Positions 1 through 64,000 of a stretch of DNA of 64,000 nt are shown here, piece by piece (position 1 is the first letter of the stretch; every line of letters starts with the position of its first letter). The position numbers and the translations under genes are program-made. This DNA is from Bacteroidota bacterium (GTDB lineage: Bacteria > Bacteroidota > Bacteroidia > Flavobacteriales > Flavobacteriaceae): assembly GCA_024280635.1 (NCBI GenBank), contig JAJRPS010000065.1, forward strand, positions 76,602 through 140,601, read 5' to 3'. The notes beneath the pieces are model-generated. The model made no database searches. It worked only from the letters and a program-made list of their open reading frames with translations, and had not been told where the DNA came from.

Positions 1-1
1 T

Positions 2-301
2 GATTTAGTAGCAGGAAAGCAAGTATATACTCAAAACTGTGCTGTTTGTCATAAAGCAGATGGAGGCGGAAGTATTGGTCCAAATTTAACCGATGATAAA
101 TGGATTTTAGGAGGTGGTGTTAAAAATGTTTTTACAACCATATCTAAAGGAGGTCGTCCAAATAAAGGAATGGAAGCATGGGCTAAAAAAGGATTGAAAG
201 CTCAACAAATACAACAAGTAGCAAGCTATATTTTATCTTTACAAGGTACAAATCCAGCAGGCGGTAAAGCACCTGAAGGAGAAGTCTGGAAAGGGGAATA
301 A
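2..301 (+). CDS. ccoP: cbb3-type cytochrome c oxidase subunit III, C-terminal part (truncated by window edge)
   Basis: Open frame from base 2 to TAA at 299-301 translates as DLVAGKQVYTQNCAVCHKADGGGSIGPNLTDDKWILGG...; CxxCH heme motif; directly upstream of ccoG. Confidence 0.85.
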   Translation, partial: DLVAGKQVYTQNCAVCHKADGGGSIGPNLTDDKWILGGGVKNVFTTISKGGRPNKGMEAWAKKGLKAQQIQQVASYILSLQGTNPAGGKAPEGEVWKGE

Positions 302-324
302 TACGAAAAGGAATATGTATAAAT

Positions 325-361
325 AAAAAGAGATGTTTAAACAAGTTAAACATCTCTTTTT
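325..361. terminator. hairpin terminator after ccoP
   Basis: AAAAAGAGATGTTTAA-acaag-TTAAACATCTCTTTTT perfect inverted repeat followed by T-rich tail. Confidence 0.75.
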
Positions 362-383
362 ATTTATGTAATGGTGCATAAAT

Positions 384-428
384 GTAACTTTTGTTACGAA
401 CAATAATAACAGATATGCCCTATCTTTG
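384..428 (+). promoter_or_regulatory. candidate FNR/CRP-type operator plus -7 box upstream of ccoG
   Basis: GTAAC-TTTT-GTTAC palindrome (384-397), overlapping TTGTT-ACG-AACAA (391-403), then TATCTTTG (421-428), which matches the Bacteroidota -7 box TAnnTTTG. Confidence 0.4.
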
Positions 429-461
429 TGTAGGAAAAATAGTACATTAAAATAACTCAAG

Positions 462-1886
462 ATGAATAAGCAAAAATTTGAAAATGAAGTTTTTAGAGAC
501 ACGATTGGTACCATTGGAGATGATGGTAAGCGTAAGTGGGTATTTCCTAAAAAACCAGTGGGTATTTTTTATAAATATCGTACTTGGTTAAGTTGGTTAT
601 TATTGGTAGGCTTATTAGTTTTTCCATTTATTAAAGTTAATGGAAATCAATTTTTCTTGTTTAATATTTTAGATCGTAAATTTAATATTTTTGGTTTCCC
701 TTTTTGGCCACAAGATTTTCATTTATTAGTTATTGCAATGATAACTGGTGTAGTAGCTATTATTTTGTTTACAGTAGTATTTGGACGTATTTTTTGTGGT
801 TGGTTTTGTCCGCAAACCATATTTTTGGAAATGGTATTCCGAAAAATAGAGTATGCTATAGAAGGAGATAGAGGTAAACAAATTAAATTAGCCAAACAAC
901 CGTGGAATAAAGATAAAATCATTAAAAAAGGAAGTAAATGGCTTATTTTTGCAATCATATCTTTTATTATTGCAAATGTATTTTTAGCCTATTTTATAGG
1001 GGGAGATGAATTGATAGCTCACGTTTTAAGTGGTTATTCTAATAGTACTTCTACTTTATTTAAGTTATTGATATTTACAGGAGCTTTTTATTTTATTTTC
1101 ACATGGTTTAGAGAACAAGTATGTATTATAGCTTGTCCATACGGTAGGCTACAAGGGGTTTTGTTAGATGATAAAACGATAAATGTTGCCTATGATTACG
1201 TAAGAGGTGAACGAGAAGAAGGGCGCTCTAAATTTAGGAAAAATGAAGATAGAGCAGCGTTAGGTAAAGGAGATTGTATAGATTGTAATCAATGCGTAGA
1301 TGTTTGTCCAACAGGAATAGACATCCGTAACGGTACACAATTGGAATGTGTAAACTGTACAGCATGTATTGATGCATGTGATTTTATGATGGAAAAAGTA
1401 AATTTGCCTAAAGGCTTAATTCGTTTTGCATCTGAAGATAATATAGCAAAAGGAGAACCTTATAAATATACCATTCGTCAAAAAGCATATACAGCAGTTT
1501 TGATATTGTTAATGGCAATTATGGGAGTGATGTTGTTTGTGCGTAATGATATAGAAGCATCTTTAACCAAATTATCAGGGCAATTGTATGAAAAGAAAGA
1601 AGGAGGTGTTATCAGTAACGTATACCGTTATAAGTTGGTAAACAAAACATCTGAAGATATTAATAATATTACTTTTAAACTCCTTTCTCATGAAGGAACC
1701 ATTGAAGTGGTTGGAGGAGCAAATGATTTAAAATCGCAAGAATTGAATGATGGAACTTTATTTGTGTATATTAAAAGAAACCAATTAAAGAGCGATAAAG
1801 ACAAGATTAAAGTCGGTGTTTTTTCTGATGGTAAACGTATTGAAACAACAACCACAAATTTTCAAGGACCAAGAATATTTAAATAA
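462..1886 (+). CDS. ccoG: cytochrome c oxidase accessory protein CcoG (FixG/RdxA family)
   Basis: Multi-TM N-terminus, two 4Fe-4S motifs (CIDCNQCVDVCPTG, CVNCTACIDAC), Ig-like C-terminus. Confidence 0.93.
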   Translation: MNKQKFENEVFRDTIGTIGDDGKRKWVFPKKPVGIFYKYRTWLSWLLLVGLLVFPFIKVNGNQFFLFNILDRKFNIFGFPFWPQDFHLLVIAMITGVVAIILFTVVFGRIFCGWFCPQTIFLEMVFRKIEYAIEGDRGKQIKLAKQPWNKDKIIKKGSKWLIFAIISFIIANVFLAYFIGGDELIAHVLSGYSNSTSTLFKLLIFTGAFYFIFTWFREQVCIIACPYGRLQGVLLDDKTINVAYDYVRGEREEGRSKFRKNEDRAALGKGDCIDCNQCVDVCPTGIDIRNGTQLECVNCTACIDACDFMMEKVNLPKGLIRFASEDNIAKGEPYKYTIRQKAYTAVLILLMAIMGVMLFVRNDIEASLTKLSGQLYEKKEGGVISNVYRYKLVNKTSEDINNITFKLLSHEGTIEVVGGANDLKSQELNDGTLFVYIKRNQLKSDKDKIKVGVFSDGKRIETTTTNFQGPRIFK

Positions 1887-1897
1887 AAAAATAAAAC

Positions 1898-2344
1898 ATG
1901 AAAATTAACTGGGGAACAAGTATTGTAATAGCAATAGCAGCTTTTATGGGGTTTATCATTTTTATGGTAGTAACGATGACTACAAATAATAGGTATACCC
2001 ATGATTTGGTTGTAGAAGATTATTATAAGGAAGAGTTAGTATACCAAAAAGAAATTGATAAAATTAATAATTTAAAACAATTAAAAGGAACGATAACCGT
2101 AAATATTACAGAAACGGACGTCATCATCAATTTCCCAAAGAAGCTAAACATAAAAGATATTACGGGTAATGTTATTTTTTATCGTCCGTCCAATAACAAG
2201 TTAGATGTTTCAATACCTTTACAATTAACTTCGCACCAATGGGTATTTCCGAAAAAGAATTTGATAAAAGGAAAATGGAATATGTCAATAGATTTTGAGT
2301 ACCATACCGTACCTTATTTATACAAAGAAGATTTGTATCTTTAA
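1898..2344 (+). CDS. ccoH: FixH/CcoH-like cytochrome oxidase assembly protein
   Basis: Single N-terminal TM, YYKEELVYQKEIDK motif, position after ccoG. Confidence 0.8.
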   Translation: MKINWGTSIVIAIAAFMGFIIFMVVTMTTNNRYTHDLVVEDYYKEELVYQKEIDKINNLKQLKGTITVNITETDVIINFPKKLNIKDITGNVIFYRPSNNKLDVSIPLQLTSHQWVFPKKNLIKGKWNMSIDFEYHTVPYLYKEDLYL

Positions 2345-2347
2345 AAA

Positions 2348-3058
2348 ATGATATATACAGGGTTTTTATTAGGGTTATTGGGGAGTTTTCACTGCGTAGG
2401 TATGTGTGGACCCATAGCATTAATATTACCTGTTAGTAAAGAGAGTGCTTTAAAAAAAAGTATTCAAATTGCACTTTATCATTTGGGCAGAATTACAACG
2501 TACAGCCTCTTAGGTCTTATTTTTGGTTTGGTAGGTAAAGGGTTACAGTTGGCGACCATGCAGCAGCAAATATCAATAGCTATTGGTGTTATCATGATTG
2601 CTTTTGTGGTTTTTCCTAAAATAACACAATTGATTACGTTTAAGGCGAGTCCGCTAACACATTTTTTTACACAGTTAAAAATACAAATGGGATTATACCT
2701 TAAAAAAGAATCCTATTATGCGTTATTTTTGATAGGTTTTTTTAATGGTTTTTTGCCCTGTGGGATGATTTATATGGCATTAGTGGGCGCAATAGCAATG
2801 CCTAATATATCAAGTGCAATGTTGTATATGATAGTATTCGGACTTGGTACGGTACCTTTATTAAGCATTGTTATTTATGTAAAAGATGCATTTAGTACTA
2901 CGTTTCGTAAAAAAATAAAAAAGGTAATTCCGCTTGTTGTAATTTTGATAGGAATATTGTTTATTCTGCGTGGGTTAGGATTAGGAATTCCTTATGTTTC
3001 GCCAAAAGAAAGCAACCTGTATCTATTTACAAACCCAACGGATTGTACAATAAATTAG
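2348..3058 (+). CDS. sulfite exporter TauE/SafE family protein (cco-linked)
   Basis: GLLGSFHCVGMCGPIAL ... GFLPCGMIYMALVGA motifs; position after ccoH. Confidence 0.85.
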   Translation: MIYTGFLLGLLGSFHCVGMCGPIALILPVSKESALKKSIQIALYHLGRITTYSLLGLIFGLVGKGLQLATMQQQISIAIGVIMIAFVVFPKITQLITFKASPLTHFFTQLKIQMGLYLKKESYYALFLIGFFNGFLPCGMIYMALVGAIAMPNISSAMLYMIVFGLGTVPLLSIVIYVKDAFSTTFRKKIKKVIPLVVILIGILFILRGLGLGIPYVSPKESNLYLFTNPTDCTIN

Positions 3059-3105
3059 TAAATTGAAGCATTCTCATTGTTTTTAAGAATATAAAATATA
3101 GTTAT

Positions 3106-3148
3106 GTTGTATTTAAAATGTATTTTTACTTTTTAAATACCATACAAC
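3106..3148 (+). repeat. inverted repeat abutting the TTG start of the next gene
   Basis: GTATTTAAAA (3109-3118) / TTTTAAATAC (3131-3140); alternative pairing GTTGTA (3106-3111) / TACAAC (3143-3148). Confidence 0.5.
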
Positions 3149-4120
3149 TTGATTACCATAAAAAAATATACAACTAAGGATTATACGCTTTGGAACAACT
3201 TTGTAGCCACAGCAAAAAATGCTACTTTTTTGTTTCATCGTGATTTTATGGAATATCACAAAGATCGGTTTGAAGACTACTCGTTACTCTGTTTTAAAAA
3301 AGATAAGTTGATTGCTATTTTGCCAGCCAATGTTGTGGGTGATGTTGTGCATTCTCATCAAGGGTTAACCTATGGAGGGCTGATAATACAAGAAAAGATA
3401 AAGTTTGAAGAATACACTGCGATTTTTAAAGAATTATTACATTTTTTAGAAAATAATAAAATTGATAGCATACTATTAAAGCCTTTACCGCAATTTTATA
3501 GTATAATTCCTTCGGAAGAATTTGAATATTTACAATTTATATTAGAAGCTACTATTTGTAAAATAGAAATAACATCAGTAATTAATATTAATATGCAATT
3601 GCAATTATCTTCTAGTAGAAAAGAAGGCTGTAAGAGAGCTCGTAAAAAAGGGTTGATAATTATTGAAGAGCCAGATTTAACTTCTTTTTGGAAGCAAGTA
3701 TTAGAGCCAAATTTAAGTGATAAATACAAGGTGAAACCAGTGCACAATTTACAAGAAATACAGCAATTAAAAAATAACTTCTCTAAAAATATTCGACAGT
3801 TTAATGTATATCATGAAAGTAAAATTGTAGCAGGAGTAACTATTTTTGAAACAAAAAATGTAGCCCATGTGCAGTATATATCAGGTAATAAAAACAAAAA
3901 TAAAAACGGTAGTTTAGATTATTTATTTCAATATTTGATACAAGATGTTTTTAAGAAAAAACAATATTTTGATTTTGGAACATCCAATGAAAATCAAGGT
4001 AAAAAAGTAAATAAAGGGCTGTTGTTTTGGAAGGAAGGTTTTGGAGCAAGGAGCATGACTTATAAAACCTATGAAATTTTAACCGCTAATCATACAAAAT
4101 TATCTAATTTATTTACATGA
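3149..4120 (+). CDS. FemAB/GNAT-like N-acyltransferase (TTG start)
   Basis: GNAT/FemAB-like fold pattern (F.LFHRDFMEYHKDRF..., YFDFGTSNENQGKKVNKGLLFWKEGFGA); linked to sugar aminotransferase and flippase genes. Confidence 0.7.
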   Translation: MITIKKYTTKDYTLWNNFVATAKNATFLFHRDFMEYHKDRFEDYSLLCFKKDKLIAILPANVVGDVVHSHQGLTYGGLIIQEKIKFEEYTAIFKELLHFLENNKIDSILLKPLPQFYSIIPSEEFEYLQFILEATICKIEITSVININMQLQLSSSRKEGCKRARKKGLIIIEEPDLTSFWKQVLEPNLSDKYKVKPVHNLQEIQQLKNNFSKNIRQFNVYHESKIVAGVTIFETKNVAHVQYISGNKNKNKNGSLDYLFQYLIQDVFKKKQYFDFGTSNENQGKKVNKGLLFWKEGFGARSMTYKTYEILTANHTKLSNLFT

Positions 4121-5217
4121 TACCCTTTTTAAATTTACATAAAATAAACAATCGTTTTAAAAAAGAATTTGAGCAAACCTTTACTTCTTTTTTAGACTCA
4201 GGACATTATATATTGGGGCAATCCGTTTTACAATTTGAAAAGGAATTTGCAGCTTATTGTGGTACGCAGTATAGTGTAGGGGTAGCCAGTGGACTAGATG
4301 CTTTAATTTTAATATTTAGAGGGTATAAAGAATTAGGTGTTTTACAAGATAATGATGAGGTATTAGTGCCTTCAAATACGTATATAGCTACCATATTATC
4401 TATTTTAGAGGCAGGTTTAACACCCGTTTTAGTAGCGCCATTATTGGAAACTTATAATATAAATACAGAAGCAATAGCGCAAAAGATAACCCCAAAAACA
4501 AAAGCCATCTTAGTCGTACATTTATACGGTCAATTGGCAAATATGGAAGCTATAAAAGCAATAGCAAAACAATATCATTTATTAGTCATTGAAGATGCTG
4601 CTCAAGCACATGGAGCTATTGACATAAACAATCATAAAGCCGGTAATTTAAGTAATGCCGCAGCGTTTAGCTTTTATCCCAGTAAAAATTTGGGGGCATT
4701 AGGTGATGGCGGAGTAGTAACCACTAGTAATGAGGATTTATCCCGAATAATTCGTCAAATTAGAAATTACGGAGCATCTTCTAAATATGTAAATGAAGTA
4801 CGTGGAGTAAACTCGCGTTTAGACGCTATTCAAGCTCGTTTTTTATCCATTAAACTCCCTTTTTTAGATATAGATAATGAGTCACGTAGAAACATTGCAA
4901 AGCAGTATATATCAGAAATTAATAATAACAAAGTAACCTTGCCTTTCTATGATAATAGTAATAATCATGTCTTTCATTTGTTTGTAGTACGTGTGGCGGA
5001 TAGAGAGCATTTTATACAGTATTTAGAAGATAAAGGAGTACAAACCTTAATTCATTATCCTATACCACCACATCAGCAAAAGGCATTGAAAGGTATTTTT
5101 AAAGGAGCATGTCCAATAGCAGAAAAAATACATCAAGAAGTAGTTAGTTTGCCTATAAGTCCATTGCAAAATAAAGCAGATACTCAAAAAATCATCAATA
5201 TTATAAATCAGTATTAA
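4117..5217 (+). CDS. DegT/DnrJ/EryC1/StrS family aminotransferase
   Basis: GVASGLDALILIFRGY, IEDAAQAHGA, FSFYPSKNLGALGDGG motifs (PLP-binding sugar aminotransferase). Confidence 0.93.
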   Translation: MIPFLNLHKINNRFKKEFEQTFTSFLDSGHYILGQSVLQFEKEFAAYCGTQYSVGVASGLDALILIFRGYKELGVLQDNDEVLVPSNTYIATILSILEAGLTPVLVAPLLETYNINTEAIAQKITPKTKAILVVHLYGQLANMEAIKAIAKQYHLLVIEDAAQAHGAIDINNHKAGNLSNAAAFSFYPSKNLGALGDGGVVTTSNEDLSRIIRQIRNYGASSKYVNEVRGVNSRLDAIQARFLSIKLPFLDIDNESRRNIAKQYISEINNNKVTLPFYDNSNNHVFHLFVVRVADREHFIQYLEDKGVQTLIHYPIPPHQQKALKGIFKGACPIAEKIHQEVVSLPISPLQNKADTQKIINIINQY

Positions 5218-5218
5218 T

Positions 5219-6514
5219 TTGAAAACCCCTGCATTTATAAAAAATAATTTATTACTAAAGATTACCTCTTTAAATTCGGCAGCAATGTCGGTTAGAATGG
5301 TAATTGCATTTGCCTCTCAAAAAGTAATAGCAGTACTATTAGGTCCAGAAGGTATTGCAGTTTTAGGAAACATCAGAAGCTTAATCCCCATGATAGAGTC
5401 CTTTGCTACATTAGGTACTTTTAACGGAATTGTAAAATATGTAGCGGAGTATAAAGAGGATAAAAAAGAATTACATAAACTATTTTCTACCACAACCGTA
5501 TATGTAGTATGCGCAAGTATTGTAGCATCAATGTTTTTGTTTTTTGGAGCAGAACAGCTAAATAATTGGTTGTTTTTGGGGAAATATGAATTTACCTTTG
5601 TTTTTAAATTATTAGCCATTACTGTTCCTTTTTTAGCACTAAACCGGGTGTTTAACGGTATTATGAATGGCTTGTCTGCCTATCAAAAATTTGTAAAAAT
5701 AAACTTATTTACCTATGCAATAAGTGCAGTGTTGGTAGTTGTATCAGCGTATTACAAAAATATAGGAGGAGCATTGTTAGCAATATCCATTACCCCCATA
5801 GTACAATTTATAATGCTGTTTGCATTGTATTTTTCGGTATTAAAAGAATATATTAACTTTAAAGGATTATCCTTTAGTATTCCTTATAAAAATAAATTAG
5901 TAGCCTTTACCATAATGAGTTTAGTGGCAACTTTTTTAGGCAGTTTTGTAGATATTAAATTGCGAACCCATTTAATGAAGAGTATTAGTGTAAGTGATGC
6001 GGGGTATTGGACAGGGATGACAAATATTTCCAAACAATATTTATTATTTTCATCTGCTATTTTTACCCTTTATGTGATTCCGAAATTTGCAACCATTACT
6101 AAAAGTAATTTATTTAGAAAAGAAGTTTTAAACATCTATAAAGTGCTATTACCCTTGTTTGCAGTAGGAATGTTGACCATTTATTTTTTAAGAGAATGGG
6201 TAGTAATCATATTGAAATCTAAAGAGTTTTTAGGAATGATGCCACTCTTTAAATGGCAATTAATGGGAGATTTTGTAAAATTAATGTCAATCATCATAGC
6301 ACATCAATTTTTGGCTAAAAAAATGGTAGTACAGTTTATTTTATCAGAAATTATTTCATTGTTTTTATTTTACGTTTTTGCAAATTATTTTATAACAAAT
6401 ATGGGGGCAGAAGGAGTCGTTTTTGCACATTTTTTACGATATGTGGCTTACTTTTTTATCGTCCTATTTTTATTGAGAAAGCATATTTTCGGACACCACA
6501 CTATAAAAGGATAA
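5219..6514 (+). CDS. O-antigen translocase / Wzx-like polysaccharide flippase (TTG start)
   Basis: About 12 hydrophobic segments, LLGPEGIAVLGNIRSL motif, follows DegT gene. Confidence 0.8.
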   Translation: MKTPAFIKNNLLLKITSLNSAAMSVRMVIAFASQKVIAVLLGPEGIAVLGNIRSLIPMIESFATLGTFNGIVKYVAEYKEDKKELHKLFSTTTVYVVCASIVASMFLFFGAEQLNNWLFLGKYEFTFVFKLLAITVPFLALNRVFNGIMNGLSAYQKFVKINLFTYAISAVLVVVSAYYKNIGGALLAISITPIVQFIMLFALYFSVLKEYINFKGLSFSIPYKNKLVAFTIMSLVATFLGSFVDIKLRTHLMKSISVSDAGYWTGMTNISKQYLLFSSAIFTLYVIPKFATITKSNLFRKEVLNIYKVLLPLFAVGMLTIYFLREWVVIILKSKEFLGMMPLFKWQLMGDFVKLMSIIIAHQFLAKKMVVQFILSEIISLFLFYVFANYFITNMGAEGVVFAHFLRYVAYFFIVLFLLRKHIFGHHTIKG

Positions 6515-6613
6515 GGTGAAAAAATCATCTTGGCAAATTTTTTGCTATATCAAATGAAGTAGCGTGTTAAAATATAATTAATGCAATACCGTTTCAATAT
6601 AAAATAATGTAAA

Positions 6614-7333
6614 TTGCAACTACTTTTTAAACCTTATATAATGAGAAATATTATCACAGTATTCATAATCTTATTTGTTTCGGTATTATCGGCACAAGAA
6701 ATTAATCAATTTGATGCGCAACATAAGCGTCATGGTAAATGGCAAAAAAAATATGAAGGCACCAATCAAATTCGTTATCAAGGGCAGTTTGAACACGGTA
6801 AAGAAGTAGGTGTTTTTAAATTTTACCACAAACAACCCAAAGGAAAACATGCTTCTTGTATAAAAGAGTTTACGAAAAATAGTGATGTTGCTAAAGTAAA
6901 ATATTATAGCACGTATGGTCTTCTGTTAGAAGAAGGACAAATGAAAGGTAAAAAACGAATAGGAAAATGGATTGGGTATGACAGAAAAACGAAGCTCAAA
7001 ATTACCGAAGAAAATTATGTAAACGGTAAATTAGAAGGAGAAGTAAAGTCATTTTATACCGATGGAAAATTACTAAAAACAGAAACGTATAAAGCAGGTA
7101 AAAAATCGGGAGCGGTAACCATGTATGCGCCAAACGGTAAAGTAGTCAGTAAATCTTCTTTCTTAAATGATAGAAAAGATGGTTCTTTTATTAAGTATGA
7201 CAAAAAAGGAAAGAAAAAGTTGGAAGGAAAATATAAAATGGGAAAGCCGCAAGGAATTTGGAAATACTACAAAAATGGAAAATTGATACGCACAAAAGAT
7301 TATACCAAATCGAATAATCCCGCAAAGCAATAG
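6614..7333 (+). CDS. MORN-variant repeat secreted protein (YwqK-like); likely start at internal ATG 6641
   Basis: Signal peptide MRNIITVFIILFVSVLSAQ followed by repeats of G..I..Y..GKL...Y..GK. Confidence 0.75.
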   Translation: MQLLFKPYIMRNIITVFIILFVSVLSAQEINQFDAQHKRHGKWQKKYEGTNQIRYQGQFEHGKEVGVFKFYHKQPKGKHASCIKEFTKNSDVAKVKYYSTYGLLLEEGQMKGKKRIGKWIGYDRKTKLKITEENYVNGKLEGEVKSFYTDGKLLKTETYKAGKKSGAVTMYAPNGKVVSKSSFLNDRKDGSFIKYDKKGKKKLEGKYKMGKPQGIWKYYKNGKLIRTKDYTKSNNPAKQ

Positions 7334-7357
7334 CGTTTTGTAATTAATAATTTTATT

Positions 7358-7397
7358 AAAAGGTTTATAAGTCAGTTTGATTTTTAAACCTTTTTTT
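7358..7397 (+). terminator. hairpin terminator
   Basis: AAAAGGTTTA (7358-7367) / TAAACCTTTT (7385-7394) then T-run. Confidence 0.55.
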
Positions 7398-7456
7398 CTG
7401 TGTAAAAAAGAAGTAAATTTGCAGCAAATATCAAAAAACACATTTTTTAAAAAAGC

Positions 7457-8650
7457 ATGAATAAGGGTAGAGTTATAGTAGGGTTGTCAGGAGGAGTAGA
7501 TAGTAGCGTAACCGCATATTTGTTACAAGAACAAGGGTATGAGGTAATTGGGTTATTCATGAAAAATTGGCATGATGATTCCGTTACTATTTCCGATGAA
7601 TGTCCGTGGTTAGATGATAGCAATGATGCCATGTTGGTGGCAGAAAAACTCGGAATTCCTTTTCAAACCGTAGATTTATCTGTAGAATATAAAGAGCGTA
7701 TTGTAGACTACATGTTCAAAGAATATGAAATGGGACGTACACCAAACCCTGATGTACTTTGTAATAGAGAAATAAAATTTGATGTGTTTTTAAAAATAGC
7801 ACTCAGTTTAGGAGCTGATTATGTAGCAACAGGTCATTACTGTCGTAAAGGAAGTATTGAAGTTGATGGGAAAGAAATTTTTCAACTCAAAGCAGGAGCA
7901 GATGGTAATAAAGATCAATCGTATTTTTTATGCCAATTGTCACAAAAACAATTATCAAAAGCCTTATTTCCAATAGGAGAGCTCACCAAACCAGAAGTCC
8001 GTAAAATAGCAGCAGCACAAAATTTAATTACGGCAGATAAAAAAGATTCTCAAGGACTTTGTTTCATTGGTAAAGTGCGTTTACCAGAATTTTTACAACA
8101 AAAATTAGCCCCAAAAGGAGGTGTAATTGTAGAAATTGCAGCAGATAGTCCAATATACAAAACAATAGCACCCCATTTTTCAAGTAAAGAAGCCGAATTA
8201 GCTTTTTTATCGACAAAAAAAAACTACCAAATTGCCGATGGTAAAACTGTAGGTAAGCATCAAGGAGCGCATTATTTTACCAAAGGTCAGCGTAAGGGAC
8301 TAGCGGTTGGAGGTACACCATTACCGTTATTTGTCATTGATACCGATGTAGATAAAAATATAATTTATACAGGTCAAGGCAGTCATCACCCTGGATTATT
8401 TAGGAACGTATTAAAAGTAACTTATGATGAAATCCATTGGGTTCGCCCCGATTTGGCATTACAAAAAGGAGATGAGTTGCAAGTGATGGCGCGAATTCGC
8501 TACCGACAACCCTTACAAAAAGCAATAGTACATTGTTTTGAAAGTGGAATATATGTTGCTTTTGAAACCGCACAGAGTGCCATTACCGAAGGGCAATTTG
8601 TAGCATTTTATATTGCAGATGAGTTGGTTGGTTCGGGTGTTATTTCGTAA
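7457..8650 (+). CDS. mnmA: tRNA-specific 2-thiouridylase MnmA
   Basis: [46 protein letters not shown] motifs. Confidence 0.95.
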
Positions 8651-8673
8651 ATTGCAAACATAACCCATTCATT

Positions 8674-10311
8674 ATGATACAAAAAATACTTTTTTTCACA
8701 CTATTTATATTCTCAAGTTTCAGCTTTTCTCAAGAGCATGCTTGGATATTCTTTAACAGTAAGGCAGATGTTGCTAATTATATAGCAAATCCAAACCTAA
8801 TGTTAACACAACGTGCTATAGACAGACGTGTCAATCAAGGAATAGCTATTGATTTTACTGATGTTCCAGTAGATCCCGCACACATTACTACACTGCAAAA
8901 TGCAACGGGTATTACGTATAAAACCAAATCAAAATGGTTAAACGCAGCACATGTTATAGGTAGTGTAGCAGATATTAATGCTTTAGCTACATTATCTTTT
9001 GTAGATCATGTTGAATTTGCGGATGATAGTTTAAATCCATCATCAAAAATGCAAAGCAATGTAAATACAGGAGTTTATACCAATAAATTTCAAGCAGAAG
9101 CAAGCATACAAACCAATTTTAATTACGGTGATGCGCTAAATCAAATACAAATGTTTAACGGACATAAGTTACATGAACAAAATTTTACGGGAGCCGGTAT
9201 GGTAATAGCCGTTATTGATGCAGGTTTTCCAAATGTAGATACCAATCCAGCTTTTCAACGCATACGTGATAACAATCAAATTTTAGGCGGTTATGATTTT
9301 GTAAATGATAATGCTAATTTTTATGGAGGACATTGGCATGGTGCTGCTGTGTTATCTGATATTGCAGGTTATTTAGACGGACAATTTATCGGTACCGCAC
9401 CAGATGCTTCTTTTTATTTATATCGAAGTGAAGATGCATCTCCAGAAACACCTGTAGAAGAGAGTTATTGGGTAGCAGCTGCGGAAGAATCAGATCGTGT
9501 AGGGGTAGATGTTATCAATACTTCTTTAGGATATAATTATTTTGACAATACCGCATATAATTACGATTACACTACGGATTTAGATGGTCAAAATGCATTT
9601 ATTTCTCGTGGTGCTGCCATAGCATTTGCTAAAGGAATGATATTAGTAAACTCCGCAGGAAATTCAGGTAATGATGCTTCATGGGGAGGTAGAATAACGG
9701 CTCCTGGAGATGTAGCTACACTATTAACCGTAGGTGCTGTAGATGCAAGCGGTAACTATGCCAGTTTTAGCTCTAGAGGACCAACTTCTGATAATCGGTT
9801 AAAACCAGATGTTGTAGCAGAAGGAGCAGGTGTTTATATTGTAAATACTTCAGGAAATGTGATTACCTCAAGTGGAACTTCATTTTCATCACCTATTATG
9901 GCAGGAGGAGTAGCGTGTTTATGGCAAGCATTGCCAAATTTTTCTAATGCAGAAATTGTACAGTTTGTAAAAGAATCGGCATCAATATTTAATGCCCCTA
10001 CTAATAATTTAGGATACGGAATTCCAAATTTAGAATTGGCACTACAAAATGCATTGAATATACAACAGCAAGAAACTACCGAGTTTAGCTTATATCCAAA
10101 TCCTGTTACTACAAATTTATCGGTAGGGTTTCCGAGGGGAGTACATCAGGCAACTTTAGAATTGCATAGTATTTTAGGAAAAAGAATATTAACAGTACAA
10201 TTACAATCTAATGCCAATGTAATTGATTTGTCAGCATTAGCATCTGGAGTGTATTTGGCTAAAATTATGGCAAGTACAGGTACAAAAGTGATTAAAATTA
10301 TTAAAGAATAA
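8674..10311 (+). CDS. S8 (subtilisin-like) serine peptidase with T9SS C-terminal sorting domain
   Basis: Signal peptide, VIDAGF (Asp), GGHWHGAAV (His), SSGTSFSSPIMAGG (Ser), C-terminal FSLYPNPVTTNLSV...GVYLAKI...KVIKE type-A sorting domain. Confidence 0.93.
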   Translation: MIQKILFFTLFIFSSFSFSQEHAWIFFNSKADVANYIANPNLMLTQRAIDRRVNQGIAIDFTDVPVDPAHITTLQNATGITYKTKSKWLNAAHVIGSVADINALATLSFVDHVEFADDSLNPSSKMQSNVNTGVYTNKFQAEASIQTNFNYGDALNQIQMFNGHKLHEQNFTGAGMVIAVIDAGFPNVDTNPAFQRIRDNNQILGGYDFVNDNANFYGGHWHGAAVLSDIAGYLDGQFIGTAPDASFYLYRSEDASPETPVEESYWVAAAEESDRVGVDVINTSLGYNYFDNTAYNYDYTTDLDGQNAFISRGAAIAFAKGMILVNSAGNSGNDASWGGRITAPGDVATLLTVGAVDASGNYASFSSRGPTSDNRLKPDVVAEGAGVYIVNTSGNVITSSGTSFSSPIMAGGVACLWQALPNFSNAEIVQFVKESASIFNAPTNNLGYGIPNLELALQNALNIQQQETTEFSLYPNPVTTNLSVGFPRGVHQATLELHSILGKRILTVQLQSNANVIDLSALASGVYLAKIMASTGTKVIKIIKE

Positions 10312-10349
10312 TGTCATGAAGATAGTTTATGGCGTAAAGCACAAGTAAT

Positions 10350-11819
10350 ATGATTAAACATTTTTTATCCCTTGAATGGAAACAGTTTTTTCGCTCACAG
10401 CATTGGATAAAAAGCCTTGGATTAAAAATTTTAATGGGTTTTTTAGCACTTTATTTTATTGGTATTTTTATTATAGTAGGTTTTGGTGTTTTTTCAATTT
10501 TAAAGAAAACATATCCCGATAAAGATCCTTTCATAATTGTAAATGGATTTTTGTTTTACTGGATATTGGGTGATTTGATTATGCGATTTTTCCTGCAAAA
10601 ACTACCAGTAATGTCTGTAAAACCACTATTGACACTCCCGGTTAAACGAAGTAAAATAGTCCATTATGTTTTAGGTAAGTCCACAATTTCATTTTTTAAT
10701 TTTTTGCCATTATTTGTCATTATTCCTTTTGCTGTAATGCTAATAATAAATGGATATACTACCTCTGTCGTTTTATTTTGGACACTAACAATGGTTATTG
10801 TTACGCTAATTGTCAATTTTTTAAATTTTGTTATTGAAAATTATACATCAAAAACAGATTTGTCATTTTTACCTTTATTAGTAGTTGCAGGAACATTATT
10901 TATGTTAGATTATTTTAAAATAGTTTCTTTCTCAAAATTAATTTCAAAAGGTATTTTAGCCATTATAAATACGCCAATATTGATGATAGTACCCTTATTA
11001 ATTTTAGGAGGTTTGTATTTTTTGAATTTTACAATTTTAAAAAGTAAATTATATCTTGATAGTTATGTGCAAACAGAAATAAAAGAGGTTAACGCATCTG
11101 ATTTAGCTTGGACAAAACGATTTGGAGATATAGCACCTTTTATGCAATTGGATTTAAAATTATTATGGAGAAATAAACGAGCAAAATCTACACTTCCAAT
11201 GTTAGCAATGGGATTACTATATGGTTTATTAATCTATCCGTATAAAAATATGCTTGGGATGTATGTTTTTGTTGGTATTTTTTCGACAGGGATTTTCTTG
11301 ATAAATTTTGGGCAATTTATTCCAGCATGGGACAGTAGTTACTACAACATGTTAATGACTCAAAATTTTAAATACAAAAATTATTTACAATCCAAATTTA
11401 CACTCATGGCTTTAAGTGTTGTAATTCTTTTTGTTTTAGGAATTCCATATGTATATTTTGGTTGGAAAATTTTATTGGTCAATTTTGCAGCAGCAATTTA
11501 CAATGTTGGCGTCAATACACACGTAATTATGTATGGAGGAACATTCAACAGAAAAAAGATAAATTTAGATAAAAAAGCAGCTTTTAATTTTCAAGGAACA
11601 GGAGCAGTACAATGGATTATTGGAATTCCACTAATGTTGCTTCCCATGGCAATTTTTGGAGTTTTAAACTGGATTGCAAATTTTGAAGCTGCTATAGCAG
11701 CACTTATAATAATGGGTCTTATAGGTATTGTATTGCATCAAAAAATAATGGTTGCAATTACAAGAAGATATTTATTCGTAAAACATAAAATGATTCAGGG
11801 GTTTACTCAAGAAAACTAA
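10350..11819 (+). CDS. DUF5687 family membrane protein (probable ABC permease)
   Basis: Polytopic, conserved MIKHFLSLEWKQFFRS N-terminus, followed by an ABC ATPase. Confidence 0.8.
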   Translation: MIKHFLSLEWKQFFRSQHWIKSLGLKILMGFLALYFIGIFIIVGFGVFSILKKTYPDKDPFIIVNGFLFYWILGDLIMRFFLQKLPVMSVKPLLTLPVKRSKIVHYVLGKSTISFFNFLPLFVIIPFAVMLIINGYTTSVVLFWTLTMVIVTLIVNFLNFVIENYTSKTDLSFLPLLVVAGTLFMLDYFKIVSFSKLISKGILAIINTPILMIVPLLILGGLYFLNFTILKSKLYLDSYVQTEIKEVNASDLAWTKRFGDIAPFMQLDLKLLWRNKRAKSTLPMLAMGLLYGLLIYPYKNMLGMYVFVGIFSTGIFLINFGQFIPAWDSSYYNMLMTQNFKYKNYLQSKFTLMALSVVILFVLGIPYVYFGWKILLVNFAAAIYNVGVNTHVIMYGGTFNRKKINLDKKAAFNFQGTGAVQWIIGIPLMLLPMAIFGVLNWIANFEAAIAALIIMGLIGIVLHQKIMVAITRRYLFVKHKMIQGFTQEN

Positions 11820-11830
11820 TAAAGCAAAAA

Positions 11831-12526
11831 ATGATACATACAACAGGACTTACCAAGAAATATAATGGAACAACCGTTTTAGATATTGATAAACTAGAGA
11901 TCAAAATAGGACAAAGTTTTGGATTAGTAGGAAATAATGGTGCTGGGAAAACAACATTTTTCAATGCACTATTAGATTTAATAAAACCTACAACAGGAAC
12001 AATTACTTCAAACAATATTCAAGTAGATAAAAGTGAAGAGTGGAAGTCATTTACAGGTTCATTTATTGATGAGAGTTTTTTAATTGGCTATTTAACACCA
12101 GAGGAATATTTTTACTTTATTGGAGAGTTAAGAGGTCAAAATAAAGCAGATATTGATGTGTTTTTACAGCAATTTTATGAAATATTTAATGATGAAATTA
12201 TTGGGAAAAAGAAATATTTACGAGATTTAAGTAAAGGAAATCAGAAAAAAGTAGGAATTGTTTCAGCATTAATAGGAAACCCAAAAGTTATTGTTTTAGA
12301 CGAACCATTTGCTAGCCTTGATCCAACAACTCAAATCAGATTGAAACAAATGCTAAAAAACATAGTAACTAACAACGATGTAACGCTCTTAGTTTCCAGT
12401 CATGATTTAGGGCATGTAACTGAAGTTTGTGAGCGAATAGTTGTATTGGAAAAAGGAATAATAATCAAAGACATAGAAACATCTGATGAAACATTAAAAG
12501 AATTAGAAGTGTATTTTTCTCTTTAA
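11831..12526 (+). CDS. ABC transporter ATP-binding protein
   Basis: Walker A GNNGAGKTT, LSKGNQKKVG signature, Walker B VIVLDEPFASLDP. Confidence 0.95.
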   Translation: MIHTTGLTKKYNGTTVLDIDKLEIKIGQSFGLVGNNGAGKTTFFNALLDLIKPTTGTITSNNIQVDKSEEWKSFTGSFIDESFLIGYLTPEEYFYFIGELRGQNKADIDVFLQQFYEIFNDEIIGKKKYLRDLSKGNQKKVGIVSALIGNPKVIVLDEPFASLDPTTQIRLKQMLKNIVTNNDVTLLVSSHDLGHVTEVCERIVVLEKGIIIKDIETSDETLKELEVYFSL

Positions 12527-12615
12527 AAAGAGATTATAGAAATTCTTGTACTAATATTGAAAATTAAAATTAACAAAGCCATTTGATATTGCTTATGGCA
12601 TAAAATAAAATAATA

Positions 12616-13557
12616 ATGGCAAATAGAATTTGCGAACTTTTTCAAATAAAACATCCAATTATTCAAGGCGGAATGATATGGAATTCAGGTTATAAATTAG
12701 CGTCAGCAGTATCTAATGCAGGAGGTTTGGGATTAATAGGAGCAGGATCTATGTATCCTGATGTATTGCGTACCCACATACAAAAATGTAAAAAAGAAAC
12801 CACACAACCATTTGGCGTAAACGTACCTATGTTGTACCCCAATGTAGAAGAAATCATGCAAATTATTGTAGATGAAGGTGTGAAAATTGTATTTACTTCT
12901 GCGGGAAACCCGAAAGCGTGGACCAAATGGTTACAGGATAACGGAATTACCGTAGTGCATGTTGTTAGTAGCGTTAAGTTTGCCTTAAAAGCACAAGATG
13001 CAGGTGTAAATGCAGTAGTAGCAGAAGGTTTTGAAGCAGGAGGACATAACGGTAGAGATGAAACCACAACGCTTACCTTAATACCCATGGTAAAAGAAAA
13101 AATTAACATTCCGTTATTAGCAGCTGGTGGTATTGCAACAGGTAAAGCAATGTTAGCAACGATGGTTTTAGGAGCAGATGGTGTACAGGTAGGGAGTAGG
13201 TTTGTAGCTTCAATAGAATCTTCAGCACATGATAATTTTAAAACAGAAGTAGTCAAAGCGCAAGAAGGCGATACGCAACTTACCTTAAAAGAATTGGCAC
13301 CCGTACGATTGCTTAAAAATAAGTTTTATAACGATTTGCAAGAATTGTATAAAACAGTACCAACACCAGAAGATTTAAAACAATTATTAGGGCGTGCAAG
13401 AGCCAAAAAAGGTATGTTTGAAGGCGATTTAATTGAAGGAGAATTAGAAATTGGTCAAGTAGCAGGACTCATACATGAGGTGAAATCAGCAAGTGATATT
13501 GTTAAAGAAATGGTAGCGGAATTTGAAGAAGCAAAAAAAAATATTCAATATTTGTAG
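12616..13557 (+). CDS. nitronate monooxygenase family (FMN TIM barrel)
   Basis: KHPIIQGGMIW, EGFEAGGHNGRDETTTLTLIP, PLLAAGGIATGKAMLA...GADGVQVGSRF. Confidence 0.92.
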   Translation: MANRICELFQIKHPIIQGGMIWNSGYKLASAVSNAGGLGLIGAGSMYPDVLRTHIQKCKKETTQPFGVNVPMLYPNVEEIMQIIVDEGVKIVFTSAGNPKAWTKWLQDNGITVVHVVSSVKFALKAQDAGVNAVVAEGFEAGGHNGRDETTTLTLIPMVKEKINIPLLAAGGIATGKAMLATMVLGADGVQVGSRFVASIESSAHDNFKTEVVKAQEGDTQLTLKELAPVRLLKNKFYNDLQELYKTVPTPEDLKQLLGRARAKKGMFEGDLIEGELEIGQVAGLIHEVKSASDIVKEMVAEFEEAKKNIQYL

Positions 13558-13566
13558 TGGTTTTTC

Positions 13567-14634
13567 ATGAAAATTCATCCCAATTTCAAAATAAACGGAC
13601 AGTCTTTTACGTCAAATAATACACTTAAAAAGTATACAGAAACATTACGTGTTTCCGATGCGGTTTATCTACAAGAAGTAGCTTCTTTTTTATCCGATTG
13701 GACAAATGAAAATGATTTTATAATTGTTCAAACATCAGGTTCTACAGGGAAGCCTAAAAACATCACATTACAAAAACAATACATGATTAACAGTGCCTTG
13801 GCAACGGGAGAGTATTTTAATGTACAAGAAAAGACCAAAGCATTACTCTGTTTGTCTGCTAATTATATTGCAGGTAAAATGATGTTAGTACGTGCTATGA
13901 TTTTAGGGTGGGATTTACGTTTGGTGCCGCCAAATGCATCACCTTTAAAAGGCATAACAGAGGCATTTGATTTTTGTGCGATGGTGCCTTTACAGGTGGA
14001 AAATTCAATAACCCAATTGCATCAAATAAAACAAGTAATAATTGGAGGGGCACCCATTTCAACACCTTTATTCTTAAAAATACAACAATTAAAAACAAAG
14101 TGTTTTGCAACCTATGGCATGACGGAAACCATTACGCATATAGCGGTAAGAAAAATGAAATCAATTACGGATGTCAATTTGGAAGCAATAGAGAGTTATT
14201 ACCAAGTATTACCCAATGTGAAAATTACTCAAGATGATAGAAGTTGTTTGGTAATTGACGCGCCAAAAGTATCAGGAACAACTATAGTAACTAATGATGT
14301 TGTTTCCTTGATTTCTGAAACACAATTTAAGTGGTTGGGGCGTTTTGATAATGTAATTAATAGTGGGGGAGTGAAGCTGTTTCCTGAGCAAATTGAAGAA
14401 AAATTATCAAAAATTATCTCCAATCGGTTTTTTATAAGTAGTATTGCTGATGAAAAATTAGGTCAAAAATTAGTGTTGTTTATTGAAAGCGAAATGAAAC
14501 TAAATGTTGATGAGAAACTATTAGTAAAAGTGTTGTCAAAATATGAAATTCCAAAAGTAATTTATAGTATTCCTAAATTTATAGAAACCCCAACGGGTAA
14601 GGTTAATAGAATAGAGATTTTGAAATTGGTATAA
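13567..14634 (+). CDS. menE: AMP-dependent synthetase/ligase, o-succinylbenzoate-CoA ligase-like
   Basis: VQTSGSTGKPKNITL, CFATYGMTETITHIA, GRFDNVINSGGVKLFPEQIEEKL, PTGKVNR. Confidence 0.75.
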   Translation: MKIHPNFKINGQSFTSNNTLKKYTETLRVSDAVYLQEVASFLSDWTNENDFIIVQTSGSTGKPKNITLQKQYMINSALATGEYFNVQEKTKALLCLSANYIAGKMMLVRAMILGWDLRLVPPNASPLKGITEAFDFCAMVPLQVENSITQLHQIKQVIIGGAPISTPLFLKIQQLKTKCFATYGMTETITHIAVRKMKSITDVNLEAIESYYQVLPNVKITQDDRSCLVIDAPKVSGTTIVTNDVVSLISETQFKWLGRFDNVINSGGVKLFPEQIEEKLSKIISNRFFISSIADEKLGQKLVLFIESEMKLNVDEKLLVKVLSKYEIPKVIYSIPKFIETPTGKVNRIEILKLV

Positions 14635-15021
14635 TTATTTTATAGCAATCATACTAATTTCTACATTCACATTTTTGGGTAAACAAGCAACTTCAACCGT
14701 TTCTCTTGCTGGAGCAGTCGCTTCATCAAAATAACTTCCGTAAATGGTGTTAATAGCAGCAAAATTATCCATATTGCTAATAAAAATAGAGGTTTTAATG
14801 ACGTTATCAAAAGTCATATCTGCTGCTTTTAAAACTGCTTTCATGTTTTCCATAACTTGCTTGGTTTCTATAGCAATAGTATCTAAAACCAATTCCATTG
14901 TTTTGGGGTTTAATGCAATTTGCCCAGAAGTATATAACGTGTTTTCGTTTACTAAAATAGCTTGATTGTAAGGTCCTATTGGTGCAGGAGCATCTGCTGT
15001 GGTAATAATTCTTTTGATCAT
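14635..15021 (-). CDS. RidA family protein (reactive intermediate/imine deaminase)
   Basis: APAPIGPYNQAILV...LYTSGQIALNP...ETVEVACLPKNVNVEISMIA. Confidence 0.93.
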   Translation of the reverse strand: MIKRIITTADAPAPIGPYNQAILVNENTLYTSGQIALNPKTMELVLDTIAIETKQVMENMKAVLKAADMTFDNVIKTSIFISNMDNFAAINTIYGSYFDEATAPARETVEVACLPKNVNVEISMIAIK

Positions 15022-15122
15022 AGCAAGAAGTTTGTAAAGTTATAATGTAGTAAGGTTAAAAGTATTTGTATTAAAGGTATTTTTAGTTAATAAATGAATC
15101 AATTTGATTATCGGGCTACAAT

Positions 15123-17885
15123 TTAATTAATCAGCTTGCTTCGTTCACGGTTTTTATCCCATTTAATATCACTCAATACTCCTGATTTGATTCCGATAAA
15201 GAAAAACCACGATTTTTGAGAACCGAAAGGCATCCAGTTAAAGTTTAGTTTCCAGCTTAATAAATCGCGCTCAAAACGCAAACGAGTAAAGGAAACAGCT
15301 TTTCCATTAAAGTCATAACCAGAAGAAATACCTACACGCCAACGAGGAGAAAATTCAATATCTCCACTAAACATTAAGGTGTTTCCTGTAATTTCATTTT
15401 CTCTTCTCTGATTGCTATAGGTGGTGGAATAGGCTAAACGTAAACTCCATGGTATTTTATAGTTGTAGAGTTTAATATCGGATTTAGTAACTTCTTTCTT
15501 ATCGTCAAAACTAGATTTACTTAAGTCACTTCTATCATTTAATAAATCTTCAGTATTGTTAAGTGTAGTACCATTTACATCGGTATTATCGGTAGTACTT
15601 CCTTTTTCAAAATCTTTACTTGAAAAGGAGTAGTTTACGGTTACATTGGCGTTGGTAAGTCTGAACAAACTCCCACCATTATCAATATTAAATTGATCTA
15701 CACGTTTGTTGTTGTTGTCTAATGCATACGGGTCTAATGCTAAATTAAAGTTGATGTTTAGCTTATTTTTGGCTAATGTAGTTCCTCCAGAAACACTCAC
15801 TGGATTAAATTGTAAACTATCGCCTGCAATGTTGTAGGAGCTAGAAAAATTCAAGTTTTTTAAAATATCTACTTTTCGGTAGGTAACCTCTGTACTATCG
15901 GTTACTTTATCACGTACTTTTGCTTCTATGGAATTTCCAATTCCAAAACCTATGGAGCTAGAAAAAGTTTTTCCAGGAGATCCGTATATAGAATTTTGAT
16001 ATGGGCTATATTCCACAATATCTTCAACTGTAGTACCATCTGCAGCAATAATATTTTTTTTATAGCTTTCATAATATTGGTCAAAAGCAGGATTGATATT
16101 ATAGCTTATATTAGGTCTAACAACATGTCTAATGGCTTGTATCTTTTTTTCTTCATTATTTTTATCAAAATTATATACACCGTATAAAGTTGTACCCATT
16201 CCGGCACTAAAGTTGTAAGTTCTAAAGGCGGTAAAACCTTTGTTAATGGTTATAGTTTCTTCATTTAAAACGGTATCATAATCTTTTTTAATTTTCTCAA
16301 AATTCCATACTTCATTGAAGGTTGCCCCCATACTCATACTTAAATATTTAAGTATTTTAAAATTGGTATTTACGGGTATGGAATGTCTAATACCTACTTT
16401 TGCGTCATCAAACATTTCCGATTTAAAAAAGAATTCGTCTGTAGTTTTAATTCTATTTTCAGCAGCAAAAGAGTATTGTAAATTAATATTTTGTAAAAGC
16501 CCTTTTTTACTTCCTATTTTAGGCTCAAAAGGATAAAAGCGATTAAAACTACCTTGAATGTTGGGTAGTGTCATGTTAATTTCTTGCGTATTGGTATTTT
16601 GCGAATGTGTAGCGGTTGTCGAGAAATTAAAGCCCAATGCTCCTGGAAAGGTTTTACTGTAATTGATGGAAGAACTTAGGGTGTTTACTAAGCTATTGCC
16701 AATGTTAAATTGATTAATAGAGTTGTTGTAATAATCACTACTTCCTAAATTTACAGAAGCTGAAAAACGAGAATTGGGGCTTGATTTGGTGTCTTGACTG
16801 TGTGACCAACGTAAATTGTATATTTTTGTTTTGGCATAATCAGGAAAACCACGTTCACTATCAATTAAATTTTCATAACGGAAACCAAATTGACCGCTAA
16901 ACTTGTAATTGACCTTGTAATTGGAACTAATGTTATAACCGTAACTACCATTGGTGTAAAAATCACCTAAAAGGGTTAAATCAAAATAATCACTAACAGC
17001 AAAATAATATCCGCCATTTTGTAAGAAATATCCTCTACGGTTATTTTCTCCAAAGGAAGGCATTACAATACCAGACGCTCTTCCTTCTGTCATAGGGAAA
17101 TAAGCAAAAGGGATGGCTATTGGAGTGGGTACACCATAAATGTACATGTTGGTAAAACCAGCAATTATTTTCTTTTTGGGTACAAATTTTCCTTTTCGTA
17201 ATCTAAAATAATACTCAGGGTCATCTAAATTTTTTGCAGTGGTAACAATGGCTTCACTTACGTAGTAAACCGAATCATTTTCTTTTTTGGTTCGGGAAGC
17301 CTTAATTTTCATTCCATTTTGTTCAGTACGAGAATTAAATATTAATGCTTTTTTTGTTTTAAAATTATAGCGAATAGAATCGGGTTCTACTAAACTTTCT
17401 CCTTGTTTAAAAACAGGAGCTTGTGTGTAGCCCAAACTATCTTTAATTCCGAAAGCATAAATTTCACTTTTTTCATAGTTGATAATAATTTTACCAGCAT
17501 TAATAGTCAACTCGCCATAAATTATTTCAGCTTCGTTGTATAAATACATCTGTTTTTCCTTGCGGTTAATTTTAATATAATCTGTAGCCTTATATTTTAC
17601 AACATCAGAGAGTGCTTCTTTAATAGAAATAGAGTCTTTAGGGCGAATGGTATCTATTTTTTTGTTTGCCAAGTCATCAAACTTAGTAGATGCAGGCATG
17701 TCAAAAACTTTTTCTTCCGTAGTTGTTTTATCGGCTGGTACGGCAATACCTTTTTTAGGTAAGTCTTGCCCAAAGCATATATTATTGATAAACAATGCTA
17801 AAAGTGTTATAAAAAGTATATGTTTGCTCTTGGTACTCAACAATTTTAATTTTATAAAATTATGGCTTAGTTTTTGGAGTGTCAA
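15123..17885 (-). CDS. lptD: LptD-like LPS-assembly outer-membrane protein
   Basis: N-terminal OstA-like region (YNEAEIIYGELTINAGKIIINYEKSEIYAFG...), long beta-barrel. The TTG start at 17885 is uncertain; an internal start is possible. Confidence 0.85.
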   Translation of the reverse strand: MTLQKLSHNFIKLKLLSTKSKHILFITLLALFINNICFGQDLPKKGIAVPADKTTTEEKVFDMPASTKFDDLANKKIDTIRPKDSISIKEALSDVVKYKATDYIKINRKEKQMYLYNEAEIIYGELTINAGKIIINYEKSEIYAFGIKDSLGYTQAPVFKQGESLVEPDSIRYNFKTKKALIFNSRTEQNGMKIKASRTKKENDSVYYVSEAIVTTAKNLDDPEYYFRLRKGKFVPKKKIIAGFTNMYIYGVPTPIAIPFAYFPMTEGRASGIVMPSFGENNRRGYFLQNGGYYFAVSDYFDLTLLGDFYTNGSYGYNISSNYKVNYKFSGQFGFRYENLIDSERGFPDYAKTKIYNLRWSHSQDTKSSPNSRFSASVNLGSSDYYNNSINQFNIGNSLVNTLSSSINYSKTFPGALGFNFSTTATHSQNTNTQEINMTLPNIQGSFNRFYPFEPKIGSKKGLLQNINLQYSFAAENRIKTTDEFFFKSEMFDDAKVGIRHSIPVNTNFKILKYLSMSMGATFNEVWNFEKIKKDYDTVLNEETITINKGFTAFRTYNFSAGMGTTLYGVYNFDKNNEEKKIQAIRHVVRPNISYNINPAFDQYYESYKKNIIAADGTTVEDIVEYSPYQNSIYGSPGKTFSSSIGFGIGNSIEAKVRDKVTDSTEVTYRKVDILKNLNFSSSYNIAGDSLQFNPVSVSGGTTLAKNKLNINFNLALDPYALDNNNKRVDQFNIDNGGSLFRLTNANVTVNYSFSSKDFEKGSTTDNTDVNGTTLNNTEDLLNDRSDLSKSSFDDKKEVTKSDIKLYNYKIPWSLRLAYSTTYSNQRRENEITGNTLMFSGDIEFSPRWRVGISSGYDFNGKAVSFTRLRFERDLLSWKLNFNWMPFGSQKSWFFFIGIKSGVLSDIKWDKNRERSKLIN

Positions 17886-17967
17886 ACATACAACATATTT
17901 TTTGTGTATATTTAATTTTAATAAAATTTTAATAGCACAGATTTATCATTAAAAACAGACTTTATAA

Positions 17968-19065
17968 ATGTATATTTTAAAACCGATAATTTTTATAGTT
18001 CTTTTTTCCTTCTTGTTTTTAGGAAGTGAAACGGGATTTGCTCAACAAAAAGACAAGTTTATTGTTGTTGTAGATGCTGGTCATGGAGGGCATGACCCAG
18101 GTAAGCATGCAAAAAATGGTTATAAAGAAAAAGTAGTAGCCTTAAAAATAGCCTTATTATTGGGGAAACAACTAGAGAAATATCCAGATATTAAAGTAAT
18201 TTATACTCGTAAAAAAGACGTTTTTGTTGAATTGCGAGAGCGTGCTCGAATTGCAAACAAAGCAGATGCGGACTTGTTTGTATCCATACATTGTAATGCT
18301 CATCATTCTCAAGCAAGTGGAACCGAAACTTTTGTTGTTGGTGAAGGAAATACCCAGCGTAATCTGAACATTGCAAAAGAAGAGAATGAAGTGATCTTTC
18401 TAGAAGAAAATTATGAGGAAAACTACGAAGGGTTTGACCCAAACTCTCCAGAATCTTTAATGGCATTAACCATCATGCAAGAAGAATATGTAGAGCAGAG
18501 TTTGCTATTGGCCAGTTTGATACAAAAAAACTTTACCCATAAGTTGAAACGTAAAAGTAGAGGTGTAAAACAAGCTAGTTTGTGGGTAATGCACAACACA
18601 TATATGCCAAGTGTATTGATTGAAACAGGATTTATAACTAATAAAGCAGAGGGTAAATATTTGGTGTCTTCAAAAGGACAAAATGAATTATCAAATGCAA
18701 TAGCAACAGCTATTATTAAATATAAAAATACTTTACAAGGGGTAGAAGAAGAGGTTGAAGTTGTAAAATTAACGCCTCAAAAAAATAAATTGAACAGCGC
18801 AGATACAACTGATGTTAGATTTAAAGTGCAATTAGAAGCAGGTTCTAAAAAAATAGCACTGAAAGGATATAATTTCAAGGGAATGAAAAATTTATCACGC
18901 ATCCAACAAGGGAAATTGTACAAATACTTTTCAGGCAATACGAGTGATTATAATACAGCGAAAAAAATACGTTTAGCAGCTATTAAAAAAGGTTATAAAA
19001 CCTGTTTTGTTGTAGCGTATAAAAAAGGAAAACGTGTACCGTTAGCAACAGTTATTAAGCAATAA
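17968..19065 (+). CDS. N-acetylmuramoyl-L-alanine amidase (Amidase_3) with SPOR-like C-terminus
   Basis: VVDAGHGGHDPG, LFVSIHCNAHHSQASGTETF, VLIETGFITNKAEG. Confidence 0.94.
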   Translation: MYILKPIIFIVLFSFLFLGSETGFAQQKDKFIVVVDAGHGGHDPGKHAKNGYKEKVVALKIALLLGKQLEKYPDIKVIYTRKKDVFVELRERARIANKADADLFVSIHCNAHHSQASGTETFVVGEGNTQRNLNIAKEENEVIFLEENYEENYEGFDPNSPESLMALTIMQEEYVEQSLLLASLIQKNFTHKLKRKSRGVKQASLWVMHNTYMPSVLIETGFITNKAEGKYLVSSKGQNELSNAIATAIIKYKNTLQGVEEEVEVVKLTPQKNKLNSADTTDVRFKVQLEAGSKKIALKGYNFKGMKNLSRIQQGKLYKYFSGNTSDYNTAKKIRLAAIKKGYKTCFVVAYKKGKRVPLATVIKQ

Positions 19066-19121
19066 TGACTCTTTTTTAAGGATGTATTTATTTAACGCAT
19101 TAAGCGCAGATAAATTTTTTA

Positions 19122-20072
19122 TTAGTCTAATTTTTTTACCAATAACCAAGCAGCGGCATTGTGGTTGTGTTTGATGTTTCGTAGAGCCTGTAGTGCCTCT
19201 TTTCTGTTTTCATAACTAGCATACACTATTTGGTGTAGTCCATACTTATTTACACCAATTTTTTGAGCTGCAAACCCTTCAGTTTGAAGTTGATTAATTT
19301 TTTTATCAGCATTTTCTTCAAAACGAAATGCGCCTGCAACAATATGGTAATTCCCTTTTTCTTTTACGGTAATTGGTAAAGAAGCTTCGGGTATTATAAT
19401 AGGGTCTATAGTAAAAAAAGACGCTTGTTGGTAAGCCTTTTTAGTTGCTTTTATATTGATGTTTTCATTATGCTCAGCAACCTTTAGTTGTTGTGTATTT
19501 ACATAATTGTTAGCAAAAAAAGCAAACATTACTAAACCAACAATAGCAATGGCAGCATATTTTAAATACGATCTTTTTTTGCGTGTTTCTGGAATAAAAG
19601 CAATAGGTTTTTTTTCTGTTACAGGTGTCACTATTTCTGCCACTTCTTTTTCTCGTAAAACAGGTGTTTTTACTGTTGTAGCTAATCCAAAAGAACGGGT
19701 TAAGTAATTTGTAGTTGTAGTAGCGGTAAACTGTAATTTACCATCGCTGTTTAATGAAAAATGTCCAATTTCAGATAAGTTTACATTTTCTCCAGCAATT
19801 AATTTTCCTTTTGTTTCAGCAACAAAATCGGCAATTTGTGCAACAGCATCTGCATAGGTGTTTTTCTGAATACTTACAATATGATTGGCTAATAAACCAT
19901 CATTTTGTTGTAATTGCTCATTGAAGGTAACCTCTTTGTATGGAGGTGAAAAAACATGAGAAACAGCATGTATACTAGCACTTTTTTGATGTGTTAAAAA
20001 AGCCCCAAATTCAGGTATAATAACACATTCGTATCGGTAAAGTAAATCGCTAATATAAGTTGTTAATGCCAT
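19122..20072 (-). CDS. HU-CCDC81-like / SPOR domain membrane protein
   Basis: MALTTYISDLLYRYECVIIPEFGAFLT HU-like N-terminus, one TM, C-terminal SPOR (YHIVAGAFRFEENADKKINQL). Start moved to internal ATG at 20072. Confidence 0.85.
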   Translation of the reverse strand: MALTTYISDLLYRYECVIIPEFGAFLTHQKSASIHAVSHVFSPPYKEVTFNEQLQQNDGLLANHIVSIQKNTYADAVAQIADFVAETKGKLIAGENVNLSEIGHFSLNSDGKLQFTATTTTNYLTRSFGLATTVKTPVLREKEVAEIVTPVTEKKPIAFIPETRKKRSYLKYAAIAIVGLVMFAFFANNYVNTQQLKVAEHNENINIKATKKAYQQASFFTIDPIIIPEASLPITVKEKGNYHIVAGAFRFEENADKKINQLQTEGFAAQKIGVNKYGLHQIVYASYENRKEALQALRNIKHNHNAAAWLLVKKLD

Positions 20073-20234
20073 TTTTATATTTTTTTCTGTGTTAACAAAG
20101 TTACGGTTTTTATAAAAATAGAGGATAAGTTTATACATTAGTTATTAACAGTTGTATTTTTTTGTATCTTACATTTGAAAATCAGTATTTTATAATAGAA
20201 AAATAATTAAAAGGGAGTAACTCAGGTACTTCTG

Positions 20235-21359
20235 ATGAAGAGAAAATATATGAATGAAGAAGATTTGTTATATACATTAGCCTTACAAAAAGCTTCAAAA
20301 ATTGGTGACATTACCGCTAAAAAAATGATTCAGTACTGTGGATCACCAAAAGAAATATTTTTTTCTAAAGCTTCCTCATTGCAAACCATTAATGGTGTTG
20401 GAACGAATTTAACCCATTTTTTGAAAGATAAGTTGTTATTAAAAGCTGCCGAAAAAGAATTAAAATACATACAAGATAATCAATTAAAAACATACTATTT
20501 TGAAGATGAAAACTATCCTAGTCGTTTAAAAAACTGTATTGATGGTCCTATTTTATTGTTTGGAGCAGGGAATATCGATTTGCAAAAAACGAAAATTATT
20601 AGCATTGTGGGTACGCGAAACATCACGTCACATGGAAAAGCATTTTGTGAGCAATTGGTAGAAGATTTAAGTATTTTGAATCCATTAATTATTTCTGGTT
20701 TTGCATACGGAGTAGATATTACCGTACATAAGGCTGCTATTAAAAATAAGTTGCAAAACATTGGTTGTTTAGCACATGGATTGAATCAAATTTACCCTAA
20801 AGTACATAAAAAATACATGCATCAGGTGGAAGAAAATGGAGGTTTTTTAACTGAATTTTGGAGTACGAGCAGTCCTGAAAGGGAAAATTTTATTAAACGA
20901 AATCGCATTATTGCAGGAATATCTGAAGCTACTATTGTAATTGAAAGTGCAGCAAAGGGTGGTAGTTTAATAACCGCAGATATTGCTAATTCTTATAACC
21001 GAGAAGTGTTTGCTGTTTCAGGAAGACCTACCGATATATTTAGTGAAGGTTGCAACAATTTAATTAAACAGCAAAAAGCACAACTAATAAGTAGTGCTGC
21101 AGATGTTATTTACATGCTTAATTGGGATGTAAATAACCAAAAACAAAAAGTAATTCAACCACAATTATTTTTTGATTTAACTGAAACGGAAGAAAAAATA
21201 ATTGCACATTTAAAGAAGCATGGTAAGGCACATTTAGATGCTATAGCTATAGCATGTCAAATACCAATTTACAGTTTATCAGGAACCTTATTAAATTTAG
21301 AGTTGAAAGGAATATTGCGCCCACACCCGGGTAAATATTTTGAAATTATTGGGTATTGA
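20235..21359 (+). CDS. dprA: DNA processing protein DprA (Smf)
   Basis: VGTRNITSHGKAF...ISGFAYGVDITVHKAA...FIKRNRIIAGISEATIVIESAAKGGSLITA. Start may be the internal ATG (MNEEDLLY). Confidence 0.95.
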   Translation: MKRKYMNEEDLLYTLALQKASKIGDITAKKMIQYCGSPKEIFFSKASSLQTINGVGTNLTHFLKDKLLLKAAEKELKYIQDNQLKTYYFEDENYPSRLKNCIDGPILLFGAGNIDLQKTKIISIVGTRNITSHGKAFCEQLVEDLSILNPLIISGFAYGVDITVHKAAIKNKLQNIGCLAHGLNQIYPKVHKKYMHQVEENGGFLTEFWSTSSPERENFIKRNRIIAGISEATIVIESAAKGGSLITADIANSYNREVFAVSGRPTDIFSEGCNNLIKQQKAQLISSAADVIYMLNWDVNNQKQKVIQPQLFFDLTETEEKIIAHLKKHGKAHLDAIAIACQIPIYSLSGTLLNLELKGILRPHPGKYFEIIGY

Positions 21360-21422
21360 TTTTATTAGAAGCATCAGTTTGAATGATAATTCTCTATTTT
21401 GTCTATTATCCTTGAGGTGGTT

Positions 21423-22457
21423 TTAGGGACCAGGATTTGGATTCAAACTATGTACGGCTTCAATTTCTGTTAAAATTTCTTCTGATAAATCAACATGAAT
21501 ACTTTCAATATTTTCTTGTAGCTGACTCATTTTTGTAGCTCCAATAATGTTACTGGTTACAAACGGTTGTTGGTTTACAAAGGCTAGCGCCAAATGTGTA
21601 GCGCTAATATTGTGTTTTTTAGCAATCGCTACATATTTTGCAATTGCTTTGGTGGCTTGCTCACTAGAATACCTGCTGTATCTTGGAAACAAACTAACCC
21701 TACCCACCGTGTTTTTATCTTCTAAATATTTACCAGAAAGTGTTCCGAATGCTAATGGAGAATAGGCTAGCAGCCCAATATTTTCTCGCATTGATATTTC
21801 TGATAATCCGTATTCATAGGTTCTGTTTAATAAGGAATATGGGTTTTGTATGGTTTGCATACGTGGTAATCCTGTTTTTGAAGCTTCTAAAAATTTCATC
21901 ACTCCATAAGGCGTTTCATTAGATAAACCAACATGTCTTATTTTGCCTTCCTGTACAAAATCTTTTAAAACCGATAGAATCGATTCAAAATTATCTTGCC
22001 ATTTTTCATTGGTGTCGTGTACATAATTGCGTTGCCCAAAAATATTTACATTACGTTCTGGCCAATGCAATTGATACAAGTCTATATAATCGGTTTGTAG
22101 GCGTTTTAAACTGTGCTCTAAAGCCAATCGTAAAATTTTAGGACTGTAACTTAAATCGTCACGAATCCAATCCATTCCTCTATTGGGACCTGCAATTTTA
22201 GATGCTAAAACAATTTCTTCTCTATTCTTGTTTTTTGCAAACCAACTACCTATATATTCCTCCGTTTTACCGCAAGTAGCAGCACTTGGAGGTACAGCAT
22301 ACATTTCGGCAGTGTCAATAAAGTTCACACCTTTACTTAGCGCGTAATTTAGTTGATCATGTGCATCTGCTTCGGTATTTTGATTACCGAATGTCATGGT
22401 ACCTAAACAAATTTTACTTACTTTAATGTTAGTATTTGATAGTGTTGTATATTTCAT
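21423..22457 (-). CDS. NADP(H)-dependent aldo/keto reductase (Tas-like)
   Basis: MKYTTLSNTNIKVSKICLGTMTFG, FIDTAEMYAVPP, YIDLYQLHWPERNVNIFGQ. Confidence 0.93.
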   Translation of the reverse strand: MKYTTLSNTNIKVSKICLGTMTFGNQNTEADAHDQLNYALSKGVNFIDTAEMYAVPPSAATCGKTEEYIGSWFAKNKNREEIVLASKIAGPNRGMDWIRDDLSYSPKILRLALEHSLKRLQTDYIDLYQLHWPERNVNIFGQRNYVHDTNEKWQDNFESILSVLKDFVQEGKIRHVGLSNETPYGVMKFLEASKTGLPRMQTIQNPYSLLNRTYEYGLSEISMRENIGLLAYSPLAFGTLSGKYLEDKNTVGRVSLFPRYSRYSSEQATKAIAKYVAIAKKHNISATHLALAFVNQQPFVTSNIIGATKMSQLQENIESIHVDLSEEILTEIEAVHSLNPNPGP

Positions 22458-22463
22458 TTTATA

Positions 22464-22483
22464 ATGCCCGCGCAGGCGGGTAT
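22464..22483. repeat. GC-rich palindromic repeat, copy 1
   Basis: ATGCCCGCGCAGGCGGGTAT; minus strand ATACCCGC-CTGC-GCGGGCAT, immediately upstream of the minus-strand ATG at 22457. Confidence 0.8.
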
Positions 22484-22539
22484 CTTTTTAAAATTGATGC
22501 AACATGATCTTCGTGTTGCGTTAGGCTATTGCTTCGTGA

Positions 22540-23544
22540 TTATTTTACTTCGTTTAGTAGTTTGGTTACTTCGTCTAATTTTGGAGTTAAAATCACTTCA
22601 ATTCTACGATTTTTTGCTTTTCCTTCTGCGGTATCATTACTAGTAATAGGTGCATATTCACTTCTTCCGGCAGCCGTTAAACTTTCGGGATTGATGTTTT
22701 TGTTTTTTTGTAAAATAGCAACAATTGCTGTTGCGCGTTTGGTAGATAAATCCCAGTTGTTTGCAATTTCTCCTTTTCCTTTCAAAGCATCATTATCGGT
22801 ATGCCCTTCTATAAGAACTTTAATTTCTGGGTTTTGTGCTAAAACAGTTCCTAATTGGGTAACGGCTTTAATACCTTCTGTACCAACTTTCCAGCTTCCT
22901 GATTGAAATAATAATTTATTTTCCATAGAAACGTACACTTTTCCGTTGCGTTGTTCTACGGTTAACCCTTTTCCTTCAAAATGAGTTAAGGCTTTTGAAA
23001 TGGCATTTTTTAAGCGTTTCATGTTCGCATCTTTTGCTGCTAATGCATTTTCTAGTTCGTTTACACGTTTAGATCTGGCAGCTAAAGTTGCTTGTAATTC
23101 GTCTGCTTTTTGAGCACGCATGTCCAATTCTTTTTGCAAATCAGCCAAACGTTTGCTTTCGGCAGTTAATGCTTTTTCTTTATCCTCTAATTGTTGTAAT
23201 AGTGCTTTGTTTTTTGCTGATGTTTGTGCAATAGCAGTGTTACTACTTTGCTCTAACTTTTTATAAGCTGCTTTTAGCTCGTTACGCATTTTTTCTAAGT
23301 CGGCTAAATTGCTTGCTAAAGTAGCTTTGTCTCCTTTTAGCTTTTCTAAAATGGCTTGAGCATTTGCTAAATCGGTAGTTAATTTAGCTTTCTCTTCTTG
23401 GCAATCTTTGTTTTTATCGGCAATGGCACGTTTTTCTTTTTTCAATTTGGCGTATCTGCTTTCTAATTCGGTAAAATCTTTTTTAGATACACAAGATGTG
23501 ATGCTTAATACTGATATTGCTGCTAAAATTATTGTTTTTTTCAT
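22540..23544 (-). CDS. OmpA family lipoprotein/peptidoglycan-binding protein with coiled-coil
   Basis: SITSC lipobox, long coiled coil, C-terminal OmpA (KVLIEGHTDNDALKG...LSTKRATAIVAIL...GRSEYAPI...NRRIEVILTP). Start at internal ATG 23544 rather than the GTG at 23559. Confidence 0.93.
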   Translation of the reverse strand: MKKTIILAAISVLSITSCVSKKDFTELESRYAKLKKEKRAIADKNKDCQEEKAKLTTDLANAQAILEKLKGDKATLASNLADLEKMRNELKAAYKKLEQSSNTAIAQTSAKNKALLQQLEDKEKALTAESKRLADLQKELDMRAQKADELQATLAARSKRVNELENALAAKDANMKRLKNAISKALTHFEGKGLTVEQRNGKVYVSMENKLLFQSGSWKVGTEGIKAVTQLGTVLAQNPEIKVLIEGHTDNDALKGKGEIANNWDLSTKRATAIVAILQKNKNINPESLTAAGRSEYAPITSNDTAEGKAKNRRIEVILTPKLDEVTKLLNEVK

Positions 23545-23550
23545 ATTTAT

Positions 23551-23570
23551 TACCCGCACAGGCGGGTATC
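23551..23570. repeat. GC-rich palindromic repeat, copy 2
   Basis: TACCCGCACAGGCGGGTATC; minus strand GATACCCGC-CTGT-GCGGGTA with a perfect 7-bp stem (TACCCGC/GCGGGTA). Confidence 0.8.
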
Positions 23571-23604
23571 GGTTTTAATTTATAATTCTTTTTTTTAATA
23601 TCGC

Positions 23605-24369
23605 TTAGCGATCTATTTCCACTACTATTGGGCAATGGTCTGAATGTTTGGCTTCAGGTAAAATGTATGCTCGTTTTAACCTTTCTTTTAATGGCTCTGA
23701 AACCATGGCATAATCCAATCGCCATCCTTTGTTGTTGTTTCGGGCGTTTGCACGATAACTCCACCAACTGTATTGATGCGGTTCACTATTAAAATAACGA
23801 AACGAATCAATAAAACCATTGTTGATGAAATTGCCTATCCATTTGCGTTCTTCGGGCAAAAAACCTGAAGTTTTTTGTAGCCCTTTCGGATTGTGAATGT
23901 CAATTTCTTGATGACAAATGTTATAATCGCCACAGATAATTAAATTCGAAATTTCTTTTTTCAACTCGGTAATATAGTTTTGAAAATCATCCATATACTT
24001 GAATTTGAACTCCAAACGAGCATCATTGGTGCCAGAAGGTAAATACAAACTCATGATGGAAATGTCATCAAAATCGATACGTAAATTTCGACCTTCAAAA
24101 TCCATATAATCAATACCTGTACCATATTCAACATGGTTAGGTTTGGTTTTGGATAAAATGGCAACGCTAGAGTATCCTTTTTTTTTGGCACTATACCAAT
24201 AATGATACGGATATCCAGCATCTTCAAAAACAGTTAAATCCAACTGTTCTTTATGGGCTTTGGTTTCTTGAATGCAAATAACATCGGGGTTTGCTTGTTG
24301 CAACCACTCAATGAATCCTTTTTTTAAGGCGGCACGAATACCGTTTACATTATAAGATATTATTTTCAT
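23605..24369 (-). CDS. xth: exodeoxyribonuclease III (xth family)
   Basis: MKIISYNVNGIRAALKKGFIEWLQQANPDVICIQETKA ... WRLDYAMVSEPL...SDHCPIVVEI. Confidence 0.95.
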   Translation of the reverse strand: MKIISYNVNGIRAALKKGFIEWLQQANPDVICIQETKAHKEQLDLTVFEDAGYPYHYWYSAKKKGYSSVAILSKTKPNHVEYGTGIDYMDFEGRNLRIDFDDISIMSLYLPSGTNDARLEFKFKYMDDFQNYITELKKEISNLIICGDYNICHQEIDIHNPKGLQKTSGFLPEERKWIGNFINNGFIDSFRYFNSEPHQYSWWSYRANARNNNKGWRLDYAMVSEPLKERLKRAYILPEAKHSDHCPIVVEIDR

Positions 24370-24533
24370 GTTTATTTTCTGAAAAATTAATGGCTAAAAT
24401 AAACAAGTCTTACTTAAAAACAGACTTTTTTGGGTGTTAAATATTTTATAAAATTACAGACAAGGGCGCATTTTGTTTTTTTAGTATATTTATACTTGAA
24501 TTTCTCCTCATAAAACACTAATTTCGCTTAACG

Positions 24534-24599
24534 CCGAATATAAATAACCTGTACCAACTTATTCGGAATTAAAACGGATTCATGTTCTTAATAAGTTGG
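24534..24599 (+). repeat. two overlapping, mutually exclusive inverted repeats upstream of the MBOAT gene
   Basis: CCGAAT (24534-24539)/ATTCGG (24561-24566) and CCAACTTATT (24554-24563)/AATAAGTTGG (24590-24599) share bases 24561-24563. Confidence 0.6.
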
Positions 24600-24657
24600 C
24601 TTTAATTTAAAAACGAAAAAATAATGAAAACTACGAACATTAAACAAGAAATAATAA

Positions 24658-26106
24658 ATGCTTTTTAACTCAATAGATTTTGCAATATTTTTACCGATAG
24701 TATTTTTACTTTATTGGTTTGTTGCTAATAAAAAATTAAAATTTCAAAACTTTCTAATTGTTGTTGCAAGTTATGTGTTTTATGGCTGGTGGGATTGGAG
24801 ATTTTTATCACTTATTTTATTTAGCACACTAGTTGATTATGCAATAGGTCGAAAATTATTAAATGAAGAAAACCAAACCAAAAGAAAGATACTACTTTGG
24901 ACAAGTTTAGTTGTTAATCTTGGTTTCCTTGGTTTTTTTAAATATTATAACTTCTTCTTAGACAATTTTGTAGAAGCATTTAGTTTCTTTGGATACCCAA
25001 TAAATCCACAAGGATTGAATATTATTTTACCCGTTGGAATTAGTTTTTATACTTTTCAAACGCTTAGTTACACTATTGATGTTTATAGAAAGAAACTTGA
25101 ACCAACCAAAAATTTTATTGCTTTTATGGCATTTGTAAGTTTCTTTCCTCAATTAGTTGCTGGTCCAATTGAAAGAGCAACTAATTTATTACCGCAGTTT
25201 TACAAAAAAAGAAATTTTGAATATGACAGGGCAGTAGATGGATTAAGACAGATATTGTGGGGATTGTTTAAGAAAATTGTAATTGCAGACAATGCAGCAC
25301 AATTAGCAAATGAAATATTTAACAATTCAGCAGACTATTCGGGTAGTACATTGGTTTTAGGTGCTTTATTTTTCACATTTCAAATTTATGGTGACTTCTC
25401 GGGTTATTCAGATATAGCAATTGGAACATCAAGATTATTTGGATTTAATTTAATGCAAAACTTTAATTTCCCATATTTTTCAAGAGATATTGCAGAATTT
25501 TGGAGACGTTGGCATATTTCTTTATCCACTTGGTTTAGAGATTATCTATATATTCCATTAGGTGGTAGTCGTGGCAGCACTTGGATGAAAGTTAGAAATA
25601 CATTTATAATATTTGTAGTAAGTGGATTTTGGCATGGTGCAAATTGGACTTTTATAGCTTGGGGCGCTTTGAATGCTTTGTATTTTATGCCTTTATTATT
25701 GCTTGGTAAAAATAGAGTAAACACTGATACAGTTGCTGAAGGAAAATATTTACCTTCGCTCAAAGAGTTTTTTCAAATAGGAATTACATTTGGCTTAACT
25801 ATTTTGGCTTGGGTGTTTTTTAGAGCTGAAAACATCAGTCATGCTTTTACTTATTTATCAACTATTTTTTCAAAATCTTTAATTTCTATTCCTCATTTTC
25901 AAGGTATGGGACACGGTTTAGAAACGATTATTTTAATAATGATTTTCATGATTGTAGAATGGATAGGTAGAAACGAACAATTTGCAATTGAAAAATTGGG
26001 TTTTCAGTGGAAAAGACGATATAGGTATGTTTTATATTACTCTATTATTATGATAATCTATTTATACGGAGGAGAACAACAACAATTTATTTATTTTCAA
26101 TTTTAA
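24658..26106 (+). CDS. MBOAT family O-acyltransferase (AlgI-like)
   Basis: MLFNSIDFAIFLPIVFLLYWF, FFKYYNFF, LPVGISFYTFQTLSYTIDVYR, FWRRWHISLSTWFRDYLYIPLGGSR, GFWHGANWTFI. Confidence 0.95.
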   Translation: MLFNSIDFAIFLPIVFLLYWFVANKKLKFQNFLIVVASYVFYGWWDWRFLSLILFSTLVDYAIGRKLLNEENQTKRKILLWTSLVVNLGFLGFFKYYNFFLDNFVEAFSFFGYPINPQGLNIILPVGISFYTFQTLSYTIDVYRKKLEPTKNFIAFMAFVSFFPQLVAGPIERATNLLPQFYKKRNFEYDRAVDGLRQILWGLFKKIVIADNAAQLANEIFNNSADYSGSTLVLGALFFTFQIYGDFSGYSDIAIGTSRLFGFNLMQNFNFPYFSRDIAEFWRRWHISLSTWFRDYLYIPLGGSRGSTWMKVRNTFIIFVVSGFWHGANWTFIAWGALNALYFMPLLLLGKNRVNTDTVAEGKYLPSLKEFFQIGITFGLTILAWVFFRAENISHAFTYLSTIFSKSLISIPHFQGMGHGLETIILIMIFMIVEWIGRNEQFAIEKLGFQWKRRYRYVLYYSIIMIIYLYGGEQQQFIYFQF

Positions 26107-26115
26107 AGTGGTTTT

Positions 26116-27066
26116 ATGAACAAATTTATATCAAAACTGTTTCTTTTTATATTACCTTTTATTTTGGCTTTTTTTTCAATGGAGTTACTATTACGAAAGA
26201 TACCAAATGATTATAGATACAAATCGGAATATTTATCTAGTAATTCAGATAATATTTCTAAATTGTTTTTAGGTAGTTCTCATTCATATTTTGGTATTAA
26301 CCCAGATTTTATCTCAGGAAATGCATTTAATGCAAGCCATATCTCACAATCAATTGATATAGACTATGAAATTATTAAAAAATATGATAATTGGGATGAT
26401 TTAAAATTTATAATAATTCCAATTGATTATTTTACATTATTTTCAAGATTATCAAATGGAGTAGAATATTGGAGAATAAAAAATTACAATTTGTATTACA
26501 ATATGAATTTGTCAAATAAACTATCTGATAACTTTGAATTGCCAAATTCAAGTTTAAAATCTAATTTACAAAGAATATCCTCCTACTATATTAAAGGAAA
26601 CTCTTCATTAACTTGTTCTAAATTTGGTTTTGGTACTAACTATACTGATACTTTAGATTTAGTAAAAACATGAGAAACTGCTGCTCTAAGACATACTCAA
26701 CAAGATTTATCTTTATTAAACAAAAATTTAAAAATATTAGAAGATATTGTACAATATGCACTAAAAAATAATGTGGAAGTATTATTTTATACAAGTCCAG
26801 CCTATAAAACATATGTTTCTAACTTAAACAAAAAACAACTTGATTTAACGATAAAAACAGTATCCAAAATAGCATCTATTTATAAAAACTGTACCTATTT
26901 CAACTTACTTCAAGATAGAAATTTTACATCGATTGATTTTAGAGATGCAGACCACTTAAATCATAAAGGAGCAAAAAAATTATCGCTAATAATTAATGAT
27001 TTATTATCTGATTTAGAAGTTCGAAATCACAATAAAGCGCATAAATCATTGGGCAATAATAAGTGA
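26116..27066 (+). pseudogene. SGNH-like acyltransferase partner of the MBOAT protein, interrupted by in-frame TGA (26671-26673)
   Basis: ORF 26116-26673 and ORF 26773-27066 are in the same frame; sequence between them is open (ETAALRHTQQDLSLLNKNLKILEDIVQYALKNNVEVLFYTSPAYK). GSSHSYFG (block I-like) lies before the stop; DADHLNHKGAKKLS (Asp-x-x-His-like) lies after it. Confidence 0.8.
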
Positions 27067-27154
27067 TAAATCGAAAATGAAGCACTTTTAAATCTGCAAA
27101 TACACTTGTGTAGAACGCTCTAAGCCAAATCTTTCAAAAAAATAAGCACTTCAC

Positions 27155-28708
27155 CTATAATGTAGCAATAGCTTTTTCGGCACATTTTTCACCATCAATA
27201 GCAGCAGAAATAATCCCTCCTGCATAACCAGCACCTTCACCACAAGGATACAAACCTTTAATTTGTAAATGCTCAAAAGTAATTTTATCTCTGGGTATGC
27301 GTACAGGAGATGAAGTACGTGATTCGGGCGCATGTAAAACGGCATCATTGGTTAAATAACCACGCATGGTTTTGCCAAATGCTTTGAATCCTTCTCGCAA
27401 GGTTTCATGTATGAATTTAGGAAAAACCGTTCGTAAATCGACAGATGTTATCCCTGGAGCATAAGAGGTTTTAGGTAAACTGCTGGATATTTTATTTTGT
27501 GTAAAATCGACCATGCGTTGTGCGGGTGCAGTTTGGGTTTTACCACCTTCTAAAAAGGCTTGTTGCTCTATTTGTTTTTGAAATTCCAATCCTGCAAGCG
27601 GTCCAAATTTTTGAAAAGGCGCAAAATCTTCTAAGCGTAATTCTACTACAATCCCTGAATTTGAAGTGGGTTGATCTCGTTTTGAGGGTGACCATCCGTT
27701 GGTAACAATTTCTCCAGGAGCAGTAGCACAAGGGGCAATTACACCACCAGGGCACATGCAAAAAGAGTACATGCCACGTCCGTTTACTTGCTTTACAATA
27801 CTGTATGGAGCAGGTGGTAAATACTCGCCACGGGTTTCGCATTTGTATTGTATTTGATCTATTAAATTTTGACTGTGCTCAATACGCACCCCTAAAGCAA
27901 AAGGTTTTGCTTCAATAAAAATTTCTTTTAGGTGGAGTAATTCGTAAATATCTCTAGCCGAATGACCTGTAGCTAAAATTAACTTTTTACTGGCATATTT
28001 ATCTCCATTTTGTAAGGTAACTCCTGAAATTTCTTCGTTTTTTATTATTATATCAGTAACACGTGCATTAAAAATCACTTCGCCACCGTTTTCAATAATG
28101 GTATTTCTAATATCAGCAATAATTTTAGGTAGCTTGTTGGTGCCTATATGTGGGTGTGCATCAATTCGTATTTTTGGAGTCGCTCCAAAACCAACGAGTA
28201 AATCTAAAATCCGATTGACATCTCCTCTTTTTTTAGAGCGTGTGTAGAGTTTTCCGTCGGAATAGGTTCCTGCGCCACCTTCGCCAAAACAATAATTAGA
28301 ATCGGGGTTTACAACATGATCTTGATTGATTGCTTTTAAATCTCGCCTGCGTGCTTGTACATCTTTACCACGTTCTAAAACAATGGGTTTTTTTCCCAAT
28401 TCAATACAACGCAATGCAGCAAATAAACCTGCGGGACCTGCGCCAACAATGAGTATTTCTTCTTGGTTGCTTACATTTTTATAATTGGGTAAATCAATTG
28501 TTTTTTGCACAAATTCTTCATTGGTGAATACCAAAACTTTTAAATTAATTTTGGTTGCTTTTTGGCGTGCATCAATAGAGCGTTTTAAAATTTCTATATG
28601 TGTAATTTCTGATATTGGAATACCACTAAAACGTGCTACTTTTTTAGTTAATAATTCTGTTGTTGCGGCTTCTTTTGGCGAAACGACTAATTGAAATTGG
28701 TGTTGCAT
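27155..28708 (-). CDS. FAD-dependent dehydrogenase (COG2509-like)
   Basis: ILIVGAGPAGLFAALRCIELGKKPIVLERG, GEGGAGTYSDGKLYTR, MCPGGVIAPCAT, GLYPCGEGAGYAGGIISAAIDG. Confidence 0.93.
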   Translation of the reverse strand: MQHQFQLVVSPKEAATTELLTKKVARFSGIPISEITHIEILKRSIDARQKATKINLKVLVFTNEEFVQKTIDLPNYKNVSNQEEILIVGAGPAGLFAALRCIELGKKPIVLERGKDVQARRRDLKAINQDHVVNPDSNYCFGEGGAGTYSDGKLYTRSKKRGDVNRILDLLVGFGATPKIRIDAHPHIGTNKLPKIIADIRNTIIENGGEVIFNARVTDIIIKNEEISGVTLQNGDKYASKKLILATGHSARDIYELLHLKEIFIEAKPFALGVRIEHSQNLIDQIQYKCETRGEYLPPAPYSIVKQVNGRGMYSFCMCPGGVIAPCATAPGEIVTNGWSPSKRDQPTSNSGIVVELRLEDFAPFQKFGPLAGLEFQKQIEQQAFLEGGKTQTAPAQRMVDFTQNKISSSLPKTSYAPGITSVDLRTVFPKFIHETLREGFKAFGKTMRGYLTNDAVLHAPESRTSSPVRIPRDKITFEHLQIKGLYPCGEGAGYAGGIISAAIDGEKCAEKAIATL

Positions 28709-28899
28709 GCTTTATATATTTATGGCGAAGATAATATTTATAATTCAGTCAATATTCTTTCTGTAAAAATATTGCTATAAAATGATGCGATGCAAGTATT
28801 ATTTATATCTTTGGTCACAGAGCGACAGCCATAAAAAACAAACCTTTATGTAGATTTTAGAATAGTTATTAACGTTTTTTTTAGCAGATTTATTTACTT

Positions 28900-30822
28900 A
28901 TGAATTTTCAAAACCCGAACATCCTCTATGCATTATTTGCCTTAGTCATCCCGATTATAGTGCATCTTTTTCAGCTTCGTAAGTTTAAGAAAACACCGTT
29001 TACCAATGTAAAATTTTTGCAAGAACTGGTGTTGCAAACCCGTAAAAGTTCACAAATAAAAAAGTGGCTACTTTTAGTAACGCGTATGCTAATATTTACC
29101 TGTATTGTTTTGGCTTTTGCACAACCTTATTTTAATAAAAAAACACGTATAAATGAAGAAAAGGAAACTATAGTTTATTTGGATAATTCTTTTAGCATGC
29201 AAGCAAAAGGTGTAAACGGAGAGCTGTTTAAAATTGCTGTACAAGAGTTGTTACAACATTTTAATAATGACGAAAAAATTACGGTGCTTACCAATACCAA
29301 AACCTATAAAAACACGACGCTATCGGCAATAAAAAATGATTTGATAGCCTTGAAGTATTCGCCTACACAATTGCCGTATAAAACAGTAGTTTTAAAAGCA
29401 AAACAATTATTTGATGTTAAAAAAAATGCTGTAAAACGATTGTTGATGATTTCTGATTTCCAGAAAACAAATGCATTAGATACTTCTTTTTTTAGCACAA
29501 ATTACAATGCAAATTTAATACAAGTTGCTCCGGTATCGGTAAAAAATGTGCGTATTGATTCGGCCTATTTTAGTACTAAAAATACGAATACAATAACGCT
29601 TAATGTGATGTTAGCGCAGCAATCATCCGAAGAAAAAAACATTCCAATATCGGTATTTAACAACGATACTTTAATTAGTAAAACATCGGTTTTGATGTCA
29701 AAATTAAAGGATATTGTTCCGTTTGATTTGCCTTTAAATAAAGCTTTAAATTTAAAAATTACTATTGACGATGGTAATTTAGGTTTTGATAATACCTTAT
29801 ATATTACTAAAAACATTCCTGAAAAGCTGCAAGTATTAACAATTGGTACAGCGGAGAATAATCGGTTTTTAGCAAAAATATTTACGGAAGATGAATTTGT
29901 ATTTACACAAAATACGCCTAAAAATATAGCGTATAATGCATTTGAAAATCAGCATTTAATTGTGTGGAATGAAATTGAAAATCCGTCAGCAGCATTGGTT
30001 CAAAACACCAATCAATTTACTGAAAATGGGGGAGTAGTGGTTTGTATACCTGCAATAAAAATAAATACTACGGTGTATAATACTTTAGTGTCTTCTGTCT
30101 TTAAAGCCGAAAACACAAATAAAACACGCTTGACAAAAATTAATTTTTCACATCCTATTTTTAGTCAAGTTTTTGAAAAGAAGATTGCTAATTTTCAGTT
30201 TCCAACTTTTAAAAAACACTATGAGCTGCAAAATTATCAATCGGTTATTTTGAGTTTAGAAAATGGGAATCCGCTTTTGGTAAAAAAAGGGAATTACTAT
30301 ATTTTTTCGGCAGCATTAAATACTGATAATTCCAATATAAAACAAGCGCCATTAGTAGTGCCAACACTTTATAATATAGCAAAAAGCAGTTTAAAAAGCA
30401 ATACGAAGTACTATACAATTGGAAAGCAAAATCATATTGATATAGCTGTAAAATTGAATAAAGACGCCGTTTTACACCTTACAAAAAGTAATTTTGATTT
30501 TATCCCGTTACAGCAAATAAAAGCAAATAAAGTAAGTATTGAAACGGAAGAAAACCCAACACAAGCAGGTATTTATACGGTTACAAATGCTCCTGGAAAC
30601 GATGTGTTATTGGCGTATAATTACGATAGAAACGAAAGCATTTTGGAATATTACAATCTTGAAAAGTTAAAAAACAAATATATTAGTAACAGTACATCCG
30701 TAGCTAAGAGTATTGAAAAAATAAATTCAATGCATAAAGTGTCTTCTGTTTGGAAATGGTTTGTTATTTTTGCGGTAGCGTTTTTACTTATTGAACTACT
30801 CATTTTAAAATATTTTAAATGA
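28900..30822 (+). CDS. BatA/double-TM domain (vWA-like) membrane protein
   Basis: MNFQNPNILYALFALVIPIIVHLFQLRKFKKTPFTNVKFLQEL, C-terminal TM; overlaps pyrC-like gene by 4 nt. Confidence 0.85.
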   Translation: MNFQNPNILYALFALVIPIIVHLFQLRKFKKTPFTNVKFLQELVLQTRKSSQIKKWLLLVTRMLIFTCIVLAFAQPYFNKKTRINEEKETIVYLDNSFSMQAKGVNGELFKIAVQELLQHFNNDEKITVLTNTKTYKNTTLSAIKNDLIALKYSPTQLPYKTVVLKAKQLFDVKKNAVKRLLMISDFQKTNALDTSFFSTNYNANLIQVAPVSVKNVRIDSAYFSTKNTNTITLNVMLAQQSSEEKNIPISVFNNDTLISKTSVLMSKLKDIVPFDLPLNKALNLKITIDDGNLGFDNTLYITKNIPEKLQVLTIGTAENNRFLAKIFTEDEFVFTQNTPKNIAYNAFENQHLIVWNEIENPSAALVQNTNQFTENGGVVVCIPAIKINTTVYNTLVSSVFKAENTNKTRLTKINFSHPIFSQVFEKKIANFQFPTFKKHYELQNYQSVILSLENGNPLLVKKGNYYIFSAALNTDNSNIKQAPLVVPTLYNIAKSSLKSNTKYYTIGKQNHIDIAVKLNKDAVLHLTKSNFDFIPLQQIKANKVSIETEENPTQAGIYTVTNAPGNDVLLAYNYDRNESILEYYNLEKLKNKYISNSTSVAKSIEKINSMHKVSSVWKWFVIFAVAFLLIELLILKYFK

Positions 30823-32084
30823 ATCTCCTGATAAAATCAGCAACAATATTTGATCAAACAAGTATACATCACCAAAAAACGAAAGATATTCTTATCGAAA
30901 ATGGTGTCATTACCGCTATTGAAAATACGATTTCCAATACGAATAATTATAAAGAAGTTAAATTAGAAAACTTACACCTTTCTCAAGGTTGGTTTGATAG
31001 CTCAATATGTTTTGGAGAACCTGGTTTTGAAGAACGTGAAACTCTAGCAAATGGATTGCAAGTAGCGGCAAAAAGTGGTTTTACACACATTGCAGTAAAT
31101 CCAAATACCAACCCAATTATTGATAACAATACGGTAGTTACTTTTATTAAAACTAAAAGTGAACAGCATGCGGTAAATGTATATCCTATTGGGGCGTTAA
31201 CTAAAAATAGTGCAGGTGTTGATTTGGCGGAGTTGTATGATATGCAACAAGGAGGGGCAATAGCTTTTGGCGATTATGACCATGCTGTTGAAAATCCTAA
31301 TTTGCTAAAAATAGCATTGCAATACACACAAAGTTTTGATGGATTGGTGCTTTCTTTTCCGCAAGAAAATAAAATTGCAGGAAAAGGAATTGTAAACGAA
31401 GAGGAAACTCAAACGCGATTAGGTTTAAAAGGAATTCCTAGTTTAGCAGAAGAATTACAGGTAGCCCGTGATTTATTTTTATTGGAATATACAGGAGGTA
31501 AATTACATATACCTACTATTTCTACAGCAAAAGCGGTACAATTAATTGCTGAAGCAAAAGCAAAAGGATTACAAGTAACCTGTTCGGTAGCTATAGCAAA
31601 CTTAGTGTTAACCGATGCTAAGTTGACGGAATTTGATACGCATTATAAGCTATTGCCACCGTTGCGTACACAAACCGATTGTGATGCACTTATTGCGGGT
31701 TTAAAAGAAGGAGTAATTGATTTTGTAACCAGTAACCATAACCCAATTGATTACGAGTTTAAAAACATTGAATTTGATCATGCACAGTACGGAAGTATTG
31801 GTTTAGAAACCGCTTTTGGAGTGTTGAATACTATTTTTTCTACAGAAGATGTAATTGTATTATTAACACAAAACAAAACAGTTTTTAAAGTGCCGACTAC
31901 TAAAATTGAAGTAGGAAAAAAAGCAGTATTGACACTTTTTAACCCGAAAGAAAATTACACTTTTACTAAAAAGGATATTTTATCAACTTCTAAAAACAGT
32001 TGTTTTTTAAATACTAAAATAAAAGGTAAAGTGTACGGAATTTATAATAATAAACAATTGATTTTAACAGATGTCAACAACTAA
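30819..32084 (+). CDS. dihydroorotase homologue with degenerate metal ligands (PyrC'-like)
   Basis: Amidohydrolase architecture with GWFDSSICFGEPGFEERET in place of GxxDxHxHxRxPGxExKE and TSNHNPIDYE in place of TDHAPH. Confidence 0.85.
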   Translation: MNLLIKSATIFDQTSIHHQKTKDILIENGVITAIENTISNTNNYKEVKLENLHLSQGWFDSSICFGEPGFEERETLANGLQVAAKSGFTHIAVNPNTNPIIDNNTVVTFIKTKSEQHAVNVYPIGALTKNSAGVDLAELYDMQQGGAIAFGDYDHAVENPNLLKIALQYTQSFDGLVLSFPQENKIAGKGIVNEEETQTRLGLKGIPSLAEELQVARDLFLLEYTGGKLHIPTISTAKAVQLIAEAKAKGLQVTCSVAIANLVLTDAKLTEFDTHYKLLPPLRTQTDCDALIAGLKEGVIDFVTSNHNPIDYEFKNIEFDHAQYGSIGLETAFGVLNTIFSTEDVIVLLTQNKTVFKVPTTKIEVGKKAVLTLFNPKENYTFTKKDILSTSKNSCFLNTKIKGKVYGIYNNKQLILTDVNN

Positions 32085-32418
32085 TACTTCTAATACTTCC
32101 AACGGGAAAACTGCCGCTTTTGTAGCGTATTTGACTATTATAGGAACAATAATCGCTTTTTTTATCAATTTTGACGATAAAAATAAGTTTGCCTATTTTC
32201 ATATTCGTCAAGCATTAGGGTTATATATTACCTTTTTTATATTGGCTTATTTTGTAGGCTATTTTGATAGTTGGTTGATTTCTGGTCCTTTTTATGTATT
32301 CTTTATTATGTTGTGGTTTTATGGTTTCACATCTGCTTTAAGTGGCACTACAAAGCCAGTACCTTTACTAGGAGAGCACTATCAGAAACTATTTAATATG
32401 ATTGGCGAAAACGCTTAA
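32071..32418 (+). CDS. DUF4870/import-component-like small membrane protein
   Basis: KTAAFVAYLTIIGTIIAFFINFDDKNKFAYFHIRQALGLYITFFI. Confidence 0.75.
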   Translation: MSTTNTSNTSNGKTAAFVAYLTIIGTIIAFFINFDDKNKFAYFHIRQALGLYITFFILAYFVGYFDSWLISGPFYVFFIMLWFYGFTSALSGTTKPVPLLGEHYQKLFNMIGENA

Positions 32419-32486
32419 TTATATATAATGTACTCCAAAAAAAAACAGGACAACACACACATCAACATTAATTAACAAGATTTTAC

Positions 32487-33146
32487 ATGAGCAATTTATC
32501 ATTACAATACATAACAAGACCTGCAAAAGACACTACTAAAAAAGCACCTTTATTATTATTGCTACACGGTTATGGGAGCAATGAAGAAGATTTATTTTCT
32601 TTTGCGAGCGAATTACCAGAGGAGTATTTTATTGTTTCGGCACGTGCGCCCTATAATTTGGAACCTACAGGTTATAGTTGGTATGATATTTATTTTACCG
32701 AAACTGAAAAAGTTTCTAATACTAAAGAGGCGATAATTTCAAGAGATACTATTGTAAAATTTATTGATGAATTGATAGCAACTTACCCTATTGATGCTAA
32801 AAATGTTAATTTGTTAGGGTTTAGTCAAGGTACTATTTTAAGTTATGCGGTGGCATTATCATATCCGGAAAAAATAAAAAATATAGTGGCGTTAAGTGGT
32901 TATATTAATGAGGATATGCTAATTGAAGGTTTTGAAAAGAAAGATCACAGTCATTTGGATTTTTATATTTCTCATGGTAGTGTAGATCAGGTAATTCCGA
33001 ATTTTTTAGCCAATAAAGCTCCTGAGTTTTTGAGTAAATTAGAAATTAAAAATTCCTACCGAGAGTTTCCGGTAGGGCACGGAGTGGCTCCTCAAAATTT
33101 TGAAGAATTTAAGCAATGGTTAATTGAGAAGCTGAAAGCTATTTAA
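32487..33146 (+). CDS. alpha/beta hydrolase (phospholipase/carboxylesterase family)
   Basis: LLLLLHGYGSNEEDLF, LLGFSQGTILSYAVAL, SHGSVDQVIP, VGHGVAPQNFEEFKQWL. Confidence 0.92.
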   Translation: MSNLSLQYITRPAKDTTKKAPLLLLLHGYGSNEEDLFSFASELPEEYFIVSARAPYNLEPTGYSWYDIYFTETEKVSNTKEAIISRDTIVKFIDELIATYPIDAKNVNLLGFSQGTILSYAVALSYPEKIKNIVALSGYINEDMLIEGFEKKDHSHLDFYISHGSVDQVIPNFLANKAPEFLSKLEIKNSYREFPVGHGVAPQNFEEFKQWLIEKLKAI

Positions 33147-33702
33147 TTAATTTAATGATTTTTGGATATAGAATTTTATTATCCCTTTTATTGATTAATA
33201 TAGCAAATACAATAGGTAGTATTAAGTTTATAAGATAAAGAGACATTGCAATAGAAATGAATATTTTAAAATTGTTATGCATTAGTTTACCTAAAATCCC
33301 CATTATCATAAATGTATATGTAAATAATGAATATACAATTTGAAAATTTATGATGTTTATGCCTACAATATGAGCAGATTTAATTTTATTCTTATTGGTA
33401 ATCCAAATAATCAAAGGCAAAATAATGTTTCCTAGAGGCATTACTAAACCTGCTAATACGGACAAGTGCAGTATTGCTAAAACCGAATCATCTTCCGTTT
33501 TGTTATATTCCATCAATTCTTCGATGGGTACTTCTAAAGCATCACAAATTAATCTTAGTGTTTTTCCGCTGGGTTCATTAGAATTATTTTCAATTCGCTG
33601 AATAGTCCTAACATTTATGGAGGCTATCTCTGCTAAATCCTCTTGTGTTATCCCTTTTTGTTTTCTTAAATCTTTAATTTTAAGTCCGACAGTAGTTTTC
33701 AT
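33139..33702 (-). CDS. XRE-family HTH regulator fused to DUF4870-like membrane domain
   Basis: N-terminal GLKIKDLRKQKGITQEDLAEIASINVRTIQRIENNSNEPSGKTL; C-terminal hydrophobic LHLSVLAGLVMPLGNIILPLIIWITNKNK... Confidence 0.85.
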   Translation of the reverse strand: MKTTVGLKIKDLRKQKGITQEDLAEIASINVRTIQRIENNSNEPSGKTLRLICDALEVPIEELMEYNKTEDDSVLAILHLSVLAGLVMPLGNIILPLIIWITNKNKIKSAHIVGINIINFQIVYSLFTYTFMIMGILGKLMHNNFKIFISIAMSLYLINLILPIVFAILINKRDNKILYPKIIKLIK

Positions 33703-33724
33703 AAGTTTTACTAATATTTTAAAG

Positions 33725-33802
33725 CAAAATTACTTGATCATCTGGCAAAATGATATCGGTAAATAGAAGACATTTTACCGACATTTGAGTCATAAATGCC
33801 GA
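33725..33802 (-). promoter_or_regulatory. candidate autoregulatory promoter/operator of the HTH gene
   Basis: Minus-strand TAATTTTG (-7-like, 33725-33732) plus TCGGTAAA/TTTACCGA (33756-33763/33774-33781) and CGACATTT/AAATGCCG (33779-33786/33794-33801). Confidence 0.45.
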
Positions 33803-33810
33803 TAAACATA

Positions 33811-34341
33811 CTACTTCGTCACATCAAACGGATATAAAAAAGACTCTGCCAACTCAAAACTAATGGTTTTATCATCATTATAAAATACTTTAATTAGTAT
33901 TTGACCCCAATATTTACCATCGGTAAAATCAGCAATTACCCATTTATGGTTTAACATTTTTACACTGTTAATCATCATTCTATCTCCACCCATTGGGTCA
34001 TAAGGAATTAGTGGATTGCCTCCTTTTTTTAAGTTTAAATCAATTAATTGATCTTGGATGTGTTGGGTTAAAGTTTTGTAATCAATACCTTCTTTGTATA
34101 AGTATTCAATAGCATATGGGTCATCAGCTAATGAAAAGCTGCTTTTTTCCATGACATCAATGCGTAATTGCCCAATTGTGTCTTGGTATTTCTGAACTTT
34201 TGAGGTCAGTCGGTTTTCTAATTTCTCAATTTTCACATCGCGGTGTTTGAGTTCTTTTTTCATATTGACTACAAAAAATAATAACACTAACGCAGTTAAT
34301 AAAAATAGGTATAAAAACAGTTGTCTTTTCATTTTGTTCAA
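33811..34341 (-). CDS. conserved hypothetical membrane-anchored protein
   Basis: N-terminal TM then coiled coil; LNLKKGGNPLIPYDPMGGDRMMINSVKMLNHKWVIADFTDG. Confidence 0.6.
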   Translation of the reverse strand: MNKMKRQLFLYLFLLTALVLLFFVVNMKKELKHRDVKIEKLENRLTSKVQKYQDTIGQLRIDVMEKSSFSLADDPYAIEYLYKEGIDYKTLTQHIQDQLIDLNLKKGGNPLIPYDPMGGDRMMINSVKMLNHKWVIADFTDGKYWGQILIKVFYNDDKTISFELAESFLYPFDVTK

Positions 34342-34342
34342 G

Positions 34343-35107
34343 TTATAGGGTTATGGATAACATATCGTACGTCAAAAATACGTTTTTTGGTAAACTTTTT
34401 TGCACTTCTTCATGAAAACCTAGTAAATGACTTACATGTGTTAGATATGCTTTTTTAGGATTCACTAATTGGATAAAATCCAACGCCTCTTGTAAAGAAA
34501 AATGCGAATGGTGTTCCTCTTTTCGTAGGGCATTAACCACTAAAACATCAAGTTTTTTTAGTTTTTTAACTTCGGATGTGTGCATTGTTTTTACGTCCGT
34601 TAAATACGCAAAATTTTGAATTCTAAATCCGAATATTGGTAATTGACCATGCATTACTTCAATAGGTGTGATTTTAATGTCTTTTACATAAAAATCGATA
34701 TTGTTTTCAATTGTATTTATGGTTAATGTAGGTGCTCCAGGGTATTTGTTTTCGGTTTCAAAAATATAAGCAAACCGTTGCTGTAATGACGATAAAACTC
34801 TTTGAGAAGTATAAATGGAAAATACACCTTGTTTAAAGTAAAATGGACGTACATCATCTAAACCTGCCGTATGGTCAGAATGTTCATGGGTAAATAATAA
34901 TCCATCGATGTGTTTTGGATTTGCACGAAGCATTTGTTGTCTAAAATCGGGTCCGCAATCAATAATAAGTATGTTGTCATTAATTTCAATCAATACTGAA
35001 GATCGCAAGCGTTTATCTTTACTATTATCACTTAAGCATACAGGATGTTTGCTTCCAATTACAGGAATGCCTTGTGAAGTACCAGTACCCAAAAATGTGA
35101 TTTTCAT
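34343..35107 (-). CDS. MBL-fold metallohydrolase (PhnP-like/phosphodiesterase)
   Basis: MKITFLGTGTSQGIPVIGSKHPVC, LFTHEHSDHTAGLDDVRPF, KKAYLTHVSHLLGFHEEV. Confidence 0.93.
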   Translation of the reverse strand: MKITFLGTGTSQGIPVIGSKHPVCLSDNSKDKRLRSSVLIEINDNILIIDCGPDFRQQMLRANPKHIDGLLFTHEHSDHTAGLDDVRPFYFKQGVFSIYTSQRVLSSLQQRFAYIFETENKYPGAPTLTINTIENNIDFYVKDIKITPIEVMHGQLPIFGFRIQNFAYLTDVKTMHTSEVKKLKKLDVLVVNALRKEEHHSHFSLQEALDFIQLVNPKKAYLTHVSHLLGFHEEVQKSLPKNVFLTYDMLSITL

Positions 35108-35270
35108 GCTCTTTTTTTTGAAAACTATTTAATAACGATACAATAATAACTAAAATTACTTCTTTTTGGGGCTAAAATTTTAATAAAAATAGATTAAAAG
35201 CACTTTTATAGTGGCATATAAAAAGCGTACTCTCATTTTTTTATCTTATATTTAAGTCCTTTTAAAGGAT

Positions 35271-37589
35271 GTGTGTATGAATCAAGATAAAACAGATGAA
35301 TTACTAGATAAGTTAGATTTACTTTTAAAAAGACAAGTCTATTTTGCAAAAGAAATTAATGCAGTAAAGCGAGATATTGCGGCAATGCAAATAACGCGTA
35401 GTGCGGAAAATATAGCAAATGAAGTTACTGATTCCAAAACTAAAAATGAAAAAATAACAGTACAAAATCAAAAAGCATTATCATCAAAGGTAGAGGTAGT
35501 AGCCAAACCGTCAAAACCTTCTCTATTTGAAAGCTTAAATATTCCAAGTAAAAAAGCAGATTTTGAAAAATTTATTGGAGAGAATCTGATTAATAAAATC
35601 GGAATTTTAATATTGGTAATTGGAGTTGTTATTGGCGCAAAGTATTCTATTGAAAACGATTTAATAAGTCCGCTTACTCGTATTGTTTTAGGATATTTAT
35701 CGGGTATAGGTTTATTAGGTTTTGGAATGAAGCTAAAAGTAAAATATGAAAATTTTTCAGCAGTATTGGTTAGTGGTGCTATGGCAATACTTTATTTTAT
35801 AACCTTTGCGGCACATAGTTTTTATGGTATTTTACCGTTGAATATTACCTTTATATTAATGACTCTTTTTACGGTGTTTACGGTAACTGCAGCATTACAT
35901 TATAAAAAGCAAGTAATAGCAATTATTGGTTTAGTAGGAGCGTACGGAGTGCCATTTTTATTGAGTACGGGTTCTGGTAGGGTAGATATATTGTTTAGTT
36001 ATATGTTATTAATTAACATTGGTATTTTAGTGGTTTCGGTAAAAAAGTACTGGAAACTATTGTACTATTTTTCCTTTGTAAGTACCTGGTTAATTTTTAT
36101 AGCTTGGTTTGTAGGGGATTATCAAACGGATCAACATTTTGTATTAACATTAATATTTGCAAGCCTTTTCTTTATCATTTTTTACGCAACAACATTGTCG
36201 TATAAACTAATTAATAATGAGGAATTTGTAAAGCAAGATGTCGTTTTAATGCTGTCCAATTCGTTTATTTATTTCGGATTAGGATTAGCTATTTTAAACA
36301 CACATTCAATAGGAAAAGGTTATTTAGGGTTATTTGCATTGGCTAATGCGATACTCCATTTTGCTATTAGCATATACTTATACAAGCGTAAATTAGCCGA
36401 TAAAAACTTATTCTATCTTATAGTAGGCTTGGTATTGCTTTTTGTAACCATAGCCGTTCCAATTCAATTAGATGGTAATTGGGTAACACTTTTTTGGGCA
36501 ATAGAAGCTGCATTGTTATTCTGGATAGGACGAACAAAAACAGTTTCTTTTTATGAAAAAATGGCATATCCAATGTTGGTAATTTCGTTTGTAAGTTTCT
36601 TACAAGATCGTAGTATGGTTGGGCAATTTGGGATAGATAAAACTCCAATTTTTAACACCAATTTTTTATATACATTTTTATTTGCGTTAATTATAGGAAG
36701 TATTGTATATGTGAGTCTTCAAAAAAAATATATTGCACCAAAATTTGTAAAAAATATATATGGGTGGATACTTACCGCATTACCAATAGTATTATTGTTG
36801 GTAGTATATAATTTGTTTAGAACAGAAATTGGCGTGTATTTTGAAAGTTTAGTAACCACATCAAAAATTTTAACCAGTACAGAAGGTTATGAACAATATG
36901 CGTACAATTACAACTGGTATCATTTTAACGGTTTGTGGCAACTCAATTACACCTTTTTATTTATTGCTATAGTAGCTTTTTTAAATGCTAAAAAAATTAA
37001 AAAAACGTGGTTGTCATGGAGCGTTTTAGGGGCGTTAGGCTTAATATTAATTCTGTTTTTAACAAGAGGGTTATACATGTTAAGTGATTTACGAGAAAGC
37101 TATATACAGCAAAATTCACCCTATTTTACGCTTGGTGTTTCAGCAATAGTAATGCGTTATATTTCTTTTATTTTTGTTGGGATAGCGTTGTATAGTGCTT
37201 ATCATTTTATTATAAAAATTGAAGCCAATAAAAAATGGAAAAAGTTATTTTTAGTAGCACTTCATGTACCTGTTTTATGGATTGTAAGTAGTGAGCTCAT
37301 ACATTGGTTGGATATAGCGGGTAGTGCAAACAATTACAAGTTAGGGTTGAGTATTTTATGGGGAATATATGCATTATTATTGATTGCATTCGGGATATGG
37401 AAAAACAATAAAATATTAAGAATAGGAGCAATCGGCCTATTTGGGATAACCTTAGTGAAATTATTTTTCTATGATATTATTCATTTAAATACAATCTCTA
37501 AAACCATCGTTTTCGTATCGTTGGGGATATTATTACTCATCATTTCCTTCTTATACAACAAATACAAACACAAAATCACCAATGAATAA
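35271..37589 (+). CDS. DUF2339 family polytopic membrane protein
   Basis: FEKFIGENLINKIGILILVIGVVIGAKYSIENDLISPLTRIVLGYLSG; many TMs; followed by a DUF3999-like gene. Confidence 0.85.
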   Translation: MCMNQDKTDELLDKLDLLLKRQVYFAKEINAVKRDIAAMQITRSAENIANEVTDSKTKNEKITVQNQKALSSKVEVVAKPSKPSLFESLNIPSKKADFEKFIGENLINKIGILILVIGVVIGAKYSIENDLISPLTRIVLGYLSGIGLLGFGMKLKVKYENFSAVLVSGAMAILYFITFAAHSFYGILPLNITFILMTLFTVFTVTAALHYKKQVIAIIGLVGAYGVPFLLSTGSGRVDILFSYMLLINIGILVVSVKKYWKLLYYFSFVSTWLIFIAWFVGDYQTDQHFVLTLIFASLFFIIFYATTLSYKLINNEEFVKQDVVLMLSNSFIYFGLGLAILNTHSIGKGYLGLFALANAILHFAISIYLYKRKLADKNLFYLIVGLVLLFVTIAVPIQLDGNWVTLFWAIEAALLFWIGRTKTVSFYEKMAYPMLVISFVSFLQDRSMVGQFGIDKTPIFNTNFLYTFLFALIIGSIVYVSLQKKYIAPKFVKNIYGWILTALPIVLLLVVYNLFRTEIGVYFESLVTTSKILTSTEGYEQYAYNYNWYHFNGLWQLNYTFLFIAIVAFLNAKKIKKTWLSWSVLGALGLILILFLTRGLYMLSDLRESYIQQNSPYFTLGVSAIVMRYISFIFVGIALYSAYHFIIKIEANKKWKKLFLVALHVPVLWIVSSELIHWLDIAGSANNYKLGLSILWGIYALLLIAFGIWKNNKILRIGAIGLFGITLVKLFFYDIIHLNTISKTIVFVSLGILLLIISFLYNKYKHKITNE

Positions 37590-38811
37590 GCAAACTTATA
37601 TAGTAACTATATTTCTTATTTTTATAGGTATATTTTCTTTTGCACAAATGAAAGAATATACCTACAAACGAAAAATAAAAGGTGTTGAAAAACAATGGCA
37701 TCACATGCAATTACCCAATGCTATTTTTAATGAAGTGAATACCAATATGGCAGATATTCGTATCTACGGTATAACGGCAACTGATACTATTGAAGCACCT
37801 TATGTGTTAAAGCAATTAAAAGCAGAAAATAAAACCATAAAAATGCCTTTTGAAACACAGAACAAAGTATATAACGAAAATGGATATTTTTACACTTTTA
37901 TAGCTAAAAAAGCACAAGAAATTAATCAGTTGCATCTAAATTTTGAAAAAGATAATTTTGATTGGAAAATAAAACTAGAAGGAAGTAATGATGGAAAACA
38001 ATGGTTTACTATTGTTGATGATTATCGTGTGGTAGCCATAAATAATGAAAACGTTGCGTATCAATTTACCAATATTGTTTTTCCGAAATCGAAATACAGT
38101 ACTTATCGATTGGTTGTAAAAACAGATGAAGATCCCCAATTAAGTACAGCAACATTTAATCTTAAAACAAAAAAAGAAGGTAAATTACGTCAGTATATAA
38201 TTAGTAGTCAAAGTGTTAAAAACGATAAAAAAGCAAAACAAACAATAGTTAGTATTGATTTGGAAGAAAAAGTAGCCATCAATAGTCTGCATTTAGATAT
38301 TAAAAATACTACGGATTATTATAGACATTACACCCTATCCTATTTAAGCAGTCGTTTTAAAACAGAAAAAGGGTGGATTGAAAACTATACAACCATTACC
38401 AGTGGGGTATTGAGTTCTTTATCAGCTAATACAATTGTATTTAATACTGTAATAGCTAAAAAAATAAAAATTGTAATACACAATCAAGACAATGCTCCAT
38501 TAAAAATAAGCTCCAATATTTGTTCAGGATACGTATATCAATTAACCGCTCGATTTGATGAGAAAGCCAAATATTTTCTAGTAAACGGTCGTAAAAATGA
38601 TAACCCTCCAAAATACGACATTGTACGCTTTGGCTCTAAAATACCTACCACTGCCACAATGTTAAAATTAGGAGAAGTATCTAAAATTAAAAATAAAGAA
38701 GTAGAAAAATCACAACCGCTATTTATCAATAAAATGTGGTTATGGGCAGTCATGTTTGTCATCATAGGACTATTAGGATGGTTTTCTGTAAAAATGATGC
38801 GTGACAAGTAA
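37582..38811 (+). CDS. DUF3999-like secreted/membrane protein
   Basis: Signal peptide, beta-rich ectodomain (FDWKIKLEGSNDGKQWFTI), C-terminal TM, partner of DUF2339. Confidence 0.7.
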   Translation: MNKQTYIVTIFLIFIGIFSFAQMKEYTYKRKIKGVEKQWHHMQLPNAIFNEVNTNMADIRIYGITATDTIEAPYVLKQLKAENKTIKMPFETQNKVYNENGYFYTFIAKKAQEINQLHLNFEKDNFDWKIKLEGSNDGKQWFTIVDDYRVVAINNENVAYQFTNIVFPKSKYSTYRLVVKTDEDPQLSTATFNLKTKKEGKLRQYIISSQSVKNDKKAKQTIVSIDLEEKVAINSLHLDIKNTTDYYRHYTLSYLSSRFKTEKGWIENYTTITSGVLSSLSANTIVFNTVIAKKIKIVIHNQDNAPLKISSNICSGYVYQLTARFDEKAKYFLVNGRKNDNPPKYDIVRFGSKIPTTATMLKLGEVSKIKNKEVEKSQPLFINKMWLWAVMFVIIGLLGWFSVKMMRDK

Positions 38812-38948
38812 ATAAATAGGTATTTCGTTAAAAATTAGAGGAATTATTTCGCTGGTGTAAAAAAAAATGAGTTTTAAGGCAAAAAGCATACAACTTTTTT
38901 TTTAAATAACTGGTTATATTTATCATGTATGCAATTTTTTCTTATTCT

Positions 38949-38956
38949 TAATTTTG
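38949..38956 (+). promoter_or_regulatory. candidate -7 box of the sulfur operon
   Basis: TAATTTTG (TAnnTTTG); ATAAC-TG-GTTAT palindrome upstream at 38906-38917. No clear -33 TTTG. Confidence 0.3.
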
Positions 38957-38977
38957 TAGAGTAATAAAAAAGATGAT

Positions 38978-40210
38978 ATGAAAAAGTTAGTAATATTAGG
39001 AGCAGGTACGGCAGGTACAATGATGGCAAATCATTTGGTGTCAAAATTACCAAAGTCAGATTGGGAAATAACAATTATAGACCAGTATAAAACACATTAT
39101 TATCAACCAGGGTTTTTATTTTTACCATTTGATACTTATACCGAAGATCAGGTGAAAAAAGAAGGTAAAAAATTTATTCCTAGTGGAGTAAAATATGTTC
39201 AAAAAAAGATAGAACAGATTTACCCTGATGAAAATAAAGTAGTTTTAGAAGCAGATGAAACTGTAAACTACGATGTTTTAATTGTAGCTACAGGTTCTAA
39301 AATAGCACCAGATGAGGTAGAAGGTATGAAAGGTGAAAATTGGCATAAAAATATTTTCGATTTTTATACTTTTGAAGGAGCGTTAGCTTTGCGTAATAAA
39401 TTACGTAATTTTAAAGAAGGAAAATTAGTAGTACACATTACTGAAATGCCTATAAAATGTCCCGTAGCACCTTTAGAATTTGCTTTTTTAGCAGATACGT
39501 ATTTTAAGAAAAAAGGAATTAGAGATAAAGTTCAAATCACTTACGTAACACCGTTAGATGGAGCTTTTACAAAAGAAAAATGTTCAAAATCATTAAGTTA
39601 TTTGTTAAAAGAAAAAAATATTGACATTGTAACTGATTTTGCGATCGAGCATGTAGATAATGAAAATAATAAAATAGTAGATTATGTAGATCAAGAAGTA
39701 GCGTATGATTTATTGGTAACAGTACCAACAAATATGGGAGATGCTGTTATTGAACGCTCAGGAATGGGAGACGATTTAAATTTTATTCCAACCCATCATC
39801 ATACATTGCAATCATTAGCGCATGAAAATGTATTTGTAATAGGAGATGCTACTAATGTGCCCGCTTCAAAAGCAGGTTCAGTAGCACATTTTCAAGCGGA
39901 AACATTAACGGATAATATCTTATTATATATTGATAAAAAATCATTAAAAGAAGAATTTGATGGACATGCAAATTGCTTTATAGAAACAGGAAATAACAAA
40001 GCATTGTTGATAGATTTTAACTATACACAAGAACCCGTAAGAGGAACTTTTCCAATCCCCGGTATCGGCCCTATGTCTTTGTTAAAAGAAAGTACATTAA
40101 ACCATTGGGGTAAATTAGCCTTCAGATGGATTTATTGGAATATGCTATTGAAAGGAATTCCAATACCAATGGTAGGAAGAAATATGTCAACAAAAGGAAA
40201 GAAAATATAA
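38978..40210 (+). CDS. sulfide:quinone oxidoreductase-like FAD protein
   Basis: LVILGAGTAGTMMANHL, TEMPIKCPVAPLEFAFL (conserved Cys), FVIGDATNVPASKAGSVAHFQ, HANCFIETG, YWNMLLKGIPIP. Confidence 0.85.
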   Translation: MKKLVILGAGTAGTMMANHLVSKLPKSDWEITIIDQYKTHYYQPGFLFLPFDTYTEDQVKKEGKKFIPSGVKYVQKKIEQIYPDENKVVLEADETVNYDVLIVATGSKIAPDEVEGMKGENWHKNIFDFYTFEGALALRNKLRNFKEGKLVVHITEMPIKCPVAPLEFAFLADTYFKKKGIRDKVQITYVTPLDGAFTKEKCSKSLSYLLKEKNIDIVTDFAIEHVDNENNKIVDYVDQEVAYDLLVTVPTNMGDAVIERSGMGDDLNFIPTHHHTLQSLAHENVFVIGDATNVPASKAGSVAHFQAETLTDNILLYIDKKSLKEEFDGHANCFIETGNNKALLIDFNYTQEPVRGTFPIPGIGPMSLLKESTLNHWGKLAFRWIYWNMLLKGIPIPMVGRNMSTKGKKI

Positions 40211-40239
40211 ATTCAAAATAAAGATTAAAAAATAATTTT

Positions 40240-40533
40240 ATGGAAAATGTAAACAGAAATGAACAAGGATATTTAACAGATTTTTCTCAATGGACAAAAG
40301 AAGTTGCTCAAGAGATAGCAACGGAACAAGAAATTGGAGAATTAACCGATAAACACTGGGAGGTAATTGAGTATCTTCAAGAAAAAAATAAAAATGAAGA
40401 GCCACTTTCTATTAGAGGAATTAAAAAGAGTGGGGTAATTAATATAAAAGAATTTTATGCATTATTTCCAGGAGGACCCTTAAAAATGTCAACCATGGTA
40501 GCAGGTATACCGAAACCTAAAAGTTGTATTTAA
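40240..40533 (+). CDS. DsrC/TusE family sulfur relay protein
   Basis: NEQGYLTDFSQWTKEVA, ELTDKHWEVIEYLQE, IRGIKKSG, C-terminal AGIPKPKSCI with penultimate Cys. Confidence 0.93.
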   Translation: MENVNRNEQGYLTDFSQWTKEVAQEIATEQEIGELTDKHWEVIEYLQEKNKNEEPLSIRGIKKSGVINIKEFYALFPGGPLKMSTMVAGIPKPKSCI

Positions 40534-40552
40534 ACCTTATAAATAAGTAATT

Positions 40553-41029
40553 ATGGGAAAAACAAAAGTAAAAAAAATGCTATTCATTCTTTCTAAAGCA
40601 ACATTAGAGAATGTATACGCAGCTTTTATTATGGCAAATGGAGCCAGAATGGAAGGTATTGATTCTGAAATATTTTTCACGTTTTTTGGATTAGAAGCTA
40701 TCCAAAAAAACAAATTAAAAGATTTACGTGTAGCTACAGTAGGAAATCCAGCAATGCACATGCCTACAATGTTAGGAGGCTTACCAGGAATGGAAGCCTT
40801 TGCAACCAAAATGATGAAAAAAGAAATGGAGAAGTTAGATATGCCTCCAGTAGATGAGTTTCTTGAAATTCTTTCCGATTCAGGTTGTAAACTTTGGGCT
40901 TGTAAACTAGCTGTAGAAATGTTTAAACTAAAAGAAAAAGACTTAATTGATGAGTTAGACGGTATTTTAACTATTGGCGATTTTTATGGTCAAGCAGATG
41001 TAGACGGTTGTCAAATTGTATACATCTAA
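40553..41029 (+). CDS. DsrE/DsrF-like family protein (DsrE2 type)
   Basis: MLFILSKATLENVYAAFIMANGARMEGIDSEIFFTFFGLEAI ... DSGCKLWACKLAVEMF ... ADVDGCQIVYI. Confidence 0.9.
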   Translation: MGKTKVKKMLFILSKATLENVYAAFIMANGARMEGIDSEIFFTFFGLEAIQKNKLKDLRVATVGNPAMHMPTMLGGLPGMEAFATKMMKKEMEKLDMPPVDEFLEILSDSGCKLWACKLAVEMFKLKEKDLIDELDGILTIGDFYGQADVDGCQIVYI

Positions 41030-41049
41030 AATAAAAGCAATTTAAACAG

Positions 41050-41080
41050 AAAATAACCTTAAGAAATTAAGGTTATTTTT
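41050..41080 (+). terminator. hairpin terminator closing the SQR-DsrC-DsrE2 operon
   Basis: AAATAACCTTAA-gaaa-TTAAGGTTATTT followed by T tail. Confidence 0.75.
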
Positions 41081-41136
41081 GTTTGTGAAAACCTCAAAAT
41101 AAATTGGTATATTGAGCAAAAATAAAAGATGTTAAA

Positions 41137-43266
41137 ATGAAAAAAATAATTTCCATAATTGCTGTATTTTTAATACTATCAGCAAACGCACAGCAGCAGC
41201 AGCAAGAGCAACAACAACTAACCCTAAAAAAAGCAGTTTTAGGCTATAATTACGGATTGTATCCTAAAAGCATGTCGGTATTGCAATGGGCAGATGATGC
41301 CACATATTCTTATGTAAAAGATGGTGCATATGTGCTAAAAAATATTGAAAAAAATACCGAATCAAAAATTGATTTGTCAGTCTTTCAAAAAGTATTCCCT
41401 ACACTAAAAAGTTTGCCAAGAGTGTCAGAAATTAAAAACAGTTTCATGACATTTATGTACAACGGTAAATATGCCGTATACAATTACAAAACTAAACAAA
41501 AAGTAAGTGAAACGGCAGTGCCAAAAGAAGCAGCAAATACAAGCTTTAATCAGCAATCAAAAGCAGTAGCCTATACTATTGATAATAATTTATACATTGC
41601 AACACCAACAAAAATAAAAACGGCAATCACTCAATTTACGGATACTAATATTACCGCAGGTCAAGCCATTCATCGTTTTGAGTTTGGCATTTCAAAAGGA
41701 ATGTTCTGGTCGCCAAAAGGAAATTACATAGCCTTTTATCAAAAAGACGAAACCAATGTAGGCACTTACCCAATAGTAGATGTAACCACCTATCCAGCCA
41801 CTGTAAAAGAAATTAAATACCCAATGGCAGGACAAGGAAGTGAACAAGCAAAAATAGGAATATACAGCCTAAAAACAGGAAAAACCACCTATCTTGATAT
41901 TGATACAGAAGATGAACATTACCTAACAAATCTTACTTGGACACCAGACGAAAAAGGAGTTTTATTAGCAGAAGTAAATAGAGGTCAAAACCATTATGCA
42001 TTAAATTTTTATAGCATTAAAAAAGGGAAATTAAAACATACCATATTAGAAGAAAAAAATAACCGTTGGGTAGAACCTGAAAATGAAGCCGTATTTTTAC
42101 CTAACAGTAAAACCAAATTTTTATGGCTAAGTGAACAAGACGGATTCAAAAACCTATACCTTTATAATACTAAAAAAGCAGGAGGAACACAAATAACTCA
42201 TTTTAAATTTGTTATTAAATCCATATTAGGATTTGATAAAACCAATAAAAATGTACTCGTAACTGCAACCGGTAAAGATGCTAGAGAAACCCACGTGTAC
42301 CGTGTAAATTTAGCAACAGGATTCGCTGCAAAAATTACAATGGATAAGGGTACACACAATGCACAACTACAGGGTAATTATATTATTGATAATTATACCA
42401 ACTTTAATACTCCTAGAAAAATACAAATTACGAATGTTATCAACGGAAATTCACAAACGCTATTTACAGCAAAAAATCCGCTAGAAAGTTATAATTTAGG
42501 AAAAACAGAATACGGTACCTTAAAATCAAAAGGCGGTTTTGATTTATATACCCGAATAATTAAACCAGCAAACTTTGATCCTGCTAAAAAGTATCCCGTA
42601 TTGGTGTATGTTTATGGTGGTACACATGCGCAAATGATAACCAATAGATGGTTAGGAGGTTCCCGTTTATGGATGCACTGGTTGGTAACCCAAAAAGACT
42701 ATATTGTATTTACGTTAGACAATAGAGGTTCATCTAACAGAGGGTTTGCCTTTGAAAGTATCATTCATCGTAAAGCAGGAGAAGCCGCAATGGAAGATCA
42801 AATAATAGGAGTAGACTATCTTAAGAGTCTACCTTATGTTGATGAAAATAAAATTGCTGTACACGGTTGGTCATACGGCGGTTTTGTAACCTCTTCTTTG
42901 TTGTTACGTCATCCAAAAGTATTCACAACAGGTGTAGCAGGAGGTCCTGTAACCGATTGGAAATATTATGAAGTCATGTATGGAGAACGCTATATGGACA
43001 CCCCAGAAGAAAACCCAGAAGGATATGCCAACGCGCGTGTAGGTAAATATTTAGATAACTTAGAAGGGAAACTATTGCTTATTCACGGTAGCGTAGATGA
43101 CGTAGTAGTGCCACAACACAGCATGACATTATTAAAAGAAGCTGTTGAAAAAGAAGTACAGTTGGATTTCTTTACCTACCCAATGCACAAGCACAATGTA
43201 CGTGGCAAAGATAGAGTACATTTGATGAGAAAAGTATTGGATTATGTATTAGAAAATAATAAGTAA
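41137..43266 (+). CDS. S9 family peptidase (dipeptidyl-peptidase IV-like)
   Basis: Signal peptide, DPP-IV N-terminal propeller, VHGWSYGGFVTSSLLLRHP (Ser), LLIHGSVDDVVVPQHS (Asp), YPMHKHNVRGKDRVHL (His). Confidence 0.95.
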   Translation: MKKIISIIAVFLILSANAQQQQQEQQQLTLKKAVLGYNYGLYPKSMSVLQWADDATYSYVKDGAYVLKNIEKNTESKIDLSVFQKVFPTLKSLPRVSEIKNSFMTFMYNGKYAVYNYKTKQKVSETAVPKEAANTSFNQQSKAVAYTIDNNLYIATPTKIKTAITQFTDTNITAGQAIHRFEFGISKGMFWSPKGNYIAFYQKDETNVGTYPIVDVTTYPATVKEIKYPMAGQGSEQAKIGIYSLKTGKTTYLDIDTEDEHYLTNLTWTPDEKGVLLAEVNRGQNHYALNFYSIKKGKLKHTILEEKNNRWVEPENEAVFLPNSKTKFLWLSEQDGFKNLYLYNTKKAGGTQITHFKFVIKSILGFDKTNKNVLVTATGKDARETHVYRVNLATGFAAKITMDKGTHNAQLQGNYIIDNYTNFNTPRKIQITNVINGNSQTLFTAKNPLESYNLGKTEYGTLKSKGGFDLYTRIIKPANFDPAKKYPVLVYVYGGTHAQMITNRWLGGSRLWMHWLVTQKDYIVFTLDNRGSSNRGFAFESIIHRKAGEAAMEDQIIGVDYLKSLPYVDENKIAVHGWSYGGFVTSSLLLRHPKVFTTGVAGGPVTDWKYYEVMYGERYMDTPEENPEGYANARVGKYLDNLEGKLLLIHGSVDDVVVPQHSMTLLKEAVEKEVQLDFFTYPMHKHNVRGKDRVHLMRKVLDYVLENNK

Positions 43267-43309
43267 TATATAGGCGTTTATACGCTTTACCGTCACTATC
43301 TTTTTATTA

Positions 43310-43383
43310 AAAACACAAAATACAAGTGCTAAAAATAGCTTCATAAAGTCGCTTTTTTAGCATTTGTATTTTTAAAGTGTTTT
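43310..43383. repeat. long imperfect hairpin between convergent genes
   Basis: AATACAAGTGCTAAAAA (43319-43335) / TTTTTAGCATTTGTATT (43354-43370): 17 bp including one G-T pair, extended by AAAACAC/GTGTTTT. Confidence 0.7.
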
Positions 43384-43514
43384 CTCAAAAAAGGATAACC
43401 ACTCAAAAGCTAACGCAAAAAGAACTTTCAGATTTAATAGTAAAAGTACTTATGTTATAGTAGTAGTTCAAACCCTTCAGGCGGTTGAAAATTCAAGTAC
43501 TTAATAAAACAAAC

Positions 43515-44573
43515 TCAATGCTTGTTTTCTGCCATATTTTTTTTCAAAATGTAATCACTTAAATATAGCGCATCTTTTTTTACCCCACCAAGTGTAGCAG
43601 AACCTCTTGTATATAGCCAAGGTAATCCTATAAAATACAAGCCGTTAATATCACTAACACCTCTATAATTTTTAGGATAGTTGTATTCGTCTAGTTGCAG
43701 GTTTTTAATCCAATTAAAGTTTGGTTTAAAACCAGTTGCCCAAATGATGTTTTTAATATTACTAATCGCTTTTGTTTCAAAAGTAATAGTATCATCATCA
43801 GCATCTAAACATCTCCCTACACAGGTTACATTGTTTTTTTTAAATAACTTTTTTACATCAGTTCCAATAATGGGTTGCCCGCCATTACTTAGTTTTTTAC
43901 CAATCCAAGTATATTTGTTAGCGCTTAAAAACCCAATTTTCTGAAACCACCACCATAATGTTTTTCCTAAAATTTCTTGAGGAATTGAAGTGATATTTGT
44001 GTTGCCTGAAAAATAAACGGGTCTATTAGTATTTGCAATCTCATTTAGTATTTGCACGCCAGAATCTCCAGCACCAACAACTAAAGTAGCACCAGCTTGT
44101 AACTGGGAGGTGTTTTTGTAATTTTCACTGTGTATTTGTATGGTGTTAGGTGTAATTTTATGATGAAAAGAAGGAGTGAAAGGTGTATGAAAAGGTCCTG
44201 TAGCAACAATTACATTTTTTGCTTTAAGTGTTTTGAAGTCTGTTTTTAACGTAAAATAGTCACTATTTTTTTCTAAATCCGTAATTTGGGTATTAAATTC
44301 AATAGGAATATTAAATTTACTAACATAAGTTTTTAAATAATCAGCAATCTCATATTTATTGGCGTAATGTCCTTTTTTATAAGGGAAATTCATACCTGGT
44401 AAATGATTAAATTCTGATGGAGTAAACAATTTTAAAGAATCCCATCGTTTTAACCACGGATTGCCTATTTTGGTATTTGCATCTACAAGTAAATAGTTTG
44501 CCTTTTGTTTATTGAGATAGTATGCCATAGCTAAACCAGACTGACCTGCACCAATAATTATAAAATCTTTCAT
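43515..44573 (-). CDS. flavin-containing monooxygenase-like NAD(P)/FAD oxidoreductase (CzcO-like)
   Basis: DFIIIGAGQSGLAMAYYL, LVVGAGDSGVQILNEIA, NIIWATGFKPNFNWI. Confidence 0.9.
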   Translation of the reverse strand: MKDFIIIGAGQSGLAMAYYLNKQKANYLLVDANTKIGNPWLKRWDSLKLFTPSEFNHLPGMNFPYKKGHYANKYEIADYLKTYVSKFNIPIEFNTQITDLEKNSDYFTLKTDFKTLKAKNVIVATGPFHTPFTPSFHHKITPNTIQIHSENYKNTSQLQAGATLVVGAGDSGVQILNEIANTNRPVYFSGNTNITSIPQEILGKTLWWWFQKIGFLSANKYTWIGKKLSNGGQPIIGTDVKKLFKKNNVTCVGRCLDADDDTITFETKAISNIKNIIWATGFKPNFNWIKNLQLDEYNYPKNYRGVSDINGLYFIGLPWLYTRGSATLGGVKKDALYLSDYILKKNMAENKH

Positions 44574-44749
44574 TTGTTTTTATGTTAATCAAGAGTTATA
44601 AGATTTACTTATAGCTTTATGAAGGTTTAATACCGTTTACGTTTTATCTAAATATATACTCAAGCAGTATTTAATACAGTGTAAAATTTGGTTAAATATG
44701 TTAATTAATAGCGGTTTTAGTATTATAAATGTTTTATTACCTTTGAAAC

Positions 44750-45490
44750 ATGCAAAAATATATCATCATCATTATCGCATTTCTTTTTTCATGCAAACAA
44801 ACTCCTGTAAAAAAAGAAGCATCAATGCTACCAGAAATAGTTAATAAGGACAGTGTGGTTGAGGTTAGGGAAAGTAAAGCAGTAGAAAAATCATCTTTTA
44901 AAAAAACTGTTGGTTATACCAATCAAGAAATTTCAAACTTCAAAAACGATACTTTTATTGTATTGAAAAAGTTAGATACTACCTTTTCTTATAACATGAA
45001 ATATGCTACTAAGGATAATTTTTTAAAAGAAAATGTATATGATTGTGATGATTGTTTGGTGCGTTATGAAACCGCAAAGCAGTTAATAAAAGCAAATACT
45101 GAATTTAAGAAATTAGGTTATCACATACAGTTTTTTGATTGCTACCGTCCGTTGGATATTCAGAAAAAAATGTGGAAAATTTTCCCAGATAAGCGATATG
45201 TAGCCAACCCCATAAAAGGTTCTAATCACAATAGGGGTACAGCAGTAGACATTACATTGGTAAATAGTTTAGAGAAACCATTAGCTATGGGTACAAAATT
45301 TGATTTTTTTGGCAGAAAAGCTCATCATGCATATCAAAATTTACCAAAAGAAGTGCTAGAAAACAGAAAGTTATTAAAGTCAGTAATGATTAAAAACGGA
45401 TTTTGGGCAATCACCTCAGAGTGGTGGCATTACAACTTAAACCAATCACACCGTTACCCAGTTTCTAATTTTAAAACAACTTGTGAATAG
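44750..45490 (+). CDS. M15D family D-alanyl-D-alanine dipeptidase (VanX/DdpX-like) lipoprotein
   Basis: FSC lipobox, FFDCYRPLDIQKKMW, SNHNRGTAVDITLV, SEWWHYNL zinc/catalytic motifs. Confidence 0.92.
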   Translation: MQKYIIIIIAFLFSCKQTPVKKEASMLPEIVNKDSVVEVRESKAVEKSSFKKTVGYTNQEISNFKNDTFIVLKKLDTTFSYNMKYATKDNFLKENVYDCDDCLVRYETAKQLIKANTEFKKLGYHIQFFDCYRPLDIQKKMWKIFPDKRYVANPIKGSNHNRGTAVDITLVNSLEKPLAMGTKFDFFGRKAHHAYQNLPKEVLENRKLLKSVMIKNGFWAITSEWWHYNLNQSHRYPVSNFKTTCE

Positions 45491-45492
45491 TT

Positions 45493-45885
45493 TTAAAGAA
45501 TAGAAATAGGCGTTTTATATTCATTAATAGCCACAAAAGTAAACATGCCAGTAACGGCTAATTCTCGTTTTTGAGCATACATTTGTTCCGTATAAATATC
45601 TACTTTAATTTCACAGCTGCTGTTCCCAACCTTGTGTATGCGAGCTACCAATTCAATAATACACCCACCAGGAATTGGTTTTCCAAAGTCAATTTTATCA
45701 CTAGACACGGTTACCATACGTTTTCTACTAAAACGAGTAGCACAAATAAAAGAAGCTTCATCCATCATTTGCAATGCAGTACCACCAAATAGAGTGTCAT
45801 AATGATTGGTTGTATTAGGGAAAACAGCTTTAAAAATTCGAGTTTCCGATGCGTTAATGCGCTCTTCTAAAGAAATATTTTTCAT
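45493..45885 (-). CDS. acyl-CoA thioesterase (hotdog fold)
   Basis: FPNTTNHYDTLFGGTALQMMDEASFICATRFSRKRMVTVSSDKIDFGKPI. Confidence 0.92.
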   Translation of the reverse strand: MKNISLEERINASETRIFKAVFPNTTNHYDTLFGGTALQMMDEASFICATRFSRKRMVTVSSDKIDFGKPIPGGCIIELVARIHKVGNSSCEIKVDIYTEQMYAQKRELAVTGMFTFVAINEYKTPISIL

Positions 45886-45960
45886 GATAGTTGTTAATTT
45901 TCGGACAAAGTTACAGCTTACCTATTCATATTGTCTATTTTTGCTAAAAATATTTTTAAA

Positions 45961-46590
45961 ATGGATATAATTAAAAGTTTACAATGGCGCTATGCAACTA
46001 AAAAGTTTGATGAAACAAAAAAAGTTTCGGAAGCAAAAATAGCAGTATTAAAGCAGGCTTTTAATTTAACGGCTACATCTTACGGTTTGCAGCCGCTTAA
46101 ATTAGTGGTTTTAAAAAACAAGGAAATTCAGCAAAAATTAGTAACCTATTCTTATAACCAAGAGCAGGTAGCGCAAGCATCTCACGTATTTATTATTTGT
46201 ATAGAAAATACAATTGATGAAAATTATATTAGAAAATATTTTGAATTGGTGAAAGAAAAAAGAGGTACATCAGACACTATTTTGGATTCTTTCAGAAGTT
46301 TTTTAATAGCAGATTTTAGTAAAAAAACTACAGCAGAAATAACACAAGCATCAGTTAAACAAGCATATTTAGCATTGGGTAATTTGTTAACAGTATCTGC
46401 GTTAGAGAAAATAGATGCTTGTCCAATGGAGGGGTTTTTGCCTGAAAAATACAGTGATATTTTAAATTTAGAACAAGAAAACATTACACCTGTGTTAGTT
46501 TTACCAATTGGTTATAGGGCAGAGAATGATCTTTTTGCTAATTTTGCAAAAGTTAGAAAAAATTTGACTGAAACAATCATCAATAGGTGA
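45961..46590 (+). CDS. nitroreductase family NAD(P)H-dependent oxidoreductase
   Basis: MDIIKSLQWRYATKKFDETKKVSEAK, SYGLQPLKLVVL, ACPMEGFLPEKYSDIL. Start moved to ATG 45961. Confidence 0.92.
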   Translation: MDIIKSLQWRYATKKFDETKKVSEAKIAVLKQAFNLTATSYGLQPLKLVVLKNKEIQQKLVTYSYNQEQVAQASHVFIICIENTIDENYIRKYFELVKEKRGTSDTILDSFRSFLIADFSKKTTAEITQASVKQAYLALGNLLTVSALEKIDACPMEGFLPEKYSDILNLEQENITPVLVLPIGYRAENDLFANFAKVRKNLTETIINR

Positions 46591-46654
46591 CTTTGGTAAG
46601 GTTTTTGTAAATTAGCATGAAGAGTATAAAAAATAAAAGCATAAAATTAATAAT

Positions 46655-47107
46655 ATGAAAAAGTTTTTAGTAATCGCAGTTTTATTGATATCAAGTGTGT
46701 TGATGGCACAAAAAAGTCATTCTAAAATTAAATGGAATACAAGTTTTGAGAAAGCTCAAAAAATAGCAAAAAAACAAAATAAACCTATTTTAATGCTGTT
46801 TACAGGGAGTGATTGGTGCCCACCATGTAAAGCATTGAAACGAGAGTTTTTTAATTCGCCATCATTTGAAAAATATGCTAAAAAATTCGTATTTATGTAC
46901 GTAAATTTTCCAAGAAATAAAGAATTGGTTAGCTAGCAAGAAGCAATACAAAATAAAAAACTGAATAGTAAATACCATATAAAATCATTGCCAACAGTTG
47001 TAGCTGTAACAGCTAACGGAAAAGAAATAGACAAAATAAAAGGCTACAACTCAACCGGGGAAACACGTTATCATTATGCCTTTATGGATAAAATTTTGAA
47101 AAAGTAA
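46655..47107 (+). pseudogene. secreted thioredoxin-family protein interrupted by in-frame TAG (46934-46936)
   Basis: N-part has signal peptide and GSDWCPPCKALKREFF; downstream same frame QEAIQNKKLNSKYHIKSLPTVVAVTANGKEIDKIKGYNSTGETRYHYAFMDKILKK* carries the thioredoxin cis-Pro region. Confidence 0.85.
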
Positions 47108-47124
47108 AAAAAAGCTTTTTACAT

Positions 47125-47164
47125 AAAAAACCCGTAATTACAAAATTGTAATTACAGGTTTTTT
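47125..47164. terminator. bidirectional hairpin terminator
   Basis: AAAAAACCcGTAATTACA-aaat-TGTAATTACaGGTTTTTT between convergent genes. Confidence 0.8.
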
Positions 47165-47170
47165 ATAAGC

Positions 47171-47761
47171 TTATAAAGCGCTAAGTGCTAAAAGTTCTCG
47201 GTAAACAATATCTACTGGTAAGCCCACTACATTGTTATAAGTGCCTTCAATTTTGGTAATACCAATGTTTCCAATCCACTCTTGAATACCATAACCACCA
47301 GCTTTATCATACGGTTTGTAGTTTTTTATGTAGTAGTTAATCTCATCATCTGTTAAATGTTTAAAAGTAACTTTGGTAACGGCAGCAATTGTTTTTTGAT
47401 ATGTTGTTGTTTTAAAACAGACAGAAGTAATGACTTCATGTGTTGTATTGCTTAATTTTTTGAGCATCAAAAAAGCATCTGTTTCATTTTTAGGTTTCCC
47501 CAAAGCTTCATTATCTAACCAAACAATCGTATCACTGGTAATTAAAATATCATGAGGTTGTAGTTCTTTTTCAAAAGGTAAGGATTTCAATTGAGCGAGA
47601 TAATCACTAATTTCAAAATGTCGTAATGTAGGTGGATAAATTTCATCAACAGGCTTTAACCTAATTTCAAAATCTAATCCTAAATCTTTAAAAAATTGTT
47701 GTCTTCTTGGAGAGCCAGAAGCTAAAATAAGGTGTTTTTGGTGTAATTTATTTGCTAACAT
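47171..47761 (-). CDS. maf: Maf family nucleotide pyrophosphatase
   Basis: LILASGSPRRQQFFKDLGLDFEI, ILITSDTIVWLDNEALGKPK, YDKAGGYGIQEWIG, NNVVGLPV. Confidence 0.95.
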   Translation of the reverse strand: MLANKLHQKHLILASGSPRRQQFFKDLGLDFEIRLKPVDEIYPPTLRHFEISDYLAQLKSLPFEKELQPHDILITSDTIVWLDNEALGKPKNETDAFLMLKKLSNTTHEVITSVCFKTTTYQKTIAAVTKVTFKHLTDDEINYYIKNYKPYDKAGGYGIQEWIGNIGITKIEGTYNNVVGLPVDIVYRELLALSAL

Positions 47762-47850
47762 TTTAAATTATTTATTTGTTCAAAGATAGATAAAAATCTA
47801 CTTGCACGTTTCACTACAAAATCGTAACATTACACATCTAAAAATAATAC

Positions 47851-49314
47851 ATGAAACAGCAAGATAGTCTTTCTGAAATACAAACAGGAAAACAGCACAT
47901 AATAGATAATAAAGAGCTTAATATTTGGGAAGCTTTAATACCAGTTTTGTTTTTAATGGCAATGTTGGCCTATAATATTTTTTATGCAGATGGTGCCGCT
48001 TTAGGTGATTATTCCAATCAATTTATTTTATTAATATCAGGAGGTGTAGCCGCTATTGTTGGTTTTTTTAATAAAGTTAGTGTTTCTGTAATGCTTGCTG
48101 AAATTTGGGAAAACTTAAAAAGCGTGTTTGTGCCCATAATGATATTATTTTTAGTAGGAGCATTAGCTGGTACATGGTTGGTAAGTGGTATTATTCCTGC
48201 AATGGTATATTATGGCTTGCAAGTATTGAGTCCCGCAATATTTTTACCAGCATCGGTAATTATAGCCGCAATAATATCTATAGCAACAGGAAGTAGTTGG
48301 ACAACATCTGCAACCGTGGGTATTGCATTAATTGGTATTGGTAGCGCATTAGGCATTCCAACAGGCATGATAGCAGGAGCAGTAATATCAGGAGCTTATT
48401 TTGGTGATAAAATGTCGCCACTTAGTGATACTACAAACTTAGCACCAGCTATGGCAGGGACGGACTTGTTTACGCACATCAAATATATGGCATTCACCAC
48501 AATACCAACAATATTAGTTACGTTAGTCGTTTTTGCAATTATAAGTATGAATATTGATACTACAGGAACCGCAGATGTTAGTGGGCTGTTAGCAACAATA
48601 GATACAACATATAATATTACACCATATTTGTTTTTAGTACCCTTGACGGTTGTTGTAATGATTTTACTAAAAACAAAGCCTCTAATTGCATTAGCAATAG
48701 GTGTTGCTTTAGCTGCTGTATTTGCCATTGTTTTTCAGCCAGAAATATTAAGTAAAATAGGAACAACAAACTTTGAAGCATTAAAAACGGCAGTTTTAAC
48801 AGACGTGGAAATTGTTACGGATAATGAAAAATTAAACAAGCTTTTTAGTGCAGGAGGAATGAACGGAATGTTATGGACCATATATTTGATAATGTGTGCG
48901 ATGGTATTTGGAGGCGTAATGGATGCTATTGGTGCATTAGCTCGTATTACAAAAGAATTGTTAAAAGTAGCAACATCAGTATTTGGGTTATTTGCCAGTA
49001 CAGTATTTAGTTGCTTAGGGTTAAACGCTATTGCATCAGATCAATATTTGGCATTAGTAATACCGGGTAAAATGTTTAAAAAGGCCTATGAAGATAGAGG
49101 TTTAGCACCAGAAAATTTGAGTAGAACCTTAGAGGATTCAGGTACCGTAACATCTGCATTAATCCCGTGGAATACTTGTGGAGCATATCAATCAGGAGTA
49201 TTGGGAGTAAGTGTAAGTGATTATTTTGTATATGCTATTTTTAACTGGTTAAGTCCATTTATGACATTATTTTTTGCAGCATTAAATATTAAAATTAGAC
49301 AATTAAAAAAATAA
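47851..49314 (+). CDS. nhaC: Na+/H+ antiporter NhaC
   Basis: SIATGSSWTTSATVGIALIGIG, GAYFGDKMSPLSDTTNLAPAMAG, LIPWNTCGAY. Confidence 0.94.
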   Translation: MKQQDSLSEIQTGKQHIIDNKELNIWEALIPVLFLMAMLAYNIFYADGAALGDYSNQFILLISGGVAAIVGFFNKVSVSVMLAEIWENLKSVFVPIMILFLVGALAGTWLVSGIIPAMVYYGLQVLSPAIFLPASVIIAAIISIATGSSWTTSATVGIALIGIGSALGIPTGMIAGAVISGAYFGDKMSPLSDTTNLAPAMAGTDLFTHIKYMAFTTIPTILVTLVVFAIISMNIDTTGTADVSGLLATIDTTYNITPYLFLVPLTVVVMILLKTKPLIALAIGVALAAVFAIVFQPEILSKIGTTNFEALKTAVLTDVEIVTDNEKLNKLFSAGGMNGMLWTIYLIMCAMVFGGVMDAIGALARITKELLKVATSVFGLFASTVFSCLGLNAIASDQYLALVIPGKMFKKAYEDRGLAPENLSRTLEDSGTVTSALIPWNTCGAYQSGVLGVSVSDYFVYAIFNWLSPFMTLFFAALNIKIRQLKK

Positions 49315-49345
49315 AATAAAGTTTTTACTTTAGATAAAATTTATC

Positions 49346-49705
49346 ATGAAAGAATTTATAAAAGGGCGAATGATGGGAGGCGTATATGCTTTAAAAGGAG
49401 CTATCATTTTATTAAAAACAGAAGCAAGCATACAAGTGCAATTTGCTTTAGGATTACTATTAACCTATGCCGGTTTTCATTATAACATTTCAAAAACAGA
49501 ATGGATGTTTCAAATATTAGCCATTGGTTTGGTAATTAGTGTAGAAGCATTAAATACAGCAGTAGAGGAAATAGCTGATTTTATTCACCCCAATTTTCAT
49601 GTAAAAATAGGATTAATAAAAGACATTGCGGCAGGAGCTGTTTTTATAGCTGCAATAACTGCAATGACAATAGGAGGATTTATATATATTCCTAAAATAT
49701 TTTAA
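49346..49705 (+). CDS. dgkA: diacylglycerol/undecaprenol kinase family protein
   Basis: SVEALNTAVEEIADFIHPNFHVKIGLIKDIAAGAVFIAAI. Confidence 0.93.
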   Translation: MKEFIKGRMMGGVYALKGAIILLKTEASIQVQFALGLLLTYAGFHYNISKTEWMFQILAIGLVISVEALNTAVEEIADFIHPNFHVKIGLIKDIAAGAVFIAAITAMTIGGFIYIPKIF

Positions 49706-49711
49706 CCGTAA

Positions 49712-52081
49712 ATGGCAAAAAAGAAAACCATAAAAAAAAATAAAAGAAGTTTACCAAAACTTTCAAAAGTAGTGCTAACCAAACAACAAAAAACAATATT
49801 AGGTAGTTTTTTAGTGTTGTTAGGGGTATTTCTGTTTTTTGCTTTTGTATCATATTTGTTTACATGGAAAACCGATCAAAGTGAAATAGGAAATTTTTCA
49901 AGAACTACACCTGTAGATAATATTGCTAATATTTTAGGTGCATCTATATCACACTTTTTTATCTATAAAGGTTTTGGTGTAGCAGCTTTAATAGTAACCT
50001 TTTTAACCGTAGCAAGTGGGTTGTACTTTTTGTTAGAAACACAATTACTAGCCTTAAAAAAACGATGGTTTTATGGGGTGATAATTATGATTTGGGTATC
50101 CGTATTTTTAGGCTTTTTTAATACCGAAATTTTAAGCGGTACAATAGGGTTTGAAGTCAATACTTTTTTACAAGATTACTTAGGGAAAATAGGAACAGGA
50201 ATTTTATTATTTTTCTTTTTAATCACTTATTTGGTAATACGTTTTAAGCTGAGTGTAACAAACATTCAAGAATATTTTAATAAAACTAAAGAAGAAAATA
50301 TAGCAGAAGTCAAAGAAGATTTGTCAATAAAAAAGACCGAGACACCTGTGGTTGATTCAAAAGAAGCAGATGAAGAAGCAGCCATTATTAATGAGTTTGT
50401 ACAAGAAAATAAACCGTCAACAACTCCAGAACCGTTAAGTACTCCATTAACTGCAACTCCAAAAAAAGAAGTGGTCATTAAAGCAGATGATGATGATTTA
50501 GATATGAAAGTAGAAGTTTCAGAAGAGGAAGAAGCGGTAACCGAAAATTTAGCCGATAAATTGGTTAGAGAAAATGGAGCTTTTGATCCGCGTTTGGAAC
50601 TAAGTGGTTTTAAATTTCCACCCATTGATTTGTTAAAAGATTACACCAAAGGGCAGGGGATAACTATTAATGAAGAAGAGTTAGAAAACAATAAAAACCA
50701 AATTGTAACCACCCTTAGAAACTATAAAATTGAAATCGCAAATATTACAGCAACCGTTGGACCTACAGTAACCTTATATGAAATTATACCAGAAGCAGGT
50801 GTACGTATTTCTAAAATTAAAAATTTAGAAGATGATATAGCACTTTCATTGGCAGCACTAGGTATTCGTATTATTGCACCAATGCCTGGAAAAGGAACAG
50901 TTGGTATTGAGGTGCCTAATAAAAATCCGAAAATGGTATCCATGCGTTCCGCAATAGCTTCTAAAAAGTTTCAAGAAGCAGAAATGCAATTGCCTATTGC
51001 TTTTGGTAAAACCATAAGTAATGAAACTTTAGTAGTTGATTTGGCAAAAATGCCTCACCTATTAATGGCAGGAGCAACGGGTCAAGGAAAATCAGTAGGA
51101 TTAAATTGTATCTTAACTTCATTATTATATAAAAAGCATCCATCCGAAGTAAAATTTGTATTGGTAGATCCTAAAAAAGTAGAACTTACACTATTCAATA
51201 AAATAGAACGTCATTACTTAGCAAAATTACCCGATAGTGAGGATGCTATTATTACCGATAATTCAAAAGTAATCAATACCCTAAACTCATTGTGTATTGA
51301 AATGGATGATCGTTATGAGTTATTAAAAAATGCATATTGCAGAAATATAATTGAATACAATAAAAAGTTTATTGGTCGTAAATTAAACCCTAATGACGGG
51401 CATAAATTTTTACCTTATATTGTTTTAGTAGTAGATGAATTTGCCGATTTAATTATGACTGCTGGTAAAGAAGTAGAAACACCAATTGCTCGATTAGCCC
51501 AGTTAGCACGTGCTATTGGTATTCATTTAATTATAGCAACCCAGCGCCCATCAGTAAATGTAATTACCGGGATGATTAAAGCCAATTTCCCAGCGCGTGT
51601 AGCGTTTAGAGTAATGACAGGAATAGATTCTAAAACTATTTTAGACACTGGTGGAGCCAATCAGCTAATTGGTAGGGGAGATATGTTGTACACACAAGGT
51701 AATGAATTGATACGAATACAATGTGCCTTTGTAGATACGCCAGAAGTAGAACGCATTACCGATTTTATTGGTGCTCAAAAAGCATATCCAGATGCACATT
51801 TACTTCCAGAATACGTAGGGGAAGAAGGTGGCACAACTATTGATAATAATAAAGATGAGCGCGATAAACTATTCCGTCAAGCAGCAGAAGTTTTAGTAAC
51901 CGCCCAACAAGGATCAGCGTCTTTGTTGCAACGAAAACTAAAATTAGGATACAATAGAGCAGGAAGAATAATTGATCAATTGGAAGCTGCAGGTATTGTA
52001 GGAGGGTTTGAAGGTAGCAAAGCACGTCAAGTATTGATACCCGATTTAATTGCACTCGATAAATTTTTTGAAAACGAATAA
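49712..52081 (+). CDS. ftsK: DNA translocase FtsK
   Basis: 4 TM N-terminus, LLMAGATGQGKSVGLN Walker A, VVDEFADLIMTAGKEVE Walker B, C-terminal gamma domain SASLLQRKLKLGYNRAGRIIDQLEAAGIVG. Confidence 0.96.
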   Translation: MAKKKTIKKNKRSLPKLSKVVLTKQQKTILGSFLVLLGVFLFFAFVSYLFTWKTDQSEIGNFSRTTPVDNIANILGASISHFFIYKGFGVAALIVTFLTVASGLYFLLETQLLALKKRWFYGVIIMIWVSVFLGFFNTEILSGTIGFEVNTFLQDYLGKIGTGILLFFFLITYLVIRFKLSVTNIQEYFNKTKEENIAEVKEDLSIKKTETPVVDSKEADEEAAIINEFVQENKPSTTPEPLSTPLTATPKKEVVIKADDDDLDMKVEVSEEEEAVTENLADKLVRENGAFDPRLELSGFKFPPIDLLKDYTKGQGITINEEELENNKNQIVTTLRNYKIEIANITATVGPTVTLYEIIPEAGVRISKIKNLEDDIALSLAALGIRIIAPMPGKGTVGIEVPNKNPKMVSMRSAIASKKFQEAEMQLPIAFGKTISNETLVVDLAKMPHLLMAGATGQGKSVGLNCILTSLLYKKHPSEVKFVLVDPKKVELTLFNKIERHYLAKLPDSEDAIITDNSKVINTLNSLCIEMDDRYELLKNAYCRNIIEYNKKFIGRKLNPNDGHKFLPYIVLVVDEFADLIMTAGKEVETPIARLAQLARAIGIHLIIATQRPSVNVITGMIKANFPARVAFRVMTGIDSKTILDTGGANQLIGRGDMLYTQGNELIRIQCAFVDTPEVERITDFIGAQKAYPDAHLLPEYVGEEGGTTIDNNKDERDKLFRQAAEVLVTAQQGSASLLQRKLKLGYNRAGRIIDQLEAAGIVGGFEGSKARQVLIPDLIALDKFFENE

Positions 52082-52091
52082 CATTATAAAA

Positions 52092-52730
52092 ATGAAAAAG
52101 TATATTATTTTAAGTTTAGCATTATCAATTTCCTTTTTAGGTTTCTCACAAGATTCACAAAAAGCAAAAAGTTTTTTGAATGAAGTTTCTGCAAAAGTAA
52201 AAGCCTATAAAAATATTAGTATTGATTTTAAATATAGCTTGCATAACGAAGCTGAAAACATTAGTCAAACTACAAAAGGAGGTGTGGTTTTAGCAGGAGA
52301 AAAATACAAGCTAAACATGTTGGGTGTTACCCGTTTGTATGACGGTGAAAAAATATATAACATATCTCCAGAAGATGAAGAAATTACTATAACCAGCGCA
52401 AACGAAGAGGATGAGGGCACCATAACGCCTTCAAAAATGTTAACATTTTATAAAGAAGGGTACACTTATTTGTGGGATAAAAAATTACCCGTTAAAGGGC
52501 GTAAAATACAATATGTGAAGCTAATACCAAAGGATAGTAACTCTGATACAAAACACATTTTATTAGGTATAGATGCTAATACCAAAAACATTTATAATTT
52601 AATTGAAACCGGTAAAAATGGATCCGTTACAACTTTAACTGTTAATAGTTTCAAAACCAATCAGCCTTTATCAGAAAGTTTATTTATCTTTGACAAATCA
52701 AAATATAGTGATTATTACATCAATGAATAA
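52092..52730 (+). CDS. LolA-like outer membrane lipoprotein carrier protein
   Basis: MKKYIILSLALSISFLGFSQ signal, F.YSL.NEAENISQTTKGGVVLAGEKYKLNMLG. Start moved to ATG 52092. Confidence 0.85.
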   Translation: MKKYIILSLALSISFLGFSQDSQKAKSFLNEVSAKVKAYKNISIDFKYSLHNEAENISQTTKGGVVLAGEKYKLNMLGVTRLYDGEKIYNISPEDEEITITSANEEDEGTITPSKMLTFYKEGYTYLWDKKLPVKGRKIQYVKLIPKDSNSDTKHILLGIDANTKNIYNLIETGKNGSVTTLTVNSFKTNQPLSESLFIFDKSKYSDYYINE

Positions 52731-52757
52731 TTCTAAAATATAAAGTGAATATTGAAT

Positions 52758-52792
52758 AAGAACGAAATGTTATGTTTCGTTCTTGTTTTTTT
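52758..52792 (+). terminator. hairpin terminator
   Basis: AAGAACGAAA-tgttatg-TTTCGTTCTT-gTTTTTTT. Confidence 0.8.
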
Positions 52793-52812
52793 ACTAAATA
52801 GTAACATTATCT

Positions 52813-54819
52813 GTGAAAATATTAGATAAATACATACTCAAAACCTTCTTAAAAACCTTTTTAAGTATCTTTTTTATATTGATATTTGTTTTTATACTAC
52901 AATCCGTTTGGGCATTTGTAAAAGAACTAGCAGGTAAAGATTTAGATTTGATTATTATAGGTAAATTGTTAATATATTTTCTACCCACTTTAATACCTTT
53001 AATATTACCTTTAACGATATTACTAGCTTCTATAATGGTATTTGGTGATTTTGCTGAAAACTATGAGTTTGCAGCAATGAAATCGGCAGGAATATCTTTA
53101 TACCGTGCCATGAGAGGCTTGTCTATTTTTATCTTCTTTTTAAGTATTGTAACCTTCTTTTTTGCTAATAATGTAATTCCGTGGGGAGAATATCAATCCC
53201 GAAATTTAAGACGTAATATAGCGAAACTAACTCCAGCAATGGCAATTGCAGAAGGGCAGTTTAATGCTATTGGAGATATTAATATTAAAGTTGATAAAAA
53301 ATCAGGAGAAGATGGAAATCATTTAGAAGGTGTAATATTACATACTAAAAAAAACAGCAAGAATACAACCGTAATTAAAGCAGAAAGTGGTGATTTAATA
53401 CCTGGGTCAAAAAATGGTAATGTATTGCAATTAGTGTTATATAATGGTAATTATTACAATGACATTTTTAATAGAGACCCTATAAAGCGCAAACGAAAAC
53501 CACATGCAAAAAGTGCTTTTGAAAAGTACACTATGAATATAGACTTGTCTGCCCTAAACGATGTTAACTTGGAAGAAAAAAACAAAGGCATTTCTTATAA
53601 AATGCTTAAAATTAATGAGCTAATACCGGTAATAGATTCGTTGGAGCAAAAAAAGCAAGTAGATTTAGATATTGACATTAGAAACACAATTAACAGTTTA
53701 AATATTTTCAAAAGAATTTCAATAAAACCAAAGGTTGTACTAAATCCGAAATTTAAACAAGAAAAGCGCCCAAAGTCATTAAAAGAGGAAGCATTTTCGG
53801 AGCCATTACCAACAATGAAAGATGATATTAGTTTTGAATTGGAAGATATTCAGAATAATATTAAAATTAAAAAGAAGGAAAATAGTAATCCTGTTTTTTT
53901 AGGAGATTATTTAAAATTATTTACACCTATGGAATTAGAAGGAGTATATAATTTTGCAATTTCTACTTCAAAAACAAACTATAAAAAAATAGAAATAGCA
54001 GAAAAAATAAATGAGGCTAAAACCATAAATTTAAATCAGCATAAAATGGCATTGCATAGAAAATTTGCATTGGCTTTTTCTTGTTTTTTACTCTTTTTTG
54101 TTGGCGCTCCTTTAGGTGCTATTATAAGAAAAGGAGGCATGGGATTGCCAATGGTTATCGCAATGGGAGTGTTTTTGTCATATTATTTTATAGGTATGTT
54201 TTCAAAAAACAGTGCAGAAACAGGTACAATATCTTCTTTTTTAGGAGCTTGGTTGCCTACCCTAATTTTATTACCATTGGGTATCATGCTTACTCGTAAT
54301 GCCACATCAGATAGAGGTATCTTTAATACGAATGCTATAACGGTATTTTTTGAGGAAATATGGAATAAAATAACTAGAAAAAAGAAAACAAAAGGGTCAG
54401 ATTTTAAAGAAACTGTACAGCCTGTAAAAGCAACAATTAAAGAGGAAATAACTACATCATTAAAGATAAATAAAAACCAGTTTTTAAGAGAAATAAACAG
54501 TCATGCTAAAACGTCTATAATAGCCTTTGTAACGTACCTATTGGTAATAGCTTTTTTTCCGTTGTTGCAACAAGAAGACTCTAAAATATTACCTGTAGTA
54601 CTAATCACATTGTTATCTTTGTATCTGATATTTTATGTGATTACCTTTAAAAAGTATACAAAATTAAAAAAAGCAACAGAACCAAATTATAGTAGGTTTG
54701 ATGTATATATCGATTTCTTTTTTGGTATAACCTCATATCCATTAGCGTATTTTTATTATCGAACAACGATAAAAAAGCTGAAGAAAAAATTGGAAAACAA
54801 CTACCATGACAACAAATAA
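52813..54819 (+). CDS. LptF/LptG family permease (GTG start)
   Basis: MKILDKYILKTFLKTFLSIFFILIFVFILQSVW, ASIMVFGDFAENYEFAAMKSAGISLYRAM, FVGAPLGAIIRKGGMGLP. Confidence 0.92.
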   Translation: MKILDKYILKTFLKTFLSIFFILIFVFILQSVWAFVKELAGKDLDLIIIGKLLIYFLPTLIPLILPLTILLASIMVFGDFAENYEFAAMKSAGISLYRAMRGLSIFIFFLSIVTFFFANNVIPWGEYQSRNLRRNIAKLTPAMAIAEGQFNAIGDINIKVDKKSGEDGNHLEGVILHTKKNSKNTTVIKAESGDLIPGSKNGNVLQLVLYNGNYYNDIFNRDPIKRKRKPHAKSAFEKYTMNIDLSALNDVNLEEKNKGISYKMLKINELIPVIDSLEQKKQVDLDIDIRNTINSLNIFKRISIKPKVVLNPKFKQEKRPKSLKEEAFSEPLPTMKDDISFELEDIQNNIKIKKKENSNPVFLGDYLKLFTPMELEGVYNFAISTSKTNYKKIEIAEKINEAKTINLNQHKMALHRKFALAFSCFLLFFVGAPLGAIIRKGGMGLPMVIAMGVFLSYYFIGMFSKNSAETGTISSFLGAWLPTLILLPLGIMLTRNATSDRGIFNTNAITVFFEEIWNKITRKKKTKGSDFKETVQPVKATIKEEITTSLKINKNQFLREINSHAKTSIIAFVTYLLVIAFFPLLQQEDSKILPVVLITLLSLYLIFYVITFKKYTKLKKATEPNYSRFDVYIDFFFGITSYPLAYFYYRTTIKKLKKKLENNYHDNK

Positions 54820-55948
54820 ACTAGCACAACTAAATACAATTGAAGAAGCAATTGAAGATATTAAAGCAGGAAAAGTAATCATTGTTGTAGATGATGAAGA
54901 TCGTGAAAATGAAGGTGATTTTTTAGCAGCAGCAGCAGCAGTTACGCCAGAAATGATAAACTTTATGGCAACACACGGTAGAGGGTTAATTTGTGCGCCT
55001 TTAACAGAAAAAAGATGTGAGGACTTGAAGTTGAATATGATGACTAGTAATAGTTCAGATCCAATGGAAACGGCTTTTACAATTTCGATAGATTTAAATG
55101 GAAGAGGGGTTACCACAGGAATTTCGGCCTCTGATAGAGCAAAAACAATATTAGCATTGGTTGATCCAGAAACTAAACCACAACACTTAAACCGTCCAGG
55201 GCATATTTTTCCTTTAAAAGCAAAAGAAGGTGGGGTTTTAAGAAGAACAGGTCATACTGAAGCAGCAATAGATTTTGCACGTTTAGCAGGTTTTGATCCA
55301 TCAGGAGTAATTGTAGAAATTATGAATGAAGACGGTACCATGGCACGTTTACCACAGCTTTTAAAAGTAGCAGCTAAATTTGATTTAAAAATAGTTTCTA
55401 TTGAAGATTTAGTGGCATACCGCATGGAGCATGATTCATTAATTGTAAAAAAAGAAGATTTTAATATTCAAACCCGTTTTGGTGAATTTCGGTTAAGAGC
55501 TTATCAACAAACTACAAATAATCAAGTGCATTTAGCCTTAACAAAAGGAAGTTGGAAGGCTGATGAAGCAATAACAGTGCGTGTAACGTCTACTTTAGTG
55601 AATAATGATATCTTAGATACGCTAACTTTTAATACCGATAAAAAATTAGAATACATTTTTAATTTAATCAATCAGAATGAAAAAGGAGCGTACGTGTTTA
55701 TTAATCAAGAAAGTCCATCATTAAATTTGTTAAGCCGCTTAGGAAAGCTGAAAAAAAATCAGCAAAGTGGCGAAATGAGGGCTCCACGTATTAAAATGGA
55801 TATTAAAGATTTTGGTATTGGTGCACAAATTTTACACGATTTAAACATTAGTAAATTAAAATTAATAACCAATACTAATAAGCAAGAAAAACGAGTGGGT
55901 ATGATAGGTTATGGTTTGGAAATTGTAGATTATATTAGTTATGAGTAA
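54806..55948 (+). CDS. ribB: 3,4-dihydroxy-2-butanone-4-phosphate synthase with degenerate GTP cyclohydrolase II domain
   Basis: VIIVVDDEDRENEGDFLAAAAAVTPEMINFMATHGRGLICAPL, RRTGHTEAAIDFARLAGFDPSGVIVEI; C-terminal RibA-like domain lacks the zinc cysteines. Confidence 0.93.
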   Translation: MTTNKLAQLNTIEEAIEDIKAGKVIIVVDDEDRENEGDFLAAAAAVTPEMINFMATHGRGLICAPLTEKRCEDLKLNMMTSNSSDPMETAFTISIDLNGRGVTTGISASDRAKTILALVDPETKPQHLNRPGHIFPLKAKEGGVLRRTGHTEAAIDFARLAGFDPSGVIVEIMNEDGTMARLPQLLKVAAKFDLKIVSIEDLVAYRMEHDSLIVKKEDFNIQTRFGEFRLRAYQQTTNNQVHLALTKGSWKADEAITVRVTSTLVNNDILDTLTFNTDKKLEYIFNLINQNEKGAYVFINQESPSLNLLSRLGKLKKNQQSGEMRAPRIKMDIKDFGIGAQILHDLNISKLKLITNTNKQEKRVGMIGYGLEIVDYISYE

Positions 55949-55957
55949 TGAATATAT

Positions 55958-55995
55958 AAAAACCTCCTTAAACAATATGCTTAAGGAGGTTTTTT
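55958..55995. terminator. bidirectional hairpin terminator
   Basis: AAAACCTCCTTAA-acaatatgc-TTAAGGAGGTTTT between convergent genes. Confidence 0.85.
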
Positions 55996-55996
55996 A

Positions 55997-56635
55997 TTAT
56001 AATTCTAATTTTTTAAGTTCCTTGTAGTTTTGAGTTAATTTATGTATTAAAAAACCATACAGTACTTTATAAAAAAACCAAATAAGTAATAAAAACCCAA
56101 AAATAACGAGAGCAATAATTCCTAGTACCACAAACAATTGACTAGAGCTTAAATGATTCATTTTTTCAAAAAGTACAGGGTCTTCTTGAAAACTGTAATA
56201 TAATCCTAAAAGGGTAGATATAAAAATACCAGCTAAATTGTAAATTACATAGTATTGAATCACTTTTCGAGTTTTAATAATATTTTCCATCAATATCTTA
56301 ACGCTATCAGTATTAGAAATTGTTTTGTAGGCCTTAAATAAGAGGTATACAAAAACAAAGATAACAGTAAAACTAAAAAAGGTAAGTCCTTTAAAAAATA
56401 AAGTATTGCCATCTTCAACAGTATCCATTTTATCTTTTATACTAGCAGAAAATAAAGGAGGGAGTACACTAACAGCAAGCCAAAACAAAAGCTCCGAAAT
56501 GCTAATGTAAAATATTTTTTTTATAATAGAGGATGATTTTTTATGTAGCATGCTTCCTATTTCATTAGCTGAAATAGTTTTAAATTGCTTGTTGGTTGCG
56601 TTCCAATCCTTTTTAAGTAAGTCTAATTCTTTCAT
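55997..56635 (-). CDS. conserved membrane protein downstream of ECF sigma gene (possible anti-sigma partner)
   Basis: About 4 TMs; 3-nt spacing from the sigma gene. Confidence 0.6.
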   Translation of the reverse strand: MKELDLLKKDWNATNKQFKTISANEIGSMLHKKSSSIIKKIFYISISELLFWLAVSVLPPLFSASIKDKMDTVEDGNTLFFKGLTFFSFTVIFVFVYLLFKAYKTISNTDSVKILMENIIKTRKVIQYYVIYNLAGIFISTLLGLYYSFQEDPVLFEKMNHLSSSQLFVVLGIIALVIFGFLLLIWFFYKVLYGFLIHKLTQNYKELKKLEL

Positions 56636-56638
56636 ACT

Positions 56639-57133
56639 TTACGGATTTAATATTTTTTTTAATTTTGTTTTCACTCGGTTCATCTTCACTCTAGCATTAA
56701 CTTCTGTAATCCCTAAGGTGTCTGAAATTTCTTTGTAACTTTTATCTTCTAAATATAAAAATATAAGGGCTTTATCAATATCATTCAATTGCTTTATTGC
56801 ACTGTACATTATTTTAAGTTGTTCCTCCTCAGTATCATCATATTCATGAGCTTGTATTTTAAACTGAACCGTATCAAAAGCTTGTGTTTGTACTTGTCGT
56901 TTAGACTTTCTATATAGAGTAATAGCAGTGTTTAATGCCACTCGATACATCCAAGTACTAAACTTAGCATCTCCTCTAAATTTAGGGTACGCACGCCATA
57001 ACTGAATGGTAATTTCCTGAAACAAATCGTTATGAGCATCATTATTGTTGGTGTATAGCCTACAAATTTTATGCACAATGTTTTGATGTGTTTCTAAGAG
57101 TGTTACAAATTTTTTTTCGAGTTCGTTTTTCAC
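56639..57133 (-). CDS. ECF RNA polymerase sigma factor
   Basis: DLFQEITIQLWRAYPKFRGDAKFSTWMYRVALNTAITLYRK; YKEISDTLGITEVNARVKMNRVKTKLK. Confidence 0.95.
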   Translation of the reverse strand: MKNELEKKFVTLLETHQNIVHKICRLYTNNNDAHNDLFQEITIQLWRAYPKFRGDAKFSTWMYRVALNTAITLYRKSKRQVQTQAFDTVQFKIQAHEYDDTEEEQLKIMYSAIKQLNDIDKALIFLYLEDKSYKEISDTLGITEVNARVKMNRVKTKLKKILNP

Positions 57134-57372
57134 AAGTGATCAATAGTTGTACTTTGTTAGTGCCTAAAAACAGGAATTTGTTACATAAAATTACTTAATA
57201 TTTTGGATAATAACAACCTAAGTTTGCAAAGTATTAGATTTACAAGAAATAACCCAAAAAATAATAAAAGATAAATATGTTTCAATTTATTTATTATTTT
57301 TTGGTTAAAATAATTCTAATCCAATAAGTTATGAATACTTCAATATCTTTTTTAGTGCTATTACACTTATGA

Positions 57373-58296
57373 TTAACTTGTGATTTTTAATACTACAATA
57401 GACAACATTCCTAAAAATAAGGTAATTTTTAATACTAAACTTAAATGTGTAAAATGCGCTTTATTTTTTGCAGATAATAGTTTTATAGCTATATATAATA
57501 AAGGACCTATTACAAAAAAGATAAAATAGAGTAGTAGGTAAGTGTTTTCAAAAACATAGGTTAATACGTAGTAAAAAATACTTGCGATAGTTATTAAGCT
57601 CAATACAAAAGCAATAGTGCTGGTGCGTTTTCTCCCAATAGCTAACGGTAGCGTATAATATCCTGCTTTATAATCACCATCAACATCCTCTAAATCTTTT
57701 ACAATTTCACGTATTAGGTTTACTAAAAATGCAAAAAGAGCGTAATCTAGTAAAAACTTAAATAGAAAGGTGTATGCGTTACGAGATTCAGCGGTTATCA
57801 TCGGAATAATTTCAAAAACACCAATTACTAAAATACTCAAACTTACCAAAGTAGATACTATAATATTACCAATTAGGATAGTCGATTTTAATGAGGTAGC
57901 GTATGCATATAACCCCCCTGAAGCAATTAAAAATAAAGCAGAAAAACTGGTTTTATCAACTTGCCAAGATACGTAAAATCCTAACAATACACCTACAACG
58001 GTAAACCCCATGAAGAGGTTATTTGCCATGTCTTCACTAATGTGTTTACCTACAATTAATTTATGAGGTTTGTTAATGGTGTCTGCCTCAACATCATAAA
58101 TATCATTAATAATATATCCTGCAGCAGCAATACATAAAGTAGCAAAAACTAAAGCGGTAAAAGTAGTACTGTTTAAAGCCGTTAATAGATTTGCATTTGT
58201 AAATTGTGGCAGTTTAAAAAATACATATTTGATAAGGCATTGTATAAAGGCTATCATGAATAGGTTTTTATACCGAATAAGATTAAGAGTATGCAT
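57373..58296 (-). CDS. UbiA-family prenyltransferase (geranylgeranylglycerol-phosphate geranylgeranyltransferase-like)
   Basis: AAAGYIINDIYDVEADTINKPHKLIVGKHI and NLIREIVKDLEDVDGDYKAGYYTLPL Asp-rich motifs. Confidence 0.92.
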   Translation of the reverse strand: MHTLNLIRYKNLFMIAFIQCLIKYVFFKLPQFTNANLLTALNSTTFTALVFATLCIAAAGYIINDIYDVEADTINKPHKLIVGKHISEDMANNLFMGFTVVGVLLGFYVSWQVDKTSFSALFLIASGGLYAYATSLKSTILIGNIIVSTLVSLSILVIGVFEIIPMITAESRNAYTFLFKFLLDYALFAFLVNLIREIVKDLEDVDGDYKAGYYTLPLAIGRKRTSTIAFVLSLITIASIFYYVLTYVFENTYLLLYFIFFVIGPLLYIAIKLLSAKNKAHFTHLSLVLKITLFLGMLSIVVLKITS

Positions 58297-58319
58297 GGTT
58301 AGTTAGGTAATAGGGGAGA

Positions 58320-59813
58320 TTAGTTAAAAATAATAGCTTGATATGCACCAATATCCGATGTACCAATGGGTCTAACGGTATTGATAATGTCATTAAAAGA
58401 TGGTGTTAGATCTATTGCGGTATTATTTGCAGGCGAAGTGTTTTCTTCAATATTAAAATCATTATGATAAGCATCTTTAAAAATGGGGTCTTGATTTAAA
58501 ATATTATTCTCAAAAATATTAATATCACTAAAATTGTATAAAGGATCATTGGAAAACTGATTATTAAAATCGTTAAAATGCAATAAGCAATTGATGAATT
58601 TGTAGTTAAATGCTGCGCTATTTTCTTTTTCCAAAGTAAATTCTAAATTTTCACTACCGTAAACAATACAATTAGTAAAATTAGCTTGCAGTAAATCAGA
58701 AATAAGTAAAGTGTTGCCGTTTGCTAAAGCATTACTGACAACCAAAGTAGGAAAAGAACGATTGCTGCTGTTCCAATAATTTGCAAAAGTACAGTGTGTA
58801 AAATTATAAGTACCTCCTAAAGTAAGTGCAATACTTGCTTGTCCGCAATTATTAGCTACAATATTTTTGCCTTCTATATTACCATTAAAAGCAAATAAAG
58901 CATTTACTGAATGGTTGTATAACTGTGTATTGGTAATGGTTGTGGTTAAATCACCATCATTACCATCACTTCTAATACCAATAGTTGCATTTTTAATGGT
59001 TACATGGTCAAAAATATTATTGGTGCTACCTTCTTGCAGCCAAATGGTACCCCATTGTCCAGGAATATTATTGTAAGGTGCTTCTAGACGATCACCTTCA
59101 AAAATTATTTCATTTTCTAAAAGCGTTTGGTCTGTACTAATGTTTCCATCAGCAAGTATTGTTGCACCGTTTGTTACAATTAACCCAGAATTACGATGAA
59201 AATGAATACGCGCACCAGCATCAATAGTTAGGGTTTGTCCTGTAGGTACTTTAGGGAAACCATAAATAACATACGGTTTGATATTGGTAAAGTGTAATTG
59301 AGCGGGAGTCAATTCAAAATCATTTAATTCGCCGTCATTTAAAGTAGCAGGAAAAATAAATTCGGCATCTTTTACTAAGGTGACTAATTTTACATCTTGG
59401 TAGTGTAAATTAGCATCAAATATAATAGAATCTTTGTATAAAAACTCGGTAGCAGTAGTGGTGTAATCTAAAATATCAACGGTAGTTTCTACAAAAATAT
59501 ACAAACTATCTTTTGCCTTGACTTCTATGTTTTGAAAGCTTTTACCTGTAATACCATCTACTAATAATCTAAAATTAGAATTATCACCTCTTCCTAATGT
59601 AATGGTAGGGATATGAATGTCATCATTACTCGTATTATAAACTTTTAAATTATAGGTGCTAGAACCAATATTGGTGAAAATAGTGTCTAACAAAACGGTA
59701 TCTTTAGAAAAACGAAGATTGCCAGTACTAGCTGTGGTACTAAAATCTTTTCTACAAGACCCTAAACCAATAACAAAACCAACAAGTAAAACGGTAACAA
59801 TAAGGTTGCGCAT
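58320..59813 (-). CDS. lipoprotein with right-handed parallel beta-helix
   Basis: LGSCRKDFS lipobox, repetitive beta-helix (GIRSDGNDGDLTTTITNTQLYNHSVNALFAFNGN), terminal TSDIGAYQ. Confidence 0.75.
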   Translation of the reverse strand: MRNLIVTVLLVGFVIGLGSCRKDFSTTASTGNLRFSKDTVLLDTIFTNIGSSTYNLKVYNTSNDDIHIPTITLGRGDNSNFRLLVDGITGKSFQNIEVKAKDSLYIFVETTVDILDYTTTATEFLYKDSIIFDANLHYQDVKLVTLVKDAEFIFPATLNDGELNDFELTPAQLHFTNIKPYVIYGFPKVPTGQTLTIDAGARIHFHRNSGLIVTNGATILADGNISTDQTLLENEIIFEGDRLEAPYNNIPGQWGTIWLQEGSTNNIFDHVTIKNATIGIRSDGNDGDLTTTITNTQLYNHSVNALFAFNGNIEGKNIVANNCGQASIALTLGGTYNFTHCTFANYWNSSNRSFPTLVVSNALANGNTLLISDLLQANFTNCIVYGSENLEFTLEKENSAAFNYKFINCLLHFNDFNNQFSNDPLYNFSDINIFENNILNQDPIFKDAYHNDFNIEENTSPANNTAIDLTPSFNDIINTVRPIGTSDIGAYQAIIFN

Positions 59814-59962
59814 TTTTAATTTTTATTTTAATAACGTAAATGTAAGTCTAATATTATCAATGGGCAAATTTGAATACATATGGTAGCGCATAAAATTATG
59901 GATTTTGTAATTAAAAGTTTCAAATGCTAGTGATAATGATTTTCAAATTAAATGGGTATAAT

Positions 59963-59993
59963 TTTGCTATTGTAAACTTTGTGAATATCTTTG
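59963..59993 (+). promoter_or_regulatory. canonical Bacteroidota housekeeping promoter for ppx/gppA
   Basis: TTTG (59963-59966), exactly 19 nt, TATCTTTG (59986-59993); matches TTTG-N19-TAnnTTTG. Confidence 0.75.
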
Positions 59994-60092
59994 AGAGTCT
60001 ATAAAAATAGAAAGAAAGATCCATTATTTTTCAAGGAGAAATACGATGTATATTATATAAAAAAAAACTCCCATTTTAGAGTGAGTATTGTT

Positions 60093-60980
60093 ATGAAAAT
60101 AAAAAAATACGCTGCCATTGATATTGGTTCTAATGCTGTAAGAATGCTAATAACTAATGTTATTGAAGAGGAAAAACAAATGCCTAAATTTAAAAAAAAT
60201 GCCTTGATACGAGTTCCTATTCGTTTGGGTGCAGACGCTTTTACTACGGGTATTATTACGGAAGCAAACATCATTAAAATGAAAGATACCATGCGTGCTT
60301 TTAAATTATTGATGAAATCTTATGAAGTAGAAAAATACATGGCATGTGCCACTTCTGCAATGCGAGAAGCTGTAAATGGAGCGGATGTTGTTGCTCAAAT
60401 TAAAGCAGAATGTGCTATAGATATTGAAGTTATTGATGGTAAAAAGGAAGCAGCTATAATTGCGTCTACCGATTTAAAAACCTTTATAGAAAAAGGTAAA
60501 ACCTATATTTATGTTGATGTAGGTGGAGGAAGTACTGAGTTTACCGTATTTTCAGATGGAAAAATAGTAAATTCAAAATCCTTTAAAATAGGTACAGTAC
60601 GTTTTTTAAATAAAACAGTAGATAAAAATATTTGGGAAGATATTAAAAAATGGGTAAAACAAAACACCAAGCATTATGATGCGGTAACCATGATAGGATC
60701 TGGAGGAAATATTAATAAAATTCATAAACTTTCTGGTCGTACTAATGACAAACCATTGTCTTACATATTTTTAAATGCACAATATCACTTTTTTAACGCG
60801 ATGACGTATAAAGAGCGAGTAACTGATTTTGGTTTAAATCCTGACAGAGCTGATGTTATTATTCCGGCACTTAAAATATACTTAAAAGCAATGAAATGGA
60901 GTGGGGCTAAAAAAGTATATGTACCCAAAATTGGATTATCAGATGGTATTGTGAAAACGTTGTATTATGCAGATAAATAA
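60093..60980 (+). CDS. Ppx/GppA phosphatase family protein
   Basis: MKIKKYAAIDIGSNAVRMLI, ACATSAMREA, YIYVDVGGGSTEFTV, GSGGNINKI. Start moved downstream of the promoter from ORF-track 59991. Confidence 0.92.
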   Translation: MKIKKYAAIDIGSNAVRMLITNVIEEEKQMPKFKKNALIRVPIRLGADAFTTGIITEANIIKMKDTMRAFKLLMKSYEVEKYMACATSAMREAVNGADVVAQIKAECAIDIEVIDGKKEAAIIASTDLKTFIEKGKTYIYVDVGGGSTEFTVFSDGKIVNSKSFKIGTVRFLNKTVDKNIWEDIKKWVKQNTKHYDAVTMIGSGGNINKIHKLSGRTNDKPLSYIFLNAQYHFFNAMTYKERVTDFGLNPDRADVIIPALKIYLKAMKWSGAKKVYVPKIGLSDGIVKTLYYADK

Positions 60981-60986
60981 AACTTG

Positions 60987-61368
60987 TTAGTCCGTAGGAT
61001 TATGTAGCGCTTTATCAATTTTCACGTCTAAATTTTTATGATTTTTTTGGATATTCAATACTCCATGTTTTTCATTGACAATAAAAACGGGTGTATAGTC
61101 TCCTTTTTTGTCATTGAGTTTAAAATGGTGGTTAGTTTTATTTTTTTACCAGCAGGAATACACTTAATAACAGGTTTATTATTATTTCTTTGGTAATCTT
61201 TGGTTTGTATCATTAAAAATACATCATAACTAATTTTTCCTTTATTTTCGACATAAAAAGTAGTTCGTTTGCCTTTTACTTCTGTCAGTAAAGATACAAA
61301 CGGGTGTTTTTTTGTGAATATACATTTGCACAAAGAAAAATAAAAAATAGAATTGTAATTTTTTTCAT
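60987..61368 (-). pseudogene. small secreted protein disrupted by two apparent frameshifts
   Basis: Minus-strand frame from ATG at 61368 gives signal peptide MKKITILFFIFLCANVYSQ; body is in a second frame (KKHPFVSLLTEVKGKRTTFYVENKG...KIKLTT); end is in a third register (HFKLNDKKGDYTPVFIVNEKHGVLNIQKNHKNLDVKIDKALHNPTD*). Confidence 0.7.
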
Positions 61369-61387
61369 GATAACAAAGGTGTAACAT

Positions 61388-61972
61388 TTACCCGTGAACG
61401 GTTTCTTTAGCACCCAAATTTTTCATTATTTCAGCTTCATAAACTAATAAGTCGTCCCATTTTTGATTAACTTCCTTTAAATCATCACCATATTGACGTG
61501 CAAACTTTAAAAACATGGTGTAGTGGTTGGCTTCACTAACCATTAATTTACGGTAAAACTCAGCCAATTTTTTGTCGGATAATTCTTCAGATAATAGTCT
61601 GAAACGCTCGCAACTACGTGCTTCAATTAAAGCGGCATATAGCAGGCGGTGTACCAATTGTGTGTTTCGGCTCCCGCCTTTAGGAAAAAATTTGATTAGT
61701 TGAATTACGTAATCATCTTTACGGTCACGCCCCAAAGTTTCTCCACGAGCAATAATTAGATCATGTACCATTTTAAAATGGCTCATTTCTTCTTTTACTA
61801 AACTGGTCATTTCCTGTACTAGCTCTGTATATTCAGGAAACCCTACAATTAAAGAAATAGCGGTACTGGTTGCTTTTTGCTCACAAAAGGCGTGATCAGT
61901 AAGTATTTCACTAATGTTTTTTTCTACAATGTTTACCCATCTTGGGTCAGTTGGTAATTTTAATCCTAGCAT
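61388..61972 (-). CDS. miaE: tRNA-(ms[2]io[6]A)-hydroxylase (MiaE)
   Basis: DHAFCEQKATSTAISLI, LVKEEMSHFKMVHDLI, ALIEARSCERFRLLSEEL, MVSEANHYTMFLKFA di-iron motifs. Confidence 0.94.
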   Translation of the reverse strand: MLGLKLPTDPRWVNIVEKNISEILTDHAFCEQKATSTAISLIVGFPEYTELVQEMTSLVKEEMSHFKMVHDLIIARGETLGRDRKDDYVIQLIKFFPKGGSRNTQLVHRLLYAALIEARSCERFRLLSEELSDKKLAEFYRKLMVSEANHYTMFLKFARQYGDDLKEVNQKWDDLLVYEAEIMKNLGAKETVHG

Positions 61973-61982
61973 GATTAATGTT

Positions 61983-62393
61983 TTATTTAATAGTTATTCC
62001 GTTTTCTTGAAATACTTTTTTAAAATTTTCTATTTCTTCATAATTTTTAAAAGTAGTATGTATATCACGATTTTTGTTGCTTTTTAAACGAATACTGAAA
62101 CGTTTTCGTCCCAGTAACGTATGTTCTTTTAAATATGCAATATCTTGTAATTTTATTTCTTTGGAGTATGTTTTTTTATAAACAGATACTATGAGTATCC
62201 CGATTGCTATGATTGCTAAAAAGAAAAAGAAAGGAGTAATTCCATTAAAACCATCTTTTTTATAATGATTGAAAGTCATTAAACTTAGCGCGATAGTGTT
62301 TATGATTCGTAAAAGTAGATAAATTTTTTTAAAATTATTAATTTCATCATTAATGATGAAACTATTGTTTTCAGAATTATATTTTACAAGCAT
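61983..62393 (-). CDS. hypothetical PH-like membrane protein
   Basis: Two TMs, C-terminal basic region; encoded between miaE and dnaX. Confidence 0.55.
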   Translation of the reverse strand: MLVKYNSENNSFIINDEINNFKKIYLLLRIINTIALSLMTFNHYKKDGFNGITPFFFFLAIIAIGILIVSVYKKTYSKEIKLQDIAYLKEHTLLGRKRFSIRLKSNKNRDIHTTFKNYEEIENFKKVFQENGITIK

Positions 62394-62396
62394 AAT

Positions 62397-64000
62397 TTAT
62401 AATAAATCCAACCCAAACTCTTGCTGTAAGCGTCCTAAAGGTGGATATTTTTCTTTTAAATTATTAAATATTTCCGATTCGGTATATACATATTTTTTTT
62501 CTACCGTTTCGTTTACTTCTATGTTGATGTGAATGTCATAGTTTTGTAGTTTTTTACGTAATTCTAGTAATAACGGACCCTGAGCGCGTTCCAATTGAAT
62601 ACGCATGGAATCATTAGGGAAAATTAAGTTAATGGCAGTTCCCTCAATTCTGGGACTATCAATTTCTAAAATGGAAGCTAATATTTGCTCTCCATCTTTA
62701 CGAAGTTGATGAGTGTAGTTATTCCATATTTTCATTAAGTCGGATACCTTAAAAGCTTCTGTAGGTAAATTAACGTGTACTTTTTCTTCTGCTTGCTTAG
62801 CGGCTAAGTGTTCTTTTTTTTGACGAAGACTAGCGAGTGATAATCCAGATGATTTCCGATTATCATCAACCTTCATTTTAGGAATAATAATCTTTTTTTC
62901 TGCTACAATTGGAGTAGGAGGTAGTAGTGTAGTGCTTTTAGACGTTGTTGTAAGCGTTGTGTTTGAAGCTTCTTTTTTAGCATCTGTTTTAGCCGTTGTA
63001 CTAATAAAAAAGGTTGCAGGAATTATAAAGTTTTTAGACTTTTTTTTTTCTCCATCAAATGTGATGGAAGCCAATTGCATTAAAGTTAATTCAACTAATA
63101 ATCGTTGATTTTTACTGCTTTTATATTGTAAATCACACTGATTGGCTTTTTCAATTCCTTGTATTAAAAAGGCGACTGCTGTTTGTTGGCATTGCGCTGC
63201 GTATTGTGCCTTTGCTTTTTCGCCCACTTCTAATAAACTAATGGTTACAGCATCTTTACAAACTAATAAATCTCTAAAATGACTTGCTAAACCGGCTATA
63301 AAATGATGACCGTCAAATCCTTTTGATAAACATTCATTAAACAATACCAATAACTCAGGTATTTTATTATTAAGTATTAAGTCAGTTGCTGTAAAATAAG
63401 TATCGTAATCTAAAACGTTTAGGTTTTCAGTTACCGCTTGTCTGGTCAAGTTTTTACCACAAAAACTAACTACTCTATCAAAAATAGAAAGGGCATCACG
63501 CATTGCACCATCAGCTTTTTGGGCTATAATATGTAAGGCATCATCTTCTGCTTCAACACCTTGTTCTTTTGCTATATATGCTAAATAATTAGCAGCATCC
63601 TTTACGGTAATACGTTTAAAATCAAAAATTTGGCAACGTGATAATATGGTAGGGATGATTTTATGTTTCTCAGTAGTTGCTAAAATAAATATAGCGTGTT
63701 TAGGCGGTTCTTCTAAAGTCTTTAAAAAAGCATTAAAAGCTGCAGATGATAGCATGTGTACCTCATCAATAATGTAGACTTTATAATTACCTACTTGTGG
63801 CGGTATGCGTACTTGTTCAATTAAACTTCTAATGTCATCAACTGAGTTATTGGATGCAGCATCTAGCTCAAAAATATTAAAGGCAAAATCTTCATTTTCA
63901 TCATGATGTTCTTGCTGATTAATTTGTTTGGCTAAAATACGTGCGCAAGAGGTTTTACCTACACCACGAGGACCACAAAATAAAAGGGCTTGTGCCAAAT
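62397..64000 (-). CDS. dnaX: DNA polymerase III subunit gamma/tau (5' end beyond window)
   Basis: LAQALLFCGPRGVGKTSCARILAKQIN Walker A, VYIIDEVHMLSSAAFNAFLKTLEEPPKHAIFILATTEKHKIIPTILSRCQIFDFKRI. Confidence 0.96.
   Translation of the reverse strand, partial: LAQALLFCGPRGVGKTSCARILAKQINQQEHHDENEDFAFNIFELDAASNNSVDDIRSLIEQVRIPPQVGNYKVYIIDEVHMLSSAAFNAFLKTLEEPPKHAIFILATTEKHKIIPTILSRCQIFDFKRITVKDAANYLAYIAKEQGVEAEDDALHIIAQKADGAMRDALSIFDRVVSFCGKNLTRQAVTENLNVLDYDTYFTATDLILNNKIPELLVLFNECLSKGFDGHHFIAGLASHFRDLLVCKDAVTISLLEVGEKAKAQYAAQCQQTAVAFLIQGIEKANQCDLQYKSSKNQRLLVELTLMQLASITFDGEKKKSKNFIIPATFFISTTAKTDAKKEASNTTLTTTSKSTTLLPPTPIVAEKKIIIPKMKVDDNRKSSGLSLASLRQKKEHLAAKQAEEKVHVNLPTEAFKVSDLMKIWNNYTHQLRKDGEQILASILEIDSPRIEGTAINLIFPNDSMRIQLERAQGPLLLELRKKLQNYDIHINIEVNETVEKKYVYTESEIFNNLKEKYPPLGRLQQEFGLDLL

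Follow-up and report, generated by a model that had tools for sequence, protein, structure and literature searches.

A conserved A10 tract in a Flavobacteriaceae dnaX gene, a candidate site of hairpin-aided slippage between gamma and tau

Does the dnaX gene of this member of the Flavobacteriaceae specify a single subunit of DNA polymerase III, or could slippage on an uninterrupted run of ten A residues yield both tau and a shorter gamma-like form? We addressed this question in the window, by which we mean the whole 64,000-nucleotide stretch of DNA that was analysed, and in dnaX genes of related bacteria.

The dnaX site in the window

The 5′ part of dnaX lies outside the window, and the full 570-aa tau was taken from locus L031. 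The TIGR02397 (dnaX_nterm) model matches the window DnaX with 330.9 bits (cut-off, 250) and ends at residue 309 of the fragment, while the A10 run begins at about residue 316. The minus strand reads GAT GGA GAA AAA AAA AAG TCT AAA AAC TTT ATA ATT at the tract. Two statements of the earlier note, namely that an A10 run lies on the dnaX minus strand (63049-63040) and that it sits just after DnaX domain III, are thus borne out. No other A10 occurs in the window, whereas dinucleotide shuffles lead one to expect 14.7 ± 6.4, which indicates that long A runs are avoided in this stretch and makes the dnaX run conspicuous. The draft genome (1.9 Mb) holds some dozens of A10 matches, many of them overlapping inside longer runs; at four other loci of this genome, an A10 lies in or at the edge of a long reading frame, without a hairpin. 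Among the neighbors of dnaX, 61388-61972 corresponds to MiaE and 59991-60980 to Ppx/GppA, and the open reading frames at 61983-62393 and 58320-59813 (both on the minus strand) have no Pfam match.

Table 1. Features of the dnaX site, in window coordinates
Feature	Position	Strand	Basis
dnaX, DNA polymerase III gamma/tau subunit	62397..63998	-	TIGR02397, Pfam PF13177, PF22608
Candidate RNA hairpin touching the A run, UUCCAUCA-CAUU-UGAUGGAG, 8 pairs, loop of 4	63050..63069	-	fold z -2.1
A10 slippery tract, GAA AAA AAA AAG	63040..63049	-	sequence read, conserved in relatives
TAA closing +1 A / -2 A transcripts, also -1 ribosomal shifts; predicted gamma of ~358 aa	63034..63036	-	
TAA closing -1 A / +2 A transcripts; predicted gamma of ~361 aa	63023..63025	-	
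tau-specific linker and C-terminal domain, frame 0 in the window	62397..63039	-	

Counted from the true start outside the window, mRNAs with 10 or 13 A would encode a tau of 570 or 571 aa, respectively. The off-frame stops lie 3 nt (A11 and A8) and 14 nt (A9 and A12) behind the run, so that both other frames do close nearby, as had been proposed; transcripts with 11 or 8 A are predicted to yield 358 or 357 aa, ending in GEKKKV or GEKKV, and transcripts with 9 or 12 A to yield 361 or 362 aa. The equation of a lost A with -1 slippage, also made in the earlier note, needs correcting, as the reverse holds for the ribosome: a -1 ribosomal shift on A_AAA_AAG has the same effect as the addition of an A to the transcript (AAA GTC TAA), and a +1 shift the same effect as the loss of one. 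With tau in frame 0, the window gene does not have the two-ORF arrangement of the type described by Antonov et al. (2013).

Run, stops, and tau frame in relatives

The comparison drew on dnaX genes from 199 genomes, namely relatives, a representative of each genus in the family, and then samples of the order, class, and phylum. The set was reduced to distinct loci, of which 178 were good matches to the window DnaX, mostly from the class, and 173 could be scored for frames; many of these genes are related, and their counts are not independent. A run of at least A9 lies just behind domain III in 168 of the 178 genes (sampled mainly from the class), comprising 15 A9, 129 A10, 22 A11, and a single gene each with A12 and A13. 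Such a run is found in every codon phase, ahead of G, T, or C alike, and even where genomic GC reaches 60-65%, and is therefore explained neither by the amino acids that it encodes nor by base composition. Moreover, AAA accounts for all 397 of the Lys codons within the runs, where ∼112 AAG would be expected from the usage of the same genes. It had been suggested to look for relatives that break the run with synonymous AAG or GAG codons, and the opposite was found. The A10 is identical in over a hundred genera, single-contig genomes included.

No run of at least A9 was seen in 10 of the 178 genes, and the Bacteroidaceae and Prevotella records of the named set are likewise without an A run. Ten loci without the run are of the Bacteroides/Prevotella type; in its stead, several of them have in common a brief stretch resembling TAAAACCC-ATTTAA. 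Outside the class, A9 or A10 runs occur in four loci, mostly with some hairpin in front, and one of these (L247) is a split gene with tau in the -1 frame.

In 148 of the 173 genes, a pool restricted to runs of eight or more A, a stop ends each of the two off-frames no more than 20 nt behind the run, as against 32.4 ± 4.7 genes under a null of synonymous recoding and 18-24 genes at downstream control positions. Each off-frame is also enriched separately in the genes with tau in frame 0 (116 vs 56 and 128 vs 76), and closure near the run holds whichever frame tau occupies. The flanking stops have thus been kept in relatives despite synonymous freedom, as the proposal of a switch had anticipated.

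Tau occupies frame 0 in 132 of the 173 genes, the -1 frame in 37, and the +1 frame in 4. A -1 split needs one extra A, and a +1 split needs one A fewer or two more; with three more +1 cases among 80 named records, seven genes in total need a +1-type shift. In the 41 genes whose tau C terminus lies in another frame, recoding is needed for any tau to be made. From the run onward, these split genes are open in the tau frame, which often begins with the [FY]IIP motif, as it does in unsplit genes; in 38 of the 41, its first 15 codons include no start codon. The tau frame must therefore be reached from upstream, and internal initiation of the tau C terminus was rejected on these grounds. The split state is pervasive in the genus of genome G135, probably Flavobacterium to judge from the match of its site sequence to named Flavobacterium records, where 64 of 68 dnaX genes are split, all at A10 and with tau in the -1 frame. 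In this genus, standard annotation will probably present dnaX as a truncated gamma accompanied by an orphan ORF for the C terminus.

Changes between the split and unsplit states, counted on an IQ-TREE tree of the DnaX N-terminal part, number at least 28. When branches below 80 are collapsed, at least 24 remain, and raising the threshold to 95 leaves at least 10. With the labels shuffled, 34-42 changes are obtained, which indicates that the split state follows descent only loosely. Flavobacterium sp. YO12 has A9 with tau in +1, and F. denitrificans has A10 with tau in -1, in nearly identical flanks; three species of one other genus show A11 with -1, A10 with +1, and A10 with -1. Bidirectional slippage could readily accommodate such flips of direction between near relatives, which would be difficult for a ribosomal signal that acts in one direction.

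The 5′ hairpin and the agent of slippage

The hairpin that touches the run went unmentioned in the earlier note. Folding of the 60 nt 5′ of the run is more stable than that of shuffled sequences, with a mean z of -1.31 in the family and a z of -3.1 in the window. In the 173 genes, again the pool selected for eight or more A, the best hairpin whose end falls no more than 4 nt from the run averages -5.55 kcal/mol, a value never attained by 25 synonymous recodings, which average -2.46 ± 0.14; control positions give -0.9 to -2.9. In 104 genes far from the family consensus, the hairpin still averages -4.16 vs -2.39 ± 0.19 for the null, with stems that are unrelated in sequence, e.g. CUCUCCU/AGGAGAG or CAUCUUCU/AGAAGAUG, and two-sided pair changes in the aligned family set number 24 vs at most 19 in 500 shuffles. 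Judged by these comparisons of sequence, the hairpin is selected beyond the synonymous expectation and has been rebuilt from different sequence in other lineages. A comparable hairpin was found at none of 15 distinct runs of at least A10 sampled elsewhere in the same genome, intergenic runs included. About one-third of the run-bearing genes have no clear hairpin, which indicates that it is not essential everywhere. In an exploratory comparison (the L032-L247 sample), the hairpin was strongest with A10 and tau in frame 0 and weaker with A9, with A11, and in split genes; there is perhaps a trade-off between run length, hairpin, and the level of slippage that is required.

We put the probability that programmed transcriptional slippage makes both gamma and tau from one dnaX gene at roughly 0.8. 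RNA polymerase copying the T10 template would hold an all-A RNA in its hybrid, and realignment of this RNA would yield mRNAs with more or fewer A; the hairpin would fold in the RNA exit channel as the hybrid turns all A:T and thereby promote realignment. Transcripts with 10 or 13 A would then be translated into tau, and those of other lengths would run into a stop no more than 3 or 14 nt on, leaving a gamma that consists of the clamp-loader domains I-III only. We infer that it is the polymerase, rather than the ribosome, that slips and that the hairpin acts on the polymerase, and both gamma and tau proteins would exist in this organism. The gamma-like form made by slippage that had been envisaged for this lineage is supported by the conservation of run, stops, and codons. 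Between the two routes to it that had been named, the comparison of relatives favors slippage by the polymerase over a -1 ribosomal shift on A_AAA_AAG.

The ribosomal route, by which -1 programmed frameshifting would make gamma here and tau in the two-ORF relatives, appears unlikely to us. It can draw on a frame-0 A_AAA_AAG in the window with a -1 stop one codon on, as for E. coli gamma, and on the G that follows the run in 64 of 68 genes of the Flavobacterium-like genus, so that a -1 ribosomal shift could take place in both; further, GGAG lies immediately 5′ of the run in 64 of the 173 genes. However, a frame-0 A_AAA_AAG is present in only 35 of the 173, the base after the run being free (T in 86, G in 54, C in 35), and the run exceeds what a heptamer needs by 3-4 A. 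The +1 off-frame is closed as well, and seven genes require a shift of the +1 type. Two candidate ribosomal stimulators were considered and rejected. As for downstream RNA structure, no 3′ stem-loop was seen, the 60 nt behind the run in the window folding at -2.3 kcal/mol (z +1.2) with a family mean z of -0.22; as for a Shine-Dalgarno sequence, the GGAG is the 3′ arm of the hairpin, stands 3 nt from the heptamer, and is absent from many lineages. Transcriptional slippage is thus favored by the length of the run, the closure of the +1 off-frame, the occurrence of both shift directions, the free next base, and structure that is 5′ rather than 3′. Nondirectional sliding of ribosomes on poly(A) Lys codons, which is robust on A11 in vitro with E. 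coli ribosomes and ends at out-of-frame stops (PMC4363877), would make both off-frames count and is a possible contributor. As the source of the off-frame products in its own right we regard it as quite improbable, because it leaves the selected 5′-abutting hairpin unexplained and a translating ribosome would have melted that hairpin.

Two further readings dispense with recoding altogether, and we give next to no credence to either. Were the run there only to encode a conserved basic KKK patch, with the A10 arising from AT-rich codon usage, the Lys-rich translation in all phases and the AT-richness of most relatives would follow; the complete lack of AAG (summed log10 P = -81.6) and the A10 in genomes of GC 0.60-0.65 speak against this, the off-frame stops and the frame-split genes are left unexplained, and the 41 of 173 genes whose tau is unreadable without recoding contradict it. 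Errors in sequencing or assembling homopolymers, or phase variation by replication slippage, could cause differences in length and frame, as homopolymers are error-prone and several of the genomes are drafts. Yet the same A10 recurs across genera and in single-contig genomes, the same shift direction is needed in 37 of the 41 split genes, these genes retain off-frame stops of their own, and a split state at A10 is shared by 64 of 68 genes of one genus. Loss of tau through phase variation is, moreover, implausible for a subunit of the replicase.

Wider reading and comparison with known systems

Taking the relatives together, we consider it likely that hairpin-assisted slippage of the polymerase on A10 sets gamma and tau in almost the whole of Bacteroidia (with losses in parts of Bacteroidales), that the tau frame drifts freely and has switched many times, and that nearly all members of a Flavobacterium-like genus would be without tau if slippage did not occur. 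Because slippage would supply every frame, indels in the run would be nearly neutral and the genomic tau frame free to drift, a rule that the many frame switches fit. If this is so, recoding is an ancient and ordinary part of how a large bacterial class assembles its replication machinery, not confined to Thermus and E. coli, and a conserved housekeeping gene offers natural sites with hairpin plus A10 for the study of polymerase slipping. Annotation pipelines will label many such dnaX genes as truncated or split, and a difference of one base in run length, which alters the annotation call, would probably leave the proteins unaltered.

The kind of switch is already known, given the published slippage in Thermus and the published two-ORF dnaX genes with A10. 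For the hairpin, the class-wide conservation of the run in unsplit genes, and the repeated frame switching, no description was found in the literature searched, where overlap with Larsen et al. (2000), Penno et al. (2015), or the supplement of Antonov et al. is possible. With E. coli dnaX, which makes gamma by -1 ribosomal frameshifting, the window shares the gene and the predicted outcome, and an A_AAA_AAG is present in it, though in frame 0 in only 35 of 173 relatives; the E. coli features missing here are the 3′ stem-loop, a Shine-Dalgarno sequence at the E. coli spacing (∼10 nt 5′), and a heptamer conserved in the class.

Antonov et al. (2013; PMC3711429) listed 17 two-ORF dnaX genes with A7-A10, nine of them with A10, and suggested transcriptional realignment. 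Common to those genes and to split relatives of the window gene (41 of 173) is an A10 at a -1 transition between the gamma part and the tau part, whereas the window gene itself has tau in frame 0. The Antonov genes are all of the -1 type, and no hairpin is mentioned in the text consulted; the class sampled here also has +1 splits and repeated switching.

A close likeness is that to Thermus thermophilus dnaX, where transcriptional slippage at A9 gives mixed mRNAs (Larsen et al. 2000, reviewed in PMC5009743 and PMC1088944). Both share (i) the gene, (ii) an A run in the tau frame, at least nine A long and behind the clamp-loader domains, (iii) nearby stops in both other frames, and (iv) a gamma from slipped mRNAs, which is predicted here. 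They differ in that Thermus has A9 and the window A10, directly after domain III; in that a conserved 5′ hairpin is present here and none is mentioned for Thermus in PMC5009743 or PMC1088944; and in that, in many relatives of the window gene, tau itself would be the slipped product, unlike in Thermus. For the hairpin, the counterpart is an IS630-type element of Roseiflexus, in which slippage is mediated by a nascent-RNA stem-loop (Penno et al. 2015, per PMC5009743). That stem-loop stands directly 5′ of the slippage motif, just as the 8-bp hairpin at 63069-63050 abuts the run, and is proposed to act on the polymerase like a terminator hairpin; by analogy, slippage at the dnaX site is probably aided by its nascent-RNA hairpin. 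The Roseiflexus motif is T5C5 and gives a one-base deletion only, whereas the window has A10 in a housekeeping gene and shifts in both directions are expected. The dnaX site thus unites an A run of the Thermus type with a hairpin of the Roseiflexus type.
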